Below are positions 1 to 46,068 of a DNA stretch of 46,068 nt, one piece after another. The notes beneath the pieces were generated by a model that made no database searches, was not told the origin of the DNA, and saw only the letters and a program-made list of their open reading frames with translations. Both the position numbers and the translations under genes were made by a program. The DNA comes from an uncultured Eubacteriales bacterium (GTDB lineage Bacteria; Bacillota; Clostridia; Oscillospirales; CAJFTT01): assembly GCA_949284545.1 (NCBI GenBank), contig CASDVX010000012.1, positions 1 to 46,068 on the forward strand, read 5' to 3'. Positions within the stretch are counted from its first letter, which is position 1. Every line of letters starts with the position of its first letter.

Positions 1-80
1 AAGGGGTGCTTTTCTGTTGTTTTTCCTTACTAAAAGGGGGTTATATTGATTGCGGAGCAATGGCAGCGCCGTGAGTATCG

Positions 81-1010
81 TCACGCTGCGTCCTGCTGCG
101 TTTTCTTCGCGGCTTTGAAGTTCTTCCACGTTGCCCACAGCGGACCGGTAATGAAAGTCGATGAATAGAATCCGCTCACGATACCGAACATCATCGGAAG
201 TGCAAAGCTTATGAGAGAATCGAGATTCGTGGCAATTGCAAATATCGACAGGACAGCCATAACCGTCAAGGTGCATATGGACGTGTTTATGGTACGTCCT
301 AAAGATTGATTGATGCTTCTGGTGACAATCTCCTCCGTTGGGTACTTGTTGCCTACGAGTTTCTCGTTTTCCCTGATACGGTCAAATATAACTATCGTAT
401 CGTTTATCGAGTAGCCGAATATCGTCAGAATAACGGCCACAAAGTTATCGTTAAGAGGTATTCCGAAAATCACGAATGCCAAAAACGCTATGAAAACGTC
501 CAGACACAGAGCAAGCAGCGCAAAGGTCCCGGCCGACAAACCGCCGATTTTACGGAACCTCCACCAAATGAACAGCACCATGAGAATGGCAGCAAGGACT
601 ATAGCCACTATGCTCTTGACAAGGAAGGATGTCCCCATGCTTGCGCTGACGCTTCTTGTTTCCGTAAATTTTATGTCGTTGTCGGGGTACGCCTTTGTAA
701 GGGCGTCGTCAAGCGCCGACTTCGCTTCCGTGGAAATACCGCCCGATGTGCTTATCTGTACCACCGTCATCCCGGCGGCGTCCGTAGTGTTGGCGACGGA
801 CACATTCATTCCCAGGCTGCCCTCGGCAATGTCTTCAACCCCGTTGATATCTATATCCCCTGAGTAGGAGTAGGAAAGGATAGAGCCGCCCTTAAACTGT
901 ATGTCCAACTGAACGCCGAAAATCAAGCAACAGAGAATGCCTATCACGACAACCGCCGCGGAAATTGAAAAGAAGACCTTGCGTTTCTCGTAAAACTCAA
1001 TTCTTTTCAC
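81..1010 (-). CDS. secF: Protein translocase subunit SecF
   Basis: Integral membrane partner of SecD; the SecDF complex uses the proton motive force to help pull secreted proteins through SecYEG. The sequence has one N-terminal membrane segment (IGILCCLIFGV), a short extracytoplasmic domain beginning IQFKGGS, and a C-terminal block of five hydrophobic segments with the family motif GYSINDTIVIFDRIRE. I start it at the GTG at 1010 because GGAGGT lies seven bases upstream; the open frame extends further but the extra residues do not resemble SecF. It gives 309 residues, the normal length. The start overlaps the end of secD by 14 bases, so the two are translationally coupled. Bases 1-80 downstream hold no gene or clear terminator. 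Confidence 0.96.
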   Translation of the reverse strand: MKRIEFYEKRKVFFSISAAVVVIGILCCLIFGVQLDIQFKGGSILSYSYSGDIDINGVEDIAEGSLGMNVSVANTTDAAGMTVVQISTSGGISTEAKSALDDALTKAYPDNDIKFTETRSVSASMGTSFLVKSIVAIVLAAILMVLFIWWRFRKIGGLSAGTFALLALCLDVFIAFLAFVIFGIPLNDNFVAVILTIFGYSINDTIVIFDRIRENEKLVGNKYPTEEIVTRSINQSLGRTINTSICTLTVMAVLSIFAIATNLDSLISFALPMMFGIVSGFYSSTFITGPLWATWKNFKAAKKTQQDAA

Positions 1011-2277
1011 TGCGAGCACCTCCGTAAAGCCAAGGCCTGTCAAACACTTTAAAGCCGGAAAGGCCCTTCTGCATGAGCTTGGACGCCCAAACACCCATGA
1101 CAAAGTTAAGAACAACGCCGACGCCGAGAGTGTAACCGAAGGATTTCACCGAACCGGACCCGAGGAAGTAAAGTATCACAGCAACTATGAGCACCGTGAT
1201 GTTTCCGTCAAGTATCGCAGACCAGCTGTTGTCGTAGCCTGCACCTATCGCTCCGCTTATTGTCCTCCCTGCGCGGACTTCCTCACGGATGCGCTCGGCT
1301 GTGATTATGTTCGCATCCACGCCCATACCTATCGAAAGGATTATTCCCGCGATTCCGGGCAGCGTAAGGGTGAACTGCGGGATCGAAACCGCAAGTATCG
1401 CTCCGGCTACCTGACCTACCAGGGCTATACATGCGACAAAGCCGGGCACCCTGTAGTATATGAAAATAAAGAGGCAAACCAAAATAAAGGAAACAATGGC
1501 GGCATATACTGTCACCGTAAGAGCCCCTTCGCCTAACGTGGGCGATATCGAGCTGTTGCCGCTCGCCGTGAGGGCGAAGGGCAGTGATCCGGCATTTATG
1601 GTGTTTGCAAGCGACACAGCCTCTTCCCTGGTAAAGCTTCCGGATATCACGGCAACGCCGGTGTCAATCACATCCTGCACGGTGGCGGTGCTCACGCACT
1701 GGTCGTCCATGTAAATGGATATGTTCTCTCCCTCGTACTCTTTGGTTATCTCAGCAAACTCTTTCGTACCCTTGGAGTCAAGATCCAGATAAACGACGTA
1801 TTTGCCATCCTCGTTATCGTATCCGGCCGTAGCCTTGTCCACACGTTCACCGTACATGAGTATCTTGCCGTCGTCGTCCTGAAACGTGAGCAGCGCTGAG
1901 GCGGCAAGCTCTTCTATCGCTTCCTCCGGGTTATAATCCGTCTCATCGGACTTCCACGGATACCTTACCAAAATGCTGCCCGCCGCGTAATCTGTGTACA
2001 CATCGTAGTCGGTTATGTTCTGCGAATCGAGCCTAAGCTCAATTATCTCCTTAGCGGCATCTACCTGCTCACGCGTCGGGGTGGTCCCGGTGTCCGGAAC
2101 AAGCGTGGCTTCGATGCCTCCTCGTATGTCTATGCCCGTACGGATATCGGGCGCACCTTTGATACTGAAGCTGGATATGTCGCCATACGAAAAATCAACG
2201 CCGACCAACGCTATCCAGGCCATGCCGAAAATGAGCAGTGCAACAATAAAAAACGTCACTTTGGGGACCTTTCTCAT
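997..2277 (-). CDS. secD: Protein translocase subunit SecD
   Basis: First gene of the secDF operon. The protein is 426 residues, a compact SecD as in many Clostridia where SecD and SecF are separate rather than fused. It shows one N-terminal membrane helix (VTFFIVALLIFGMAWIA), the D1 motif around GIDIRGGIEA, a periplasmic domain with charged beta-rich sequence to about residue 240, and five C-terminal membrane helices including the conserved SIGMGVDANIITAERIREE motif that carries the proton-relay Asp. The ATG follows AGGAGG at a spacing of about ten bases. A consensus promoter lies about 60 bases upstream, so secDF is transcribed separately from the aminotransferase gene before it. Confidence 0.96.
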   Translation of the reverse strand: MRKVPKVTFFIVALLIFGMAWIALVGVDFSYGDISSFSIKGAPDIRTGIDIRGGIEATLVPDTGTTPTREQVDAAKEIIELRLDSQNITDYDVYTDYAAGSILVRYPWKSDETDYNPEEAIEELAASALLTFQDDDGKILMYGERVDKATAGYDNEDGKYVVYLDLDSKGTKEFAEITKEYEGENISIYMDDQCVSTATVQDVIDTGVAVISGSFTREEAVSLANTINAGSLPFALTASGNSSISPTLGEGALTVTVYAAIVSFILVCLFIFIYYRVPGFVACIALVGQVAGAILAVSIPQFTLTLPGIAGIILSIGMGVDANIITAERIREEVRAGRTISGAIGAGYDNSWSAILDGNITVLIVAVILYFLGSGSVKSFGYTLGVGVVLNFVMGVWASKLMQKGLSGFKVFDRPWLYGGARSEKN

Positions 2278-2339
2278 CCGGTCTCAGCCTCCTGTTTTTA
2301 TTTCCGGTCCACCCGTGAAGCAAAGAGTAAACCTTACGT

Positions 2340-2368
2340 ATTATATAATTTCGAAGGCTAAATGTCAA
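2340..2368 (-). promoter_or_regulatory. Sigma-A promoter for secDF
   Basis: Read on the minus strand: TTGACA (2363-2368), a 17-base spacer, TATAAT (2340-2345). Both boxes match consensus perfectly and lie about 60 bases before the secD start. Confidence 0.85.
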
Positions 2369-2388
2369 TGTCAAATGTGCAAATATTG

Positions 2389-3657
2389 TCACTCAGAGAG
2401 CATTTTCTCAAGATATGCTATTTCTGCGCACACACAGAATAATCCCGTTGCAACGGCAAGCTCCTCCACAGACGGCAACGTCGGAGCTATTCTGATGTTG
2501 CTGTCCGCCTCGTCTCTGCCGTACGGAAACGTAGAACCCGCAGGAGTAAGGCTCAATCCGGCTTCGGAGGCCAGCTGCGTTATGCGCCGCGCGCAGCCGG
2601 GCATATCAAAGCTTATAAAATACCCGCCTTTGGGGTTAGTCCACGAGGCGATACCCTTTCCGCCGAGTTCCTTTTCGAGAATGTCTATCACGGTCCTAAA
2701 CTTGGGCGCTATGATTGCTGCGTGCTTTTTCATCTGAGCCCGTACTCCGGCGGCATCTCTGAAAAAAGACGCATGTCTGAGCTGATTGAGTTTGTCATAG
2801 CCTATCGTTTGTATGCTCAGCTGCTTCTTAAGATATTTACAGTTTTCCTTTGACGCAGCCAGGCAAGCCACACCCGCTCCGGAAAAGCTTATTTTCGAAG
2901 TGGAAGCAAACTCGTAAACCATGTCCCCGCTTCCGTATTCCTTGCAGGCATCAAAAATGTTCAGCAATTTGTCAGGCTCGTCGGTAAAATCATGGACGGC
3001 ATATGCATTGTCCCAAAATATTCGGAAATCCTCAGCAGCCGGTTTAAGGGCTGCAAACTCCCTCACTACCCTGTCAGAATACGTAATGCCTCCGGGGTTG
3101 GAGTATTTAGGTACGCACCATATACCTTTTACTGACCTATCATTTTCCGCAAATCGTCTCACGGTATCCATGTCCGGGCCCTCGCCGTCCATGGGGACGG
3201 GTATCATCTCAAAACCGAATTTCTCTGTTATGGCAAAATGCCTGTCATAACCGGGTACCGGACACAAAAATTTCAGCTTTCCCTGCCTTACCCAAGGGGT
3301 GCTTCCTTCACTGACACCCATGAGCAATGCGTTTACCACACAGTCGTGCATCATGTTGAGACTTGAGTTGCCCCCAACTATAATTTCGTCGGGAGAAACT
3401 TCAAGCAGCTCTGCAAACAGTTCCTTTATCTCCGGTATGCCGTCCAGCATACCGTAGTTTCTGCAATCAACGCCCTTGCCGGTTTTATATGCCGAATCAC
3501 CCAGCATATCCGTGCTCAGGTCCAGCTGCTCGGTGCTCGGCTTCCCTCTGGTCATGTCAAGTGAAAGATTTTTTGATTTGTATTCACTGTACTTTTTCAT
3601 AAGCTCTGCAAGTATCTCTTTTGCTTCCGGCTTTGAAAGCTCGCTGTATGTATGCAT
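2389..3657 (-). CDS. Aminotransferase class I/II, PLP-dependent (aspartate aminotransferase-like, PF12897 type)
   Basis: A fold-type I pyridoxal-phosphate aminotransferase, 422 residues from the ATG at 3657, which has GGAGGGG six bases upstream. Visible motifs: the GGNSSLN turn that binds the cofactor phosphate (about residue 95), the substrate-side segment KYSNPGG (about 185), FWDNAY with the Asp that contacts the pyridine nitrogen (about 216), and STSKISFSGAG with the cofactor-binding Lys near residue 255. The N-terminal LDMTRGKPS segment is typical of the group named putative aspartate aminotransferase in Firmicutes and Actinobacteria. The amino donor cannot be read from sequence. It stands alone, with its own promoter overlapped by a perfect inverted repeat, and secDF follows from a separate promoter. 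Family confidence is high, exact substrate low. Confidence 0.85.
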   Translation of the reverse strand: MHTYSELSKPEAKEILAELMKKYSEYKSKNLSLDMTRGKPSTEQLDLSTDMLGDSAYKTGKGVDCRNYGMLDGIPEIKELFAELLEVSPDEIIVGGNSSLNMMHDCVVNALLMGVSEGSTPWVRQGKLKFLCPVPGYDRHFAITEKFGFEMIPVPMDGEGPDMDTVRRFAENDRSVKGIWCVPKYSNPGGITYSDRVVREFAALKPAAEDFRIFWDNAYAVHDFTDEPDKLLNIFDACKEYGSGDMVYEFASTSKISFSGAGVACLAASKENCKYLKKQLSIQTIGYDKLNQLRHASFFRDAAGVRAQMKKHAAIIAPKFRTVIDILEKELGGKGIASWTNPKGGYFISFDMPGCARRITQLASEAGLSLTPAGSTFPYGRDEADSNIRIAPTLPSVEELAVATGLFCVCAEIAYLEKMLSE

Positions 3658-3705
3658 AAATAACCCCTCCGCGCTGCTGTTATATGTAGTCCGACGCACT
3701 GGTGT

Positions 3706-3734
3706 ATTCTACTACATAAATAGGAAATTTGCAA
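3706..3734 (-). promoter_or_regulatory. Promoter of the aminotransferase gene
   Basis: On the minus strand: TTGCAA (3729-3734), a 17-base spacer, TAGAAT (3706-3711), about 45 bases before the ATG. The -35 box sits inside one arm of the inverted repeat at 3724-3761. Confidence 0.65.
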
Positions 3735-3761
3735 GAATTAATTTTAATTCTTGCAAATTTC
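3724..3761. repeat. Perfect 17-bp inverted repeat, probable operator or terminator
   Basis: Arms 3724-3740 and 3745-3761 are exact reverse complements around a four-base loop. The right-hand arm, as read on the minus strand, contains the -35 box of the aminotransferase promoter, which favours a repressor-binding operator. The repeat is AT-rich and followed by only a weak T-rich tract, so a terminator for the isomerase gene ending at 3822 is possible but less convincing. Confidence 0.7.
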
Positions 3762-3821
3762 TTTACATCTTGATCTTTATAACTTCATTAGCCGTCAATG
3801 CGGTAAGTACAGTCTCGCCTA

Positions 3822-4559
3822 TCAGCAGTACTTCATAAGGTTCTGCACGCACGCCGTTATTTTGGGGGCTGGGTCTGACGCGTCCCCCTCATATTCCAAA
3901 GAAGCGTACCCGGAAAAATTCACACGCTTCAACGCTTCGATCACACCTTTAAGGTCGAGGACTCCCGTGCCCAGCACGGTCTCTTCCGGCTGTCCCTCAG
4001 CGTTAAATGTGAAGTCCTTAAGATGCACCCCGTAAAGCCTGTCGGAATACTTTTCTATACACTTGACGGGATCGAGCCCGGCTTCAAGCGCCCATCCGGT
4101 GTCAAGACACAGCCCAATATTCTCTGTGGACATCGAAAACAGCGCGTCCAGCTGCTCCTCTTTGCCGTATCTGTGGTTTTTTCCATGGTTGTGAACGGCA
4201 ATTTTCAACGAATACTCGTTGCAAAGCTTTTCAATAAGATCCACCGCATCCGTATCAGGGTCGGCTCCCAACACGGATATTCCGGAATATGCGGCAAAGT
4301 CGAACAGGCTGCGCATGTACTTCTCGTCCGTATTCATGCCGTTTATGCCGCATGAATTAAACGATATTCCCAGACTCTTTAAATCGTCCGCAGCCTTCTT
4401 CCACTGCTCCCGGTCTCCGAAATCGCAGTGGACACTGCACATCTCCAGCGTATCGAGATTGCTCTCTCTGAGCAGCGACGCCAGCTTGTCTGCGCCCCTG
4501 AAATCCCTGTAGCACCAGCTTTGGCACCCGAGAGAAATTCCGCCAAGTATTTTCGTCAT
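3822..4559 (-). CDS. Sugar phosphate isomerase/epimerase family TIM-barrel protein
   Basis: A 245-residue xylose isomerase-like TIM barrel (AP endonuclease family 2 fold). Family signatures are the HNHG segment (about residue 143), CLDTGW (about 178), GVHLKDF (about 201) and the C-terminal LEYEGD, which together supply the divalent metal ligands. Such proteins isomerise or epimerise sugars or inositol derivatives, but the substrate cannot be read from the sequence. The ATG follows GAGAGGTT. It lies 63 bases after the DHHW gene on the same strand with no terminator between, so it probably belongs to the algI-DHHW transcription unit; a role in supplying or modifying a sugar for that pathway is inference only. 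Confidence 0.8.
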   Translation of the reverse strand: MTKILGGISLGCQSWCYRDFRGADKLASLLRESNLDTLEMCSVHCDFGDREQWKKAADDLKSLGISFNSCGINGMNTDEKYMRSLFDFAAYSGISVLGADPDTDAVDLIEKLCNEYSLKIAVHNHGKNHRYGKEEQLDALFSMSTENIGLCLDTGWALEAGLDPVKCIEKYSDRLYGVHLKDFTFNAEGQPEETVLGTGVLDLKGVIEALKRVNFSGYASLEYEGDASDPAPKITACVQNLMKYC

Positions 4560-4622
4560 TCTTTTTCAACCTCTCTTCAATATATTGCCATCTCAAAGGC
4601 TGCGCACAAATTCCCCGGAAAA

Positions 4623-5729
4623 CTACAGTGCGAGCCTGTTGAAATGATTGGCCTGAGCAAAGCTCTCCGTACCGTAAAGGAACAGAATATCCGATACGTC
4701 CTCATCTTCCACCAGCTGCGATATCCGTCCGCTGAAATATCGGAGATCCACCATAACTATCTTATCGTAATTTTCAGTAAGGTATGGTACAAATGAATTA
4801 GCAAATGAATCCTTTATCAAAAGCAGCGTACCGGCGCCCGCGGATTCACGGCTTTCGACGGTTATGAGGCCTTCGTTTCCTCCAAAAAAGTAAGTATATT
4901 TATCCTTACGGTCCTTCGCACTTTCATCGTAGACGTGCCCTATCCCGCCGGTTGTAACAAGTTCGCCGGATATAACGGGGGCCCATATTTCGTCGCTCTC
5001 CTGCAACGGGTTCAGGGTTTTTGAATACAACGTGCCGAGGAAATCGTCCGTTACCATTCTATGTTCAAATGCAAATTCCTGTATACCTGTCACAGAACAG
5101 TATTGTGAATACGCAAGGTTTGCTCCGCGAAAGGTCCAGTGATGGTCCGTTTTATAAAAAAGCCCCTCTTCGCTGTGTCCCGCGAAGCTTTCCCTCAGGT
5201 CTATTACCGACAGCTTTCCGTCAAGCTGTGCGTGGATAAGTTCGAATAAGCCGTCAACGTCATACTCGGGCGCGAAAGGCGGGAGTTTGTCTTTGAGCAC
5301 GTACTCCGCCGGCGGAACCAAGATCACGCTTGTGTTCAGCTCAGAGTATTTTTCTGCGAATCCCGCCACCGAGGACAGATTTTCTGAAAGCTTATCTTCA
5401 TCTATATCTCCATCGGTTATCATTTCGCAAAGGTACCCGTCACTGCATATGTAAACCTCGGATATATCTCTTGCTCCCGCCAAGAGCTTTGCGGATGAAC
5501 TCAGACCGCACAGCAGATCACGTCCGACAAACTGGTCGGATACGAAGTTTTCAAACTCAGTCTGCCATTCTCCCGACACAAGCTTTTCCCACGTCAATTC
5601 GGGGAACTGCGATAATGCACGATTTTCCATATCCGAAAATGCTCGGTGCGGAAGTACAAATATCAGAATCCCCACCGTCCCGAGAACGAGAAAAAACATC
5701 AGCGCGGCAGCGCGGCAAACTTTTTCCAT
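4623..5729 (-). CDS. DHHW family protein (AlgJ/AlgX-like SGNH hydrolase fold)
   Basis: 368 residues starting at the ATG at 5729, which has GGAGGT seven bases before it; the GTG at 5738 in the same frame lies against the Shine-Dalgarno sequence and is less likely. The N-terminus has one membrane anchor (about residues 8-28), so most of the protein is outside the cell. The family signature KTDHHWTF holds the Asp-His pair (about residue 192) and the C-terminal block contains KDSFANSF, the nucleophile Ser motif of AlgX/AlgJ-type proteins. Members partner with MBOAT membrane proteins in transferring acetyl groups to extracellular polysaccharides or other wall polymers. The MBOAT gene ends 15 bases upstream, which supports that role. 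The polymer acted on is unknown. Confidence 0.85.
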   Translation of the reverse strand: MEKVCRAAALMFFLVLGTVGILIFVLPHRAFSDMENRALSQFPELTWEKLVSGEWQTEFENFVSDQFVGRDLLCGLSSSAKLLAGARDISEVYICSDGYLCEMITDGDIDEDKLSENLSSVAGFAEKYSELNTSVILVPPAEYVLKDKLPPFAPEYDVDGLFELIHAQLDGKLSVIDLRESFAGHSEEGLFYKTDHHWTFRGANLAYSQYCSVTGIQEFAFEHRMVTDDFLGTLYSKTLNPLQESDEIWAPVISGELVTTGGIGHVYDESAKDRKDKYTYFFGGNEGLITVESRESAGAGTLLLIKDSFANSFVPYLTENYDKIVMVDLRYFSGRISQLVEDEDVSDILFLYGTESFAQANHFNRLAL

Positions 5730-5744
5730 CTTCGTCACCTCCGG

Positions 5745-7157
5745 TCAGAATCTGAAATACAGAAACGGGTTGTACGTATCGCCAGCAATAAACGCCGTAC
5801 TCATTATCAAAATTACCGCAACGCCCGCAGTTTGTATAGCAGCGGAAGCCTTTCTGCCGATTTTTCCCGAATCCAGCAACCGCGTTGAGATTTTCGACGG
5901 GATGTGCGTAACCCCCACGGTCATCACCAAAAGCGGCAGAATGTTAGTGAATAGATAATAAAGCGACACATCGTCAGCAAATCCGTTGGCGCCGAAAAGG
6001 CAGTTCAAAAACACGCCGACGTCCGACAGGGATTCCGACGAAAAGATTATCCATCCCATTACAATGAGCGCAAGGCTGTATACTCTTCCGATGAATCTCG
6101 GTGCTTTGCCCAGCCATTTGAGCAAAAATGCCTTTTCAAGAGACAAAATCGCAAAAAAATACAAGCCCCAGACCGCGAACGTCCAACCTGCTCCATGCCA
6201 TATTCCCGTGAGCAGCCAGACCACAAACAAATTAAATGTTCTTCTCGCCGGTCCGCATCTGCTGCCTCCCAGCGGTATATATACATATTCCTTGAAAAAA
6301 GACGAAAGGGTTATATGCCATCTTCTCCAGAAATCTGTAATACTGACAGCCTCATAGGGATATTTGAAGTTTTCGGGAAAGTCAAAGCCGAACATATGTC
6401 CCAGGCCGATAGCCATATCGGAGTAACCGGAAAAGTCAAAATATATCTGGAATGTATACGCCACGGCAGCAAGCAGTGCCGTAAGAACAGTCATCTCTTC
6501 TCCGTATGAGGACAGCGTCTCATAAAGTGCGCCCACCGTATTGGCAAGCAAAACCTTTTTCCCGAGTCCCACCGCAAATCTTCTTATACCGAGAACCATC
6601 TCTTGCCCGTGTGTGCTTCTCTCGTCAATTCTCCCGGCTATATCGGTATATCTTACTATGGGACCCGCAATGAGCTGGGGAAAAAGAGCTATGTACATGG
6701 CAAACTTTATATAATTGCGCTGAGGCTCGCATTTACCCCTGTATACGTCTATGACGTATGACATCGCCTGAAACGTGTAAAACGATATCCCCAGAGGAAG
6801 CGCAAGGCCCAGCGGTGATAAACGGGACGAAAAAACGCCGTTTACCGTGTCAATTATAAAATCTGCATATTTGAATAGGGCGAGCAGCCCGAGATTTATT
6901 GCTATCGCAACAACAAATACGACCTTGGCACTGCGGCGCTTCTGTTTTTTTATAAAACCATGTACCGCCAATCCGGCCGCATAGTCCGCGGATACGGTAA
7001 AAAGCATGAGAAAAAGGTATTTGCTCTCCCCCCACGCGAAAAACAAAAGGCTGACTGCGAGAAGCACAAAACATCTCAGCTTAATCGGCGCCGCGTAATA
7101 CAAAAGTGCCGAGAGCGGGAGGAACAGAAACAAAAACGGCAGGCTCGAGAAGACCAC
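5745..7157 (-). CDS. MBOAT family O-acyltransferase (AlgI-like)
   Basis: A 470-residue multi-pass membrane protein that begins VFSSLPFLFLFLPL, the usual AlgI/DltB-type start. It carries the MBOAT signatures FWRRWHITLS (about residue 287), KEYVYIPLGG (about 298) and WHGAGWTF with the catalytic His (about 322). AlgI-like MBOATs move an acyl group, usually acetyl, from a cytoplasmic donor across the membrane to an extracytoplasmic acceptor handled by a DHHW/AlgX partner; that partner is the next gene. The GTG start is supported by GGAAGGGG six bases upstream, and a consensus promoter lies about 40 bases further up. I favour polysaccharide or wall-polymer O-acetylation; DltB is less likely because no dlt genes are nearby. 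Confidence 0.9.
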   Translation of the reverse strand: MVFSSLPFLFLFLPLSALLYYAAPIKLRCFVLLAVSLLFFAWGESKYLFLMLFTVSADYAAGLAVHGFIKKQKRRSAKVVFVVAIAINLGLLALFKYADFIIDTVNGVFSSRLSPLGLALPLGISFYTFQAMSYVIDVYRGKCEPQRNYIKFAMYIALFPQLIAGPIVRYTDIAGRIDERSTHGQEMVLGIRRFAVGLGKKVLLANTVGALYETLSSYGEEMTVLTALLAAVAYTFQIYFDFSGYSDMAIGLGHMFGFDFPENFKYPYEAVSITDFWRRWHITLSSFFKEYVYIPLGGSRCGPARRTFNLFVVWLLTGIWHGAGWTFAVWGLYFFAILSLEKAFLLKWLGKAPRFIGRVYSLALIVMGWIIFSSESLSDVGVFLNCLFGANGFADDVSLYYLFTNILPLLVMTVGVTHIPSKISTRLLDSGKIGRKASAAIQTAGVAVILIMSTAFIAGDTYNPFLYFRF

Positions 7158-7190
7158 GCGTATCCCCTTCCTGTGGTTTTAATCCAACAT

Positions 7191-7219
7191 ATTGTACATT
7201 TTTACATAACGTTTGTCAA
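7191..7219 (-). promoter_or_regulatory. Promoter of the algI-like operon
   Basis: Minus strand: TTGACA (7214-7219), 17-base spacer, TACAAT (7191-7196), about 35 bases before the GTG start. Confidence 0.8.
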
Positions 7220-7268
7220 TCCGCAATCGAATCAAACACCCATTCGAGACTGATTTTCACCAAAACGT

Positions 7269-7306
7269 AAGACAGGGAAAGGTGCTCGTGCATCTCCCCC
7301 TGTCTT
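7269..7306 (-). terminator. Terminator-like hairpin after the beta-sandwich membrane protein gene
   Basis: Arms 7269-7277 and 7298-7306 form a nine-base perfect stem; on the minus strand it is followed by ACGTTTTGG. The T run is short, so termination strength is uncertain. Confidence 0.55.
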
Positions 7307-7357
7307 TAATTATTGCGGCTCACCGCTGTCTGAAAAATTACTTTCAGCAGCCGTTTT

Positions 7358-8959
7358 TCAGAACTCGTCGTCGTCAAAGAAGAACTGGTTCTTTTTCTTT
7401 TCCTCTTTGCCGCCGTTTCCTTTCGCCTCCTGCCCCGTTTTGCCGCTGTCTGTCACAGAATCGGTATCGGAGTCCAGGTTGTCATACTCTATATTTACTT
7501 CAAACTTTTTGCTTTGCTGTTTGGGCTGTTCGTTCGAGTTGGGTATCGGCATTACACGGGTCGCGGTATACGATCCGGAAGATTTGGGAGCGTTCCTCTG
7601 GGGAACGGTGAAAATGTCATCATCCACACTGCTGCGCTGAACATTACGGCGGGCACCGTTTCCCGCACCGGCACGGTTGATTACACCCGTATTTACAAGT
7701 ATCAGGCAGAGAACGAATCCGCAGCCAAGCGACAGCAGTATGATCAGCGCCATGGTAAGGACGTCCATGCCGCCGCCCGACGACTCGGTTGACCCGGGCA
7801 CATACGGTTCCGAAGATACGTCAGACGTAACATCGTCCGATGAAGAACCCGTTGAGGTGACAGTCCCGGGGATATCAGGATCCGACTCATCGCTTTCCGT
7901 TTCCGACGATACGTCCGACGGCAACTGCGACGTTTCGCCGGGACGCACAAACTCTATCGTATACACTGCTGTGCGCGGTGAAGACGAGACGGTGACAGTC
8001 ACTCTCTGCGTCTCCTCATCGCTCAGTGTTACAAGGCCTGTGGCGCTCACGGACACCGCATCGGTGGTTTTGAACGTAATTACTGCCGAGGTATTGACGG
8101 CTACCGCAGTTATCAGCACCTGCGTTGTGTCGGCGTCCACGTTGACGGTGTATGACGCTATATTCGACGCAAACTCCGGTGACAGTGTGAATCCCTCCAC
8201 CTCCAGCGAGGCGAGGTTGGTGTTTGTGGCGTTGGGATTGTTTACCTTTACGCGCAGTGTTTTTCCGCTGCCGTTGACATCCGTCGTGCTTTTGGGCTGC
8301 ATATCCACTTTGGATTTCACGTAGGATGCGCTCCGGGCCGCTGTAAGTGCGACGACGCTTGTATTCTCATCGCCGCCCTGCGTGTCGTCTTCGTCTTCCG
8401 CTTCGCTTGATGTAACCTCACCGGAGGTGTCCTCGCTTGAAGTGTCCTCGCTTGAAGTGTCCCCGCCTGCAACCTGCTCGTAGACATAAACTTCAATGCT
8501 TTCTACCGTTATGTCCTTATATCCGGTCTGAGCTTCCTCTGCAATCTTAAACGACAGGCCCACGTTCCCGGAAGCCTGCTCGCCCAATGAACCGTCGCCA
8601 GGAACCGTCGGAGCGTAGGATATGCTTATCCTATACGGGTTCGAATCCCCTGCATCCTTCTCGGGATCGCTCTTCACCGGTTGGACCGATACAGCGGATT
8701 GGCCGGGGATTGTGTATGACACGTCAGTAATCTCAAACGGAACCGTAATCACCGCGCCCAACTGGCAGTAAGAAAAGCTGTTTCCGTCACGGTTAAGAAT
8801 AAGGCTCAAATTGACCGTATCTCCCGGATTATACTGTTTGTTTCCGGATCCCGTAGCGTTCAGTGCATATCTGAATTCGGGATCATCGGCAAATGACACG
8901 AGCGCACACATGCACAGCGTCAACACGCATGCGAGTGCGAGCGCAACGACTTTTTTCAC
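7358..8959 (-). CDS. Secreted/membrane-anchored protein with cohesin-like and cadherin-like beta-sandwich domains
   Basis: 533 residues from the GTG at 8959, chosen because six G bases lie seven bases upstream and the protein then begins with a signal peptide (VKKVVALALACVL); in-frame ATGs further up lack a ribosome binding site. After the signal comes a beta-rich domain of about 150 residues that resembles cohesin-like carrier domains, an acidic Ser/Thr linker with a repeated SSEDT unit, a cadherin-like beta-sandwich domain (LASLEVEGFTLSP onward, PF12733 type), a second Ser/Thr/Asp linker, a single membrane helix (ALIILLSLGCGFVLCLILV) and a cytoplasmic tail of about 100 polar residues. It is probably a type I membrane protein displayed on the surface. 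Function unknown. It follows dnaB but has its own promoter. Confidence 0.85.
   Translation of the reverse strand: MKKVVALALACVLTLCMCALVSFADDPEFRYALNATGSGNKQYNPGDTVNLSLILNRDGNSFSYCQLGAVITVPFEITDVSYTIPGQSAVSVQPVKSDPEKDAGDSNPYRISISYAPTVPGDGSLGEQASGNVGLSFKIAEEAQTGYKDITVESIEVYVYEQVAGGDTSSEDTSSEDTSGEVTSSEAEDEDDTQGGDENTSVVALTAARSASYVKSKVDMQPKSTTDVNGSGKTLRVKVNNPNATNTNLASLEVEGFTLSPEFASNIASYTVNVDADTTQVLITAVAVNTSAVITFKTTDAVSVSATGLVTLSDEETQRVTVTVSSSPRTAVYTIEFVRPGETSQLPSDVSSETESDESDPDIPGTVTSTGSSSDDVTSDVSSEPYVPGSTESSGGGMDVLTMALIILLSLGCGFVLCLILVNTGVINRAGAGNGARRNVQRSSVDDDIFTVPQRNAPKSSGSYTATRVMPIPNSNEQPKQQSKKFEVNIEYDNLDSDTDSVTDSGKTGQEAKGNGGKEEKKKNQFFFDDDEF
8400..8460. repeat. Short tandem repeat encoding the SSEDT linker
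   Basis: A 15-base unit (on the plus strand CCTCGCTTGAAGTGT) is repeated in tandem with minor changes, encoding repeated Ser-Ser-Glu-Asp-Thr in the linker of the surface protein. Copy number could vary between strains. Confidence 0.7.
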
Positions 8960-8989
8960 TAAAAATCCCCCCATAGTCTTGTTGGTCGG

Positions 8990-9018
8990 ATTATACCACA
9001 ACATCGTACGGAATTCAA
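8990..9018 (-). promoter_or_regulatory. Promoter of the beta-sandwich membrane protein gene
   Basis: Minus strand: TTGAAT (9013-9018), 17-base spacer, TATAAT (8990-8995), lying between the dnaB stop and the GTG start. Confidence 0.7.
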
Positions 9019-9027
9019 CCCCAGACG

Positions 9028-10374
9028 TCAATAAGGTTCATCACCGGTATATATTTCTGTCACCGGCGTAAACTTGGTGTATTTCCCCACGTATTTGAAT
9101 CTGAGGGCAGCGCGTTCCCCATGCCTGTTTTTTTCCACGAGTACCTTCATATCGATGGATTCCGGCCTCTCCTCGGGAGACAAATGGGCATTTTCGGGGT
9201 GGAGAAAAATGACTATATCCGCATCCTGCTCTATGGAACCCGATTCGCGGAGATCCGACAACACCGGTGTAGAGTTCTCTCCTTTTCTCTTGTCCACGTC
9301 TCTCGACATCTGCGAAAGCGCGATTAGCGGAACGTTAAGCTCTTTTGCCATTATTTTCAGCCCTCTTGTGATTTCAGCCACCTCGTTGACACGGCTGTCG
9401 GTACGTCTCGTACCGGTCATCAGCTGAAGATAGTCGACTATCACAAGCCCCAGGTTTTTTACCCTTCTGAGTTTCGCCTTCATTTCCGGCACGGTTATAT
9501 CCGCGCTGTCGTCAATATACATGGGAATGTTGTACAGAGCGGAAACCGCGGCAACTATACGCGACCAGTCGTCGTTTTTGAATTCCCCCGAGCGAAGCTT
9601 TTTATTGTCTATAAGCGCTTCTGTCGACAGCATTCTCGTGATAAGCTGATCTGCGGACATTTCAAGCGAAAAAACAACGACCGCTTTATTCTGTTTCGCA
9701 ACGTTCTGCGCAACATTCATAGCAAAGCTCGACTTCCCTATTCCGGGCCTTGCCGCTACGATGATCATATCAGACCTGTGCAGACCCGTCAGCACGTTAT
9801 CTAACGTGGAAAAGCCTGTAGGTATGCCCAAAAACTCAGACTTATCATCTCCGGATATTTTCCCGAGATAATCCATGGTCTGGCCTATGATCTCACGTAT
9901 CGGCTTTAACTCGCTGCTACGCCCGCCCCGTATGTTCATGATGCGCTGCTCCGCAGCATCGATCACGGTCTCGGCGTCCGATGCCGCGTCGCTCGCCTCC
10001 TCGATGGTCTGCCCGCTGACATCTATCAGGGTTCGGAGGTAATATTTGTCCCTGACTATTTTTGCATACGACTTTATATGCCTGGAGGTCGGAACGGAGT
10101 CGGCAAGCTGCAGAATATACTGCCGTCCCGCCGAATCATCGTATTCCGGGGATTTTTTCATTTCATCAAGCAGCGTTACTGCATCTATCGGCCTTGCCGT
10201 TTCGAACATGGCCATAAGACATGAAAAAATCATTCTGTGAAGCGGCAGAAAGAAGTATTTAGGCTGTACGGCCGAAACTATCTCGTTCATCGACGGAGGA
10301 TCGATAATCACCGACCCCAACAACGATTGCTCCGCCTCAAGGCTGTACGGCTGCTTTAAGGATTCCGTTTCCAT
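9028..10374 (-). CDS. dnaB: Replicative DNA helicase DnaB
   Basis: Hexameric 5'-3' helicase that unwinds DNA ahead of the replication fork. 448 residues, normal length. The N-terminal domain starts with the family motif SLEAEQSLLGSVI, and the RecA-like C-terminal domain has the Walker A loop RPGIGKSSF (about residue 208), Walker B IVDYLQLM (about 315), LSQMSRDVDKR, and DLRESGSIEQDADIV (about 375). The start lies four bases after the rplI stop, so the genes are coupled. The order gdpP-rplI-dnaB is a standard Firmicutes arrangement. There is no intein and the motifs look intact. Confidence 0.98.
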   Translation of the reverse strand: METESLKQPYSLEAEQSLLGSVIIDPPSMNEIVSAVQPKYFFLPLHRMIFSCLMAMFETARPIDAVTLLDEMKKSPEYDDSAGRQYILQLADSVPTSRHIKSYAKIVRDKYYLRTLIDVSGQTIEEASDAASDAETVIDAAEQRIMNIRGGRSSELKPIREIIGQTMDYLGKISGDDKSEFLGIPTGFSTLDNVLTGLHRSDMIIVAARPGIGKSSFAMNVAQNVAKQNKAVVVFSLEMSADQLITRMLSTEALIDNKKLRSGEFKNDDWSRIVAAVSALYNIPMYIDDSADITVPEMKAKLRRVKNLGLVIVDYLQLMTGTRRTDSRVNEVAEITRGLKIMAKELNVPLIALSQMSRDVDKRKGENSTPVLSDLRESGSIEQDADIVIFLHPENAHLSPEERPESIDMKVLVEKNRHGERAALRFKYVGKYTKFTPVTEIYTGDEPY

Positions 10375-10378
10375 CCCG

Positions 10379-10822
10379 TCATTCCTCTACGACACTTACT
10401 TTAACGGAAGCAGATATACCCTGATAAAACTTTATTTCGGCAGTATAATCTCCAAACGCTTTTATGTCCGAGCAAATTATTTTTCTTTTGTCCACTTCAA
10501 CTCCGAAGGTTTTTCCGATTTCCTCAGCAATCTCTTTCGGTGTGACCGACCCGAAAAGCTTTCCTCCGTTTCCGCCCTTAGCTTTGATCGTCAGCTGCTT
10601 ATTGTTTATAATGCTTTTAAACTCCTCAGCCTTGGCTTTTTCCGTTTCAATCCTGTGTTCCGCGGCAGCTTTCTTGCTGTTGAACTCGCCTATAGACTGA
10701 TTGTCCGCGGCAACCGCAAGATTTTTGGGAAAGAGAAAATTCCTTGCGTATCCGTCGGACACGTTTATCATCTCTCCCGCTTTGCCCTGGCCCTTCACAT
10801 CTGACTTCAATATAACCTTCAT
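10379..10822 (-). CDS. rplI: 50S ribosomal protein L9
   Basis: 147 residues, the normal size. The N-terminal domain has the L9 signature beginning [17 protein letters not shown] with [14 protein letters not shown], followed by the long charged connecting helix and the C-terminal RNA-binding domain with [14 protein letters not shown]9 binds 23S rRNA domain V near the L1 stalk and affects reading-frame maintenance. It sits between gdpP (31 bases upstream) and dnaB (four bases downstream) in one transcription unit. Confidence 0.98.
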
Positions 10823-10853
10823 TCTTATCTTCCTTTCCCGGCGTGCAAAGCCC

Positions 10854-12842
10854 TCATTGCTCTGCAGACGCCTGTTTTGCTTCTATAAGTACCTGATCTA
10901 TTGCGTATTTGAGTCTGGTAAGTACTTCATCAACCGGCGTATTCCTTATCTGTGCGCCCGCCATATTGTGATGGCCCCCGCCGCCGAGCCGCTCCATGAC
11001 AAGCTGCACGTTTACCGCGCCGGACGAACGTGCGCATATGACCACTTGCTCACCCGTTGAGTACACAGCAAAGGCCGCGTCCACCCTTTCAATCGCCGCA
11101 AGCTCGTCCGCCGCGAGAGATGCGGATTTGTTTACGTAGTTCACATTGCTGTTTACCGGCAAAACCGCAATGACCGCGGAATGATATTTTGCAATGTTGC
11201 CTAAAAATTTGTTTTTCAGATTGTAGGTTTCAAACGGCTCCGCGAAAAGCTGCTTTACCGTCCCCGTATCAACCCCTCTGCGTCTGAGGTACGCAGCAGC
11301 TTCAAATGTTCTCACTCCGGCGTTGGAAGTGAAGGTTTTTGTGTCAAGCATTATGCCCGCAAGCAGTGCCTCGCTCTGCACCTTGTTCGGTTTTCCGCAG
11401 GACATATACTGTATCAGCTCCACCGTCATCTCGCATGCTGACGAGGAATTGGGTTCGTTGAACAAAAGGGCTGGATTCTGTATACAGTCTGCGGCGCGCC
11501 TGTGGTGGTCTATGATAACAAGATTGCTCGCACCCTCAACGATCTCAGGCGCTTCGACGGTGCTGATTTTCTGATTATCCACAACGATTACAAGCGTCGC
11601 CGGAGTCAGATATTTACGCGCCTGAGCCGGTGAAATGAACACGTCCAGCCCGGAATCGTCTACATATCTGATAAGATTCTCAGCAAGGCTTGTTTCCCTG
11701 TTTACCACACATTTTGCTTCCTTACCGAGGCCTACCGCAATGAACTGTATCCCTACTGCCGCCCCGATGCTGTCCATATCGGACCTTGCGTGTCCCACCA
11801 CCAAGACGTTTGATGCCTGCTTTATCATTGTCTCCAACGACGCAGCAACGACTCTGCTTCTCACCTTGCTGTTGCGCTCGATTCCTTTCGTTACGCCGCC
11901 GTAAAACTCATAGAGCTCAGAGCTGCCTTTATTGCTGACTGCAGCCTGGTCCCCTCCTCTGCCCAACGCCATATCCAGAGCCTGACGCGCCGCTTTTTCT
12001 CCTTCGCGGAAAGAATCGTATCCGTGTCCAATCCCTATGGAAAGCGTCGGGTACGTGCCGTCCGGCCTCACCTGCTTTCTCACATCGTCCAGCAGATCAA
12101 ACTTGTCGTCCTTGAGGCGGCGGAAATCGCGCTCCTCAACCATAAATATGTACCGCTCCCGGTCATATCTCAGAAGCATCCCCGAGGTGCGGTTCGCCCA
12201 GCGGAGTATCGTCTCCTCAACGCCGGCCACAATCTTTGTTTTTTCCAAATCACGCGCTTCACGCAGCAATTCGTCGTAATTGTCAATCGTGATTATCATG
12301 ACTACCGGTCTTGAGCTGTAGTACTCGGCACTTATGCGCTTAAGCTCGTCGTCATCATGGAAATACAGTACGAAAAGCCGCTCTCCCTGAACGGAAAACT
12401 CGCTTCCGTAAACCGTGTATCCCTTTCCGTTGACAATCACGCTCTGTGACGTCCTGCCGTCCCAATCCGTGCTGTACCCACGTATGATGTCGCGCGCGTT
12501 TGCCGATATCTTATCTCCCGTGAAAAATTTCGACGCTGCTATGCCGTTGTACCATCTGACCGACATTGAAGAATCAACGACGATTACAGGCATGGGGAAC
12601 GACTCAATGTTGTGCCTGTCCATAGGAGACAATCGTCTGCTCACATGGCGCAGCATTTTCACGTTATTCGTGCGCTGATTGTAAAGGTACACCGCACATG
12701 TCAGCCCCGCTGCCGCCGCCGTTATCAGCTGCACCGTCACAAGCGTGCCGCCCGACACAAACAGGCCCAACAGTGCCGTTATAAGCCATACCGCAACCAG
12801 TGCCATAGCTGCTATTTCATAGGTGTAAAATCCTTTTTTCAC
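10854..12842 (-). CDS. gdpP: Cyclic-di-AMP phosphodiesterase GdpP (DHH family)
   Basis: 662-residue membrane-bound enzyme that cleaves c-di-AMP to pApA and so controls potassium and osmolyte balance, wall homeostasis and beta-lactam tolerance in Firmicutes. Order of domains: two N-terminal membrane helices (to about residue 55), a PAS-like domain, a degenerate GGDEF domain (about 170-300), the DHH domain with [13 protein letters not shown] (about 350) and IIDHHRR (about 450), and a C-terminal DHHA1 domain with the glycine-rich [13 protein letters not shown] (about 615). The GTG start follows GGAGG by seven bases. It lies between rnj and rplI with short gaps, as is usual for the family. Confidence 0.96.
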
Positions 12843-12886
12843 CGCTCCGCCTCCCAGCCTCTACCTGTTACGACCGAGTCTCCGCC

Positions 12887-14899
12887 TTAAGCTTCCATTA
12901 TTATCGGCAAAATCATCGGACGGCGCTTGGTTTTCGCAAAAATATAATCAGAAAGTTCATCCCGCACGGTGTTTTTAAGGGAATTCCAATCTACCCGGCC
13001 GTTGCCGAGGCTCTCTTCTATCGCCTCCGCGGCAATCTTACGCGCGCCGTCTATGAGCTCTTCCGATTCGCGCACATACACAAATCCTCTTGAGACTATA
13101 TCCGGCCCGGAAATCACCAGACGCGGCTCATCGGAGGTTATTGTGGCGACCACTGCAATAAGTCCGTCTTCTCCCAAATGTTTGCGGTCACGCAAAACGA
13201 TGCTTCCCACATCTCCCACGCCGGAACCGTCTATGAGCACTCTTCCCGACGGCACCGTCCCGCTGAATTTAAATCCTTCGGAATTTATTTCAAGTATCTT
13301 TCCGATGTCGCTGATGATTATCCTGTCATCGGAATATCCCATGCTCTTGGCGGTGCGGGCATGTCTGTCCAGGTGCTTATACTCCCCGTGCACAGGCATG
13401 AAGAATTTCGGCTTTGTAATCCCTATTATCAGCTTTTGCTCTTCCTGACATGCGTGACCGGAGACATGCACGTCGTACAGTGACTCATACAGAACCGTCG
13501 CTCCGAGCTTCATAAGCTCGTTCACGACTCTTCCCACAAACTTCTCGTTCCCCGGGATGGGATTCGCCGAAATGATTATACAGTCCTCCGGCCCGACAAC
13601 CACGCTCCTGTGATCCGAAAACGCCATCCTGTAAAGCGCGCTCATGGGCTCTCCCTGGCTGCCGGTGGTGATGATAACTATCTGTTCCTTGCTGTATCTG
13701 TTTATAGTGTCAAGATCGATTATCAGGTTATCCGGCACCGACAGATACCCCAGCTCTATGGCTTTGGTGATGACGTTGAGCATACTTCGCCCGGATATGG
13801 CCACCTTGCGCCCGTACTTTTTTGCGCAGTCAAATATCTGCTGCACTCTCTGTATATTGGACGAAAAGGTAGCTATGATTATCCTCTTTTTCTCAGCCTG
13901 CTGGAAAAGGTTGTTGAAAGCCGCGCCCACCGTACGCTCGCTCTGTGTGTACCCGTGCCTCTCTGAATTTGTGGAATCGGACATGAGCAGAAGAACGCCC
14001 TCCTTGCCGAGCTGCCCTAATCTTCCCAAATCTATCATTTCGTCAAGTATCGGCGTACAATCTATTTTGAAATCCCCCGTGTGAATCACAAGGCCGACCG
14101 GGCATCTTATCGCAAGCATGACTGCGTCCGCTATACTGTGGTTTGAATGAATTATCTCTACGCTGAAAACACCGGCGTTTATGACGGTTCCCGGTGTCAC
14201 TACATTCATTTTCACGCTTTCAAGAAGTCCGTGTTCCGCAAGCTTGCCCTCCACAAGCCCCAGAGTCAGTCTGGTACCGTAAAGAGGCACGTTGACCTTC
14301 TTGAGGAAAAACGGCAGACCGCCTATGTGATCCTCATGACCGTGGGTGAGAAAAATGCCGCGTATCTTATCAGCGATTTTCTGTGCATAAGTGTAATCAG
14401 GTATCACGAGATCCACGCCCAGCATCTCGTCGTCCGGAAAAGCTATCCCGCAATCGACGATTATGGCATCGTTGCCGAACTCGAACACCGTCATGTTCTT
14501 ACCTATCTCGTTGAGCCCTCCCAGCGGGATTATTTTGAGCGGCTTCGTTTTTGCCGCCCCGCCTCTGGGCTTTTTGACTGCTTTTACCGGCTGTTTCACG
14601 GCGTCACCGGCTTTATTGGCCATGACTATCGTCTGCTGAAGTTTATTCTGGTCCTTATTCCTGACCCTGCGTTTCGGCATTTCCGGTGTAGCGTTCTCGT
14701 TTTTTACAAAAGATTTTTTAACCGCCGAAACGTTTTTCTTTTCCTGCGTCCGAGACGTTCCTCCCGCGGATCCGGGTGCAGCGTGTCTGACCAGTCCTGG
14801 CATTTCTTCAATGTCTACATGGGACGCCGGGAGCACCTTTCTCCTGCTGCCGGAGCTTCTGCGCCTGTTTTGCGCATGCTTAAAAGTGGTATCTGACAA
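12887..14899 (-). CDS. rnj: Ribonuclease J with N-terminal extension
   Basis: Metallo-beta-lactamase/beta-CASP nuclease with 5'-3' exonuclease and endonuclease activity in mRNA decay and rRNA maturation. The catalytic core begins near residue 125 with IIPLGGLNEIGKNM, then the metal motif LTHGHEDHIGGLP, TGDFKID, SDSTNSERHG and the C-terminal SGHA region. I place the start at a TTG at 14899, which has GGAGGG six bases before it, giving 670 residues; an ATG 25 codons upstream has no ribosome binding site. The first 120 or so residues are a basic, low-complexity extension not present in B. subtilis RNase J1, of a kind that may contact RNA. It heads the rnj-gdpP-rplI-dnaB unit and has a consensus promoter with a structured leader. 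Confidence 0.93.
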   Translation of the reverse strand: MSDTTFKHAQNRRRSSGSRRKVLPASHVDIEEMPGLVRHAAPGSAGGTSRTQEKKNVSAVKKSFVKNENATPEMPKRRVRNKDQNKLQQTIVMANKAGDAVKQPVKAVKKPRGGAAKTKPLKIIPLGGLNEIGKNMTVFEFGNDAIIVDCGIAFPDDEMLGVDLVIPDYTYAQKIADKIRGIFLTHGHEDHIGGLPFFLKKVNVPLYGTRLTLGLVEGKLAEHGLLESVKMNVVTPGTVINAGVFSVEIIHSNHSIADAVMLAIRCPVGLVIHTGDFKIDCTPILDEMIDLGRLGQLGKEGVLLLMSDSTNSERHGYTQSERTVGAAFNNLFQQAEKKRIIIATFSSNIQRVQQIFDCAKKYGRKVAISGRSMLNVITKAIELGYLSVPDNLIIDLDTINRYSKEQIVIITTGSQGEPMSALYRMAFSDHRSVVVGPEDCIIISANPIPGNEKFVGRVVNELMKLGATVLYESLYDVHVSGHACQEEQKLIIGITKPKFFMPVHGEYKHLDRHARTAKSMGYSDDRIIISDIGKILEINSEGFKFSGTVPSGRVLIDGSGVGDVGSIVLRDRKHLGEDGLIAVVATITSDEPRLVISGPDIVSRGFVYVRESEELIDGARKIAAEAIEESLGNGRVDWNSLKNTVRDELSDYIFAKTKRRPMILPIIMEA

Positions 14900-14938
14900 A
14901 ATATACCCTCCGATACAAAATATTTGATTTTTCAACGA

Positions 14939-14984
14939 CCGCCGCAGTATGGGGCGCACAGCCCACGCACACAAAACGCGGCGG
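14939..14984 (-). other. Hairpin in the RNase J 5' leader
   Basis: CCGCCGC (14939-14945) pairs with GCGGCGG (14978-14984), and an inner GGGC/GCCC stem extends the structure. It lies within the leader of about 110 nucleotides between the rnj promoter and its TTG start. It could be a site for autoregulation by RNase J; this is inference. Confidence 0.5.
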
Positions 14985-15015
14985 AAATAAAATCCGTACG
15001 AAAATCATCCTCCAC

Positions 15016-15044
15016 ATTATAACCCCGCCGGTAAGCTATGTCAA
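15016..15044 (-). promoter_or_regulatory. Promoter of the rnj-gdpP-rplI-dnaB operon
   Basis: Minus strand: TTGACA (15039-15044), 17-base spacer, TATAAT (15016-15021), perfect consensus. Confidence 0.88.
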
Positions 15045-15186
15045 GCAGTCATAAGATGTTTGACTTCAGCCGGGAATTTTAATCACAATTTTGCTTTTTT
15101 CGGTTTTTGCGAATAACTTGGGGCGTTACTGCAAATCATACTACGGATGATACTGTCATCAAAATAAAGTGCGAGGATGTTTGAAG

Positions 15187-15414
15187 ATGAAAATTATCAA
15201 ACGCTCACTTGTTTCCGCCATTTTGGCTGCGGCAACGCTTGCGCTTGCGGCGTGCACTGACGACGGCAAAATTTCAAATTCTTCTTTGCCGAACGATACC
15301 TCCGGGCACGATTCCAGCAAATACGAAATCGTTTCGGATGTCGATGACATCAAATCCTCAATAGAAGATTTCATAAGCGATCTCACAAGCGACAATGCCG
15401 GTTCAGTCGGCTGA
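15187..15414 (+). CDS. Very small lipoprotein of unknown function
   Basis: 75 residues starting at the ATG at 15187, with GAGG ten bases upstream; a GTG 18 bases earlier in the same frame lacks a binding site. The protein is a lipoprotein signal (MKIIKRSLVSAILAAATLA) ending in the lipobox LAAC, followed by about 50 polar, acidic residues rich in Ser, Asp and Lys (DDGKISNSSLP and so on). I recognise no domain. It stands alone between the rnj promoter and a bidirectional terminator, in the opposite direction to both neighbours. The clean signal peptide and terminator support a real gene. I see no clear consensus promoter directly before it. Confidence 0.7.
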   Translation: MKIIKRSLVSAILAAATLALAACTDDGKISNSSLPNDTSGHDSSKYEIVSDVDDIKSSIEDFISDLTSDNAGSVG

Positions 15415-15430
15415 CAAGCCGAAACATCAA

Positions 15431-15480
15431 ATCGCGCGGGACAGACCTGATTTTTTCGGTCCGTCCCGCGCGATGTTTAT
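15431..15480. terminator. Bidirectional Rho-independent terminator
   Basis: Arms 15431-15447 and 15458-15474 pair over 17 positions with one mismatch; the plus-strand side is followed by a T-rich tract and the loop and flanks are A/T-rich on the other strand. It serves the small lipoprotein gene (plus) and the TauE/SafE gene ending at 15477 (minus). Confidence 0.85.
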
Positions 15481-15824
15481 TTATGCTTTTTAAAAATCTC
15501 ACGTACCCCGGCTGCAATCGCAAAAAAGCCAAAAGCTTTTCGCAGCATATCCTGATCCATATCCGATACTGCTATGCTTATTATCACCGATGCCGCGCAT
15601 GCCGGGATCGCCGCCGGCAATATTTCTCCCAACGCTATCAGTCCGCTTTTTATATGTTTTATTGCAACGGGCACTGCACAGCATATAAAATATGTCAAAT
15701 TTATGCCGACTGCGTCAAAATGTCCGTACCCGGCTACAGCCAGATACGTCATCAGAACGGATCCGCCTCCGATGCCAAGAGCGCTCACCGTACCGGTGAT
15801 AAATCCTACGATCACATTGACCAT
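15477..15824 (-). CDS. TauE/SafE family membrane protein, half-size (second of pair)
   Basis: 115 residues with about four hydrophobic segments and the repeat motif of the TauE/SafE (PF01925) family, here VGFITGTVSALGIGGGSVLMTYL. Full TauE/SafE proteins are about 250 residues made of two such halves; this protein and its upstream neighbour are each one half. Its ATG overlaps the TGA of the neighbour (TGATG), so both are translated together and probably assemble as a heterodimer. The family exports sulfite, organosulfur compounds and some carboxylates, but substrate cannot be read here. It ends the dpaA-dpaB-TauE-TauE run and stops at a bidirectional terminator. Confidence 0.85.
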   Translation of the reverse strand: MVNVIVGFITGTVSALGIGGGSVLMTYLAVAGYGHFDAVGINLTYFICCAVPVAIKHIKSGLIALGEILPAAIPACAASVIISIAVSDMDQDMLRKAFGFFAIAAGVREIFKKHK

Positions 15825-16198
15825 CAGAAAAACGCCGCCCTTATCCCGCCGAGAATGAGCAAAACGCCGAACGCTTTGCCTATGAGCGAAACCGGTACCT
15901 TGCCGAACAGTTTCCCGGCTGTTATGCCGCCGACTATCCCTCCCGCCGAAAACGCAGCCGCATCCAGAGGATTGTAGCCGTCTTTAGCCATATACACAAT
16001 AAGTCCCGCGGCACATACCGGCAGTATAACGCACACGGACAAGGCAAAGGTTTTTTTCTCGTCAATGTGAAGCCAATCGCGCAGCAGCGGCACAAGCAGC
16101 ATCCCTCCGCCCGTGCCGAAAAGACCGTTGACCGCCCCGGAGAGCAGTCCGACTGCAACCAGTTTAAACTTCTCGCTAAACTTCTCACTTTTTTCCAT
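15824..16198 (-). CDS. TauE/SafE family membrane protein, half-size (first of pair)
   Basis: 124 residues with a short charged N-terminus, then four hydrophobic segments and the family motif LLSGAVNGLFGTGGGMLLVPLL, matching the opening of each TauE/SafE repeat. It begins only 13 bases after the dpaB stop, without a terminator or promoter between, so it is very probably cotranscribed with the dipicolinate synthase genes; its ribosome binding site is weak (GGTGAT). Co-location with dpaAB suggests, but does not show, a part in sporulation, for example moving dipicolinate or a precursor. The split into two adjacent half-length genes is also seen elsewhere in Clostridia, so it is not a fresh frameshift: there is a proper start codon and coupling. 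Confidence 0.85.
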   Translation of the reverse strand: MEKSEKFSEKFKLVAVGLLSGAVNGLFGTGGGMLLVPLLRDWLHIDEKKTFALSVCVILPVCAAGLIVYMAKDGYNPLDAAAFSAGGIVGGITAGKLFGKVPVSLIGKAFGVLLILGGIRAAFF

Positions 16199-16211
16199 TT
16201 AATCACCGGTT

Positions 16212-16793
16212 TTATTTTTCCCCGTCCTTCGGAACATATACCGGCATCATCTGTTTGCCATTCAATGCTGCGTCCACTGCCTCGGGTATCATTGCAAACT
16301 CGGCTATAACGGACGTGGGTTTATTGACTGCGTCATCCTGACTCATCGGCACGAAATAAACATTTTTGGTGTTCATCAGTCGCCCTATGTTTTGTGCGGA
16401 AGCGCTCAGAGCATCGTTCGTCGCAACCGCCAGCAGCAGCGGTTTCATGTTGCGCAGGTTGGCTTTGGCCGCCATAGTCACAGACGTGTCGGTAATGCCG
16501 TTCGCAAGTTTTGCAAGCGTGTTCCCCGTGCACGGCGCCACGATCATTATATCTGTCAGCTTCCCCGGCCCTATTTTTTCCGCATCGCGCACCGAAACTA
16601 TGGGCTCATGTCCGGTAAGTTTGCTTATTGCTTCTATAAAATCCTCCGCTTTCCCGAATCTCGTATCCGTATGCGCTGTGATTTCCGAGAGTACCGGTAT
16701 TATTTCATGTCCCTTCAAAATCAGTTCCTTCATCGCCGGTATTACGTATTTATGCGTGCAAAATGACCCGCAAACCGCATATCCTATCCTCAT
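16212..16793 (-). CDS. dpaB: Dipicolinate synthase subunit B
   Basis: 193-residue flavoprotein-like subunit (SpoVFB) of dipicolinate synthase, which makes dipicolinic acid from a lysine-pathway intermediate in the mother cell during sporulation. It begins with the family sequence IGYAVCGSFCTHKYVIP and contains the flavoprotein-type segments MIVAPCTGNTLAKLANGITD and PLLLAVATNDALS. Its ATG overlaps the dpaA stop (ATGA), giving tight coupling and the expected 1:1 complex. Presence of this gene indicates an endospore-forming organism. No sigma-K-type promoter could be recognised with confidence upstream of the pair. Confidence 0.95.
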   Translation of the reverse strand: MRIGYAVCGSFCTHKYVIPAMKELILKGHEIIPVLSEITAHTDTRFGKAEDFIEAISKLTGHEPIVSVRDAEKIGPGKLTDIMIVAPCTGNTLAKLANGITDTSVTMAAKANLRNMKPLLLAVATNDALSASAQNIGRLMNTKNVYFVPMSQDDAVNKPTSVIAEFAMIPEAVDAALNGKQMMPVYVPKDGEK

Positions 16794-17617
16794 ATTTTTC
16801 CCTCCTCACGGATAATTTTAAGCACCGTTTCCGCAAGTACATTTCCGGCTGTCTCAGGCGCGTTTCTTCCCGGGAGCGAAAGGGCGTGTATCCACTTTAT
16901 GCCGCGTTCCTCCAGAGCTTCAGTGTCGCAGCCTCCGGGCATTGACGCAAGATCGATGATCAATACATCACTGCGAACCCGCGATATGAAATCTCGGTCT
17001 ATGACTGTGCTGGGCACTGTATTGTAAATGAGACGGTATTTTTCCGGATGAATGTCATCCAAATCCCTTATGTCCGCGCTCTCAGCTCCTCTGGTAACTG
17101 CATATGCGCGATCCGAATTTTTTCTGGCTGCAACAGTTACTTTACCGCCCAGAGAGGTAAGCCTGTCGCACAGGACCTGCGACACCCTGCCGTAGCCTGT
17201 AACCAGTATTTTGAGTCCCCAAAGGCAGACCGTGAGTTCCTCCATTGCAATCATTATCGCCGCTTCCGCCGTGGGTATCGCGTTTAAAATTGCGTAATCA
17301 TCTCTGTCTGTAATGTCTATCGCCTTTACAGATGCATTTTTACAGCCGTCGATAAAATCCTTTGGGAACATTCCTCCGATTATTAGTCCGGGCACCGTTC
17401 CGCCTGTAAGCAACCTCTGAGCGGATAAATTCACCTCTTCCATTCCTTTTATCATACCGTCTTTCCCGAAGGACGGTACGGGGAGAATAAGCACATCGTC
17501 CTCAGAAAACGGTCTGTGTTCCCATGATTTATAGGTTTTTTCGGACAAGCCCGCCTGCATCAGCATATCCTTCATGTAGGCGTGCCTTTTGTCCCCTCCT
17601 ATACAGATAAAATTCAT
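16790..17617 (-). CDS. dpaA: Dipicolinate synthase subunit A
   Basis: 275-residue subunit A (SpoVFA) with a Rossmann nucleotide-binding core. It begins FICIGGDKRHAYM, typical of the family, and carries the dinucleotide-binding stretch LVTGYGRVSQVLCDRL near residue 140 and LIDLASMPGGCD near 225, as in D-isomer-specific dehydrogenase-like domains. The ATG follows AAAGGTGA. The gene lies about 105 bases after the CCA-adding enzyme terminator, so the dpa unit starts here. Expression in the mother cell late in sporulation is known for the family; I see no clear sigma factor boxes to confirm it. Confidence 0.95.
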   Translation of the reverse strand: MNFICIGGDKRHAYMKDMLMQAGLSEKTYKSWEHRPFSEDDVLILPVPSFGKDGMIKGMEEVNLSAQRLLTGGTVPGLIIGGMFPKDFIDGCKNASVKAIDITDRDDYAILNAIPTAEAAIMIAMEELTVCLWGLKILVTGYGRVSQVLCDRLTSLGGKVTVAARKNSDRAYAVTRGAESADIRDLDDIHPEKYRLIYNTVPSTVIDRDFISRVRSDVLIIDLASMPGGCDTEALEERGIKWIHALSLPGRNAPETAGNVLAETVLKIIREEGKI

Positions 17618-17722
17618 TCTGCGGTCACCTTTCTTTTTGACTGCGCGGTCAGATTTTCACATGTCTTGCGCGGCGCTCCGGCAAGGCATCGTGCTCATAC
17701 CCTCCGTATTATCCATCGCCGA

Positions 17723-17770
17723 GAAAAACGCCCCTCAAAAATGTATTTGCCATACATTCTATGAGGGGCG
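17723..17770 (-). terminator. Rho-independent terminator of cca
   Basis: Outer stem 17729-17737 with 17762-17770 and inner stem 17740-17746 with 17752-17758; on the minus strand it is followed by TTTTTCTC (17723-17728). Confidence 0.85.
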
Positions 17771-17783
17771 CCGTTCTTTTGTG

Positions 17784-18884
17784 TTACATGTCCGATAGTT
17801 TGTCTGCCAGCTTTTCAAGGCTTCTTCTTTCATTTGGTATTTCCCCGGAAATCGCCGCACGTGTGAGTTTGTCAAGTATCTCTCCGGTCCGTTTACCGTA
17901 TTTTGCCGCAAATGCGGCATGATCGATGTTCAGCATGCTTTTATTGTATGCCTCGCCGCTTTCAAGCAGGCGACTCAACGCCTGCGAGGCTCGGTTTGAG
18001 CCGTATAAATATTTTCCGGCTTCGATTGCGGCTGATACTTTTTCTAATCCGTAAATATACAGCTGCATTTTAAGGTCTTTTTCGGTTTCAATACCGCTGT
18101 GCATTATTGCTATGATGTCTTTCATCTCCGATATTTTTTTAGGCGATACCGCATACCTTACCTCAACGGTTTCAGGCTCAAGCCCTGACATTATAACTGC
18201 CGCCGCAGACACCGCGGCTGCGCTCATTTTTTTTGCTCCGGGTCTCCCTCCCAGCATCTCAAGGAGAATTTGCGGTGAATCGGATCTCAGTATTTTGTCG
18301 ACCTCTCTTCTGACCGCTCCGCACGGTAATACCGCCGTAAGCCCTGCAAGCTCCTTTGCCGCCTCGGCCGTCTCTTTCTCCATGCTGAACCCCAACTCGG
18401 CGCAAAACCTCCACCCTCTCAGGATGCGCAGCGGGTCTTCAAAAAACCGTCTGCGCGGATCTCCCACCGTTTTAAGGCGTTTTCTCGCAATGTCGTCTCT
18501 GCCGCGATAAGGATCGATAAACCCTTCTGTCGGGTGCCAGGCTATCGCGTTTACCGTAAAGTCGCGGCGCACAAGGTCCCCATATATATCAGACGTAAAT
18601 TTCACGGAATCCGGGTGTCTTTTGTCTGTGTAACCGTCCTCCCGCCGCATAGTCGTCACCTCAGCGGTGATGTCACCGGCATGTACGGTTACCGTACCGA
18701 ATTTTTTCCCGATACCGTCCCCTGCTCCGAATATCCTTTCGATCTCTTCTGGAACCGCGTCCGTGACGATATCCACATCCGCGCAAGGAAGTTCCAACAG
18801 CATATCTCTTACGAAACCGCCCACGTAATATGCCCTGAACCCGTGTTTCTCAAGCAGGTCTATGATTATGTGTGCTGTGTCCAT
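17784..18884 (-). CDS. cca: CCA tRNA nucleotidyltransferase
   Basis: Class II nucleotidyltransferase that adds or repairs the 3' CCA of tRNAs. 366 residues. The head domain has GGFVRDMLL followed by the catalytic DVDIVTDA pair of Asp residues (about residue 36), then RREDGYTD, the RRDFTVNAIAW motif (about 112) and LRGWRFCAELGF (about 160), which forms the nucleotide-recognition neck. The C-terminal RNA-binding part is a little shorter than in Bacillus. In a lineage with split enzymes it could be only an A-adding or CC-adding enzyme; that cannot be decided here. Its promoter diverges from the ribU riboswitch promoter. Confidence 0.92.
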   Translation of the reverse strand: MDTAHIIIDLLEKHGFRAYYVGGFVRDMLLELPCADVDIVTDAVPEEIERIFGAGDGIGKKFGTVTVHAGDITAEVTTMRREDGYTDKRHPDSVKFTSDIYGDLVRRDFTVNAIAWHPTEGFIDPYRGRDDIARKRLKTVGDPRRRFFEDPLRILRGWRFCAELGFSMEKETAEAAKELAGLTAVLPCGAVRREVDKILRSDSPQILLEMLGGRPGAKKMSAAAVSAAAVIMSGLEPETVEVRYAVSPKKISEMKDIIAIMHSGIETEKDLKMQLYIYGLEKVSAAIEAGKYLYGSNRASQALSRLLESGEAYNKSMLNIDHAAFAAKYGKRTGEILDKLTRAAISGEIPNERRSLEKLADKLSDM

Positions 18885-18909
18885 TTATTATGTCACCCCG
18901 CCGGAAAAA

Positions 18910-18938
18910 ATTTTATTATTACCCGGCGGTTTTGTCAA
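18910..18938 (-). promoter_or_regulatory. Promoter of cca
   Basis: Minus strand: TTGACA (18933-18938), 17-base spacer, TAAAAT (18910-18915). It lies back-to-back with the plus-strand promoter for the FMN riboswitch. Confidence 0.75.
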
Positions 18939-18947
18939 TCACGAGTA

Positions 18948-18976
18948 TTGACACACAGCGTATAATGTGATAGCAT
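18948..18976 (+). promoter_or_regulatory. Promoter of the FMN riboswitch-ribU unit
   Basis: TTGACA at 18948-18953 with TAGCAT at 18971-18976 gives a 17-base spacer and a start just at the aptamer. A TATAAT at 18961-18966 is also present but lacks a well-spaced -35 box, so the exact -10 is uncertain. Confidence 0.65.
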
Positions 18977-18981
18977 TGCAA

Positions 18982-19147
18982 TGCTCAGGGCGAGGTGCGA
19001 TTCCTCACCGGCGGTAATGCGTGTTCTACGACGAGTCCGCGAGCGAAAGCAGACACGGTGCGATCCCGTGACCGACGGTAAAGTCCGGATGATAGAGCGG
19101 TTTTGTTTATTTTGCCCTGCTGCATTGTCGGCGGGGCTTTATTTTTT
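18982..19147 (+). promoter_or_regulatory. FMN riboswitch (RFN element) with terminator
   Basis: The aptamer (about 18982-19099) shows the conserved segments AGGGCGAGGTGCGATTCC, TCACCGGCGGTAATG, a GAGTCCGCGAGC segment, GTGACCGACGGTAAAGTCC and GGATGATAGAG, and the outer GCTC/GAGC helix closes it. The expression platform is a hairpin (19114-19120 with 19131-19137) followed by a T-rich tract, which fits transcription termination when FMN is bound. It controls the riboflavin transporter gene directly downstream. Confidence 0.95.
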
Positions 19148-19164
19148 CGGAGGGGAACGTTATT

Positions 19165-19767
19165 ATGAGCGCATTTGAAAAAAAATCCGTTAATTTAAGG
19201 GCTGTAACTACCGTAGGCGTGCTGTCGGCGCTTTCCGCCGTACTGATGTTTCTGAGCTTCAGCGTCCCGCTGATACCCTCATTCATAAAATTTGATTTTT
19301 CCGAGCTTCCCGCCCTTCTCGCCTCCTTTGCTTTCGGCCCGCTGGCGGGTGTGATTGTGTGCCTTGTGAAAAATCTTTTCAATCTTTTCTTCACCACTAC
19401 AGCAGGAGTCGGCGAACTTTCCAATTTTATCCTCGGCTGCTGCTTTGTTGTCCCTGCAGGCCTTATTTACAAGCGTAAAAAAAGCCGCGGCTCCGCGCTT
19501 GCGGGTTCGCTGACGGGTGTGGCTACGATGACAGTGATAGGATATTTCACAAACCTGTTCATTGTGTATCCGTTCTACTTTTCCGCTATTATGCCGGAAG
19601 AGGCTGTTCTGAGCGCTTACCAGACTATTCTGCCGTCCGTGGATTCAATCCCCGCCGCCCTCCTTATCTTTAACGTTCCCTTTACCTGCATAAAGGGACT
19701 GGTCAATGTCATTATAGCGTTTCTGATATACAAAAAAATATCTCCCGTCCTCAAAGGAATACACTGA
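19165..19767 (+). CDS. ribU: ECF transporter S component, riboflavin (RibU)
   Basis: 200-residue membrane protein that binds riboflavin and works with the shared ECF energy-coupling module (not in this window) to import it. Six hydrophobic segments are visible, starting with TVGVLSALSAVLMFLSF, and the family motif KFDFSELPALLASFAFGP (about residues 44-61), which is typical of RibU, and NLFNLFFTTTAGVGELSNF. The FMN riboswitch directly upstream identifies the substrate group as riboflavin/FMN. The ATG follows GGAGGGG. The next gene, metK, starts from its own promoter immediately after the ribU stop. Confidence 0.95.
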   Translation: MSAFEKKSVNLRAVTTVGVLSALSAVLMFLSFSVPLIPSFIKFDFSELPALLASFAFGPLAGVIVCLVKNLFNLFFTTTAGVGELSNFILGCCFVVPAGLIYKRKKSRGSALAGSLTGVATMTVIGYFTNLFIVYPFYFSAIMPEEAVLSAYQTILPSVDSIPAALLIFNVPFTCIKGLVNVIIAFLIYKKISPVLKGIH

Positions 19768-19771
19768 AGTA

Positions 19772-19800
19772 TTGACATACCCGGATTTTATCTGTATAAT
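19772..19800 (+). promoter_or_regulatory. Promoter of the SAM riboswitch-metK unit
   Basis: TTGACA (19772-19777), 17-base spacer, TATAAT (19795-19800): perfect consensus, beginning just after the ribU stop codon. Confidence 0.9.
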
Positions 19801-19811
19801 TGACAGCAATA

Positions 19812-19952
19812 AGGCTTATCAAGAGTGACTGAGGGTCCAGGCCCCGTGACGTCCGGCAACCTGCCTGAGGCAAGGTGCCAATTCCTGCGGCTTTCGCCGA
19901 AAGATGAGCAGATGCTGTTTCTGCCGTCGTTTCCCGCGACGGTTTATTTTTT
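19812..19952 (+). promoter_or_regulatory. SAM-I (S-box) riboswitch with terminator
   Basis: Aptamer about 19812-19910 with CTTATCAAGAG at the 5' side of P1, a GTGACGTCCGGCAACCTG core, AAGGTGCCAATTCC and GATGAG closing P1. The terminator hairpin pairs 19924-19929 with 19937-19942 and is followed by TTTATTTTTT. Binding of S-adenosylmethionine should stop transcription before metK. Confidence 0.95.
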
Positions 19953-19969
19953 GCTTTGGAGGAAGAATT

Positions 19970-21145
19970 ATGGGGATATATCTTTTTACGTCAGAATCCG
20001 TCACGGAAGGGCATCCTGATAAGGTTTGCGACCAGATATCCGACGCCATACTCGACGCACTGCTTTCGCAGGACAGAAATTCACGTGTTGCCTGCGAAAC
20101 TTTTGTCACCACCGATACCGTAAATATCATGGGGGAGATAACTTCCTCGGCAAGTGTGGATTTTGAGAAAATAGCGCGAAAAGTTATTTGCGGCATCGGG
20201 TATGACTCCGACAGAGCATGCTTCAACGGCAATACGTGCAGTATAAATATTTCTCTCCACGAGCAATCGCCGGATATTGCCATGGGGGTAAACGACAGTC
20301 TTGAAACCCGCGGGTCGGATTCCATGGATACGGGCGCCGGCGATCAGGGTATGATGTTTGGTTTTGCGTGCAACGAGACTCCGGAACTTATGCCCATAAC
20401 CGCCTCTCTTTCCCACAAGCTTGCCCGCCGGCTGGCTTATGTGAGAAAGTCCGGTATCCTTCCCTACCTTCGTCCCGACGGAAAAACCCAGGTCACATTT
20501 GCTTTTGAGAACGGCGTTCCCCTGTATGCCGACACCGTAGTGATCTCCGCCCAACATGACGAGGATGTGACGCAGGACAGGCTACGCGGCGACATCATCA
20601 GGCACGTCATAGACCCTATCGTGCCCGGAAATTACATAACGCCCGAAACCAAAATACTGATAAACCCCACCGGCAGATTCTGTCTCGGCGGGCCGGCTGC
20701 AGATACAGGGCTCACCGGACGGAAGATAATTGTTGACACTTACGGCGGCTACGCCAGACACGGAGGAGGATCCTTTTCTGGCAAGGATCCCACCAAGGTT
20801 GACAGATCGGCCGCATATATGACCCGTTACATTGCCAAAAACATTGTTGCCGCGGGACTTGCAGACAAATGCGAGATACAGGTGGCATACGCAATCGGCG
20901 TAGCTTCTCCCGTATCCATATTTGTGGACACGTTCCAGACAGGCAGGCTTCCGGGTGATGTTCTTTCCCGTCTTGTCGCCGAGAATTTTGATTTACGGCC
21001 TTCGGCCATAATAGAAAAGCTCGGTCTTCGCTCTCCCATATACGGTCCTCTGGCATCTTACGGGCATATGGGACGGGATGATCTCGATATTCCGTGGGAA
21101 AAGACCGATATGGCTGGCACCCTGGGAAAATCCGTACGGCAATAA
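19970..21145 (+). CDS. metK: S-adenosylmethionine synthetase
   Basis: Makes S-adenosylmethionine from methionine and ATP. 391 residues from the ATG at 19970 (GGAGGAAG upstream), the usual length. Visible motifs: [21 protein letters not shown] at the N-terminus (ATP and Mg binding), [12 protein letters not shown] (about residue 118), [14 protein letters not shown] with the phosphate loop and [25 protein letters not shown] (about 245-275). The gene is under a SAM-I riboswitch, so the product controls its own synthesis. It is followed by a small membrane protein gene after a gap of 56 bases without a terminator. Confidence 0.98.
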
Positions 21146-21201
21146 CCCTAAACCGCGCCGCCGAATAGAATGTAATAAACATTTTTAAGGTGGTCTGCTG
21201 T

Positions 21202-21564
21202 ATGTTAACAGGGTTAATATATTTTATTCTCATTGTGATGGCCGCTATAGGGTTTGCCGTTGTAATGAACGCACTGTGCAGGCAATTCCTGTACCCCGTT
21301 GGAAGACGCAGATATGCCGCTACGGTACTGCCTTTTTCCTCGTCGTGCAGCGACATTGAAACTTCAGTCTCGTTTTTCGCGAAGTATTCCGATTCCGGGC
21401 CGTTTCACTATGTAATCATACTTGATGAGGGACTTGACGAGAACGGGGTCGAATGCGCCAAGCTGCTTACGCAAAAATATCCCAACGTTTTGCTGTGTAA
21501 TGCCGATAACCTTTACAGCTCGATATGCGAAATTAACGGCGATCAAACCTATACTTCTGAATAG
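21202..21564 (+). CDS. Small membrane protein of unknown function
   Basis: 120 residues from the ATG at 21202, with AAGGTGG eight bases before it; a GTG four codons earlier is the alternative. The N-terminus is a single membrane helix (LIYFILIVMAAIGFAVVM) followed by a short basic stretch (RRRYAATV), then a soluble region of about 85 residues containing a predicted alpha/beta pattern (HYVIILDEGLDENG, YPNVLLCNADNL). I do not recognise a family. The helix followed by positive charges places the C-terminal part in the cytoplasm. It sits between metK and recD2 on the same strand and has no terminator on either side. Confidence 0.75.
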   Translation: MLTGLIYFILIVMAAIGFAVVMNALCRQFLYPVGRRRYAATVLPFSSSCSDIETSVSFFAKYSDSGPFHYVIILDEGLDENGVECAKLLTQKYPNVLLCNADNLYSSICEINGDQTYTSE

Positions 21565-21624
21565 CGTTACATAACAATCAAGCTGCGGTTTTCTTTTCCG
21601 TTGCCGCAGCCGCGAAAGGCCGGT

Positions 21625-23826
21625 GTGATTGTGGAGGAAACCGCAAGGATTTCCGGGGTGGTGCAAAACATAATATATGTCAATCACGATAACAGCTATA
21701 CTGTGCTTGAAGTCGGGAATGAAAGCGACACCATCCTCGCCGTCGGCATCCTGCCCGACGTACGCCCCGGGGAGCGCCTGACGGCGTTGGGAAAATGGAC
21801 GGTACACAGAGACTACGGAAGGCAATTTCAGATCGATTCCGTTGAAATATCAGCCCCGGAAAACACATCTCATATCCGAAAATATCTTGCATCCGGAGCC
21901 ATACCAGGCGTAGGTCCTATCATCGCCGAAAGAATAATTGAATCTTTCGGCGATGAAGCTCTGTCGGTGATAGAAAACGATTATTTTCGTCTTGCCGAAG
22001 TCAAGGGCATTTCCATATCCAAAGCTGAGGAAATTTCCAGGGTATACAGAGAACAGTTTGGTCTGCGAAACGCCATGCTGTTTTTGCAAAAGTACTCCAT
22101 CACACCTGCGGAATGCATACGGATATATAAGAAGTACGGCGTCATGACAAATGAAGTGATAAGAAACGATCCATATGTACTATCAACCAGGATACATCTG
22201 AGATTTGACAGAGTGGACGCCATAGCAGAACGGCTCGGAGTGCCGCGCGATTCGCAGAAACGCATAATGGCAGGCGTGCTCTTCGTCATGACCCACAACT
22301 GTACAAACGGCCACACTTTTATCCCCCGCGGAAAAATTGTGCCGGTGGCCGTCAAGCTTCTGGGATGTAATGAAGAGCTCGTTGCGGATGCTATTGACCT
22401 GCTCGTGGAAAGCGAGGACCTCTACAGTGAGGAATTCGACGGCACGGAATGCCTTTTCCTTCCCGACTGTTACCGGGCGGAGTCGTATATTGCGCAGCGT
22501 TTATGTCTTCTCAACCGCTGTTTCCCGGAAGACGGGAACAATCACGAACGTCTGATAACCCGCTTGGAGAAGAGATTTTCCATAAATTACGCAGATGAAC
22601 AGAAGCGCGCTATATCCTGCGCCGTACAGCGCGGCGTGCTCGTTCTTACCGGCGGGCCCGGGACCGGCAAGACCACTGTCATCAGGGGAATAGTGGAAGC
22701 CTACGAGGACATGGGCATTAAGGTTTGTCTTACCGCTCCCACCGGCCGGGCAGCCAAACAGATGGCGGAACTCACGGGGCATGAAGCGAAAACCGTTCAC
22801 CGACTGCTTGAAGCCGGCCTGGATGAATACGGTGCAAGCAGATTCATGCGCAATGACGGTAACCTGCTGGATTATTCCGCCGTTATTCTGGATGAAACTT
22901 CCATGGTGGATATTTTTTTGTTTGAGTCCCTTCTCCGTGCGCTCAAACCGCATTGCAGAATAGTGCTTGTGGGAGACGCCGACCAGCTTCCGTCCGTCGG
23001 TCCGGGAAATATACTCAAAGACATCATCGACAGCGGCCTGTTCCCATGCGTACACTTAGACCACATATTCCGTCAATCCGCTTCAAGCATGATAATCACA
23101 AATTCCCACCGTGTGGTTTCCGGAGAAATGCCCGTCCTTGATTGCAAGGACGCCGATTTTTTCTTTCTTCCCTGCTCCTCGGACTATGTGGCTGTGCGCA
23201 ATATATGTGATCTGGTATCCCGCAGGCTTCCCAAAGCCTACGGGTTTGACCCGATGTGGGACATTCAGATCATCTGCCCGTCAAAGGTCGGTCTTACGGG
23301 TACCGTAGCTCTCAACCGTTCAGTTCAGGAGGTTCTGAATCCCGCGGACCTGTCAAAAAATGAGATTTCCCTTCACGGTACACTGTTTCGTCAGGGCGAC
23401 AAGGTGATGCAGATACGCAACAATTACGACCTGATGTGGACGGATTCCTCCGGCGAAAGCGGCAGCGGTATTTTTAACGGCGACATAGGCGTTATAGAGA
23501 GTATCGACAGCAATGCCTCCGTAATAAGCATGCGTGTAGAGGACAAGCTGTACCAGTATCCGTTTACCATGACGGAGGATCTCGACCTGGCGTACGCTAT
23601 AACCGTGCACAAGAGCCAGGGTTCGGAATTTGACGCCGTTGTGATACCGGTGTGTTCGCTTCCTCAGAAGCTAATGTACCGAAACCTGTTCTATACGGCG
23701 ATAACCCGGGCAAAAAAAATGGTGCTTCTCATCGGAAGCGCGGATACAATATCCTCCATGGTCAATAATACCACCAGGAACGCCCGATTTACGGCCCTCG
23801 CGGAATTTTTGTACAGAGAGGCGTGA
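21625..23826 (+). CDS. recD2: ATP-dependent RecD-like DNA helicase (RecD2)
   Basis: SF1B 5'-3' helicase of the RecD2 type that works without RecBC and takes part in repair and fork maintenance. About 733 residues. The N-terminal part has an OB-like domain (VVQNIIYVNHDNSYTVLEV), helix-hairpin-helix repeats, then the helicase core: Walker A LTGGPGTGKTTVIRG, Walker B VILDETSMVD, VGDADQLPSVGPGN, and motifs V/VI VHKSQGSEFD and FYTAITRAKK near the C-terminus. The exact start is uncertain: TTG at 21601 lies inside a hairpin, GTG at 21625 or 21631 are alternatives with an AAAGG upstream; I used 21625. The stop overlaps the comF region by a few bases, so translation is coupled. Confidence 0.95.
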   Translation: MIVEETARISGVVQNIIYVNHDNSYTVLEVGNESDTILAVGILPDVRPGERLTALGKWTVHRDYGRQFQIDSVEISAPENTSHIRKYLASGAIPGVGPIIAERIIESFGDEALSVIENDYFRLAEVKGISISKAEEISRVYREQFGLRNAMLFLQKYSITPAECIRIYKKYGVMTNEVIRNDPYVLSTRIHLRFDRVDAIAERLGVPRDSQKRIMAGVLFVMTHNCTNGHTFIPRGKIVPVAVKLLGCNEELVADAIDLLVESEDLYSEEFDGTECLFLPDCYRAESYIAQRLCLLNRCFPEDGNNHERLITRLEKRFSINYADEQKRAISCAVQRGVLVLTGGPGTGKTTVIRGIVEAYEDMGIKVCLTAPTGRAAKQMAELTGHEAKTVHRLLEAGLDEYGASRFMRNDGNLLDYSAVILDETSMVDIFLFESLLRALKPHCRIVLVGDADQLPSVGPGNILKDIIDSGLFPCVHLDHIFRQSASSMIITNSHRVVSGEMPVLDCKDADFFFLPCSSDYVAVRNICDLVSRRLPKAYGFDPMWDIQIICPSKVGLTGTVALNRSVQEVLNPADLSKNEISLHGTLFRQGDKVMQIRNNYDLMWTDSSGESGSGIFNGDIGVIESIDSNASVISMRVEDKLYQYPFTMTEDLDLAYAITVHKSQGSEFDAVVIPVCSLPQKLMYRNLFYTAITRAKKMVLLIGSADTISSMVNNTTRNARFTALAEFLYREA

Positions 23827-23828
23827 TT

Positions 23829-24539
23829 ATGGGATTCTTCGATGTGCTTTTTCCTCCGCGTTGTCCGTTTTGCAGCTCTGTCATTCCGTCGTCGTCAAAA
23901 GGCATCTGCGACGATTGCCTTTCGTCACTTCCCTTTGTGGGTTCAAAGCACGTGTGCAGAATATGCGGAGTAGATATTGATTGCTGCGAGTGTCATAAGC
24001 GTTCCTTCCCGTGCACCCGCCGCACTGCGCCTCTCTACTATGACGGTCTTGCCAAAAGAGGAGTAATCCGGTTCAAAAAATACGGTAGGTTCGGAGGCGT
24101 GGAAACTCTTGCACGCCTTGTGGCCGACAGGGTTTTGTCTGAATATTCGGATGTGCGCTTTGACCTGATAGTTTGCGTCCCCTCGTCCAAAACATCTTTG
24201 CGTGAGCGCGGGTACAATCAGACTGAGCTTTTGGCAAAACATATTTCCCGCTTTCTGGGCATACCGGTAAACTGCGGCGCACTCATCCGGCTGTACGACA
24301 ACGGCCCGCAGAAAGGAATGTCAAAGGTAGCCAGAAAAGGCAACGTTGCCGGTGTCTTCGATGTGGCTGATCCAAAATCCGTTCGCGGCAAAAGTGTACT
24401 GCTTATCGATGACGTCATCACGACGGGCGCGACTTTGAACGAATGTGCAAAAATGCTGCGTATTTTCGGCGCGACCCGCGTTTACGGCGCCGCGGTGTGT
24501 ATCGTCCGTAAAAGAAGTAAAATTCCTCAAAAGGTTTGA
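23829..24539 (+). CDS. comF: ComF family phosphoribosyltransferase-like protein
   Basis: 236 residues from the ATG at 23829, placed seven bases after AGAGG. The N-terminal part holds four Cys pairs (CPFC, CDDC, CRIC, CCEC) that form zinc-binding knuckles, and the C-terminal part is a type I phosphoribosyltransferase domain with RGYNQTELLAKH and the PRPP-loop motif VLLIDDVITTGAT near residue 195. In naturally transformable bacteria ComF helps to take single-stranded DNA through the membrane with ComFA; here no comFA is next to it, but the helicase RecD2 is. The protein follows recD2 with the start two bases after its stop. Confidence 0.93.
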   Translation: MGFFDVLFPPRCPFCSSVIPSSSKGICDDCLSSLPFVGSKHVCRICGVDIDCCECHKRSFPCTRRTAPLYYDGLAKRGVIRFKKYGRFGGVETLARLVADRVLSEYSDVRFDLIVCVPSSKTSLRERGYNQTELLAKHISRFLGIPVNCGALIRLYDNGPQKGMSKVARKGNVAGVFDVADPKSVRGKSVLLIDDVITTGATLNECAKMLRIFGATRVYGAAVCIVRKRSKIPQKV

Positions 24540-24565
24540 TTTTTCAAAAAAATATGATATCATAT
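24536..24565 (+). promoter_or_regulatory. Probable mreB promoter with a 14-base palindrome
   Basis: TTGATT (24536-24541) and TATCAT (24558-24563) with a 16-base spacer form a moderate promoter. The -10 box lies in a perfect 14-base palindrome, ATATGATATCATAT (24552-24565), which could bind a dimeric regulator. Confidence 0.55.
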
Positions 24566-24600
24566 ACGGTGACAATTAATTTGTAAAGGTGAGTCGTTAT

Positions 24601-25623
24601 ATGTTCGCTTCTGATATAGGAATTGACCTCGGCACCGCAACGGTGCTTATTTACGTGAAAGGCCGCGGAGTGGTTTTGGATGAACCGTCGATAGTGGCGA
24701 TAGACACCGAGACAAAAGGCGTTCTGGCAGTTGGTGACGAAGCTCAGCGCATGGTGGGGCGCACTCCCGGGAACATCACCATCCTTCGCCCCCTGAAGGA
24801 CGGGGTGATTTCTTACTGCGACTACACGGAAGAAATGCTTAAGCGTTTTCTCCGCCGCGTGATAAAGCATACCATATTCAAGCCGCGCGTGTTGGTTTGC
24901 GTGCCCAGCGGTATCACGGACGTTGAAGAGCGGGCAATCATTGATGCGGCCTGCAACGCAGGAGCATCTAAAGCGTATATAATTGAAGAGCCGGTGGCGG
25001 CGGCTATCGGAGCCGGAATTGACATATCTCTCCCCCACGGCAATATGATAGTAGATATAGGAGGCGGTACAACTGACGTCGCAGTTATTTCCATGAATGA
25101 CGTTACGGTCTCCGCATCCATAAAGGTTGCCGGCAATAAATTTGACGACGTGCTTATAAAATACGTGAGAAACAAACACCGTATCCTTATCGGAGACGGC
25201 ACGGCCGAGCGTGTAAAGAAGGAAATCGGCAGCGTATGCATGGAGGAGGGCGACGAGGATAAAACCGTTGAAGTAAAGGGCCGCTGCCTTATGACAGGTC
25301 TTCCCAAAACTATCACGCTGAAGACCTCCGAAACAGTCGAAGCCTTCAGCGAATGCGCGTCCCATATAGTGGATGCTATCAAAAGCGTTCTTGAGCGCAC
25401 GCCCCCTGAATTAGTGGGAGATATTTTCCGCGACGGGATAACGATGACCGGGGGAGGTTCGCTGCTGAAAGGTCTGGACACACTTATTGCAAAGTCTACC
25501 GGTATCCCGGTGCGTATCGCGGACGACGCCGTGAGATGCGTTGTTTTCGGTACCGGAAAAGAGCTTGATTCCCTCTCCTACCGGCAGGACGGAATACTCA
25601 ACATCGCACGGCAGACAAGATAA
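24601..25623 (+). CDS. mreB: Rod shape-determining protein MreB family
   Basis: 340-residue bacterial actin that forms filaments under the membrane and guides sidewall synthesis. The N-terminus DIGIDLGTATVLIYV is the phosphate-1 loop, followed by IEEPVAAAIGAG and VDIGGGTTDVAVIS (phosphate 2, about residue 155) and ITMTGGGSLLKGLD (adenosine-binding segment, about 285). The ATG at 24601 follows AAAGGTGAG; the frame opens 12 bases earlier at a GTG. It might be MreB, Mbl or MreBH; the absence of mreC and mreD next to it suggests a separate paralogue such as Mbl. A strong terminator follows directly. Confidence 0.93.
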   Translation: MFASDIGIDLGTATVLIYVKGRGVVLDEPSIVAIDTETKGVLAVGDEAQRMVGRTPGNITILRPLKDGVISYCDYTEEMLKRFLRRVIKHTIFKPRVLVCVPSGITDVEERAIIDAACNAGASKAYIIEEPVAAAIGAGIDISLPHGNMIVDIGGGTTDVAVISMNDVTVSASIKVAGNKFDDVLIKYVRNKHRILIGDGTAERVKKEIGSVCMEEGDEDKTVEVKGRCLMTGLPKTITLKTSETVEAFSECASHIVDAIKSVLERTPPELVGDIFRDGITMTGGGSLLKGLDTLIAKSTGIPVRIADDAVRCVVFGTGKELDSLSYRQDGILNIARQTR

Positions 25624-25630
25624 AACCGCT

Positions 25631-25665
25631 CGCGCCGCAATTTCGTCAAATTGCGGCGCGTTTTT
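25631..25665 (+). terminator. Rho-independent terminator after mreB
   Basis: A perfect 13-bp stem (25631-25643 with 25648-25660), four-base loop and TTTTT. Confidence 0.95.
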
Positions 25666-25705
25666 ATGGCGCACGGCGCGTATATGCAGTATCATGTGTT
25701 TTTGA

Positions 25706-25735
25706 TTGACAGATGCACAATATGTATGGTAAAAT
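25706..25735 (+). promoter_or_regulatory. Promoter of the topoisomerase pair
   Basis: TTGACA (25706-25711), 18-base spacer, TAAAAT (25730-25735). Confidence 0.75.
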
Positions 25736-25762
25736 CACGGTGTTTAATGAATATTGACGGAG

Positions 25763-27754
25763 ATGAATGAATTGCCCGCAAGAAAAAGCAGCGAATACTC
25801 TAATGACAGTATACAAACACTTAAAGGAGCGGATCGGGTTCGCAAGCGTCCCGCCGTTATTTTCGGTTCGGACGGGCTTGACGGGTGCGAGCACGCTTTT
25901 TTTGAGATCCTTTCCAATTCCCTTGACGAAGCGCGGGAAGGTTACGGTTCTAAAATCATAATCACAAAGTACCTTGACGGCTCCGTGGAAGTGGAGGATT
26001 TCGGCCGCGGGTGCCCGGTTGACTATAATTCCGCAGAAGGCCGGTATAATTGGGAGCTCGTGTTCTGCGAGATGTATTCCGGCGGCAAGTACAGGAACAA
26101 CGACGGCGGTAACTATGAGTATTCGCTCGGTCTCAACGGCTTGGGCCTTTGCGCCACACAGTATTCCTCCGCCTGGATGGATGCTGAAATATACCGCGAT
26201 GGGTTTAAGTATAACCTGCATTTCAAAAAGGGAAATATTGACGGCGAAATGAGCAAGGTTCCGGCGGACAGGAAACCTACCGGGTCGCGCATACGCTGGC
26301 TCCCGGATACGGAAGTCTTTACGGACGTGGATATACCCACAGATTACTTTTTAGATACTATCAAGCGTCAGGCCGTGGTAAACCCCGGCATAAGATTCAT
26401 TTTCCGCAACCAGAACAATCGCTCTTTTGATACCACGGAGTATATATATCCTAACGGCATTACTGATTATGTAAATGAGCTTGCCGGAGACAGTTCCATT
26501 TCATCCGTACAGACCTGGTCTACTCAGCGCAGCGGCCGTGACCGCGAGGACCTTCCGGAGTACAAGGTAAAGATTACCGCCGCGCTCTGCTTTACAAATT
26601 CGTCGCCCAGAACCGAATACTACCATAACTCCAGCTGGCTGGAATACGGCGGTTCTCCCGAACGCGCGGTAAAGAGCGCGTTCGTGTCTCAGATTGATTC
26701 GTACCTGAAGCAGAACAATAAGTACAAGAAAAACGAAAGCAAGATAATTTTTTCGGATATTGAAGACTGCCTGCTGATTGTGATAAGCAGTTTTTCTACT
26801 CAGACATCTTATGAGAACCAGACCAAAAAAGCTATAAAAAACAAATTCATTCAGGAAGCGATGACCGACTTTTTCAAGCACCAGCTTGAGGTCTACTTCA
26901 TTGAAAATCCGCTTGAGGCTGAAAAAATCTGTACACAGGTGCTTGTAAACAAGCAGTCCCGCGAGGCCGCCGACAGACAGAGACTGGCCACAAAGACCAA
27001 GCTCGCAACCACGTTGGACATATCCAACCGTATCGACAGCCTTGCCGACTGCCGTTTTCACGATCCGGATGTCAGCGAGCTGTATATCGTTGAGGGAAAA
27101 TCCGCTCTCGGTTCCTGCAAAACGGCGAGAAATGCCGATTTTCAGGCTGTGATTGCAGTCAGGGGCAAAATACTCAACTGCCTCAAAGCGGAATACGATA
27201 AAATTTTCAAGAGCGATATCATTATCAACATAATCAAGGTGCTGGGATGCGGCGTGGAAGTCACTCACAAATCCAACAAGGAACAGTCTTTTGATCTGTC
27301 AAACCTGCGCTGGAACAAGGTCATAATATGCACGGACGCCGACGTGGACGGATATCAGATACGCACCCTCATACTTGCAATGTTTTACCGTCTCACTCCT
27401 ACCCTCATAGATAAGGGGTACGTTTATATAGCCGAGTCTCCCCTTTTCGAAATAACATGCAAGGGAGAAACGTATTTCGCATACACGGAAAAGGAGAAGT
27501 CGGAGATTACGTCGGGATTCGGAGGCGCCAAATTCACCGTGCAACGCTCAAAGGGTCTCGGTGAAAACGATGCGGAAATGATGTCTCTCACAACCATGAA
27601 CCCTGCTACCCGCAGGTTAATAAAGGTGACTCCGGATGACGTCAAAGCAACGGCTGATAAATTCGATTTGCTTCTTGGGAATAATCTTGCAGGCCGCAAG
27701 GAGTACATCTTTGCAAACGGAAGCAAGTATCTCGACATGCTTGATCTGGAATGA
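25763..27754 (+). CDS. Divergent type IIA topoisomerase subunit B (ParE/GyrB-like)
   Basis: 663 residues. It has the order of GyrB/ParE: GHKL ATPase (EILSNSLDE, DFGRGCPVD, and a glycine loop YSLGLNGLGL), transducer domain, Toprim domain with YIVEGKSALGS (canonical EGDSAGG, so Asp is replaced by Lys next to the catalytic Glu), RGKILN, the Mg-binding DADVDGYQIRT, and the QRSKGLGE C-terminal motif. It is more diverged than the main gyrase subunits of Firmicutes. The start is unclear: ATG at 25763 lies right against GGAG, while TTG at 25772 has better spacing. It is cotranscribed with the A-subunit gene starting 61 bases after its stop. Most likely it is the lineage's topoisomerase IV-like enzyme (chromosome decatenation), with gyrase encoded elsewhere; that is inference. 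Confidence 0.9.
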   Translation: MNELPARKSSEYSNDSIQTLKGADRVRKRPAVIFGSDGLDGCEHAFFEILSNSLDEAREGYGSKIIITKYLDGSVEVEDFGRGCPVDYNSAEGRYNWELVFCEMYSGGKYRNNDGGNYEYSLGLNGLGLCATQYSSAWMDAEIYRDGFKYNLHFKKGNIDGEMSKVPADRKPTGSRIRWLPDTEVFTDVDIPTDYFLDTIKRQAVVNPGIRFIFRNQNNRSFDTTEYIYPNGITDYVNELAGDSSISSVQTWSTQRSGRDREDLPEYKVKITAALCFTNSSPRTEYYHNSSWLEYGGSPERAVKSAFVSQIDSYLKQNNKYKKNESKIIFSDIEDCLLIVISSFSTQTSYENQTKKAIKNKFIQEAMTDFFKHQLEVYFIENPLEAEKICTQVLVNKQSREAADRQRLATKTKLATTLDISNRIDSLADCRFHDPDVSELYIVEGKSALGSCKTARNADFQAVIAVRGKILNCLKAEYDKIFKSDIIINIIKVLGCGVEVTHKSNKEQSFDLSNLRWNKVIICTDADVDGYQIRTLILAMFYRLTPTLIDKGYVYIAESPLFEITCKGETYFAYTEKEKSEITSGFGGAKFTVQRSKGLGENDAEMMSLTTMNPATRRLIKVTPDDVKATADKFDLLLGNNLAGRKEYIFANGSKYLDMLDLE

Positions 27755-27815
27755 TCCCGGTTCTGTTCCCTGCCGCTTCCCGGCAAAGATCATCCACTGA
27801 AAGGACGACATACTG

Positions 27816-30044
27816 ATGGCTAAAAAAAAGAATACCCAGGCCGAAAAAGCGTCGCAGTTCAAGGCCTCCGGTATAGTGCAGAGTCAATCCATAATAGACA
27901 CGCTTGAAATCAACTATATGCCGTACGCAATGAGCGTCATAATTTCCAGGGCCATTCCGGAAATAGACGGCTTTAAGCCTTCGCACCGAAAGCTGCTTTA
28001 TACGATGTACAAAAACGGGCTTCTCGACGGTCCGAGAACCAAGTCGGCCAACGTGGTGGGCAACACCATGCACCTCAATCCTCACGGTGATTCCGCCATA
28101 TACGACACAATGGTGCGTCTTGCCCGCGGAAATGAAACGCTGCTTCATCCTTATGTGGACAGCAAGGGCAATTTCGGCAAGGCGTATTCGCGAGACATGG
28201 AATGCGCCGCGTCACGTTATACCGAGGTAAAGCTTGAAAAAATATGCAACGAGCTTTTCCGCGATATAAACAAGGATACGGTGGATTTTGTGCCAAACTA
28301 CGACAATTCCACCACCGAACCGTGCCTCCTCCCGGTAAGTTTCCCCACCATACTCGTAAACATGAATCTCGGTATCGCCGTAGGTATGGCAAGCAATATC
28401 TGTTCCTTTAACCTGAAAGAGGTCTGTGAGACCACCATAGCGCTCATGCGCGACCCCGGCCACAATATTCTTTCTACCCTGACAGCGCCGGACTTTTGCG
28501 GCGGAGGACAGATACTCTATAATGCCGAGGAGATGCGCAGCATCGTTGACGAGGGGCTCGGCAACATAAAGGTCCGGGCGAAATATCACATTGATGAACA
28601 GTCCGGCAGCATTATAGTGGATCAGATACCGCCCACAACCACAGCTGAAGCGATAATTGACAAGATAGTGGATCTTGTAAAGACAAACAAAATAAAGGAT
28701 ATAACGAATGTCAAAGACCTTACTGACATAAACGGACTTCGCATATCTGTGGACGTGAAACGCGGCACAGATCCCCACAAGCTCATGCTGAAGCTTTTCA
28801 AGACCACTACGCTTGAAGATACTTTCTCCTGTAACTTTAACATCCTGGTAGGCGGAAATCCGATGGTTCTGGGAGTTCGGGATATACTTTTCGAGTGGAT
28901 AGCGTTCCGTACGGAGTGCATCAAGAGACGCGTTTATTTTGACCTCACCAGGAACAAAGAAAAGCTTCACAGGCTGAAGGCCCTTGAAATCATTCTTCTT
29001 GACATAGACAAGGCCGTAAAAATCGTGCGTGATACGGATGAAGAAGAAGAAGTCGTCCCCAATCTGATGATAGGATTCGGCATAGACAGAGAGCAGGCCG
29101 AGTACGTAGCTGAAATCAAGCTCCGTCACCTTAACCGGGAATATATCTGCAAACGTACGGCTGAGATCGGTGAGCTTGAAAGCTCCATAGCCGATATGGA
29201 GGGAGTCCTTTCTTCTAAGGCCAGAGTGCGGGACATTATCATAGAAGAGCTTGAAAATGTGATAGATCAATACTCTCAGGACCGTCGCAGCGAAATCGTC
29301 TATTCTTTTGAGGTGGACGACACTGCTGATACAGAAGACGCCGTTCAGGATTATGCCGTCAACGTATTTGTAACACGCGAAGGATATCTCAAAAAAATCA
29401 CTCCCGCGTCGCTGAGGATGTATTCCGAGCAGAAACTCAAGGACGGAGACGAGATCGTAAGCGTTACGGAGACCACAAATAATACCGACGTGCTTATTTT
29501 TACGGACAAACATCAATGCTATAAAACAAAGCTGTCTGAATTTCCGGACACAAAGGCGAGTGCGATAGGCGATTATCTTCCGGCAAAAGTCGGCATGGAA
29601 CAGGGAGAAAACGTTGTTTTCGTTGCGCTTGTCAAGGATTATACCGGGTATATCCTTTTTGCCTTTGAGAACGGCAAAGCTGCGAAAATCGAGATGTCGG
29701 CCTACGCTACAAAGACTAACCGCAAAAAGCTGATAGGCGCATACTGCGACAAATTTCCCCTTGCGGCAGCGGTGTATCTGGAGGCCGATCGTGAGCTGCT
29801 TTTCTCCTCGTCTTCAGGGCGGGTGCTTCTGGTTCATACAGGAGCTATTTCCGCGAAAAATTCGAAGAGCGCACAAGGGGTAAGCTGTATGACGCTGAAA
29901 AAGGGTCAGCGCGTCGTGTCGGTGAAGCCTTATGAAGAAGGAAGTCTTCTCTCGCCTCACAGGTACCGAGTCAAATCGCTTCCCGGAGCGGGAGCTATGC
30001 TTCAGGAAAAGGATACAGTCAAGCAGAATATGCTGGACTTTTGA
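27816..30044 (+). CDS. Divergent type IIA topoisomerase subunit A (ParC/GyrA-like)
   Basis: 742 residues with the GyrA/ParC breakage-reunion domain: AMSVIISRAIPEIDGFKPSHRK at the N-terminus, the winged-helix QRDR LNPHGDSAIYD (Ser and Asp at the usual fluoroquinolone-contact positions kept), and the active-site Tyr in SRYTE (Tyr135). A coiled-coil domain follows, then a C-terminal beta-pinwheel-like region of about 230 residues. I see no GyrA box (QRRGGKG-like), so DNA wrapping and supercoiling of the gyrase type are unlikely, which fits a topoisomerase IV-like decatenase. It follows the B-subunit gene in the same unit and ends at a bidirectional terminator. Confidence 0.9.
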   Translation: MAKKKNTQAEKASQFKASGIVQSQSIIDTLEINYMPYAMSVIISRAIPEIDGFKPSHRKLLYTMYKNGLLDGPRTKSANVVGNTMHLNPHGDSAIYDTMVRLARGNETLLHPYVDSKGNFGKAYSRDMECAASRYTEVKLEKICNELFRDINKDTVDFVPNYDNSTTEPCLLPVSFPTILVNMNLGIAVGMASNICSFNLKEVCETTIALMRDPGHNILSTLTAPDFCGGGQILYNAEEMRSIVDEGLGNIKVRAKYHIDEQSGSIIVDQIPPTTTAEAIIDKIVDLVKTNKIKDITNVKDLTDINGLRISVDVKRGTDPHKLMLKLFKTTTLEDTFSCNFNILVGGNPMVLGVRDILFEWIAFRTECIKRRVYFDLTRNKEKLHRLKALEIILLDIDKAVKIVRDTDEEEEVVPNLMIGFGIDREQAEYVAEIKLRHLNREYICKRTAEIGELESSIADMEGVLSSKARVRDIIIEELENVIDQYSQDRRSEIVYSFEVDDTADTEDAVQDYAVNVFVTREGYLKKITPASLRMYSEQKLKDGDEIVSVTETTNNTDVLIFTDKHQCYKTKLSEFPDTKASAIGDYLPAKVGMEQGENVVFVALVKDYTGYILFAFENGKAAKIEMSAYATKTNRKKLIGAYCDKFPLAAAVYLEADRELLFSSSSGRVLLVHTGAISAKNSKSAQGVSCMTLKKGQRVVSVKPYEEGSLLSPHRYRVKSLPGAGAMLQEKDTVKQNMLDF

Positions 30045-30070
30045 ACTCCGATAAACTCTGAAAACAACAA

Positions 30071-30120
30071 ACAGCCGTGAGGCGAACACCGTCCTTGATT
30101 CGCTTCACGGCTGTTTTATT
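30071..30120. terminator. Bidirectional terminator between the topoisomerase operon and acpP
   Basis: A 15-base stem with one G-U pair (30071-30085 with 30100-30114), followed by TTTATT on the plus strand and a TTTGTTGTTTT tract on the minus strand. Confidence 0.88.
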
Positions 30121-30135
30121 GTGCAGAATATACGT

Positions 30136-30366
30136 TTAACCCACAGTATCCTCGAGATAGTCTACAACGTCGCCTATCGTCTTGACATTTTCGAGCTGCT
30201 CATCGGGAACTTCTATTCCAAATTCATCTTCAAGCGCCATAATCAATTCAACCACGTCGAGGGAATCTGCCTTCAGGTCGTCGACAAAACCGGTTTCTCT
30301 GCTGAGAGTATCCTTCTCCACGTCAAACTGATTGGCGATAATTTCAATTGTTTTCTCATAAACCAT
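30136..30366 (-). CDS. acpP: Acyl carrier protein
   Basis: 76-residue acidic acyl carrier protein of fatty acid synthesis. The phosphopantetheine attachment Ser35 lies in ADSLDVVEL, and the rest has the usual helical pattern (ALEDEFGIEVPDE). GGAGGT lies seven bases before the ATG. It stands alone with its own perfect promoter rather than next to fab genes. A role with another thioester pathway cannot be excluded, but the sequence is of the ordinary fatty acid type. Confidence 0.96.
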   Translation of the reverse strand: MVYEKTIEIIANQFDVEKDTLSRETGFVDDLKADSLDVVELIMALEDEFGIEVPDEQLENVKTIGDVVDYLEDTVG

Positions 30367-30397
30367 GACAAAGACCTCCTATAAAATCACTGCAAAG

Positions 30398-30426
30398 ATT
30401 CTATACAAAAATCCACCTCTTGTCAA
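30398..30426 (-). promoter_or_regulatory. Promoter of acpP
   Basis: Minus strand: TTGACA (30421-30426), 17-base spacer, TAGAAT (30398-30403). Confidence 0.88.
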
Positions 30427-30483
30427 CAGCCGTTATACATTTTTTATAAAATACATACAAACAATATTTTCTTTATATTCCGA

Positions 30484-30512
30484 TTGACTTAGGCGGAAAA
30501 ATAGGTTACAAT
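30484..30512 (+). promoter_or_regulatory. Promoter of the DUF1292 gene
   Basis: TTGACT (30484-30489), 17-base spacer, TACAAT (30507-30512), about 32 bases before the ATG. Confidence 0.85.
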
Positions 30513-30544
30513 ACCCGTATAAAGCGAATAAAGGGGATACACAA

Positions 30545-30844
30545 ATGGATGACAATACGACACTTGTTCTTGAAGACGAAGACGGCAACGAAATTGAAGT
30601 TGAGATAATAGACACTCTCGAACACGAAGGCAAGATTTACGTAGCCATGATGGAAGCAATCACCGACCCCGAGCAGCTGCTTGACACCGACAGCGAATAC
30701 TATATTTTTGAGCTGGTAGACGGTGAAGGAGCTCAGGGCTTTGCTCCGGTCGAAGATGAGGGTCTTCTTGATGTCTTAGCAGAAAAGTTTGAGGCTATTT
30801 TCGACTCCTATGATGACGACGATGAGGAAGACGAAGAAAGCTAA
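30545..30844 (+). CDS. DUF1292 family protein (YrzB-like)
   Basis: 99 residues, very acidic. The middle shows the DUF1292 pattern LEDEDGNEIEVEIIDTLEHEGKIYVAMMEA and YIFELVDGEG, and the C-terminus is a run of Asp and Glu. The family is widespread in Firmicutes and often lies near alanyl-tRNA synthetase and RuvX genes; its function is not known. Here it has a perfect promoter and a noncoding RNA candidate right after it, and neither of the usual neighbours. Expression may therefore be tied to the RNA rather than to translation genes; this is inference. Confidence 0.88.
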   Translation: MDDNTTLVLEDEDGNEIEVEIIDTLEHEGKIYVAMMEAITDPEQLLDTDSEYYIFELVDGEGAQGFAPVEDEGLLDVLAEKFEAIFDSYDDDDEEDEES

Positions 30845-30855
30845 AATTTCATTTT

Positions 30856-31010
30856 TCCCTGCTTAGTGCGTGATTTTGCATTAAAAAACCTACACCTATT
30901 TAAGGGAATCCTAATCTCCTACGGCGGATTGCAGACCTCCCGCTTTACAGCGGACGAAGGGAGCGTGAACCCGAGGGCGGATACCCACCTGCACATACGC
31001 AGGGATTTTT
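30856..31010 (+). ncRNA. Structured noncoding RNA, 6S RNA candidate
   Basis: The stretch is not coding and folds into a long rod. TCCCTGC (30856-30862) pairs with GCAGGGA (30999-31005); GTGC (30866-30869) with GCAC (30991-30994); GGGAATCC (30904-30911) with GGATACCC (30979-30986, one mismatch); and CTCCC (30937-30941) with GGGAG (30959-30963) at the tip around a CCGC/GCGG hairpin. The gap between the second and fourth stems leaves an internal bubble, the hallmark of 6S RNA, which mimics an open promoter and binds sigma-A RNA polymerase. A T run follows the closing stem. Length about 155 nucleotides, slightly short for 6S. The start may be set by the TAAAAT at 30842-30847. Identity as 6S is likely but not proven from sequence alone. 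Confidence 0.55.
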
Positions 31011-31062
31011 ATTGCGGAACACGGCTCGGCGGGGATATTTTGTTTATAACTTCTGGCTTTGT

Positions 31063-31090
31063 GCGGCGCTTATGCGCCGCTTTTTATTTT
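31063..31090 (+). terminator. Rho-independent terminator
   Basis: GCGGCGC (31063-31069) and GCGCCGC (31074-31080) pair perfectly around a four-base loop, followed by TTTTTATTTT. It probably ends the DUF1292/RNA transcript. Confidence 0.9.
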
Positions 31091-31217
31091 ACCGCCAATG
31101 CCGTCGGCGAAGTTATTTTGCCCGATGCAAACGCGTACGTACATATGACAATATATATCATTGGAAACACGCTATGCCGGCTTTGTCTGTCCGGCCATAT
31201 TCTTTCTTAATGTGTAA

Positions 31218-31265
31218 AAACCGTTGTACGGTCTGCTGTTCTGCATACCGTACAGCGGTTTTATA
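31218..31265. terminator. Terminator hairpin of the unknown lipoprotein gene
   Basis: A 15-base stem with one G-U pair (31218-31232 with 31247-31261); T runs on both sides, five T on the minus strand after the stem. Confidence 0.8.
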
Positions 31266-31356
31266 TGCCGTAATTATTTCAAATGGTCCCCGCGGGGGAT
31301 ACCGCGCAATATTTGCTGCCACCGCACGAAGCGCATCTTTTGCGTGCGGAATCCGC

Positions 31357-32346
31357 TCAGCTGTCGGCAAGGCCGCTCAGGTCCAGAGTTACGGAGCGCT
31401 CTTCCAAAGTACCGTCGGAATTATAGTAGACATAATAGGCCAAGGTGCTGCCGGAATAGTCTGCGCCTTCACCGGGATCGTCGCCGGCCATCAGTGTGAT
31501 GCGGCAATAATGGGGTTCAGGCGACAGAAGACAGTTGACATCCCCCATCTGCTTGGTGGACGTCCAATCATCTACGGTCAGGCTCCGCAGCGCAACGTAA
31601 CCGTTGCCCTCCCCCTGGGCAAGAATATGCATGGTTACCCCCATGATGTGGCCGTCCGCTGCAGATACCCAGTAATTGGCATCCACTATCTGCACTTTGC
31701 CTTCGGCGTTGTCCAGCAGTACCCATTCATCGTTTTTCGGCGTCGGGAAAGGATCGGTGTTTTCAGGTTTGTCCCCCGGATAAACCGTAGCGCTGATCTC
31801 CACTTCCTCGTATATACTGCCGTATGACGAATATCCCAGAGTGACGTCAAATTTCAGTGACGTAATCTCTTCTATCCCTGCGTGTGCAAGCAGCGTCCGT
31901 GGCAGGGTCACCTTGATCGGGCGATCCGGTCCGCCGCCGATCATGTTATTGCTCTGCCTATCCTCATCGGTAAACTTAAAATCGTCGTAATGGAAGCGCA
32001 CACCGTTTACCGTTAACTGCATATCATAATATCCCGTATAATTCTGAGCGTCCGTGGCAGCTCTGTATGTGATTACATATGCATCCCCGGTGCTCTCTAT
32101 TGAGTCAATGCTGAACAGATAGTCCCCATCCTGATATATCGTTCCGGCCGTGAAATTTTCAAATTCCTTCGTGCCGGAACTTTCTTCAGACTCTCCCCCG
32201 CTGTTTTCTACTCCGTTGCTTACTGCGTCGGACGCGGCGCTCGCTTTGCTGTCGTCGCCGTCTTTGTCATCGTTTTTCTCTCCTCCGCAGCCAGTCAAAG
32301 CGCCGAGTATCATCAGCAATGTCAAAAAATAACACATTTTCTTCAC
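31357..32346 (-). CDS. Lipoprotein of unknown function with two related beta-rich halves
   Basis: 329 residues from a GTG at 32346 preceded by GGAGGAATTGAT. The signal peptide KKMCYFLTLLMILGAL ends at the lipobox LTGC, so the protein is anchored outside the membrane. A Ser/Asp/Glu-rich linker (to about residue 60) is followed by two regions of about 120 residues that look related: DGDYLFSIDSIEST and DNAEGKVQIVDANYW each begin a beta-rich stretch with a VNG/VDD turn, a proline-rich middle (LPRTLL, LSPEPHY) and a final strand. No enzyme motif is recognisable. It stands between a noncoding region and the MutS-like pair and is isolated by terminators on both sides. Confidence 0.85.
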   Translation of the reverse strand: MKKMCYFLTLLMILGALTGCGGEKNDDKDGDDSKASAASDAVSNGVENSGGESEESSGTKEFENFTAGTIYQDGDYLFSIDSIESTGDAYVITYRAATDAQNYTGYYDMQLTVNGVRFHYDDFKFTDEDRQSNNMIGGGPDRPIKVTLPRTLLAHAGIEEITSLKFDVTLGYSSYGSIYEEVEISATVYPGDKPENTDPFPTPKNDEWVLLDNAEGKVQIVDANYWVSAADGHIMGVTMHILAQGEGNGYVALRSLTVDDWTSTKQMGDVNCLLSPEPHYCRITLMAGDDPGEGADYSGSTLAYYVYYNSDGTLEERSVTLDLSGLADS

Positions 32347-32437
32347 ATCAATTCCTCCTTTGACTTAGGTTGCGCGGCAAGGCTCTCCTGCTCTGCGCAA
32401 ATAAGGCAAATTCGCCGTGCGGTTAACTGTATCGGTC

Positions 32438-32503
32438 AAAAACGGCAGGGAGGCTCCTGCTTTCGCGGAAACCTCCCTTTTTACGTCCATATCGGCCGTT
32501 TTT
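32438..32503. terminator. Terminator between the MutS-like pair and the lipoprotein gene
   Basis: An inner GGGAGG/CCTCCC stem (32448-32453 with 32472-32477) and an outer AAAAACGG/CCGTTTTT stem (32438-32445 with 32496-32503), each with T-rich tails; it works in both directions. Confidence 0.7.
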
Positions 32504-32521
32504 CTTTTCTCTGAAATTTGA

Positions 32522-34111
32522 TTATTTCCTTGCCGCCGCAAACGCCTGTTCAAATTCCTTGGCAAAGACTTTCTGCTGGGGTACACCGGGAATGATTTTA
32601 TACGTACGCTTAATACTTCCGTCCTCATTCTCGATACAGTCGCAAATGAAGTTCACCGCTCTGCCATTGATGCCTTCGGCCGCGAGATTCGCATTAAACG
32701 TATCCGTAGTGCTCGCATACTCAAACAGGTGCGACACGAATATAACGCGGCAACCCAAAACCGCAAACGCTTTGGTGATATCCACGGCGATGACGGAACC
32801 TTCCTTTGTCGTCGTGGTGGCAAATGAGTCGTTGAGCAGTACCAGCGAATCCCCCGTGATAACCTCAAACGCTTCACGCAGACGTGCAAGTTCTTCCGCA
32901 AGTTTGCCGTACTTCATATCCTTGTCTTCCTCTTCGGGGAAGTGCGTGTAGACAATGTCGGATATGGACGAGTGGAAGCTCTCCGCCGGGACCGGGGCGC
33001 CGCACTGCATGAGCACCTGAGCAATACCCGCCGCACGCAGGAAGGTAGTTTTTCCTCCCTGGTTGGGGCCGGTGATTATCAGCATATCTCCCTCGTTCAT
33101 CACAAGGTCGTTGAACACGACATCATCCTCGGTCATACGCTCCTTCGGCTTGTTGAGAGCGAATACCATCGACATATCATAAAGTCCCTTGGCGGTCATT
33201 ATGCGCTTATCTTCAGATACCGTGGGCATACATACAGGCATACCCAGCTCGGTTATCTTTTCGATTATTTTGACCATACCCATGTAGAAGGATACTTCCG
33301 TGCGCAGATCACCGAAGAAACGGGAAATTCCTGCGGACATGGCTGCAAGGATGCTCTTTATATGGAGAAGCACTTCTTTTTTGATATTTTCAAGGTCATT
33401 GGTAATACCGTCGGGTATATTCTTTATGAGGATAAAGTCGTTGGCATCGCCCTTGTCTTTGGAAAACAGCTTGGAAAAAAGGCCTTCGGGCATTATCTGC
33501 TTCTCGGATATGTCGCACAGGGTGGCGACAGACGCCTTGAGGCCCGACCCGAATTCTACCCACACCTTCAGCGCTTTGCTGTTGTAGAGCGAATCCGCAA
33601 TGCCGTTCACTGTCTCGCGCAGCTCCTTGTATTCTCCGCTGTCCACATAGGCTATCACTTTTTCGGTGAGTGATATCAGGCCCTCAGACTCGAAAGTGTT
33701 GCGGTTGCTTCTGAGCTGCTCGCAAAGTTCGTTGAGAAGGTCAAAATACTGATTGGTAACGTTTACCGCTTCCTTGACCTGCTCAAACACGTTAATCTTG
33801 CTCTGCGTGCCAACGCCTCTGCGTGACGTATCGATGTTGGTGGTCTTATTGACGGTGCGGAAAATTTCCTCCACAAATGTGTCCTTCAGACGCTCAAAGT
33901 CCTTATATACTCCCTGGCGATAATATATCGTTCTGGAATCCAGAGCGGGAGTAGTGATGTAACGCGCCACTGTGTCACGGATATAGCCCTGCCTCGTGAT
34001 CCTGTCCATTATTCTGTCCAGATTAAGGTCACGCACAAGCGTCTGAGAAAACGGCATCGGGTTCACGTTGGCCTCGACGCCCGCCGGATTCATGAGATTC
34101 GGTTCAAACAT
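32522..34111 (-). CDS. MutS-like ATPase, second of a tandem pair
   Basis: 529 residues. The C-terminal half is a MutS domain V ATPase with Walker A GPNQGGKTT (about residue 349), signature region, Walker B-like LVLLNDSFATTTT (about 427) and VIFVSHLFE. The N-terminal half (RDLNLDRIMDRITRQG) looks like the MutS lever/clamp helices; domains I and II for mismatch recognition and the connector are absent. In MutS the Walker B reads DE; here it is Asn-Asp. The ATG overlaps the TAA of the upstream paralogue (TAATG) and the Shine-Dalgarno sits in that gene's end, so the two proteins are produced together and probably pair. Function unknown: mismatch repair as such is unlikely. Confidence 0.88.
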   Translation of the reverse strand: MFEPNLMNPAGVEANVNPMPFSQTLVRDLNLDRIMDRITRQGYIRDTVARYITTPALDSRTIYYRQGVYKDFERLKDTFVEEIFRTVNKTTNIDTSRRGVGTQSKINVFEQVKEAVNVTNQYFDLLNELCEQLRSNRNTFESEGLISLTEKVIAYVDSGEYKELRETVNGIADSLYNSKALKVWVEFGSGLKASVATLCDISEKQIMPEGLFSKLFSKDKGDANDFILIKNIPDGITNDLENIKKEVLLHIKSILAAMSAGISRFFGDLRTEVSFYMGMVKIIEKITELGMPVCMPTVSEDKRIMTAKGLYDMSMVFALNKPKERMTEDDVVFNDLVMNEGDMLIITGPNQGGKTTFLRAAGIAQVLMQCGAPVPAESFHSSISDIVYTHFPEEEDKDMKYGKLAEELARLREAFEVITGDSLVLLNDSFATTTTKEGSVIAVDITKAFAVLGCRVIFVSHLFEYASTTDTFNANLAAEGINGRAVNFICDCIENEDGSIKRTYKIIPGVPQQKVFAKEFEQAFAAARK

Positions 34112-35745
34112 TATTTGCTCGCCTCCTTGACGGGAAGAATTTTTCTCTCTTGCAGAAGCTTCTGAATCTGTCCGTAGGTAACTCCGGTACGCTTGGCGAT
34201 ATCCATTGCGAACACGAGCCCGGTCGAAGTTTTACGGATTATCTTGTAGGTTCTGCGGCCGGATCCGTCTTCGGTTTCCACCGCTTCCGCCATGAAGCTT
34301 ACCACGCCTTCAAAGTTGGGATCCTCGTCAAGCTCCTGGCTGAGCTCGTAAAGGTGGGTGACAAACAGAACCTTACAGCCTATGTCGAGAAGTATCTTTA
34401 TGAGCTGCCTTCCCAGCTCCGCACCGTCCGCGCGGCGGGCAGATGCAAACGATTCATTGAAGATTATGAAGCTGTCCTTGGTAACGCCTCTGAGCATCTC
34501 AGCAATCCTGATGATCTCCTCGCTGAGACGACCCTTATTTCCTCCCACGTTCTCACGCTCCGGGAACTGTGAAAGCATCTTGTCCATGATCATGAACGAG
34601 GCTTCCCTTGCCGCCACAAGGCATCCCACCTGGGCAAGGACCTGGAAAAGTCCCACAGACCTTGCAAACGTGGTCTTACCTCCCTGGTTAGGACCTGTAA
34701 TAATGAGGACGCGTTCATCCTGCGTAATCTGGAAATCATTGCCTACGACTCTGGTGGAATTGCCTCCCTGCTCAAATACCTCTTGGGCAAGGCCCAGGTC
34801 ATACACGCCGAAAACCCGTTCTTCGTTGTTTTGGGAAATGCGGGGCACACAGAACACAAACCCGCGCTCTTCAAGCTGGCGTACAAAAGAAATATACGCC
34901 AGGTAAAACTCGAACTCGTACTCGGTTATCCCGTCTTCGGTGAACGGGTAATCCGCATATTTTACCCTGAAGTCGGCAAGTCTTGAAAAAACCTCGGGTT
35001 TCTGCTTCTTAAAGCAGTCTATAAGCTGCACCTCAAGCGCCGTGGTGGGAACGCTGTTGTAGATGGAGCAATTCGTCTTCTGCACGTTTCTGAAGAGTAT
35101 ATCAGCGTTTTTGACCAGCTTGCCGGTTATTGAATCGTCCACATTAAAGGTTCCGCGGACAATCCCCAGACTGCTCGGCCCGCTGTTGAGAGCCATAAAG
35201 AAGCTGCTCGCATCTTTAAGGTCAGCCTGGAGCTTCAGCGCGGTTTCGGACATTTCCTTGAATGAATCAGAACTGACCACGTCCTCAAAATGCTTGCGCA
35301 TCCTTATAAGTGCTCTGCTCTTGATGTCCAGATCCTTGGTAGAATCGTAAAAGAAATTCGCCGTGGATATGTACATACAGGCCGCCTCGAGCACACGCGC
35401 GGCGTCCTGCTCGGGATTCCTGTTCTCCAGCGACTTTGCATAGGTGTCTCTGATTTCAGGTATGGCCTTGCTGAACTCGGAAAGAATCTCAAAAAGCGCC
35501 GGAATCGTCCGAATATCCTGCATCACCTCAAGTCTGAAGGCAATAGGATCTGCGTCCCTAAGAGGATAGTAAAACAACCTCTCCAATTTGTCCTTGTCCT
35601 TCTTCGTACGGGCAAAGACGGCGTTAACGATCCTCTCCGCATTTAAGTCCCTTTTTATCGAACCCGAAAACTCCTGACCTACGCGCTCCTCCCATTCGGT
35701 GCGGTACTTGTCGTCAGGCCAGATAATGCTGAGATAGTCTGCCAT
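34111..35745 (-). CDS. MutS-like ATPase, first of a tandem pair
   Basis: 544 residues from the ATG at 35745 with GGAGGAAGG upstream; the frame is open 14 codons further but lacks a better site. The layout is the same as its neighbour: N-terminal IKRDLNAERIVNAVF, helical core, then the ATPase with GPNQGGKTT (about residue 360), Walker B-like FIIFNESFASARRADG (about 440) and VLFVTHLYEL. Both family members keep RDLN near the start and an Asn at the Walker B Asp, pointing to an old duplication rather than a recent one. No Smr domain is present, unlike MutS2. A consensus promoter is placed upstream, so the two genes form their own unit. Confidence 0.88.
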   Translation of the reverse strand: MADYLSIIWPDDKYRTEWEERVGQEFSGSIKRDLNAERIVNAVFARTKKDKDKLERLFYYPLRDADPIAFRLEVMQDIRTIPALFEILSEFSKAIPEIRDTYAKSLENRNPEQDAARVLEAACMYISTANFFYDSTKDLDIKSRALIRMRKHFEDVVSSDSFKEMSETALKLQADLKDASSFFMALNSGPSSLGIVRGTFNVDDSITGKLVKNADILFRNVQKTNCSIYNSVPTTALEVQLIDCFKKQKPEVFSRLADFRVKYADYPFTEDGITEYEFEFYLAYISFVRQLEERGFVFCVPRISQNNEERVFGVYDLGLAQEVFEQGGNSTRVVGNDFQITQDERVLIITGPNQGGKTTFARSVGLFQVLAQVGCLVAAREASFMIMDKMLSQFPERENVGGNKGRLSEEIIRIAEMLRGVTKDSFIIFNESFASARRADGAELGRQLIKILLDIGCKVLFVTHLYELSQELDEDPNFEGVVSFMAEAVETEDGSGRRTYKIIRKTSTGLVFAMDIAKRTGVTYGQIQKLLQERKILPVKEASK

Positions 35746-35777
35746 TAACCTTCCTCCTATCTGTTTTACATACATAG

Positions 35778-35806
35778 ATAATACCATTAAAAGCGCCTGT
35801 TTTCAA
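35778..35806 (-). promoter_or_regulatory. Promoter of the MutS-like pair
   Basis: Minus strand: TTGAAA (35801-35806), 17-base spacer, TATTAT (35778-35783). Confidence 0.75.
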
Positions 35807-35830
35807 GCAGTTACATTAAAAAACGCGTGC

Positions 35831-35850
35831 ATTTACACAATATTTACACA
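35831..35850. repeat. Direct repeat of ATTTACACA
   Basis: Two exact nine-base copies (35831-35839 and 35842-35850) separated by two bases and flanked by CGTGC on both sides, in the gap between the ywlG-like gene and the MutS-like promoter. It could bind a regulator; no function is visible. Confidence 0.5.
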
Positions 35851-35874
35851 CGTGCAGGACGACGATACTGTAAA

Positions 35875-36429
35875 TCACATCAAATCAGGGTCGTACTGCG
35901 CGCGACTCCCGCCCACGAATTTCGGTCTTGTTCTCGCACAAATCAGCACCGCTTCTCCAATTTTTTTTATGCTGAGTCTGACGGGCACCGCAACGCGCTT
36001 CAAATGCATCCCGATAAGCGTCCCTCCTATGTCCACGCCGCAGGACGCTTTTATCTCCTCCACCGCGCACGGGTGCAAAAAACCTTTGTACGCCGCGGTC
36101 GCAAACGAGCCTCCGGCTTTGGGCTGCGGCACCACGTTTACCGGGTCGTAGCCGTACTTTTCCGCTGCTTCCTTTTCTAAGATGACAGCCCTGTTCAGAT
36201 GCTCGCAGCATTGTGCCGCAAGATACAGCCCAGCCTCCTTTACCGGAGGATATACCGCATCAAAAATTGCCTGCGCAGTCTCAACGCTCGAATGGGTGCC
36301 GATCTTTTCCCCTATCACCTCGCTGCTGGAGCATCCTATAACAAATATTTCTCCCTTTTGAGGTTTAGCAATTTCGATCAGTTCCTTTACTGCGGCCGCC
36401 GCATCAACGGCAATCTTATCAATGTCCAT
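35875..36429 (-). CDS. YwlG/DUF436 family protein (TIGR01440)
   Basis: 184 residues from the ATG at 36429, with GGAAGAAGG upstream; the open frame runs further but runs through the neighbouring terminator. Family features: the early FVIGCSSSEVIGEKIG segment, LAAQCCEHLNRA, the GGSFATAAY segment, SCGVDIGGTLIGMHLK and a basic C-terminus. The function of this widespread Firmicutes family is not known. It is separated from the gene before it by a strong terminator, and its own promoter is not clear. Confidence 0.88.
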   Translation of the reverse strand: MDIDKIAVDAAAAVKELIEIAKPQKGEIFVIGCSSSEVIGEKIGTHSSVETAQAIFDAVYPPVKEAGLYLAAQCCEHLNRAVILEKEAAEKYGYDPVNVVPQPKAGGSFATAAYKGFLHPCAVEEIKASCGVDIGGTLIGMHLKRVAVPVRLSIKKIGEAVLICARTRPKFVGGSRAQYDPDLM

Positions 36430-36450
36430 CAATTCCAGCCTTCTTCCTAT

Positions 36451-36491
36451 GATAAAATAAGGCGCTCGGCCGGGCAAAGCCTCCGAGCGCC
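36451..36491 (-). terminator. Rho-independent terminator of the efp-CD1247 unit
   Basis: GGCGCTCGG (36461-36469) pairs with CCGAGCGCC (36483-36491); on the minus strand it is followed by TTATTTTATC. Confidence 0.85.
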
Positions 36492-36496
36492 GTCTT

Positions 36497-36895
36497 TTAT
36501 TCGTCTTCCGAATCCGTGCCGTCGCAGTTTTCGCAGTCAAACCCGCAGCCTATTTCCTGGATACGCGCCCCGCACTCAGGGCAAACGGCCTCACCGTCAA
36601 AAAGGTCATCCTCCTCAACGCATACCTTCGCCCCGCACTCCGGACAGGTAAGCTCGCACATATCGTCGTCGTACTCGCCGTACAGTTCGTCCTCAACATC
36701 GTCAAGCCTGTCGTGGAGCTCACAGCAGTCATCGTCTATCACTGCGACCTCATCCTCAAGGTCCGCCAATGAAAGAGCTATATCCTCGAGCACGTCCACA
36801 ACGGCTTTTATCACCTTGGTTTCCTTCCTGTCGGCATCCAGCTCAAGCCCATCCATCAGGCCCTTTATATACGCTACCTTTTCGCTTGGAGTCAT
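36497..36895 (-). CDS. CD1247 N-terminal domain protein with zinc ribbon
   Basis: 132 residues. The N-terminal half is a helical domain of the type named after C. difficile CD1247 (KVAYIKGLMDGLELD and an acidic heptad-like stretch that may form a coiled coil). The C-terminal half carries a zinc ribbon CPEC...CPEC with an acidic linker, and a further Cys-rich tail (CGFDCENC). It lies 32 bases after efp and is ended by a strong terminator. The role is unknown; a nucleic-acid or protein adapter is a guess from the zinc ribbon. Confidence 0.85.
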   Translation of the reverse strand: MTPSEKVAYIKGLMDGLELDADRKETKVIKAVVDVLEDIALSLADLEDEVAVIDDDCCELHDRLDDVEDELYGEYDDDMCELTCPECGAKVCVEEDDLFDGEAVCPECGARIQEIGCGFDCENCDGTDSEDE

Positions 36896-36927
36896 ACTGC
36901 ATCCCTCCGTTACTGTATATTACTGCA

Positions 36928-37485
36928 TCAAACGCGCTCGATATACTCGCCCGTGCGGGTATCGATCTTGATTACGTCGCCTTCGTTTATGAATATCGGA
37001 ACACGAATCTCGGCGCCTGTCTCCAGAGTGGCGGGTTTGGTCACGTTGGTGGCCGTATCGCCGCGAACGCCCGGCTCGGTGGAGGTCACTTCCAGCTCGA
37101 CAAATATCGGCGGCTCAACGCCGAACACGCTGTCCTTATAGGAAAGGACCTTGCACACCACGTTTTCCTTTACAAACTTGAAGTTGTCGCCGAGCACGCT
37201 CTTGCTGATGGGCACCAAATCAAACGTCTCGGTGTTCATGAAGAAGTACACGTCCCCGTCGTTGTAGCTGTACTCCATGTCTTCTCTCTTTATGTATGCG
37301 ATGGGGTATTTATCCGACGGGTTAAAGGTCTTTTCAACCACGGCACCAGTTATTACGTTCCTCAGCTTCGTTCTTACAAAAGCCGCGCCCTTTCCCGGCT
37401 TTACGTGCTGAAATTCTATAATCTGGACGACGGTACCGTCCATATCAAAAGTCACGCCGTTTCTGAAATCTCCTGCTGTTACCAT
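36928..37485 (-). CDS. efp: Elongation factor P
   Basis: 185-residue translation factor that relieves ribosome stalling at polyproline. The ATG at 37485 follows AAGGAGA. Motifs: the loop with [12 protein letters not shown], in which Lys32 is at the position usually modified (lysylation or 5-aminopentanolation depending on the lineage), FNPSDKYP, and the three beta-barrel domains in order. The open frame extends 38 codons upstream but no start fits better. It has its own promoter and is followed by the CD1247-type gene. Confidence 0.96.
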
Positions 37486-37522
37486 GTTTTCTTTCTCCTT
37501 CGCTGATTTAATACCTGCCTGA

Positions 37523-37551
37523 ATTGTACTATAATTTGCGGGTTTTGGCAA
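37523..37551 (-). promoter_or_regulatory. Promoter of efp
   Basis: Minus strand: TTGCCA (37546-37551), 17-base spacer, TACAAT (37523-37528). Confidence 0.7.
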
Positions 37552-37605
37552 TAGGTTTACGCAAAAAACCTGATATGTCGGATTAAAAGCTGCCGTCAAA
37601 ACACG

Positions 37606-38682
37606 TCAAAGAACCATAAGATCTTTCGGAACCCTGTTTAGCGCTGTCCCGCCGTTTTCTTCAACATATACTGTATCCTCTATTCTCACCCCAAATCTGC
37701 CTTCAAGGTATATCCCCGGTTCACACGTCACCACAACGCCCTTTTCAAGCGTCGCATCACTCGCGGGGGACAGATTCGGCCCTTCATGTATTTCGATTCC
37801 CACGCTGTGACCCAATCCGTGACCGAATCTGCCACCGTACCCGGCCTGACTGATGAGGTTTCTGGCGGCTTTGTCCACATCTTTGCAGGGTACCCCCGCA
37901 CGTATACGTGAAAGGCCTTCAAGTTGGGCGCGCAGAACGATGTCGTAGACCCTGCGCATATCGTCGCTCACGCTTCCTACCGCAACGGTCCTGGTCACGT
38001 CGGAAAGATATCCCTTGTACGATGCCCCGAAGTCCATGGTGATAAAATCGCCGTTTTTTACAGTCGTATCGCCGGGGACACCGTGAGGTTTCGACGAGTT
38101 TTTCCCCGCCACCACTATGGTATCAAAGGCGGGACCGTCGCCTCCGCAATCGCGCATGAGATACTCCAGTCTCGCAGCAAGCTGTCTCTCCGTCACGCCG
38201 GGCCTTACATCCTCCAGCAGTCTGGTAAATGCGCGGTCGCTTATTTCGCAGGCGTGCCGTATCAGCGATAACTCTTCTTCCGTTTTTACCGTCCTGAACT
38301 TTTTGAGTATCCTGTCAAGGGCTCCATCCGCCACAATGCCTATGCCCGAAAACTTTTCCCGCATGGCTGAATATGCCGAAACGGTGACGTGCTCGGCTTC
38401 TATATTGAGCTTGCTTATACCCAGCGAGGACAGGTTCTCCTTTATGATATCAAGGCGCTTCCCCTTTTCCTCATGCACGGAAAAGCACCTCACCCCCGTT
38501 CTGGCTGCTTCAATGTACCTTGAATCGGTAAAAAAGCAGAGTTCCCGACCGGTGATGATGCAAAATCCGCTGCTTGATCTGAAGCCTGTCAAATAAAATC
38601 GGTTGGCATCGGAAATAACGAGCGCTGCTTCGTCATTTCCCAGTTCTCTTTGCAGCAACCGTAAATTTTCCGGTAAAATCAT
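37606..38682 (-). CDS. Xaa-Pro aminopeptidase/dipeptidase family (M24B)
   Basis: 358-residue metallopeptidase that releases residues before proline. N-terminal creatinase-like domain, then the pita-bread catalytic domain with metal ligands in TMDFGASYKGYLSDVTRT (two Asp), FGHGLGHSVGIEIHE (His), VVTCEPGIY (Glu) and VRIEDTVYV (Glu). It starts at ATG, overlapping the last bases of the upstream endonuclease IV-like gene (ATGA), so the two are translated together. efp follows 120 bases further on, with its own promoter; the pairing of this peptidase with efp is common in Firmicutes. Confidence 0.93.
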   Translation of the reverse strand: MILPENLRLLQRELGNDEAALVISDANRFYLTGFRSSSGFCIITGRELCFFTDSRYIEAARTGVRCFSVHEEKGKRLDIIKENLSSLGISKLNIEAEHVTVSAYSAMREKFSGIGIVADGALDRILKKFRTVKTEEELSLIRHACEISDRAFTRLLEDVRPGVTERQLAARLEYLMRDCGGDGPAFDTIVVAGKNSSKPHGVPGDTTVKNGDFITMDFGASYKGYLSDVTRTVAVGSVSDDMRRVYDIVLRAQLEGLSRIRAGVPCKDVDKAARNLISQAGYGGRFGHGLGHSVGIEIHEGPNLSPASDATLEKGVVVTCEPGIYLEGRFGVRIEDTVYVEENGGTALNRVPKDLMVL

Positions 38683-39548
38683 TTTATCTTCAACTCCGTT
38701 TCAGCTTTCCGCAGCATGTTTTGCATGGCTACGGCATCCTCTCCCTGTGTTCCGGCGGATTCGCATATTATCACCGGTGAATAGTCTCTCGCTGCAATAG
38801 CCGCCGCAAACGGGCCGAAATCCGGTCCGAAAACATTATCCTCAAAGGTCAGGTGACGCACTTCCCCGCCGGATGAATATTCAATTTTGGAAAAATGAAC
38901 ATGAAACCGTTCCGCCCGGTATCTGCCCAGGGCGTTTTCCATTTCATCCAGTATGTGTTCAAAGTCTTCCCGGCTTTTTATTCCTCCGAGCGTGCGAGCG
39001 TTTAAGTGCCCGAAATCCACGCAGGGTATGAACCTTTCATCAATCCCGCACAGTTCAAGCACTTCCTCCAGGGTTCCGAGCTGATTAATTTTTCCCATGG
39101 TCTCCGGGCAAAGCACGACATCGTCCATTCCCCGGTCATCAAGCTCTCTGCGGGCTCGTGCCAGATTGGCCTTAGACCTCGCCAGCGCTTCGGCCCTGCC
39201 CGTTTTCCCGCAGCTTCCGGAATGGACCACCACCCTTGTGCCGCCCATGGCGCGGACCGCTTCGGCGCTTTGCACTATATACCTGATGTTGTTAGCCGCC
39301 TTGTCTGCATCGTCCGTTGACAGCGAAATGAAATACGGGGAATGAAGCGACATGACGATACCGTACTTCTCAGACTCCGCTTTAACGGCCGTAGCGGTCT
39401 CCGCCCCGATCGACACGCCTCTGCCGCATTGATATTCGTAAGCTCCCAGGCCGAGCCCGTACAGGTATTCCGGCATTTGCAGGGAATGCTTGAACCCTCT
39501 GTCGTAAAAATCCTGCGGATTGCCCGCCGTTCCGAATACAGCCCCCAT
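38679..39548 (-). CDS. Endonuclease IV-like TIM-barrel protein
   Basis: 289 residues with the AP endonuclease 2 fold. Of the nine zinc ligands of E. coli Nfo, eight are at matching positions: His69, His109, Glu149, Asp178, His181, His216, His232 and Glu263. The Asp of the DRH motif (Asp229 in E. coli) is Val230 here (VRH). The other usual segments are present (SLHSPYF, VVHSG, CPETMGK, CVDFGHLNAR, HVHFSK). It may still be a DNA-repair AP endonuclease with a changed metal site, or a related enzyme. It lies between the HAD phosphatase and the peptidase, with overlapping or near-overlapping ends on both sides. Confidence 0.85.
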   Translation of the reverse strand: MGAVFGTAGNPQDFYDRGFKHSLQMPEYLYGLGLGAYEYQCGRGVSIGAETATAVKAESEKYGIVMSLHSPYFISLSTDDADKAANNIRYIVQSAEAVRAMGGTRVVVHSGSCGKTGRAEALARSKANLARARRELDDRGMDDVVLCPETMGKINQLGTLEEVLELCGIDERFIPCVDFGHLNARTLGGIKSREDFEHILDEMENALGRYRAERFHVHFSKIEYSSGGEVRHLTFEDNVFGPDFGPFAAAIAARDYSPVIICESAGTQGEDAVAMQNMLRKAETELKIK

Positions 39549-39555
39549 TGCATGT

Positions 39556-40044
39556 TCATCCCTCTCCGAAATATTTTTTCATGAGGCGCCTTTCAAAAAG
39601 GCGTTTTAACTTTATAAATGCCGTTTGGTCCTCAGCAAACGGCTTTGTGAGCACAGTAACGCAACCGGCGTTTTTACCTCCCCAAATATCCGTGAAAAGC
39701 TGGTCTCCCACCGCTGCGCAGCGGTTGACGGGAACTCCGGCTTTCTCCGCCGCTTCACGGTAGCCCCTTTTGAGCGGTTTCCCGCCGTGCGCGACAAAGG
39801 GAAGCCCCACGCTTTCAGCAAAATCCGATATTCTTTCCGCTCTGTTATTCGATAAAAGCACCATTTTTACGCCGCTACTCTTCATAATGTCTATCCATTT
39901 TTTTATTTCGGCGGGAATATCTCTTTTGTCCGGCACCGCCAAAGTATTGTCAATATCCAATATCAGGGCGCGTACTCCCGCTGCCGATATGAAATCCCCG
40001 TCTATGTCGGCTACGGTATTAAACACATAATCCGGTTTTAACAT
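39556..40044 (-). CDS. YqeG family HAD IIIA-type phosphatase
   Basis: 162 residues from the ATG at 40044 (GGAGGG six bases upstream). HAD motif I is LILDIDNTLA (about residue 31), motif II LLSNN (about 67), the Lys motif KPLKRGY (about 90) and motif IV GDQLFTDIWGG (about 111). The YqeG family is thought to be a phosphatase in Firmicutes; phosphatidylglycerophosphatase activity has been proposed for relatives. It has no clear promoter of its own and comes after the rpsU terminator, so read-through from rpsU or a weak promoter must drive it. The endonuclease IV-like gene starts eight bases before its end. Confidence 0.92.
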   Translation of the reverse strand: MLKPDYVFNTVADIDGDFISAAGVRALILDIDNTLAVPDKRDIPAEIKKWIDIMKSSGVKMVLLSNNRAERISDFAESVGLPFVAHGGKPLKRGYREAAEKAGVPVNRCAAVGDQLFTDIWGGKNAGCVTVLTKPFAEDQTAFIKLKRLFERRLMKKYFGEG

Positions 40045-40080
40045 GCGATCCCTCCTGAATCCTTGGGGCGGACAGGTACG

Positions 40081-40106
40081 AAAAAAGGCGGTCAAGCGAC
40101 CGCCTT
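40081..40106 (-). terminator. Rho-independent terminator of rpsU
   Basis: A perfect nine-base stem (40085-40093 with 40098-40106), four-base loop, and TTTTTT on the minus strand. Confidence 0.92.
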
Positions 40107-40116
40107 AATATCTGCA

Positions 40117-40293
40117 TTATTTGAATTTACGCTTCCTTGCGGCCTCAGACTTTTTCTTCCTGCGCACGGAGGGTTTCTCATAATGCTCTCTCTTGCGTGT
40201 CTCGGCCATGATTCCCGCCTTGGAACACTGACGCTTGAATCTCCTCAAGGCACTGTCGAGAGTCTCGTTATCTTTCAAACGCACTTCGCTCAC
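40117..40293 (-). CDS. rpsU: 30S ribosomal protein S21
   Basis: 58 codons, GTG start, GGAGGG six bases upstream. The protein begins [20 protein letters not shown], continues with [20 protein letters not shown] and ends with the basic tail [15 protein letters not shown], the usual S21 pattern. It is a small-subunit protein near the 3' end of 16S rRNA that aids initiation. The gene has a consensus promoter upstream and a perfect terminator straight after, so it is its own transcript. Confidence 0.97.
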
Positions 40294-40338
40294 CTATATC
40301 CCTCCCTCCGAGTAAGCACGGCGCGATGCCGCACGTGT

Positions 40339-40368
40339 ATTATATAACATCACGCTCCCGCATGTCAA
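40339..40368 (-). promoter_or_regulatory. Promoter of rpsU
   Basis: Minus strand: TTGACA (40363-40368), 18-base spacer, TATAAT (40339-40344). Confidence 0.85.
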
Positions 40369-40392
40369 TAGCAAAAATAACAAATTGCCAAG

Positions 40393-41355
40393 TCAGCACT
40401 GTTCCCCGTACATTGACAGAATCTGTCTCGCGTGTTCGGCCACCCCGTCGGCAAGCCTCTTCGGAGACAAAACCTTTATTTCCTTTCCGCACTGCGCAAG
40501 AAAACCAATCATTCCCTGCCCGGCCGCCGCCTTGACCCGCACGTATACTCCGTCTTCCCTTTTGATATTCACGCCCGGTTCAAATTGGTCCGCCAGCAGT
40601 TCGTATCCCTTTTCCGTACATAAAAGCTCTATATACTCCGGATCTCCGCCGAACATATTGATATGCCCCGACACATAATCCGCCGAATCAAAATAACTGC
40701 GGTACTCGCTGACCTCACTGAAAGGTCTTGACGGTTCGTCGGTTACCTCCACTCCGCTCATCTTGTCCAGTCTGAGGTGGATAAGATTATCGTATTCCGA
40801 AATATTTCCTATGAGATAAAACTTGTCCTTGTTCCACGCCATGGCGTACGGACTCACCGTGTGCTTTTTTTCTGAGCCGCCTTTTTTATAAATCAGCGTT
40901 ATCTTTTTGTTTTGCTCTATTGCCGCACTTATCCTGTCGATACTGTAATAGATATGCTCGTTGCTGCTCTTGACGCGGTTGTCGATAAACACCCTGTCGT
41001 GGATCTCCCTTGCCTGATAAACGCTTACCAGCCCTTCAAGCTTTTTGACAAGTACGTCCGTTTTTTTCTGCGTTATGAACGACGCGGCAAGCACCGCATC
41101 TATGAGAAGGCGCACTTCAACGGTCTCAAAATCCCGGGACGCTAAAAAGTATCCCTGCTCCGGCGTCCTGGAAATTTCCACGTCGTAACCGTTTTCCGCC
41201 AGGGTTTCCATTGAGCGATAAACCGTTTTTCTTTCAGTTGGTATCCCGTTTCGCTCCAGAATTTCCACCAGCTCTGCCGTCTTGATCGGATGCTCTTCAT
41301 CCGTACGTTCGTTGAGAAGCCTCAGTATCTGAAGCAGTCTGCTTCCGTTGTTCAT
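40393..41355 (-). CDS. WYL-domain transcriptional regulator
   Basis: 320 residues. N-terminal winged helix-turn-helix of the DeoR/YafY kind (SRLLQILRLLNERTDEEHPI and TERKTVYRSMETL as the recognition helix), a linker, then a WYL domain with KKITLIYKKGG, SPYAMAWNKDKFYLIG and HLRLDKM, and a C-terminal extension. WYL domains sense ligands or nucleic acids and control gene expression. It lies at the 3' end of the walJ-ymdB-SBP unit with a gap of 12 bases to the binding protein gene. Its target is not known. Confidence 0.9.
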   Translation of the reverse strand: MNNGSRLLQILRLLNERTDEEHPIKTAELVEILERNGIPTERKTVYRSMETLAENGYDVEISRTPEQGYFLASRDFETVEVRLLIDAVLAASFITQKKTDVLVKKLEGLVSVYQAREIHDRVFIDNRVKSSNEHIYYSIDRISAAIEQNKKITLIYKKGGSEKKHTVSPYAMAWNKDKFYLIGNISEYDNLIHLRLDKMSGVEVTDEPSRPFSEVSEYRSYFDSADYVSGHINMFGGDPEYIELLCTEKGYELLADQFEPGVNIKREDGVYVRVKAAAGQGMIGFLAQCGKEIKVLSPKRLADGVAEHARQILSMYGEQC

Positions 41356-41367
41356 GATCTACCGCCC

Positions 41368-42885
41368 TCATTCATACATATACCATTTGTCCGCATTCGG
41401 ATACGCCATCCTGGCAGAAATTTTTATACTCTCTGCAAAAAGTCTGCTGTAAAGCGTTTTTGCTTTACGGATATACAGTTTGGTGAAGGGCATTTCCGCT
41501 GCAAGGACGTTCTCAAAATCTTCCCGGGATATTTCGGACGACCTGTAAAGTTCGTACTCATTCCAAATATCTCCGAGACCGCCCATGACCGCAGCTGCGC
41601 CGTATGACGCATCAAGCAGGCCCGAAAGATCGGAATTCGGCGGAACACGGTATTCGGCATACACTATGTCCGGGGACGATCTCTTTGCGCTTGATATCAT
41701 ATCTTCCAGCGAATCATATCCATTTGATGCAACCTTAAAACCCATACCTTCAAGCTGTCTTTTTATTTCTTCAGCTATACCGTCCGAGCCTCCGTCAGTC
41801 GATATGTACCACAGGCTGATTGACGCATACGTTTTTCTTCCGGATGTGCTTTCCTTGTATCTCAGGCCATTCTCGTCCGTCATTGTGTACCCCGCGGCTT
41901 CCATACAGGCATCAACGTCGGTTTGAGTGCCCGATGCCCCAGCAGAGCAGTTCGAAGAAGCAAAAACCGCACATCTGTCGATGAGCATCTCCCTATCAAA
42001 CGCACCGGCAACCGCTGCGCGCATATCCGGCGACGACATAATCCCTTTTCCCGTATTGAACATCAGAAAGCCGAAAATGTCGGTTTCACATTCCTCTCCG
42101 GAAAAGCTTCCGGAAGTGTTTGACGCATCCGTCGTGTAATAATAATCTATGGCTCCCGTCTGAAGCATGTAATGAAGCTCTGCCGCATTTTCCGTTGCCA
42201 CGAGATTTATCGTATGAGACGCTACGTCTCCATTGCGCCACAGCGCATTGTATTTAAGTACTGCATTCCCCGAACCGTCCGTGCTCAGCACATATGCACC
42301 CGTACCTACATAATCCTCGCCTGTGCTTCCTTCTTTTACCACCGGAAAGCACAGCATCTTTTCAAATTCAGGGTCCGGCCTTTTGAGCGTGAATACTACC
42401 GAAGTATCGTCTGTCGCCGACACACCGGCAACATTTTTCACAAGACTGAAGTAGTAGGAATCGGCATTGGCCAAGATACTGTTCACCGATGCAGCCACGT
42501 CCGCCGAAGTAAGAGCAGACCCGTCTGAAAACAATATTCCGCTTTTTAGGCTGACAGTGTAAACAGCGTTCTCTTCATCGCACGTAACGGACTCCGCGAG
42601 AACCATTTCCGCCTCTTCGTCCTTTTCTGTGAAAGTGAGCGTTTCCGCAACTATCTGTGAAATCGAAAGGTTCAAAAAGCTGTCGGTAGTAAACGGGTTA
42701 AAGCCGCTCTTACTGCTGTAAGGAAGGGAAAATGAATCATATACGGCCCCCCCGCCGTCGCCCCCGCTTTGAAGCTGGCTGCTGTTCGCCGGCAATTGTG
42801 CCGGAGCGTCTTCACAGGCGCACATGCACAGCGTATAGGCAGCCGCGGCAAACAGCACTATTGCACGTTTAACCGTATTATTCAC
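41368..42885 (-). CDS. ABC-type peptide/nickel solute-binding lipoprotein (SBP family 5)
   Basis: 505 residues from the GTG at 42885, with AGGAG ten bases upstream; a TTG at 42909 and a GTG at 42894 in the same frame are less well placed. The signal peptide ends at the lipobox CMCAC. The family 5 signature appears in the first third (YTVSLKSGILFSDGSALTSADVAASV), then a variable ligand lobe, FGFLMFNT, and the C-terminal half. Such proteins deliver peptides or similar solutes to an ABC importer, but no permease or ATPase gene is in this window. It lies between ymdB and the WYL regulator. Confidence 0.88.
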   Translation of the reverse strand: MNNTVKRAIVLFAAAAYTLCMCACEDAPAQLPANSSQLQSGGDGGGAVYDSFSLPYSSKSGFNPFTTDSFLNLSISQIVAETLTFTEKDEEAEMVLAESVTCDEENAVYTVSLKSGILFSDGSALTSADVAASVNSILANADSYYFSLVKNVAGVSATDDTSVVFTLKRPDPEFEKMLCFPVVKEGSTGEDYVGTGAYVLSTDGSGNAVLKYNALWRNGDVASHTINLVATENAAELHYMLQTGAIDYYYTTDASNTSGSFSGEECETDIFGFLMFNTGKGIMSSPDMRAAVAGAFDREMLIDRCAVFASSNCSAGASGTQTDVDACMEAAGYTMTDENGLRYKESTSGRKTYASISLWYISTDGGSDGIAEEIKRQLEGMGFKVASNGYDSLEDMISSAKRSSPDIVYAEYRVPPNSDLSGLLDASYGAAAVMGGLGDIWNEYELYRSSEISREDFENVLAAEMPFTKLYIRKAKTLYSRLFAESIKISARMAYPNADKWYMYE

Positions 42886-42927
42886 GATTTTCACGCTCCT
42901 CCCGAACAATCCTTCCGCTTCGCCGAT

Positions 42928-43701
42928 TCAAAATGTGACCGCCCGTGCAGACACTGCTATGCCATCCGCAGTGTCAATAATGAAACAATTCATTGACGAC
43001 GGGCCGTCCGCGGCCTTAAACCTGTTCCTTTCTCCTGAAACGAACCTTTCAATGATCGTCTCCTTTTCTATTCCCAGCACGGATTCAACCGGTCCGGTCA
43101 TCCCCACGTCCGTTATATACGCAGTACCTTTAGGCAAAAGGCGTGCGTCTCCCGTCTGTACGTGCGTGTGGGTTCCGAATACTGCGGTAACTCTTCCGTC
43201 CAAATAATACCCCATGGCCTTTTTCTCTGACGTAGCTTCCGCGTGAAAATCCACCACTATAATATCAGCCTTGCCTTCTATCTCCTCGAGTATGCGGTCC
43301 GCTTCCGTAAACGGATTTGTATATATTTCCTGCATAAATACCTGCCCGCACAGGTTAATCACCGCTATCACCGTATGGCCCATATCGTAAAGGCAATACC
43401 CTTTACCCGGAGTCTCGGGCGCCATATTGGCCGGTCTCAGCAGATACAATGTATCGTCAAAAAGCTTACCGGAACCTTTCACCCCAAACGCATGGTTGCC
43501 TGTGGTTATAACATCGGCTCCGCTTATAAATATGTCCTCGGCTGAAAAGCGGGATATCCCGTTTGCGCCGATTTCGTTGGAATTTTCTCCGTTTACGCAC
43601 ACAAAATCAATGTTGTTTTCTTTGCGGATACGGCTAAGGTTTTTACGAATGTATTCCATGCCGCCGTGCTGGCATACGTCGCCGACGCAGAGTATTCTCA
43701 C
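42928..43701 (-). CDS. ymdB: YmdB family metallophosphoesterase (TIGR00282)
   Basis: 258 residues from the GTG at 43701 (GGAGGGG five bases before it). Metallophosphoesterase motifs: VGDVC (Asp), CVNGENS (Asn), TTGNHAFGVKG (His), VDFHAE and FGTHTHVQTGD (His pair), and the family end DVGMTGPVESVLGI. In B. subtilis YmdB hydrolyses cyclic nucleotides and affects RNase Y-dependent gene expression and biofilm behaviour; the usual partner rny is not in this window. It follows the metallo-beta-lactamase-fold gene by 22 bases. Confidence 0.92.
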   Translation of the reverse strand: MRILCVGDVCQHGGMEYIRKNLSRIRKENNIDFVCVNGENSNEIGANGISRFSAEDIFISGADVITTGNHAFGVKGSGKLFDDTLYLLRPANMAPETPGKGYCLYDMGHTVIAVINLCGQVFMQEIYTNPFTEADRILEEIEGKADIIVVDFHAEATSEKKAMGYYLDGRVTAVFGTHTHVQTGDARLLPKGTAYITDVGMTGPVESVLGIEKETIIERFVSGERNRFKAADGPSSMNCFIIDTADGIAVSARAVTF

Positions 43702-43723
43702 ATTCACCCCTCCTTGCCGGAAA

Positions 43724-44515
43724 TCAAAATATATATTCCCGTCCGTCGTCGCTTCCTGCGGCAAACAGCAAATAATCTCTGCCCTCTATCATCCCCGCTC
43801 CGGATAACGCGGCGCTGACGGTTCCGACTGCAAGCTCGGGTGTGTTGTTATCCTTGCTCAGATGTGCGAGAACTATCCTTGCCGTCCCCGACGCCACAAG
43901 GCTGACGGCAGCAGTGGCCGCATCTGCGTTCGACAAATGCCCGTACTCCCCTGCGATCCGATTTTTCAGCGCTCTGGGGTATGCTCCCAAACGAAGCATG
44001 TTCATGTCGTGATTGGATTCCAGGACCACTATATTGGAACCCTTTACACTATCCAAAACATCTTCCGAGAAAATTCCGAGGTCCGTTACATAGGATGCCG
44101 AACGCCCGTCGTCTGAAGTTACACGGTAGCCCATACTCATCGCGGCGTCATGCGACGTGGGAAAAGATCTTATTTCCAAGCCTCCCAGCTTTACAGTTTC
44201 TCCGTTCTCAATTCCGTAAACCAGTCTTTCGTCAGGCAATTGACCGCTCTCACGAAGCCGGTCAGCGGTGGCCGCGTTAATGTATGTATGTATGCCGTAA
44301 GTATCGGCAAAGGTCCTAAGTCCTTTTATGTGATCTGTGTGTTCATGTGTAATGAATATTCCTTTGATCCCGCTTATGTCAACATGATTATCGCACAGCA
44401 TTTTAGTCATGCGTCTGGCGGACACGCCGGCGTCTATGAGCACTGTATCACTTCCGTATCTGACGTAAGTGCAGTTTCCGCTGCTGCCGCTGCACAGCAC
44501 AGACAGTCTTGCCAT
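43724..44515 (-). CDS. walJ: MBL-fold metallo-hydrolase (WalJ/YycJ type)
   Basis: 263 residues from the ATG at 44515 with AAGGA nine bases upstream. Motifs are the N-terminal CSGSSGNCTYV, the metal-binding FITHEHTDHIKGL (about residue 57), SNHD and LAHLSKDNN. Members near walKR (YycFG) take part in wall metabolism or DNA processing with 5'-3' exonuclease activity; here walKR is not adjacent. It begins 62 bases after the murA stop, behind a terminator, and heads the unit ymdB-SBP-WYL. Confidence 0.9.
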   Translation of the reverse strand: MARLSVLCSGSSGNCTYVRYGSDTVLIDAGVSARRMTKMLCDNHVDISGIKGIFITHEHTDHIKGLRTFADTYGIHTYINAATADRLRESGQLPDERLVYGIENGETVKLGGLEIRSFPTSHDAAMSMGYRVTSDDGRSASYVTDLGIFSEDVLDSVKGSNIVVLESNHDMNMLRLGAYPRALKNRIAGEYGHLSNADAATAAVSLVASGTARIVLAHLSKDNNTPELAVGTVSAALSGAGMIEGRDYLLFAAGSDDGREYIF

Positions 44516-44540
44516 CCTACTCTTTCCTTTCACTTATTTG

Positions 44541-44572
44541 AAAAATGCGCAATGCATCAAAGGCATTGCGCA
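44541..44572 (-). terminator. Rho-independent terminator of murA
   Basis: A perfect ten-base stem (44546-44555 with 44563-44572), followed by TTTTTC on the minus strand. Confidence 0.9.
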
Positions 44573-44577
44573 CTTGA

Positions 44578-45864
44578 TTAAAGGGCTTTGGCCAATCTCA
44601 TGTCGTCGGGGACATCTATGCGTTTGATATCGGCTCCCAGCTTGCGGAACTTCTCGAGAACGTTTTCATATCCCCGTTCGATATGATGTATATCCTCTAT
44701 CTCCGTCCGGTCCGTCGCCACCACTCCGGCGATCAGCATAGCCGCCCCGGCACGCAGGTCGACAGCCTTCACCGGCGCACCCTGAAACCCTCCGACACCT
44801 TCCACAACAGCCACTCTGCCGTCCACAGTTATATTTGCGCCCATGCGCCTCAGCTCATCCACATACTTAAATCTGTTATCAAACACATTCTCCGTGACAA
44901 GGCTGGTCCCTTTGGCAAGACACAAAAGTGTTGTTATCTGCGGCTGCATATCCGTGGGAAAACCGGGATGCGGCTGGGTTTTGACATTTGCCTTTTGGAG
45001 CTCGCCCACATATCTAACCCTTATGCACTCGTCTCCTTCTTCCACCTCAACTCCCATCTCCTGAAGTTTCGCGGTAATTGATTCCAAGTGCTTCGGTATC
45101 ACGTTCTTGAGCGTCACGTCGCCCTTTGTCGCCGCGGCCGCCACCATATATGTTCCCGCTTCAATCTGATCGGGTATGATGGAATAGCTTCCGCCGGGGA
45201 GATATGACACGCCTCTTATTTTGATAACATCGGTGCCCGCCCCCATTATGTCGGCGCCTATGGTATTGAGAAAGTTGGCGAGATCTACTATATGCGGTTC
45301 TCTTGCCGCATTCTCTATCACGGTCAGCCCGCGAGCCTTTACGGCGGCAAGCATCACGTTTATCGTAGCTCCCACGGACACCACGTCAAGGTAAACATGC
45401 CCGCCGACAAGGCTGTCCGCGCTGAAGCAAAGCATTCCCCTGTCCATGCTCCACTTGGCTCCGAGCATCTCAAAGCCCTTGATATGCTGGTCTATGGGAC
45501 GCACACCGAAATCGCAGCCCCCCGGAGTAGTCATTTTTGCCTGACCCATCCGGCCGAGAAGCGAACCTATGAAGTAATATGAGGCCCTCATGCTCCTTGC
45601 GAGATCAGACGGCACAGTGAAAGAATTTACTCTGGTTGGGTCTATCATGAGCGTGTGCCTGTCCACAACAGTCACATCGGCACCTAAGTTGTAAAGGATG
45701 TCCGTACATATGGACACATCGCTTATGGACGGAATATTTTCCACGCGGCACGGACCGTCCGCGAGAACGGTGGCGGCAAGTATGGGAAGAGCAGCGTTCT
45801 TCGCGCCGCTTATCTCCACCGTTCCCGTCAGCGGTTTTCCCCCGTGAATGACATATTTTATCAA
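44578..45864 (-). CDS. murA: UDP-N-acetylglucosamine 1-carboxyvinyltransferase
   Basis: First committed enzyme of peptidoglycan synthesis; transfers enolpyruvate from phosphoenolpyruvate to UDP-N-acetylglucosamine. 428 residues. It begins with YVIHGGKPLTGTVEISGAKNA (the Lys and Asn that contact substrate), has the active-site Cys in PGGCDFGVRP (so the fosfomycin target Cys is intact), and HPGFPTDMQPQ and LRAGAAML near the C-terminus. It is the first gene of its own transcript, with a perfect promoter 85 bases upstream. A second murA paralogue, usual in Firmicutes, is not in this window. Confidence 0.97.
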   Translation of the reverse strand: MIKYVIHGGKPLTGTVEISGAKNAALPILAATVLADGPCRVENIPSISDVSICTDILYNLGADVTVVDRHTLMIDPTRVNSFTVPSDLARSMRASYYFIGSLLGRMGQAKMTTPGGCDFGVRPIDQHIKGFEMLGAKWSMDRGMLCFSADSLVGGHVYLDVVSVGATINVMLAAVKARGLTVIENAAREPHIVDLANFLNTIGADIMGAGTDVIKIRGVSYLPGGSYSIIPDQIEAGTYMVAAAATKGDVTLKNVIPKHLESITAKLQEMGVEVEEGDECIRVRYVGELQKANVKTQPHPGFPTDMQPQITTLLCLAKGTSLVTENVFDNRFKYVDELRRMGANITVDGRVAVVEGVGGFQGAPVKAVDLRAGAAMLIAGVVATDRTEIEDIHHIERGYENVLEKFRKLGADIKRIDVPDDMRLAKAL

Positions 45865-45949
45865 ATCAATCAGTCCCCGTTTTCAAAACATACTAATGAC
45901 ACTGAAGATATCTTGTTCGTTGCAAAGCACGCCAGAAACATACCATGGT

Positions 45950-45978
45950 AGTATAACACAAAGCGCAGGAAAATACAA
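45950..45978 (-). promoter_or_regulatory. Promoter of murA
   Basis: Minus strand: TTGTAT (45973-45978), 17-base spacer, TATACT (45950-45955). The rest of 45980-46068 is AT-rich and has no gene. Confidence 0.75.
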
Positions 45979-46068
45979 ATATAATTTCTAACAATTTGTA
46001 AAATTTATAAATTATAGTTTGCATGCCCACAGGTATTATCGTGGCGGTGTTGTCCGTATGCGATTTCC

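Follow-up and report, generated by a model that had tools for sequence, protein, structure and literature searches.

Two adjacent genes of an uncultured Eubacteriales bacterium encode the subunits, A and B, of what we read, at roughly even probability, as an obligate heterodimeric ATP clamp acting outside mismatch repair. Both lie in the window, i.e., the whole 46,068-nt stretch of DNA that was analysed (contig CASDVX010000012.1, positions 1 to 46,068). The proteins belong to an ancient family of paired MutS-core ATPases, bacterial and archaeal, whose largest branch, to judge from its gene context, is part of fluoride defence, and within which the window pair is an early branch without fluoride control.

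Both genes are on the minus strand. Gene B (34111..35745) encodes MutS-core ATPase subunit B of 544 aa, inside a longest open reading frame of 34111-35787; its start is placed at 35745, where an AGGAGG ribosome site precedes the codon and where the orthologue in Candidatus Tabaqchalia begins at the same residue. Gene A (32522..34111) encodes subunit A of 529 aa. The end of B and the start of A overlap in a TAATG (34109..34113, minus strand), and an AAGGAGG stands just 5' of A at 34122-34128 (minus strand). The two proteins share 28% identity across 526 aligned columns (E=9e-47) and are hence paralogues. The same genome encodes an ordinary MutS1 and an ordinary MutS2 (the latter G000:C50), both with Asp-Glu in Walker B, so the A-B pair is additional to the standard set.

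A Pfam search of A and B gives MutS_V only, and both proteins are acidic, with a pI of about 5. AlphaFold models, built from 58 A-type and 54 B-type sequences, reach a mean pLDDT of 86.4 for A and 84.2 for B, and the predicted fold of each is a normal MutS core. Compared with MutS/MSH structures, the best match of the A model has Z 30.4 with an rmsd of 4.8 over 405 residues, and that of the B model Z 31.3 with an rmsd of 6.7 over 454 residues. In both models the aligned stretch begins with domain III (E. coli residue ~258) and extends through the whole ATPase. Because the match covers domains III-V only, the mismatch-recognition and connector domains I and II, found neither by Pfam nor in the model alignment, are absent, as is a C-terminal Smr domain, which Pfam does not detect and for which the ATPase lies too near the C-terminus in proteins of 529 and 544 aa. 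In place of the MutS DNA clamp the models show only a short hairpin with a loop of low confidence (A ~182-232, B ~183-227), a region reduced to ~50 residues with pLDDT ~31-69. The first-pass annotation had described overlapping paralogous frames with neither mismatch-recognition nor Smr domains, and this description holds.

To compare active sites we used 76 pairs, which come from the best 80 loci of at least 588 relatives, together with 29 other family members and 8 outgroup proteins (MutS1, MutS2, KamC and membrane-type). The Walker B position that binds Mg is Asn in 75 of 76 A proteins and in all 76 B proteins (151 of 152 pair proteins), and in 28 of the 29 other members, whereas in the outgroup it is Asp in 8 of 8 proteins and Asn in none. 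The Walker B Asn is thus not due to chance. In the window the residues concerned are N430-E431 of B, numbered from the start at 35745 (34453..34458, minus strand), and N427-D428 of A (32828..32833, minus strand). The earlier reading, NES or NDS in place of Asp-Glu, can thus be refined: the change common to both proteins is only that of the first residue, Asn for the Mg-binding Asp, whereas the catalytic Glu stays in B and has become Asp in A. Across the family this Glu is retained nearly throughout; Asp is found in window A and its Tabaqchalia orthologue. The sole A protein of the 76 with a Walker B Asp (LLDESF) is at L135, 7688-9265, in a locus that has a riboswitch.

Where 8 of 8 outgroup proteins have the MutS signature Ser, the family, including the window pair, has a Gly and directly after it a Lys or Arg. 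In the Thr-His motif all A proteins retain the His, while 60 of 76 B proteins have Phe there; window B has kept the His. The two ATP sites differ because Glu has become Asp in A of the window lineage and His is lost from B of the fluoride branch, so that the degraded site varies by lineage: site A in the former, site B in the latter. Walker A reads GPNQGGKTT in both window proteins (34669..34695 in B and 33044..33070 in A, both minus strand), an identity that the first reading had picked out. The Gln of this motif is common in the family without being invariant, outgroup proteins having Met, Thr or Ala, and by this comparison the variant seems less special than the Walker B Asn. The Walker A Lys and Thr/Ser are kept in nearly all members. 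The same Asp-to-Asn change is known from E. coli MutS D693N (PDB 3k0s, among the structural matches listed for the models), there as an engineered point mutant, while it is the natural state of the whole A/B family; on this precedent, slow hydrolysis by the A-B pair is plausible.

MutS1 and MSH2-MSH6 have the fold of domains III-V in common with the pair, and MSH2-MSH6 joins two different subunits whose ATP sites are composite, as we suppose for A and B. The pair differs from MutS1/MSH in lacking domains I and II, in its reduced clamp, in Asn for the Walker B Asp and in Gly-Lys/Arg for the signature Ser. MutS2 also begins at domain III and has MutS_V, but the pair has no Smr domain, consists of two unlike subunits and has the Walker B Asn. 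KamC (NCBIfam NF052383), which NCBIfam names an aminomutase reactivase, is a MutS core without mismatch domains and of similar length to A and B; unlike A and B with their Asn, the true KamC in L072 reads Asp-Glu at Walker B. Among NCBIfam profiles that of KamC scores best with A (72.6 bits; B 63.0 bits), but both scores are so far from the cut-off of 300 bits, and from the 583.6 bits of the true KamC in G135, that membership was rejected. Membership in a defence system was likewise rejected, PADLOC giving weak P-loop matches only. No pair-specific model was found in Pfam or NCBIfam: four fluoride-branch proteins and both window proteins match only the general MutS1, MutS2 and KamC models, far below cut-off.

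Scanning genome contigs with an alignment as query gave at least 591 matches, at least 588 of them relatives. The best 80 loci, which were analysed further, span many bacterial phyla and include two archaeal MAGs. B is followed by A in tandem in 76 of the 80; each of the remaining 4 showed only a single family gene, close to the end of a contig. Among the 76 tandems, 51 have an ATGA-type overlap and 69 a spacing of -60 to +40 nt. The window pair has the same arrangement, B then A, adjacent, overlapping and on the same strand. In a tree made by a quick method, with no mixture model and some long branches, A and B form separate clades with matching sub-branches (35 rows for A and 37 for B, SH-aLRT 98 each), one window protein falling in each; there the window proteins sit beside Candidatus Tabaqchalia, near the pair of Tepidanaerobacter/G223. 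The distances within the two clades are correlated with r=0.97, a value reached in 0 of 1000 permutations, none of which exceeded 0.28. One Clostridia genome has two family units fused in a single open frame of 1116 aa (L061, 8037-11384, G050:C55). Given the tandems, the paired clades, the distance correlation and the fusion, a heterodimer is the natural reading, and on these sequence grounds A and B very likely form one. The proposal that the two are a specialised pair, with paired sister clades and conservation as a pair as its checks, is thus upheld by the clades, by the tandems in the best 80 of at least 588 relatives and by the single polypeptide of one genome.

The wider family has other forms. 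Some genomes carry apparently single genes, for example at L069 (9310-10872, G059:C22), between rimM-like and trmD-like genes as judged by sequence, and another pair, at L067, is near ftsY-like and ffh-like genes. In the tandems of L085 (5291-8397, G197) and L086 (5283-8283, G129) the first partner is decayed, with GPIGSGKT or GQIGTGKT at Walker A and LVLWPDS in the Walker B region, while the second has NEL; the first partner is likely a pseudo-ATPase, to go by these motifs.

The fluoride link of the largest branch comes from two kinds of observation, riboswitches and neighbours. In Thermoanaerobacter and others, Rfam places fluoride riboswitches immediately 5' of the pair. By a riboswitch model built from such Rfam matches, and trained on some of the loci counted here, a fluoride riboswitch lies at most 400 nt upstream of B in 25 of the best 80 loci of at least 588 relatives, and elsewhere in the locus in 13 further ones. 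Ten of the direct upstream cases score above Rfam's own threshold (L101, L102, L110, L112, L117, L119, L146, L152, L153 and L158). Pairs that have RF01734 directly upstream group with the window pair in both clades. Among the neighbours in the same best 80 of at least 588, we found enolase and an MFS transporter (by sequence) in 14 loci each, an Na/H exchanger in 8, CrcB in 7, DUF190, phosphoglycerate mutase and a dynamin-like protein in 6 each, Usp in 5 and pyrophosphatase in 4; enolase and pyrophosphatase are known fluoride targets (PMC11139923). We recognised no DNA-repair gene among the neighbours that recur in these 80 loci. Plasmids of Klebsiella, Enterobacter, Burkholderia and Rhodococcus have the pair in the same fluoride-defence gene sets, annotated as 'DNA mismatch repair protein MutS' or as hypothetical. 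The islands on the Klebsiella and Enterobacter plasmids resemble that of Enterobacter cloacae FRM, an enolase island that confers high fluoride resistance and whose tabulated genes do not include the pair (PMC5533749).

Two further observations concern these neighbourhoods. A dynamin-like GTPase is close to the pair in the fluoride gene sets of L108, L126, L129, L149, L154, L162 and L175. Behind the G223 pair there is a gene run (L044, 12653-18781) that is Ech-type hydrogenase-like by sequence and size, and hydrogenase-like genes are also found near fluoride-branch pairs.

An association of this kind was known already: Weinberg 2010 reported that the crcB motif precedes 'mutS', and suggested from 'mutS' a link to DNA damage (PMC2864571). 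Judged by their position, the RF01734-associated 'mutS' genes of that report are probably of the same A/B family. The window pair differs from them in having neither riboswitch nor fluoride genes nearby, in keeping the His in B and in having Asp for Glu in A. RF01734 was found neither in the window at E<=1 (Rfam) nor in the whole genome, nor with our own riboswitch model, and neither CrcB/Fluc (PF02537) nor CLC (PF00654) was found in the genome, the assembly of which is ~94% complete. A promoter-like TTGAAA-17-TATTAT with a TG before the second hexamer (35778..35806, minus strand) lies ~33 nt before the start codon of B; if used, it leaves no room for a 60-nt aptamer. It is a consensus match only, and the number of such matches in the region overall is not above chance expectation. 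A terminator-like hairpin followed by CGTTTTT, ~60 nt 3' of A (32445..32460, minus strand), is also a consensus match only. From its sequence signals, the pair is probably expressed from its own promoter.

The same division runs through the family. None of the 16 pairs with His in B has a riboswitch in the locus, compared with 37 of the 60 others (Fisher p ~5e-6, kinship ignored; best 80 of at least 588 relatives). The 16 come from Tabaqchalia, Tepidanaerobacter, Paenibacillaceae, Lachnospiraceae and relatives. Given this contrast, a fluoride role for the family as a whole was rejected. Only the branch in which B lost the His has the riboswitch, and the tree is compatible with either its gain or its loss. 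In the early-branching and single-gene groups no conserved neighbours were found; synteny with DUF436 and an M24 peptidase is common to the window and one relative only. Because the window pair has no fluoride link, its role is extrapolated from its cousins, to which it is only ~25-30% identical.

The window does contain other regulatory RNAs, all on the plus strand: an FMN riboswitch at 18977-19104 (101.8 bits) and a SAM riboswitch at 19813-19910 (77.5 bits), both far above threshold, and a 6S RNA at 30853-31039 (65 bits), 3' of the gyrase/topoisomerase IV subunit genes at 25754-30044. The short open reading frames called at the 6S RNA site are probably not genes.

The model that we favour is as follows. 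A and B, each with MutS core, lever and ATPase according to sequence and structure models, would be subunits of an obligate heterodimer and would bind ATP at composite sites in which a natural Asn stands for the Mg-binding Asp. This Asn would make the ATPase a slow, Mg-tuned switch, the main output of which may be ATP-dependent opening and closing of the clamp. The clamp would grip and remodel a protein or ribonucleoprotein client without reading mismatches. MutS2, which acts on collided ribosomes, offers, with the KamC reactivase, an analogy for client remodelling. Counting against the model, MutS1, the best studied of the relatives outside the family, works on DNA; the reduced clamp, in a region of low model confidence, may still bind DNA; and some genomes have apparently single genes of the wider family. 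In the largest branch the genes are placed under a fluoride riboswitch; the window pair is the same machine in an early branch, free of fluoride control.

A more conventional possibility is that the pair is a stripped MutS heterodimer, similar to MSH4-MSH5, which encircles DNA or branched intermediates, controls recombination or repair and is made under DNA-damaging stress. The fold shared with domains III-V of MutS/MSH, the heterodimerisation typical of MSH proteins and the DNA-damage link proposed in the 2010 riboswitch report (PMC2864571) all fit this account. However, it has to accommodate the absence of domains I and II, a clamp of ~50 poorly predicted residues, the low pI of both window proteins, and recurrent neighbours that are enolase, pyrophosphatase, exporters and antiporters, with no DNA-repair gene recognised in the best 80 of at least 588 relatives; we consider it somewhat unlikely. 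Together, the lack of mismatch domains, the reduction of the clamp, the acidity of both proteins and the gene neighbourhood also speak against mismatch repair. A role in recombination control, which had been suggested for the window pair from its sequence, finds no support, as the largest branch is in fluoride-defence gene sets and not among DNA-repair genes.

We can also ask whether the client is a poisoned enzyme. In its broad form, which we put forward only tentatively and think rather unlikely, the family would be a separate class of obligate heterodimeric MutS ATPases with a natural Walker B Asn, recruited across bacteria and archaea to fluoride defence, where ATP would drive the release of Mg-fluoride-poisoned enzymes or complexes, the window pair being the fluoride-free form. 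A narrower version has the clamp prying open Mg-fluoride-poisoned metalloenzymes, specifically enolase and pyrophosphatase, as KamC is said to do for lysine 5,6-aminomutase, with the window copy serving another metalloenzyme. That KamC, named a reactivase, is the top NCBIfam profile for A and that the pair is encoded near both fluoride targets (PMC11139923) speak for such an activity, but that score falls far short of the cut-off for KamC, the pair often occurs with no fluoride target adjacent and in genomes without a fluoride riboswitch, and E. cloacae FRM is highly resistant with an enolase island that lacks the pair among its tabulated genes (PMC5533749), which leaves this version improbable. 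Least probable is a sensor of nucleotide or Mg-fluoride with little hydrolysis, in which ATP or ADP-Mg-F would occupy the Asn site and the heterodimer would signal through its shape alone: the near-invariant Asn at the Mg-binding residue and the further site loss in one subunit (Glu to Asp in A of the window lineage, His to Phe in B of the fluoride branch) would suit it, but the Walker A Lys and Thr/Ser and the catalytic Glu, kept in nearly all members, argue for retained turnover.

In the literature searched, which leaves most subscription journals outside, we found no description of the obligate pair, the near-invariant Asn or the fluoride-free early branch, and no paper with fluoride, MutS and riboswitch together as whole words. 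Returning to the heterodimeric clamp outside mismatch repair, its consequences are partly practical: many such genes, including those on the Klebsiella and Enterobacter plasmids, are annotated as DNA mismatch repair proteins despite the missing mismatch-reading part, and since that part is missing and the largest branch is fluoride-induced, this usual label is probably wrong. The old puzzle of a fluoride sensor that controls 'mutS' becomes directly testable, and the family as a whole is a natural experiment, a MutS-type ATPase with Asn for the Mg-binding Asp in both subunits.
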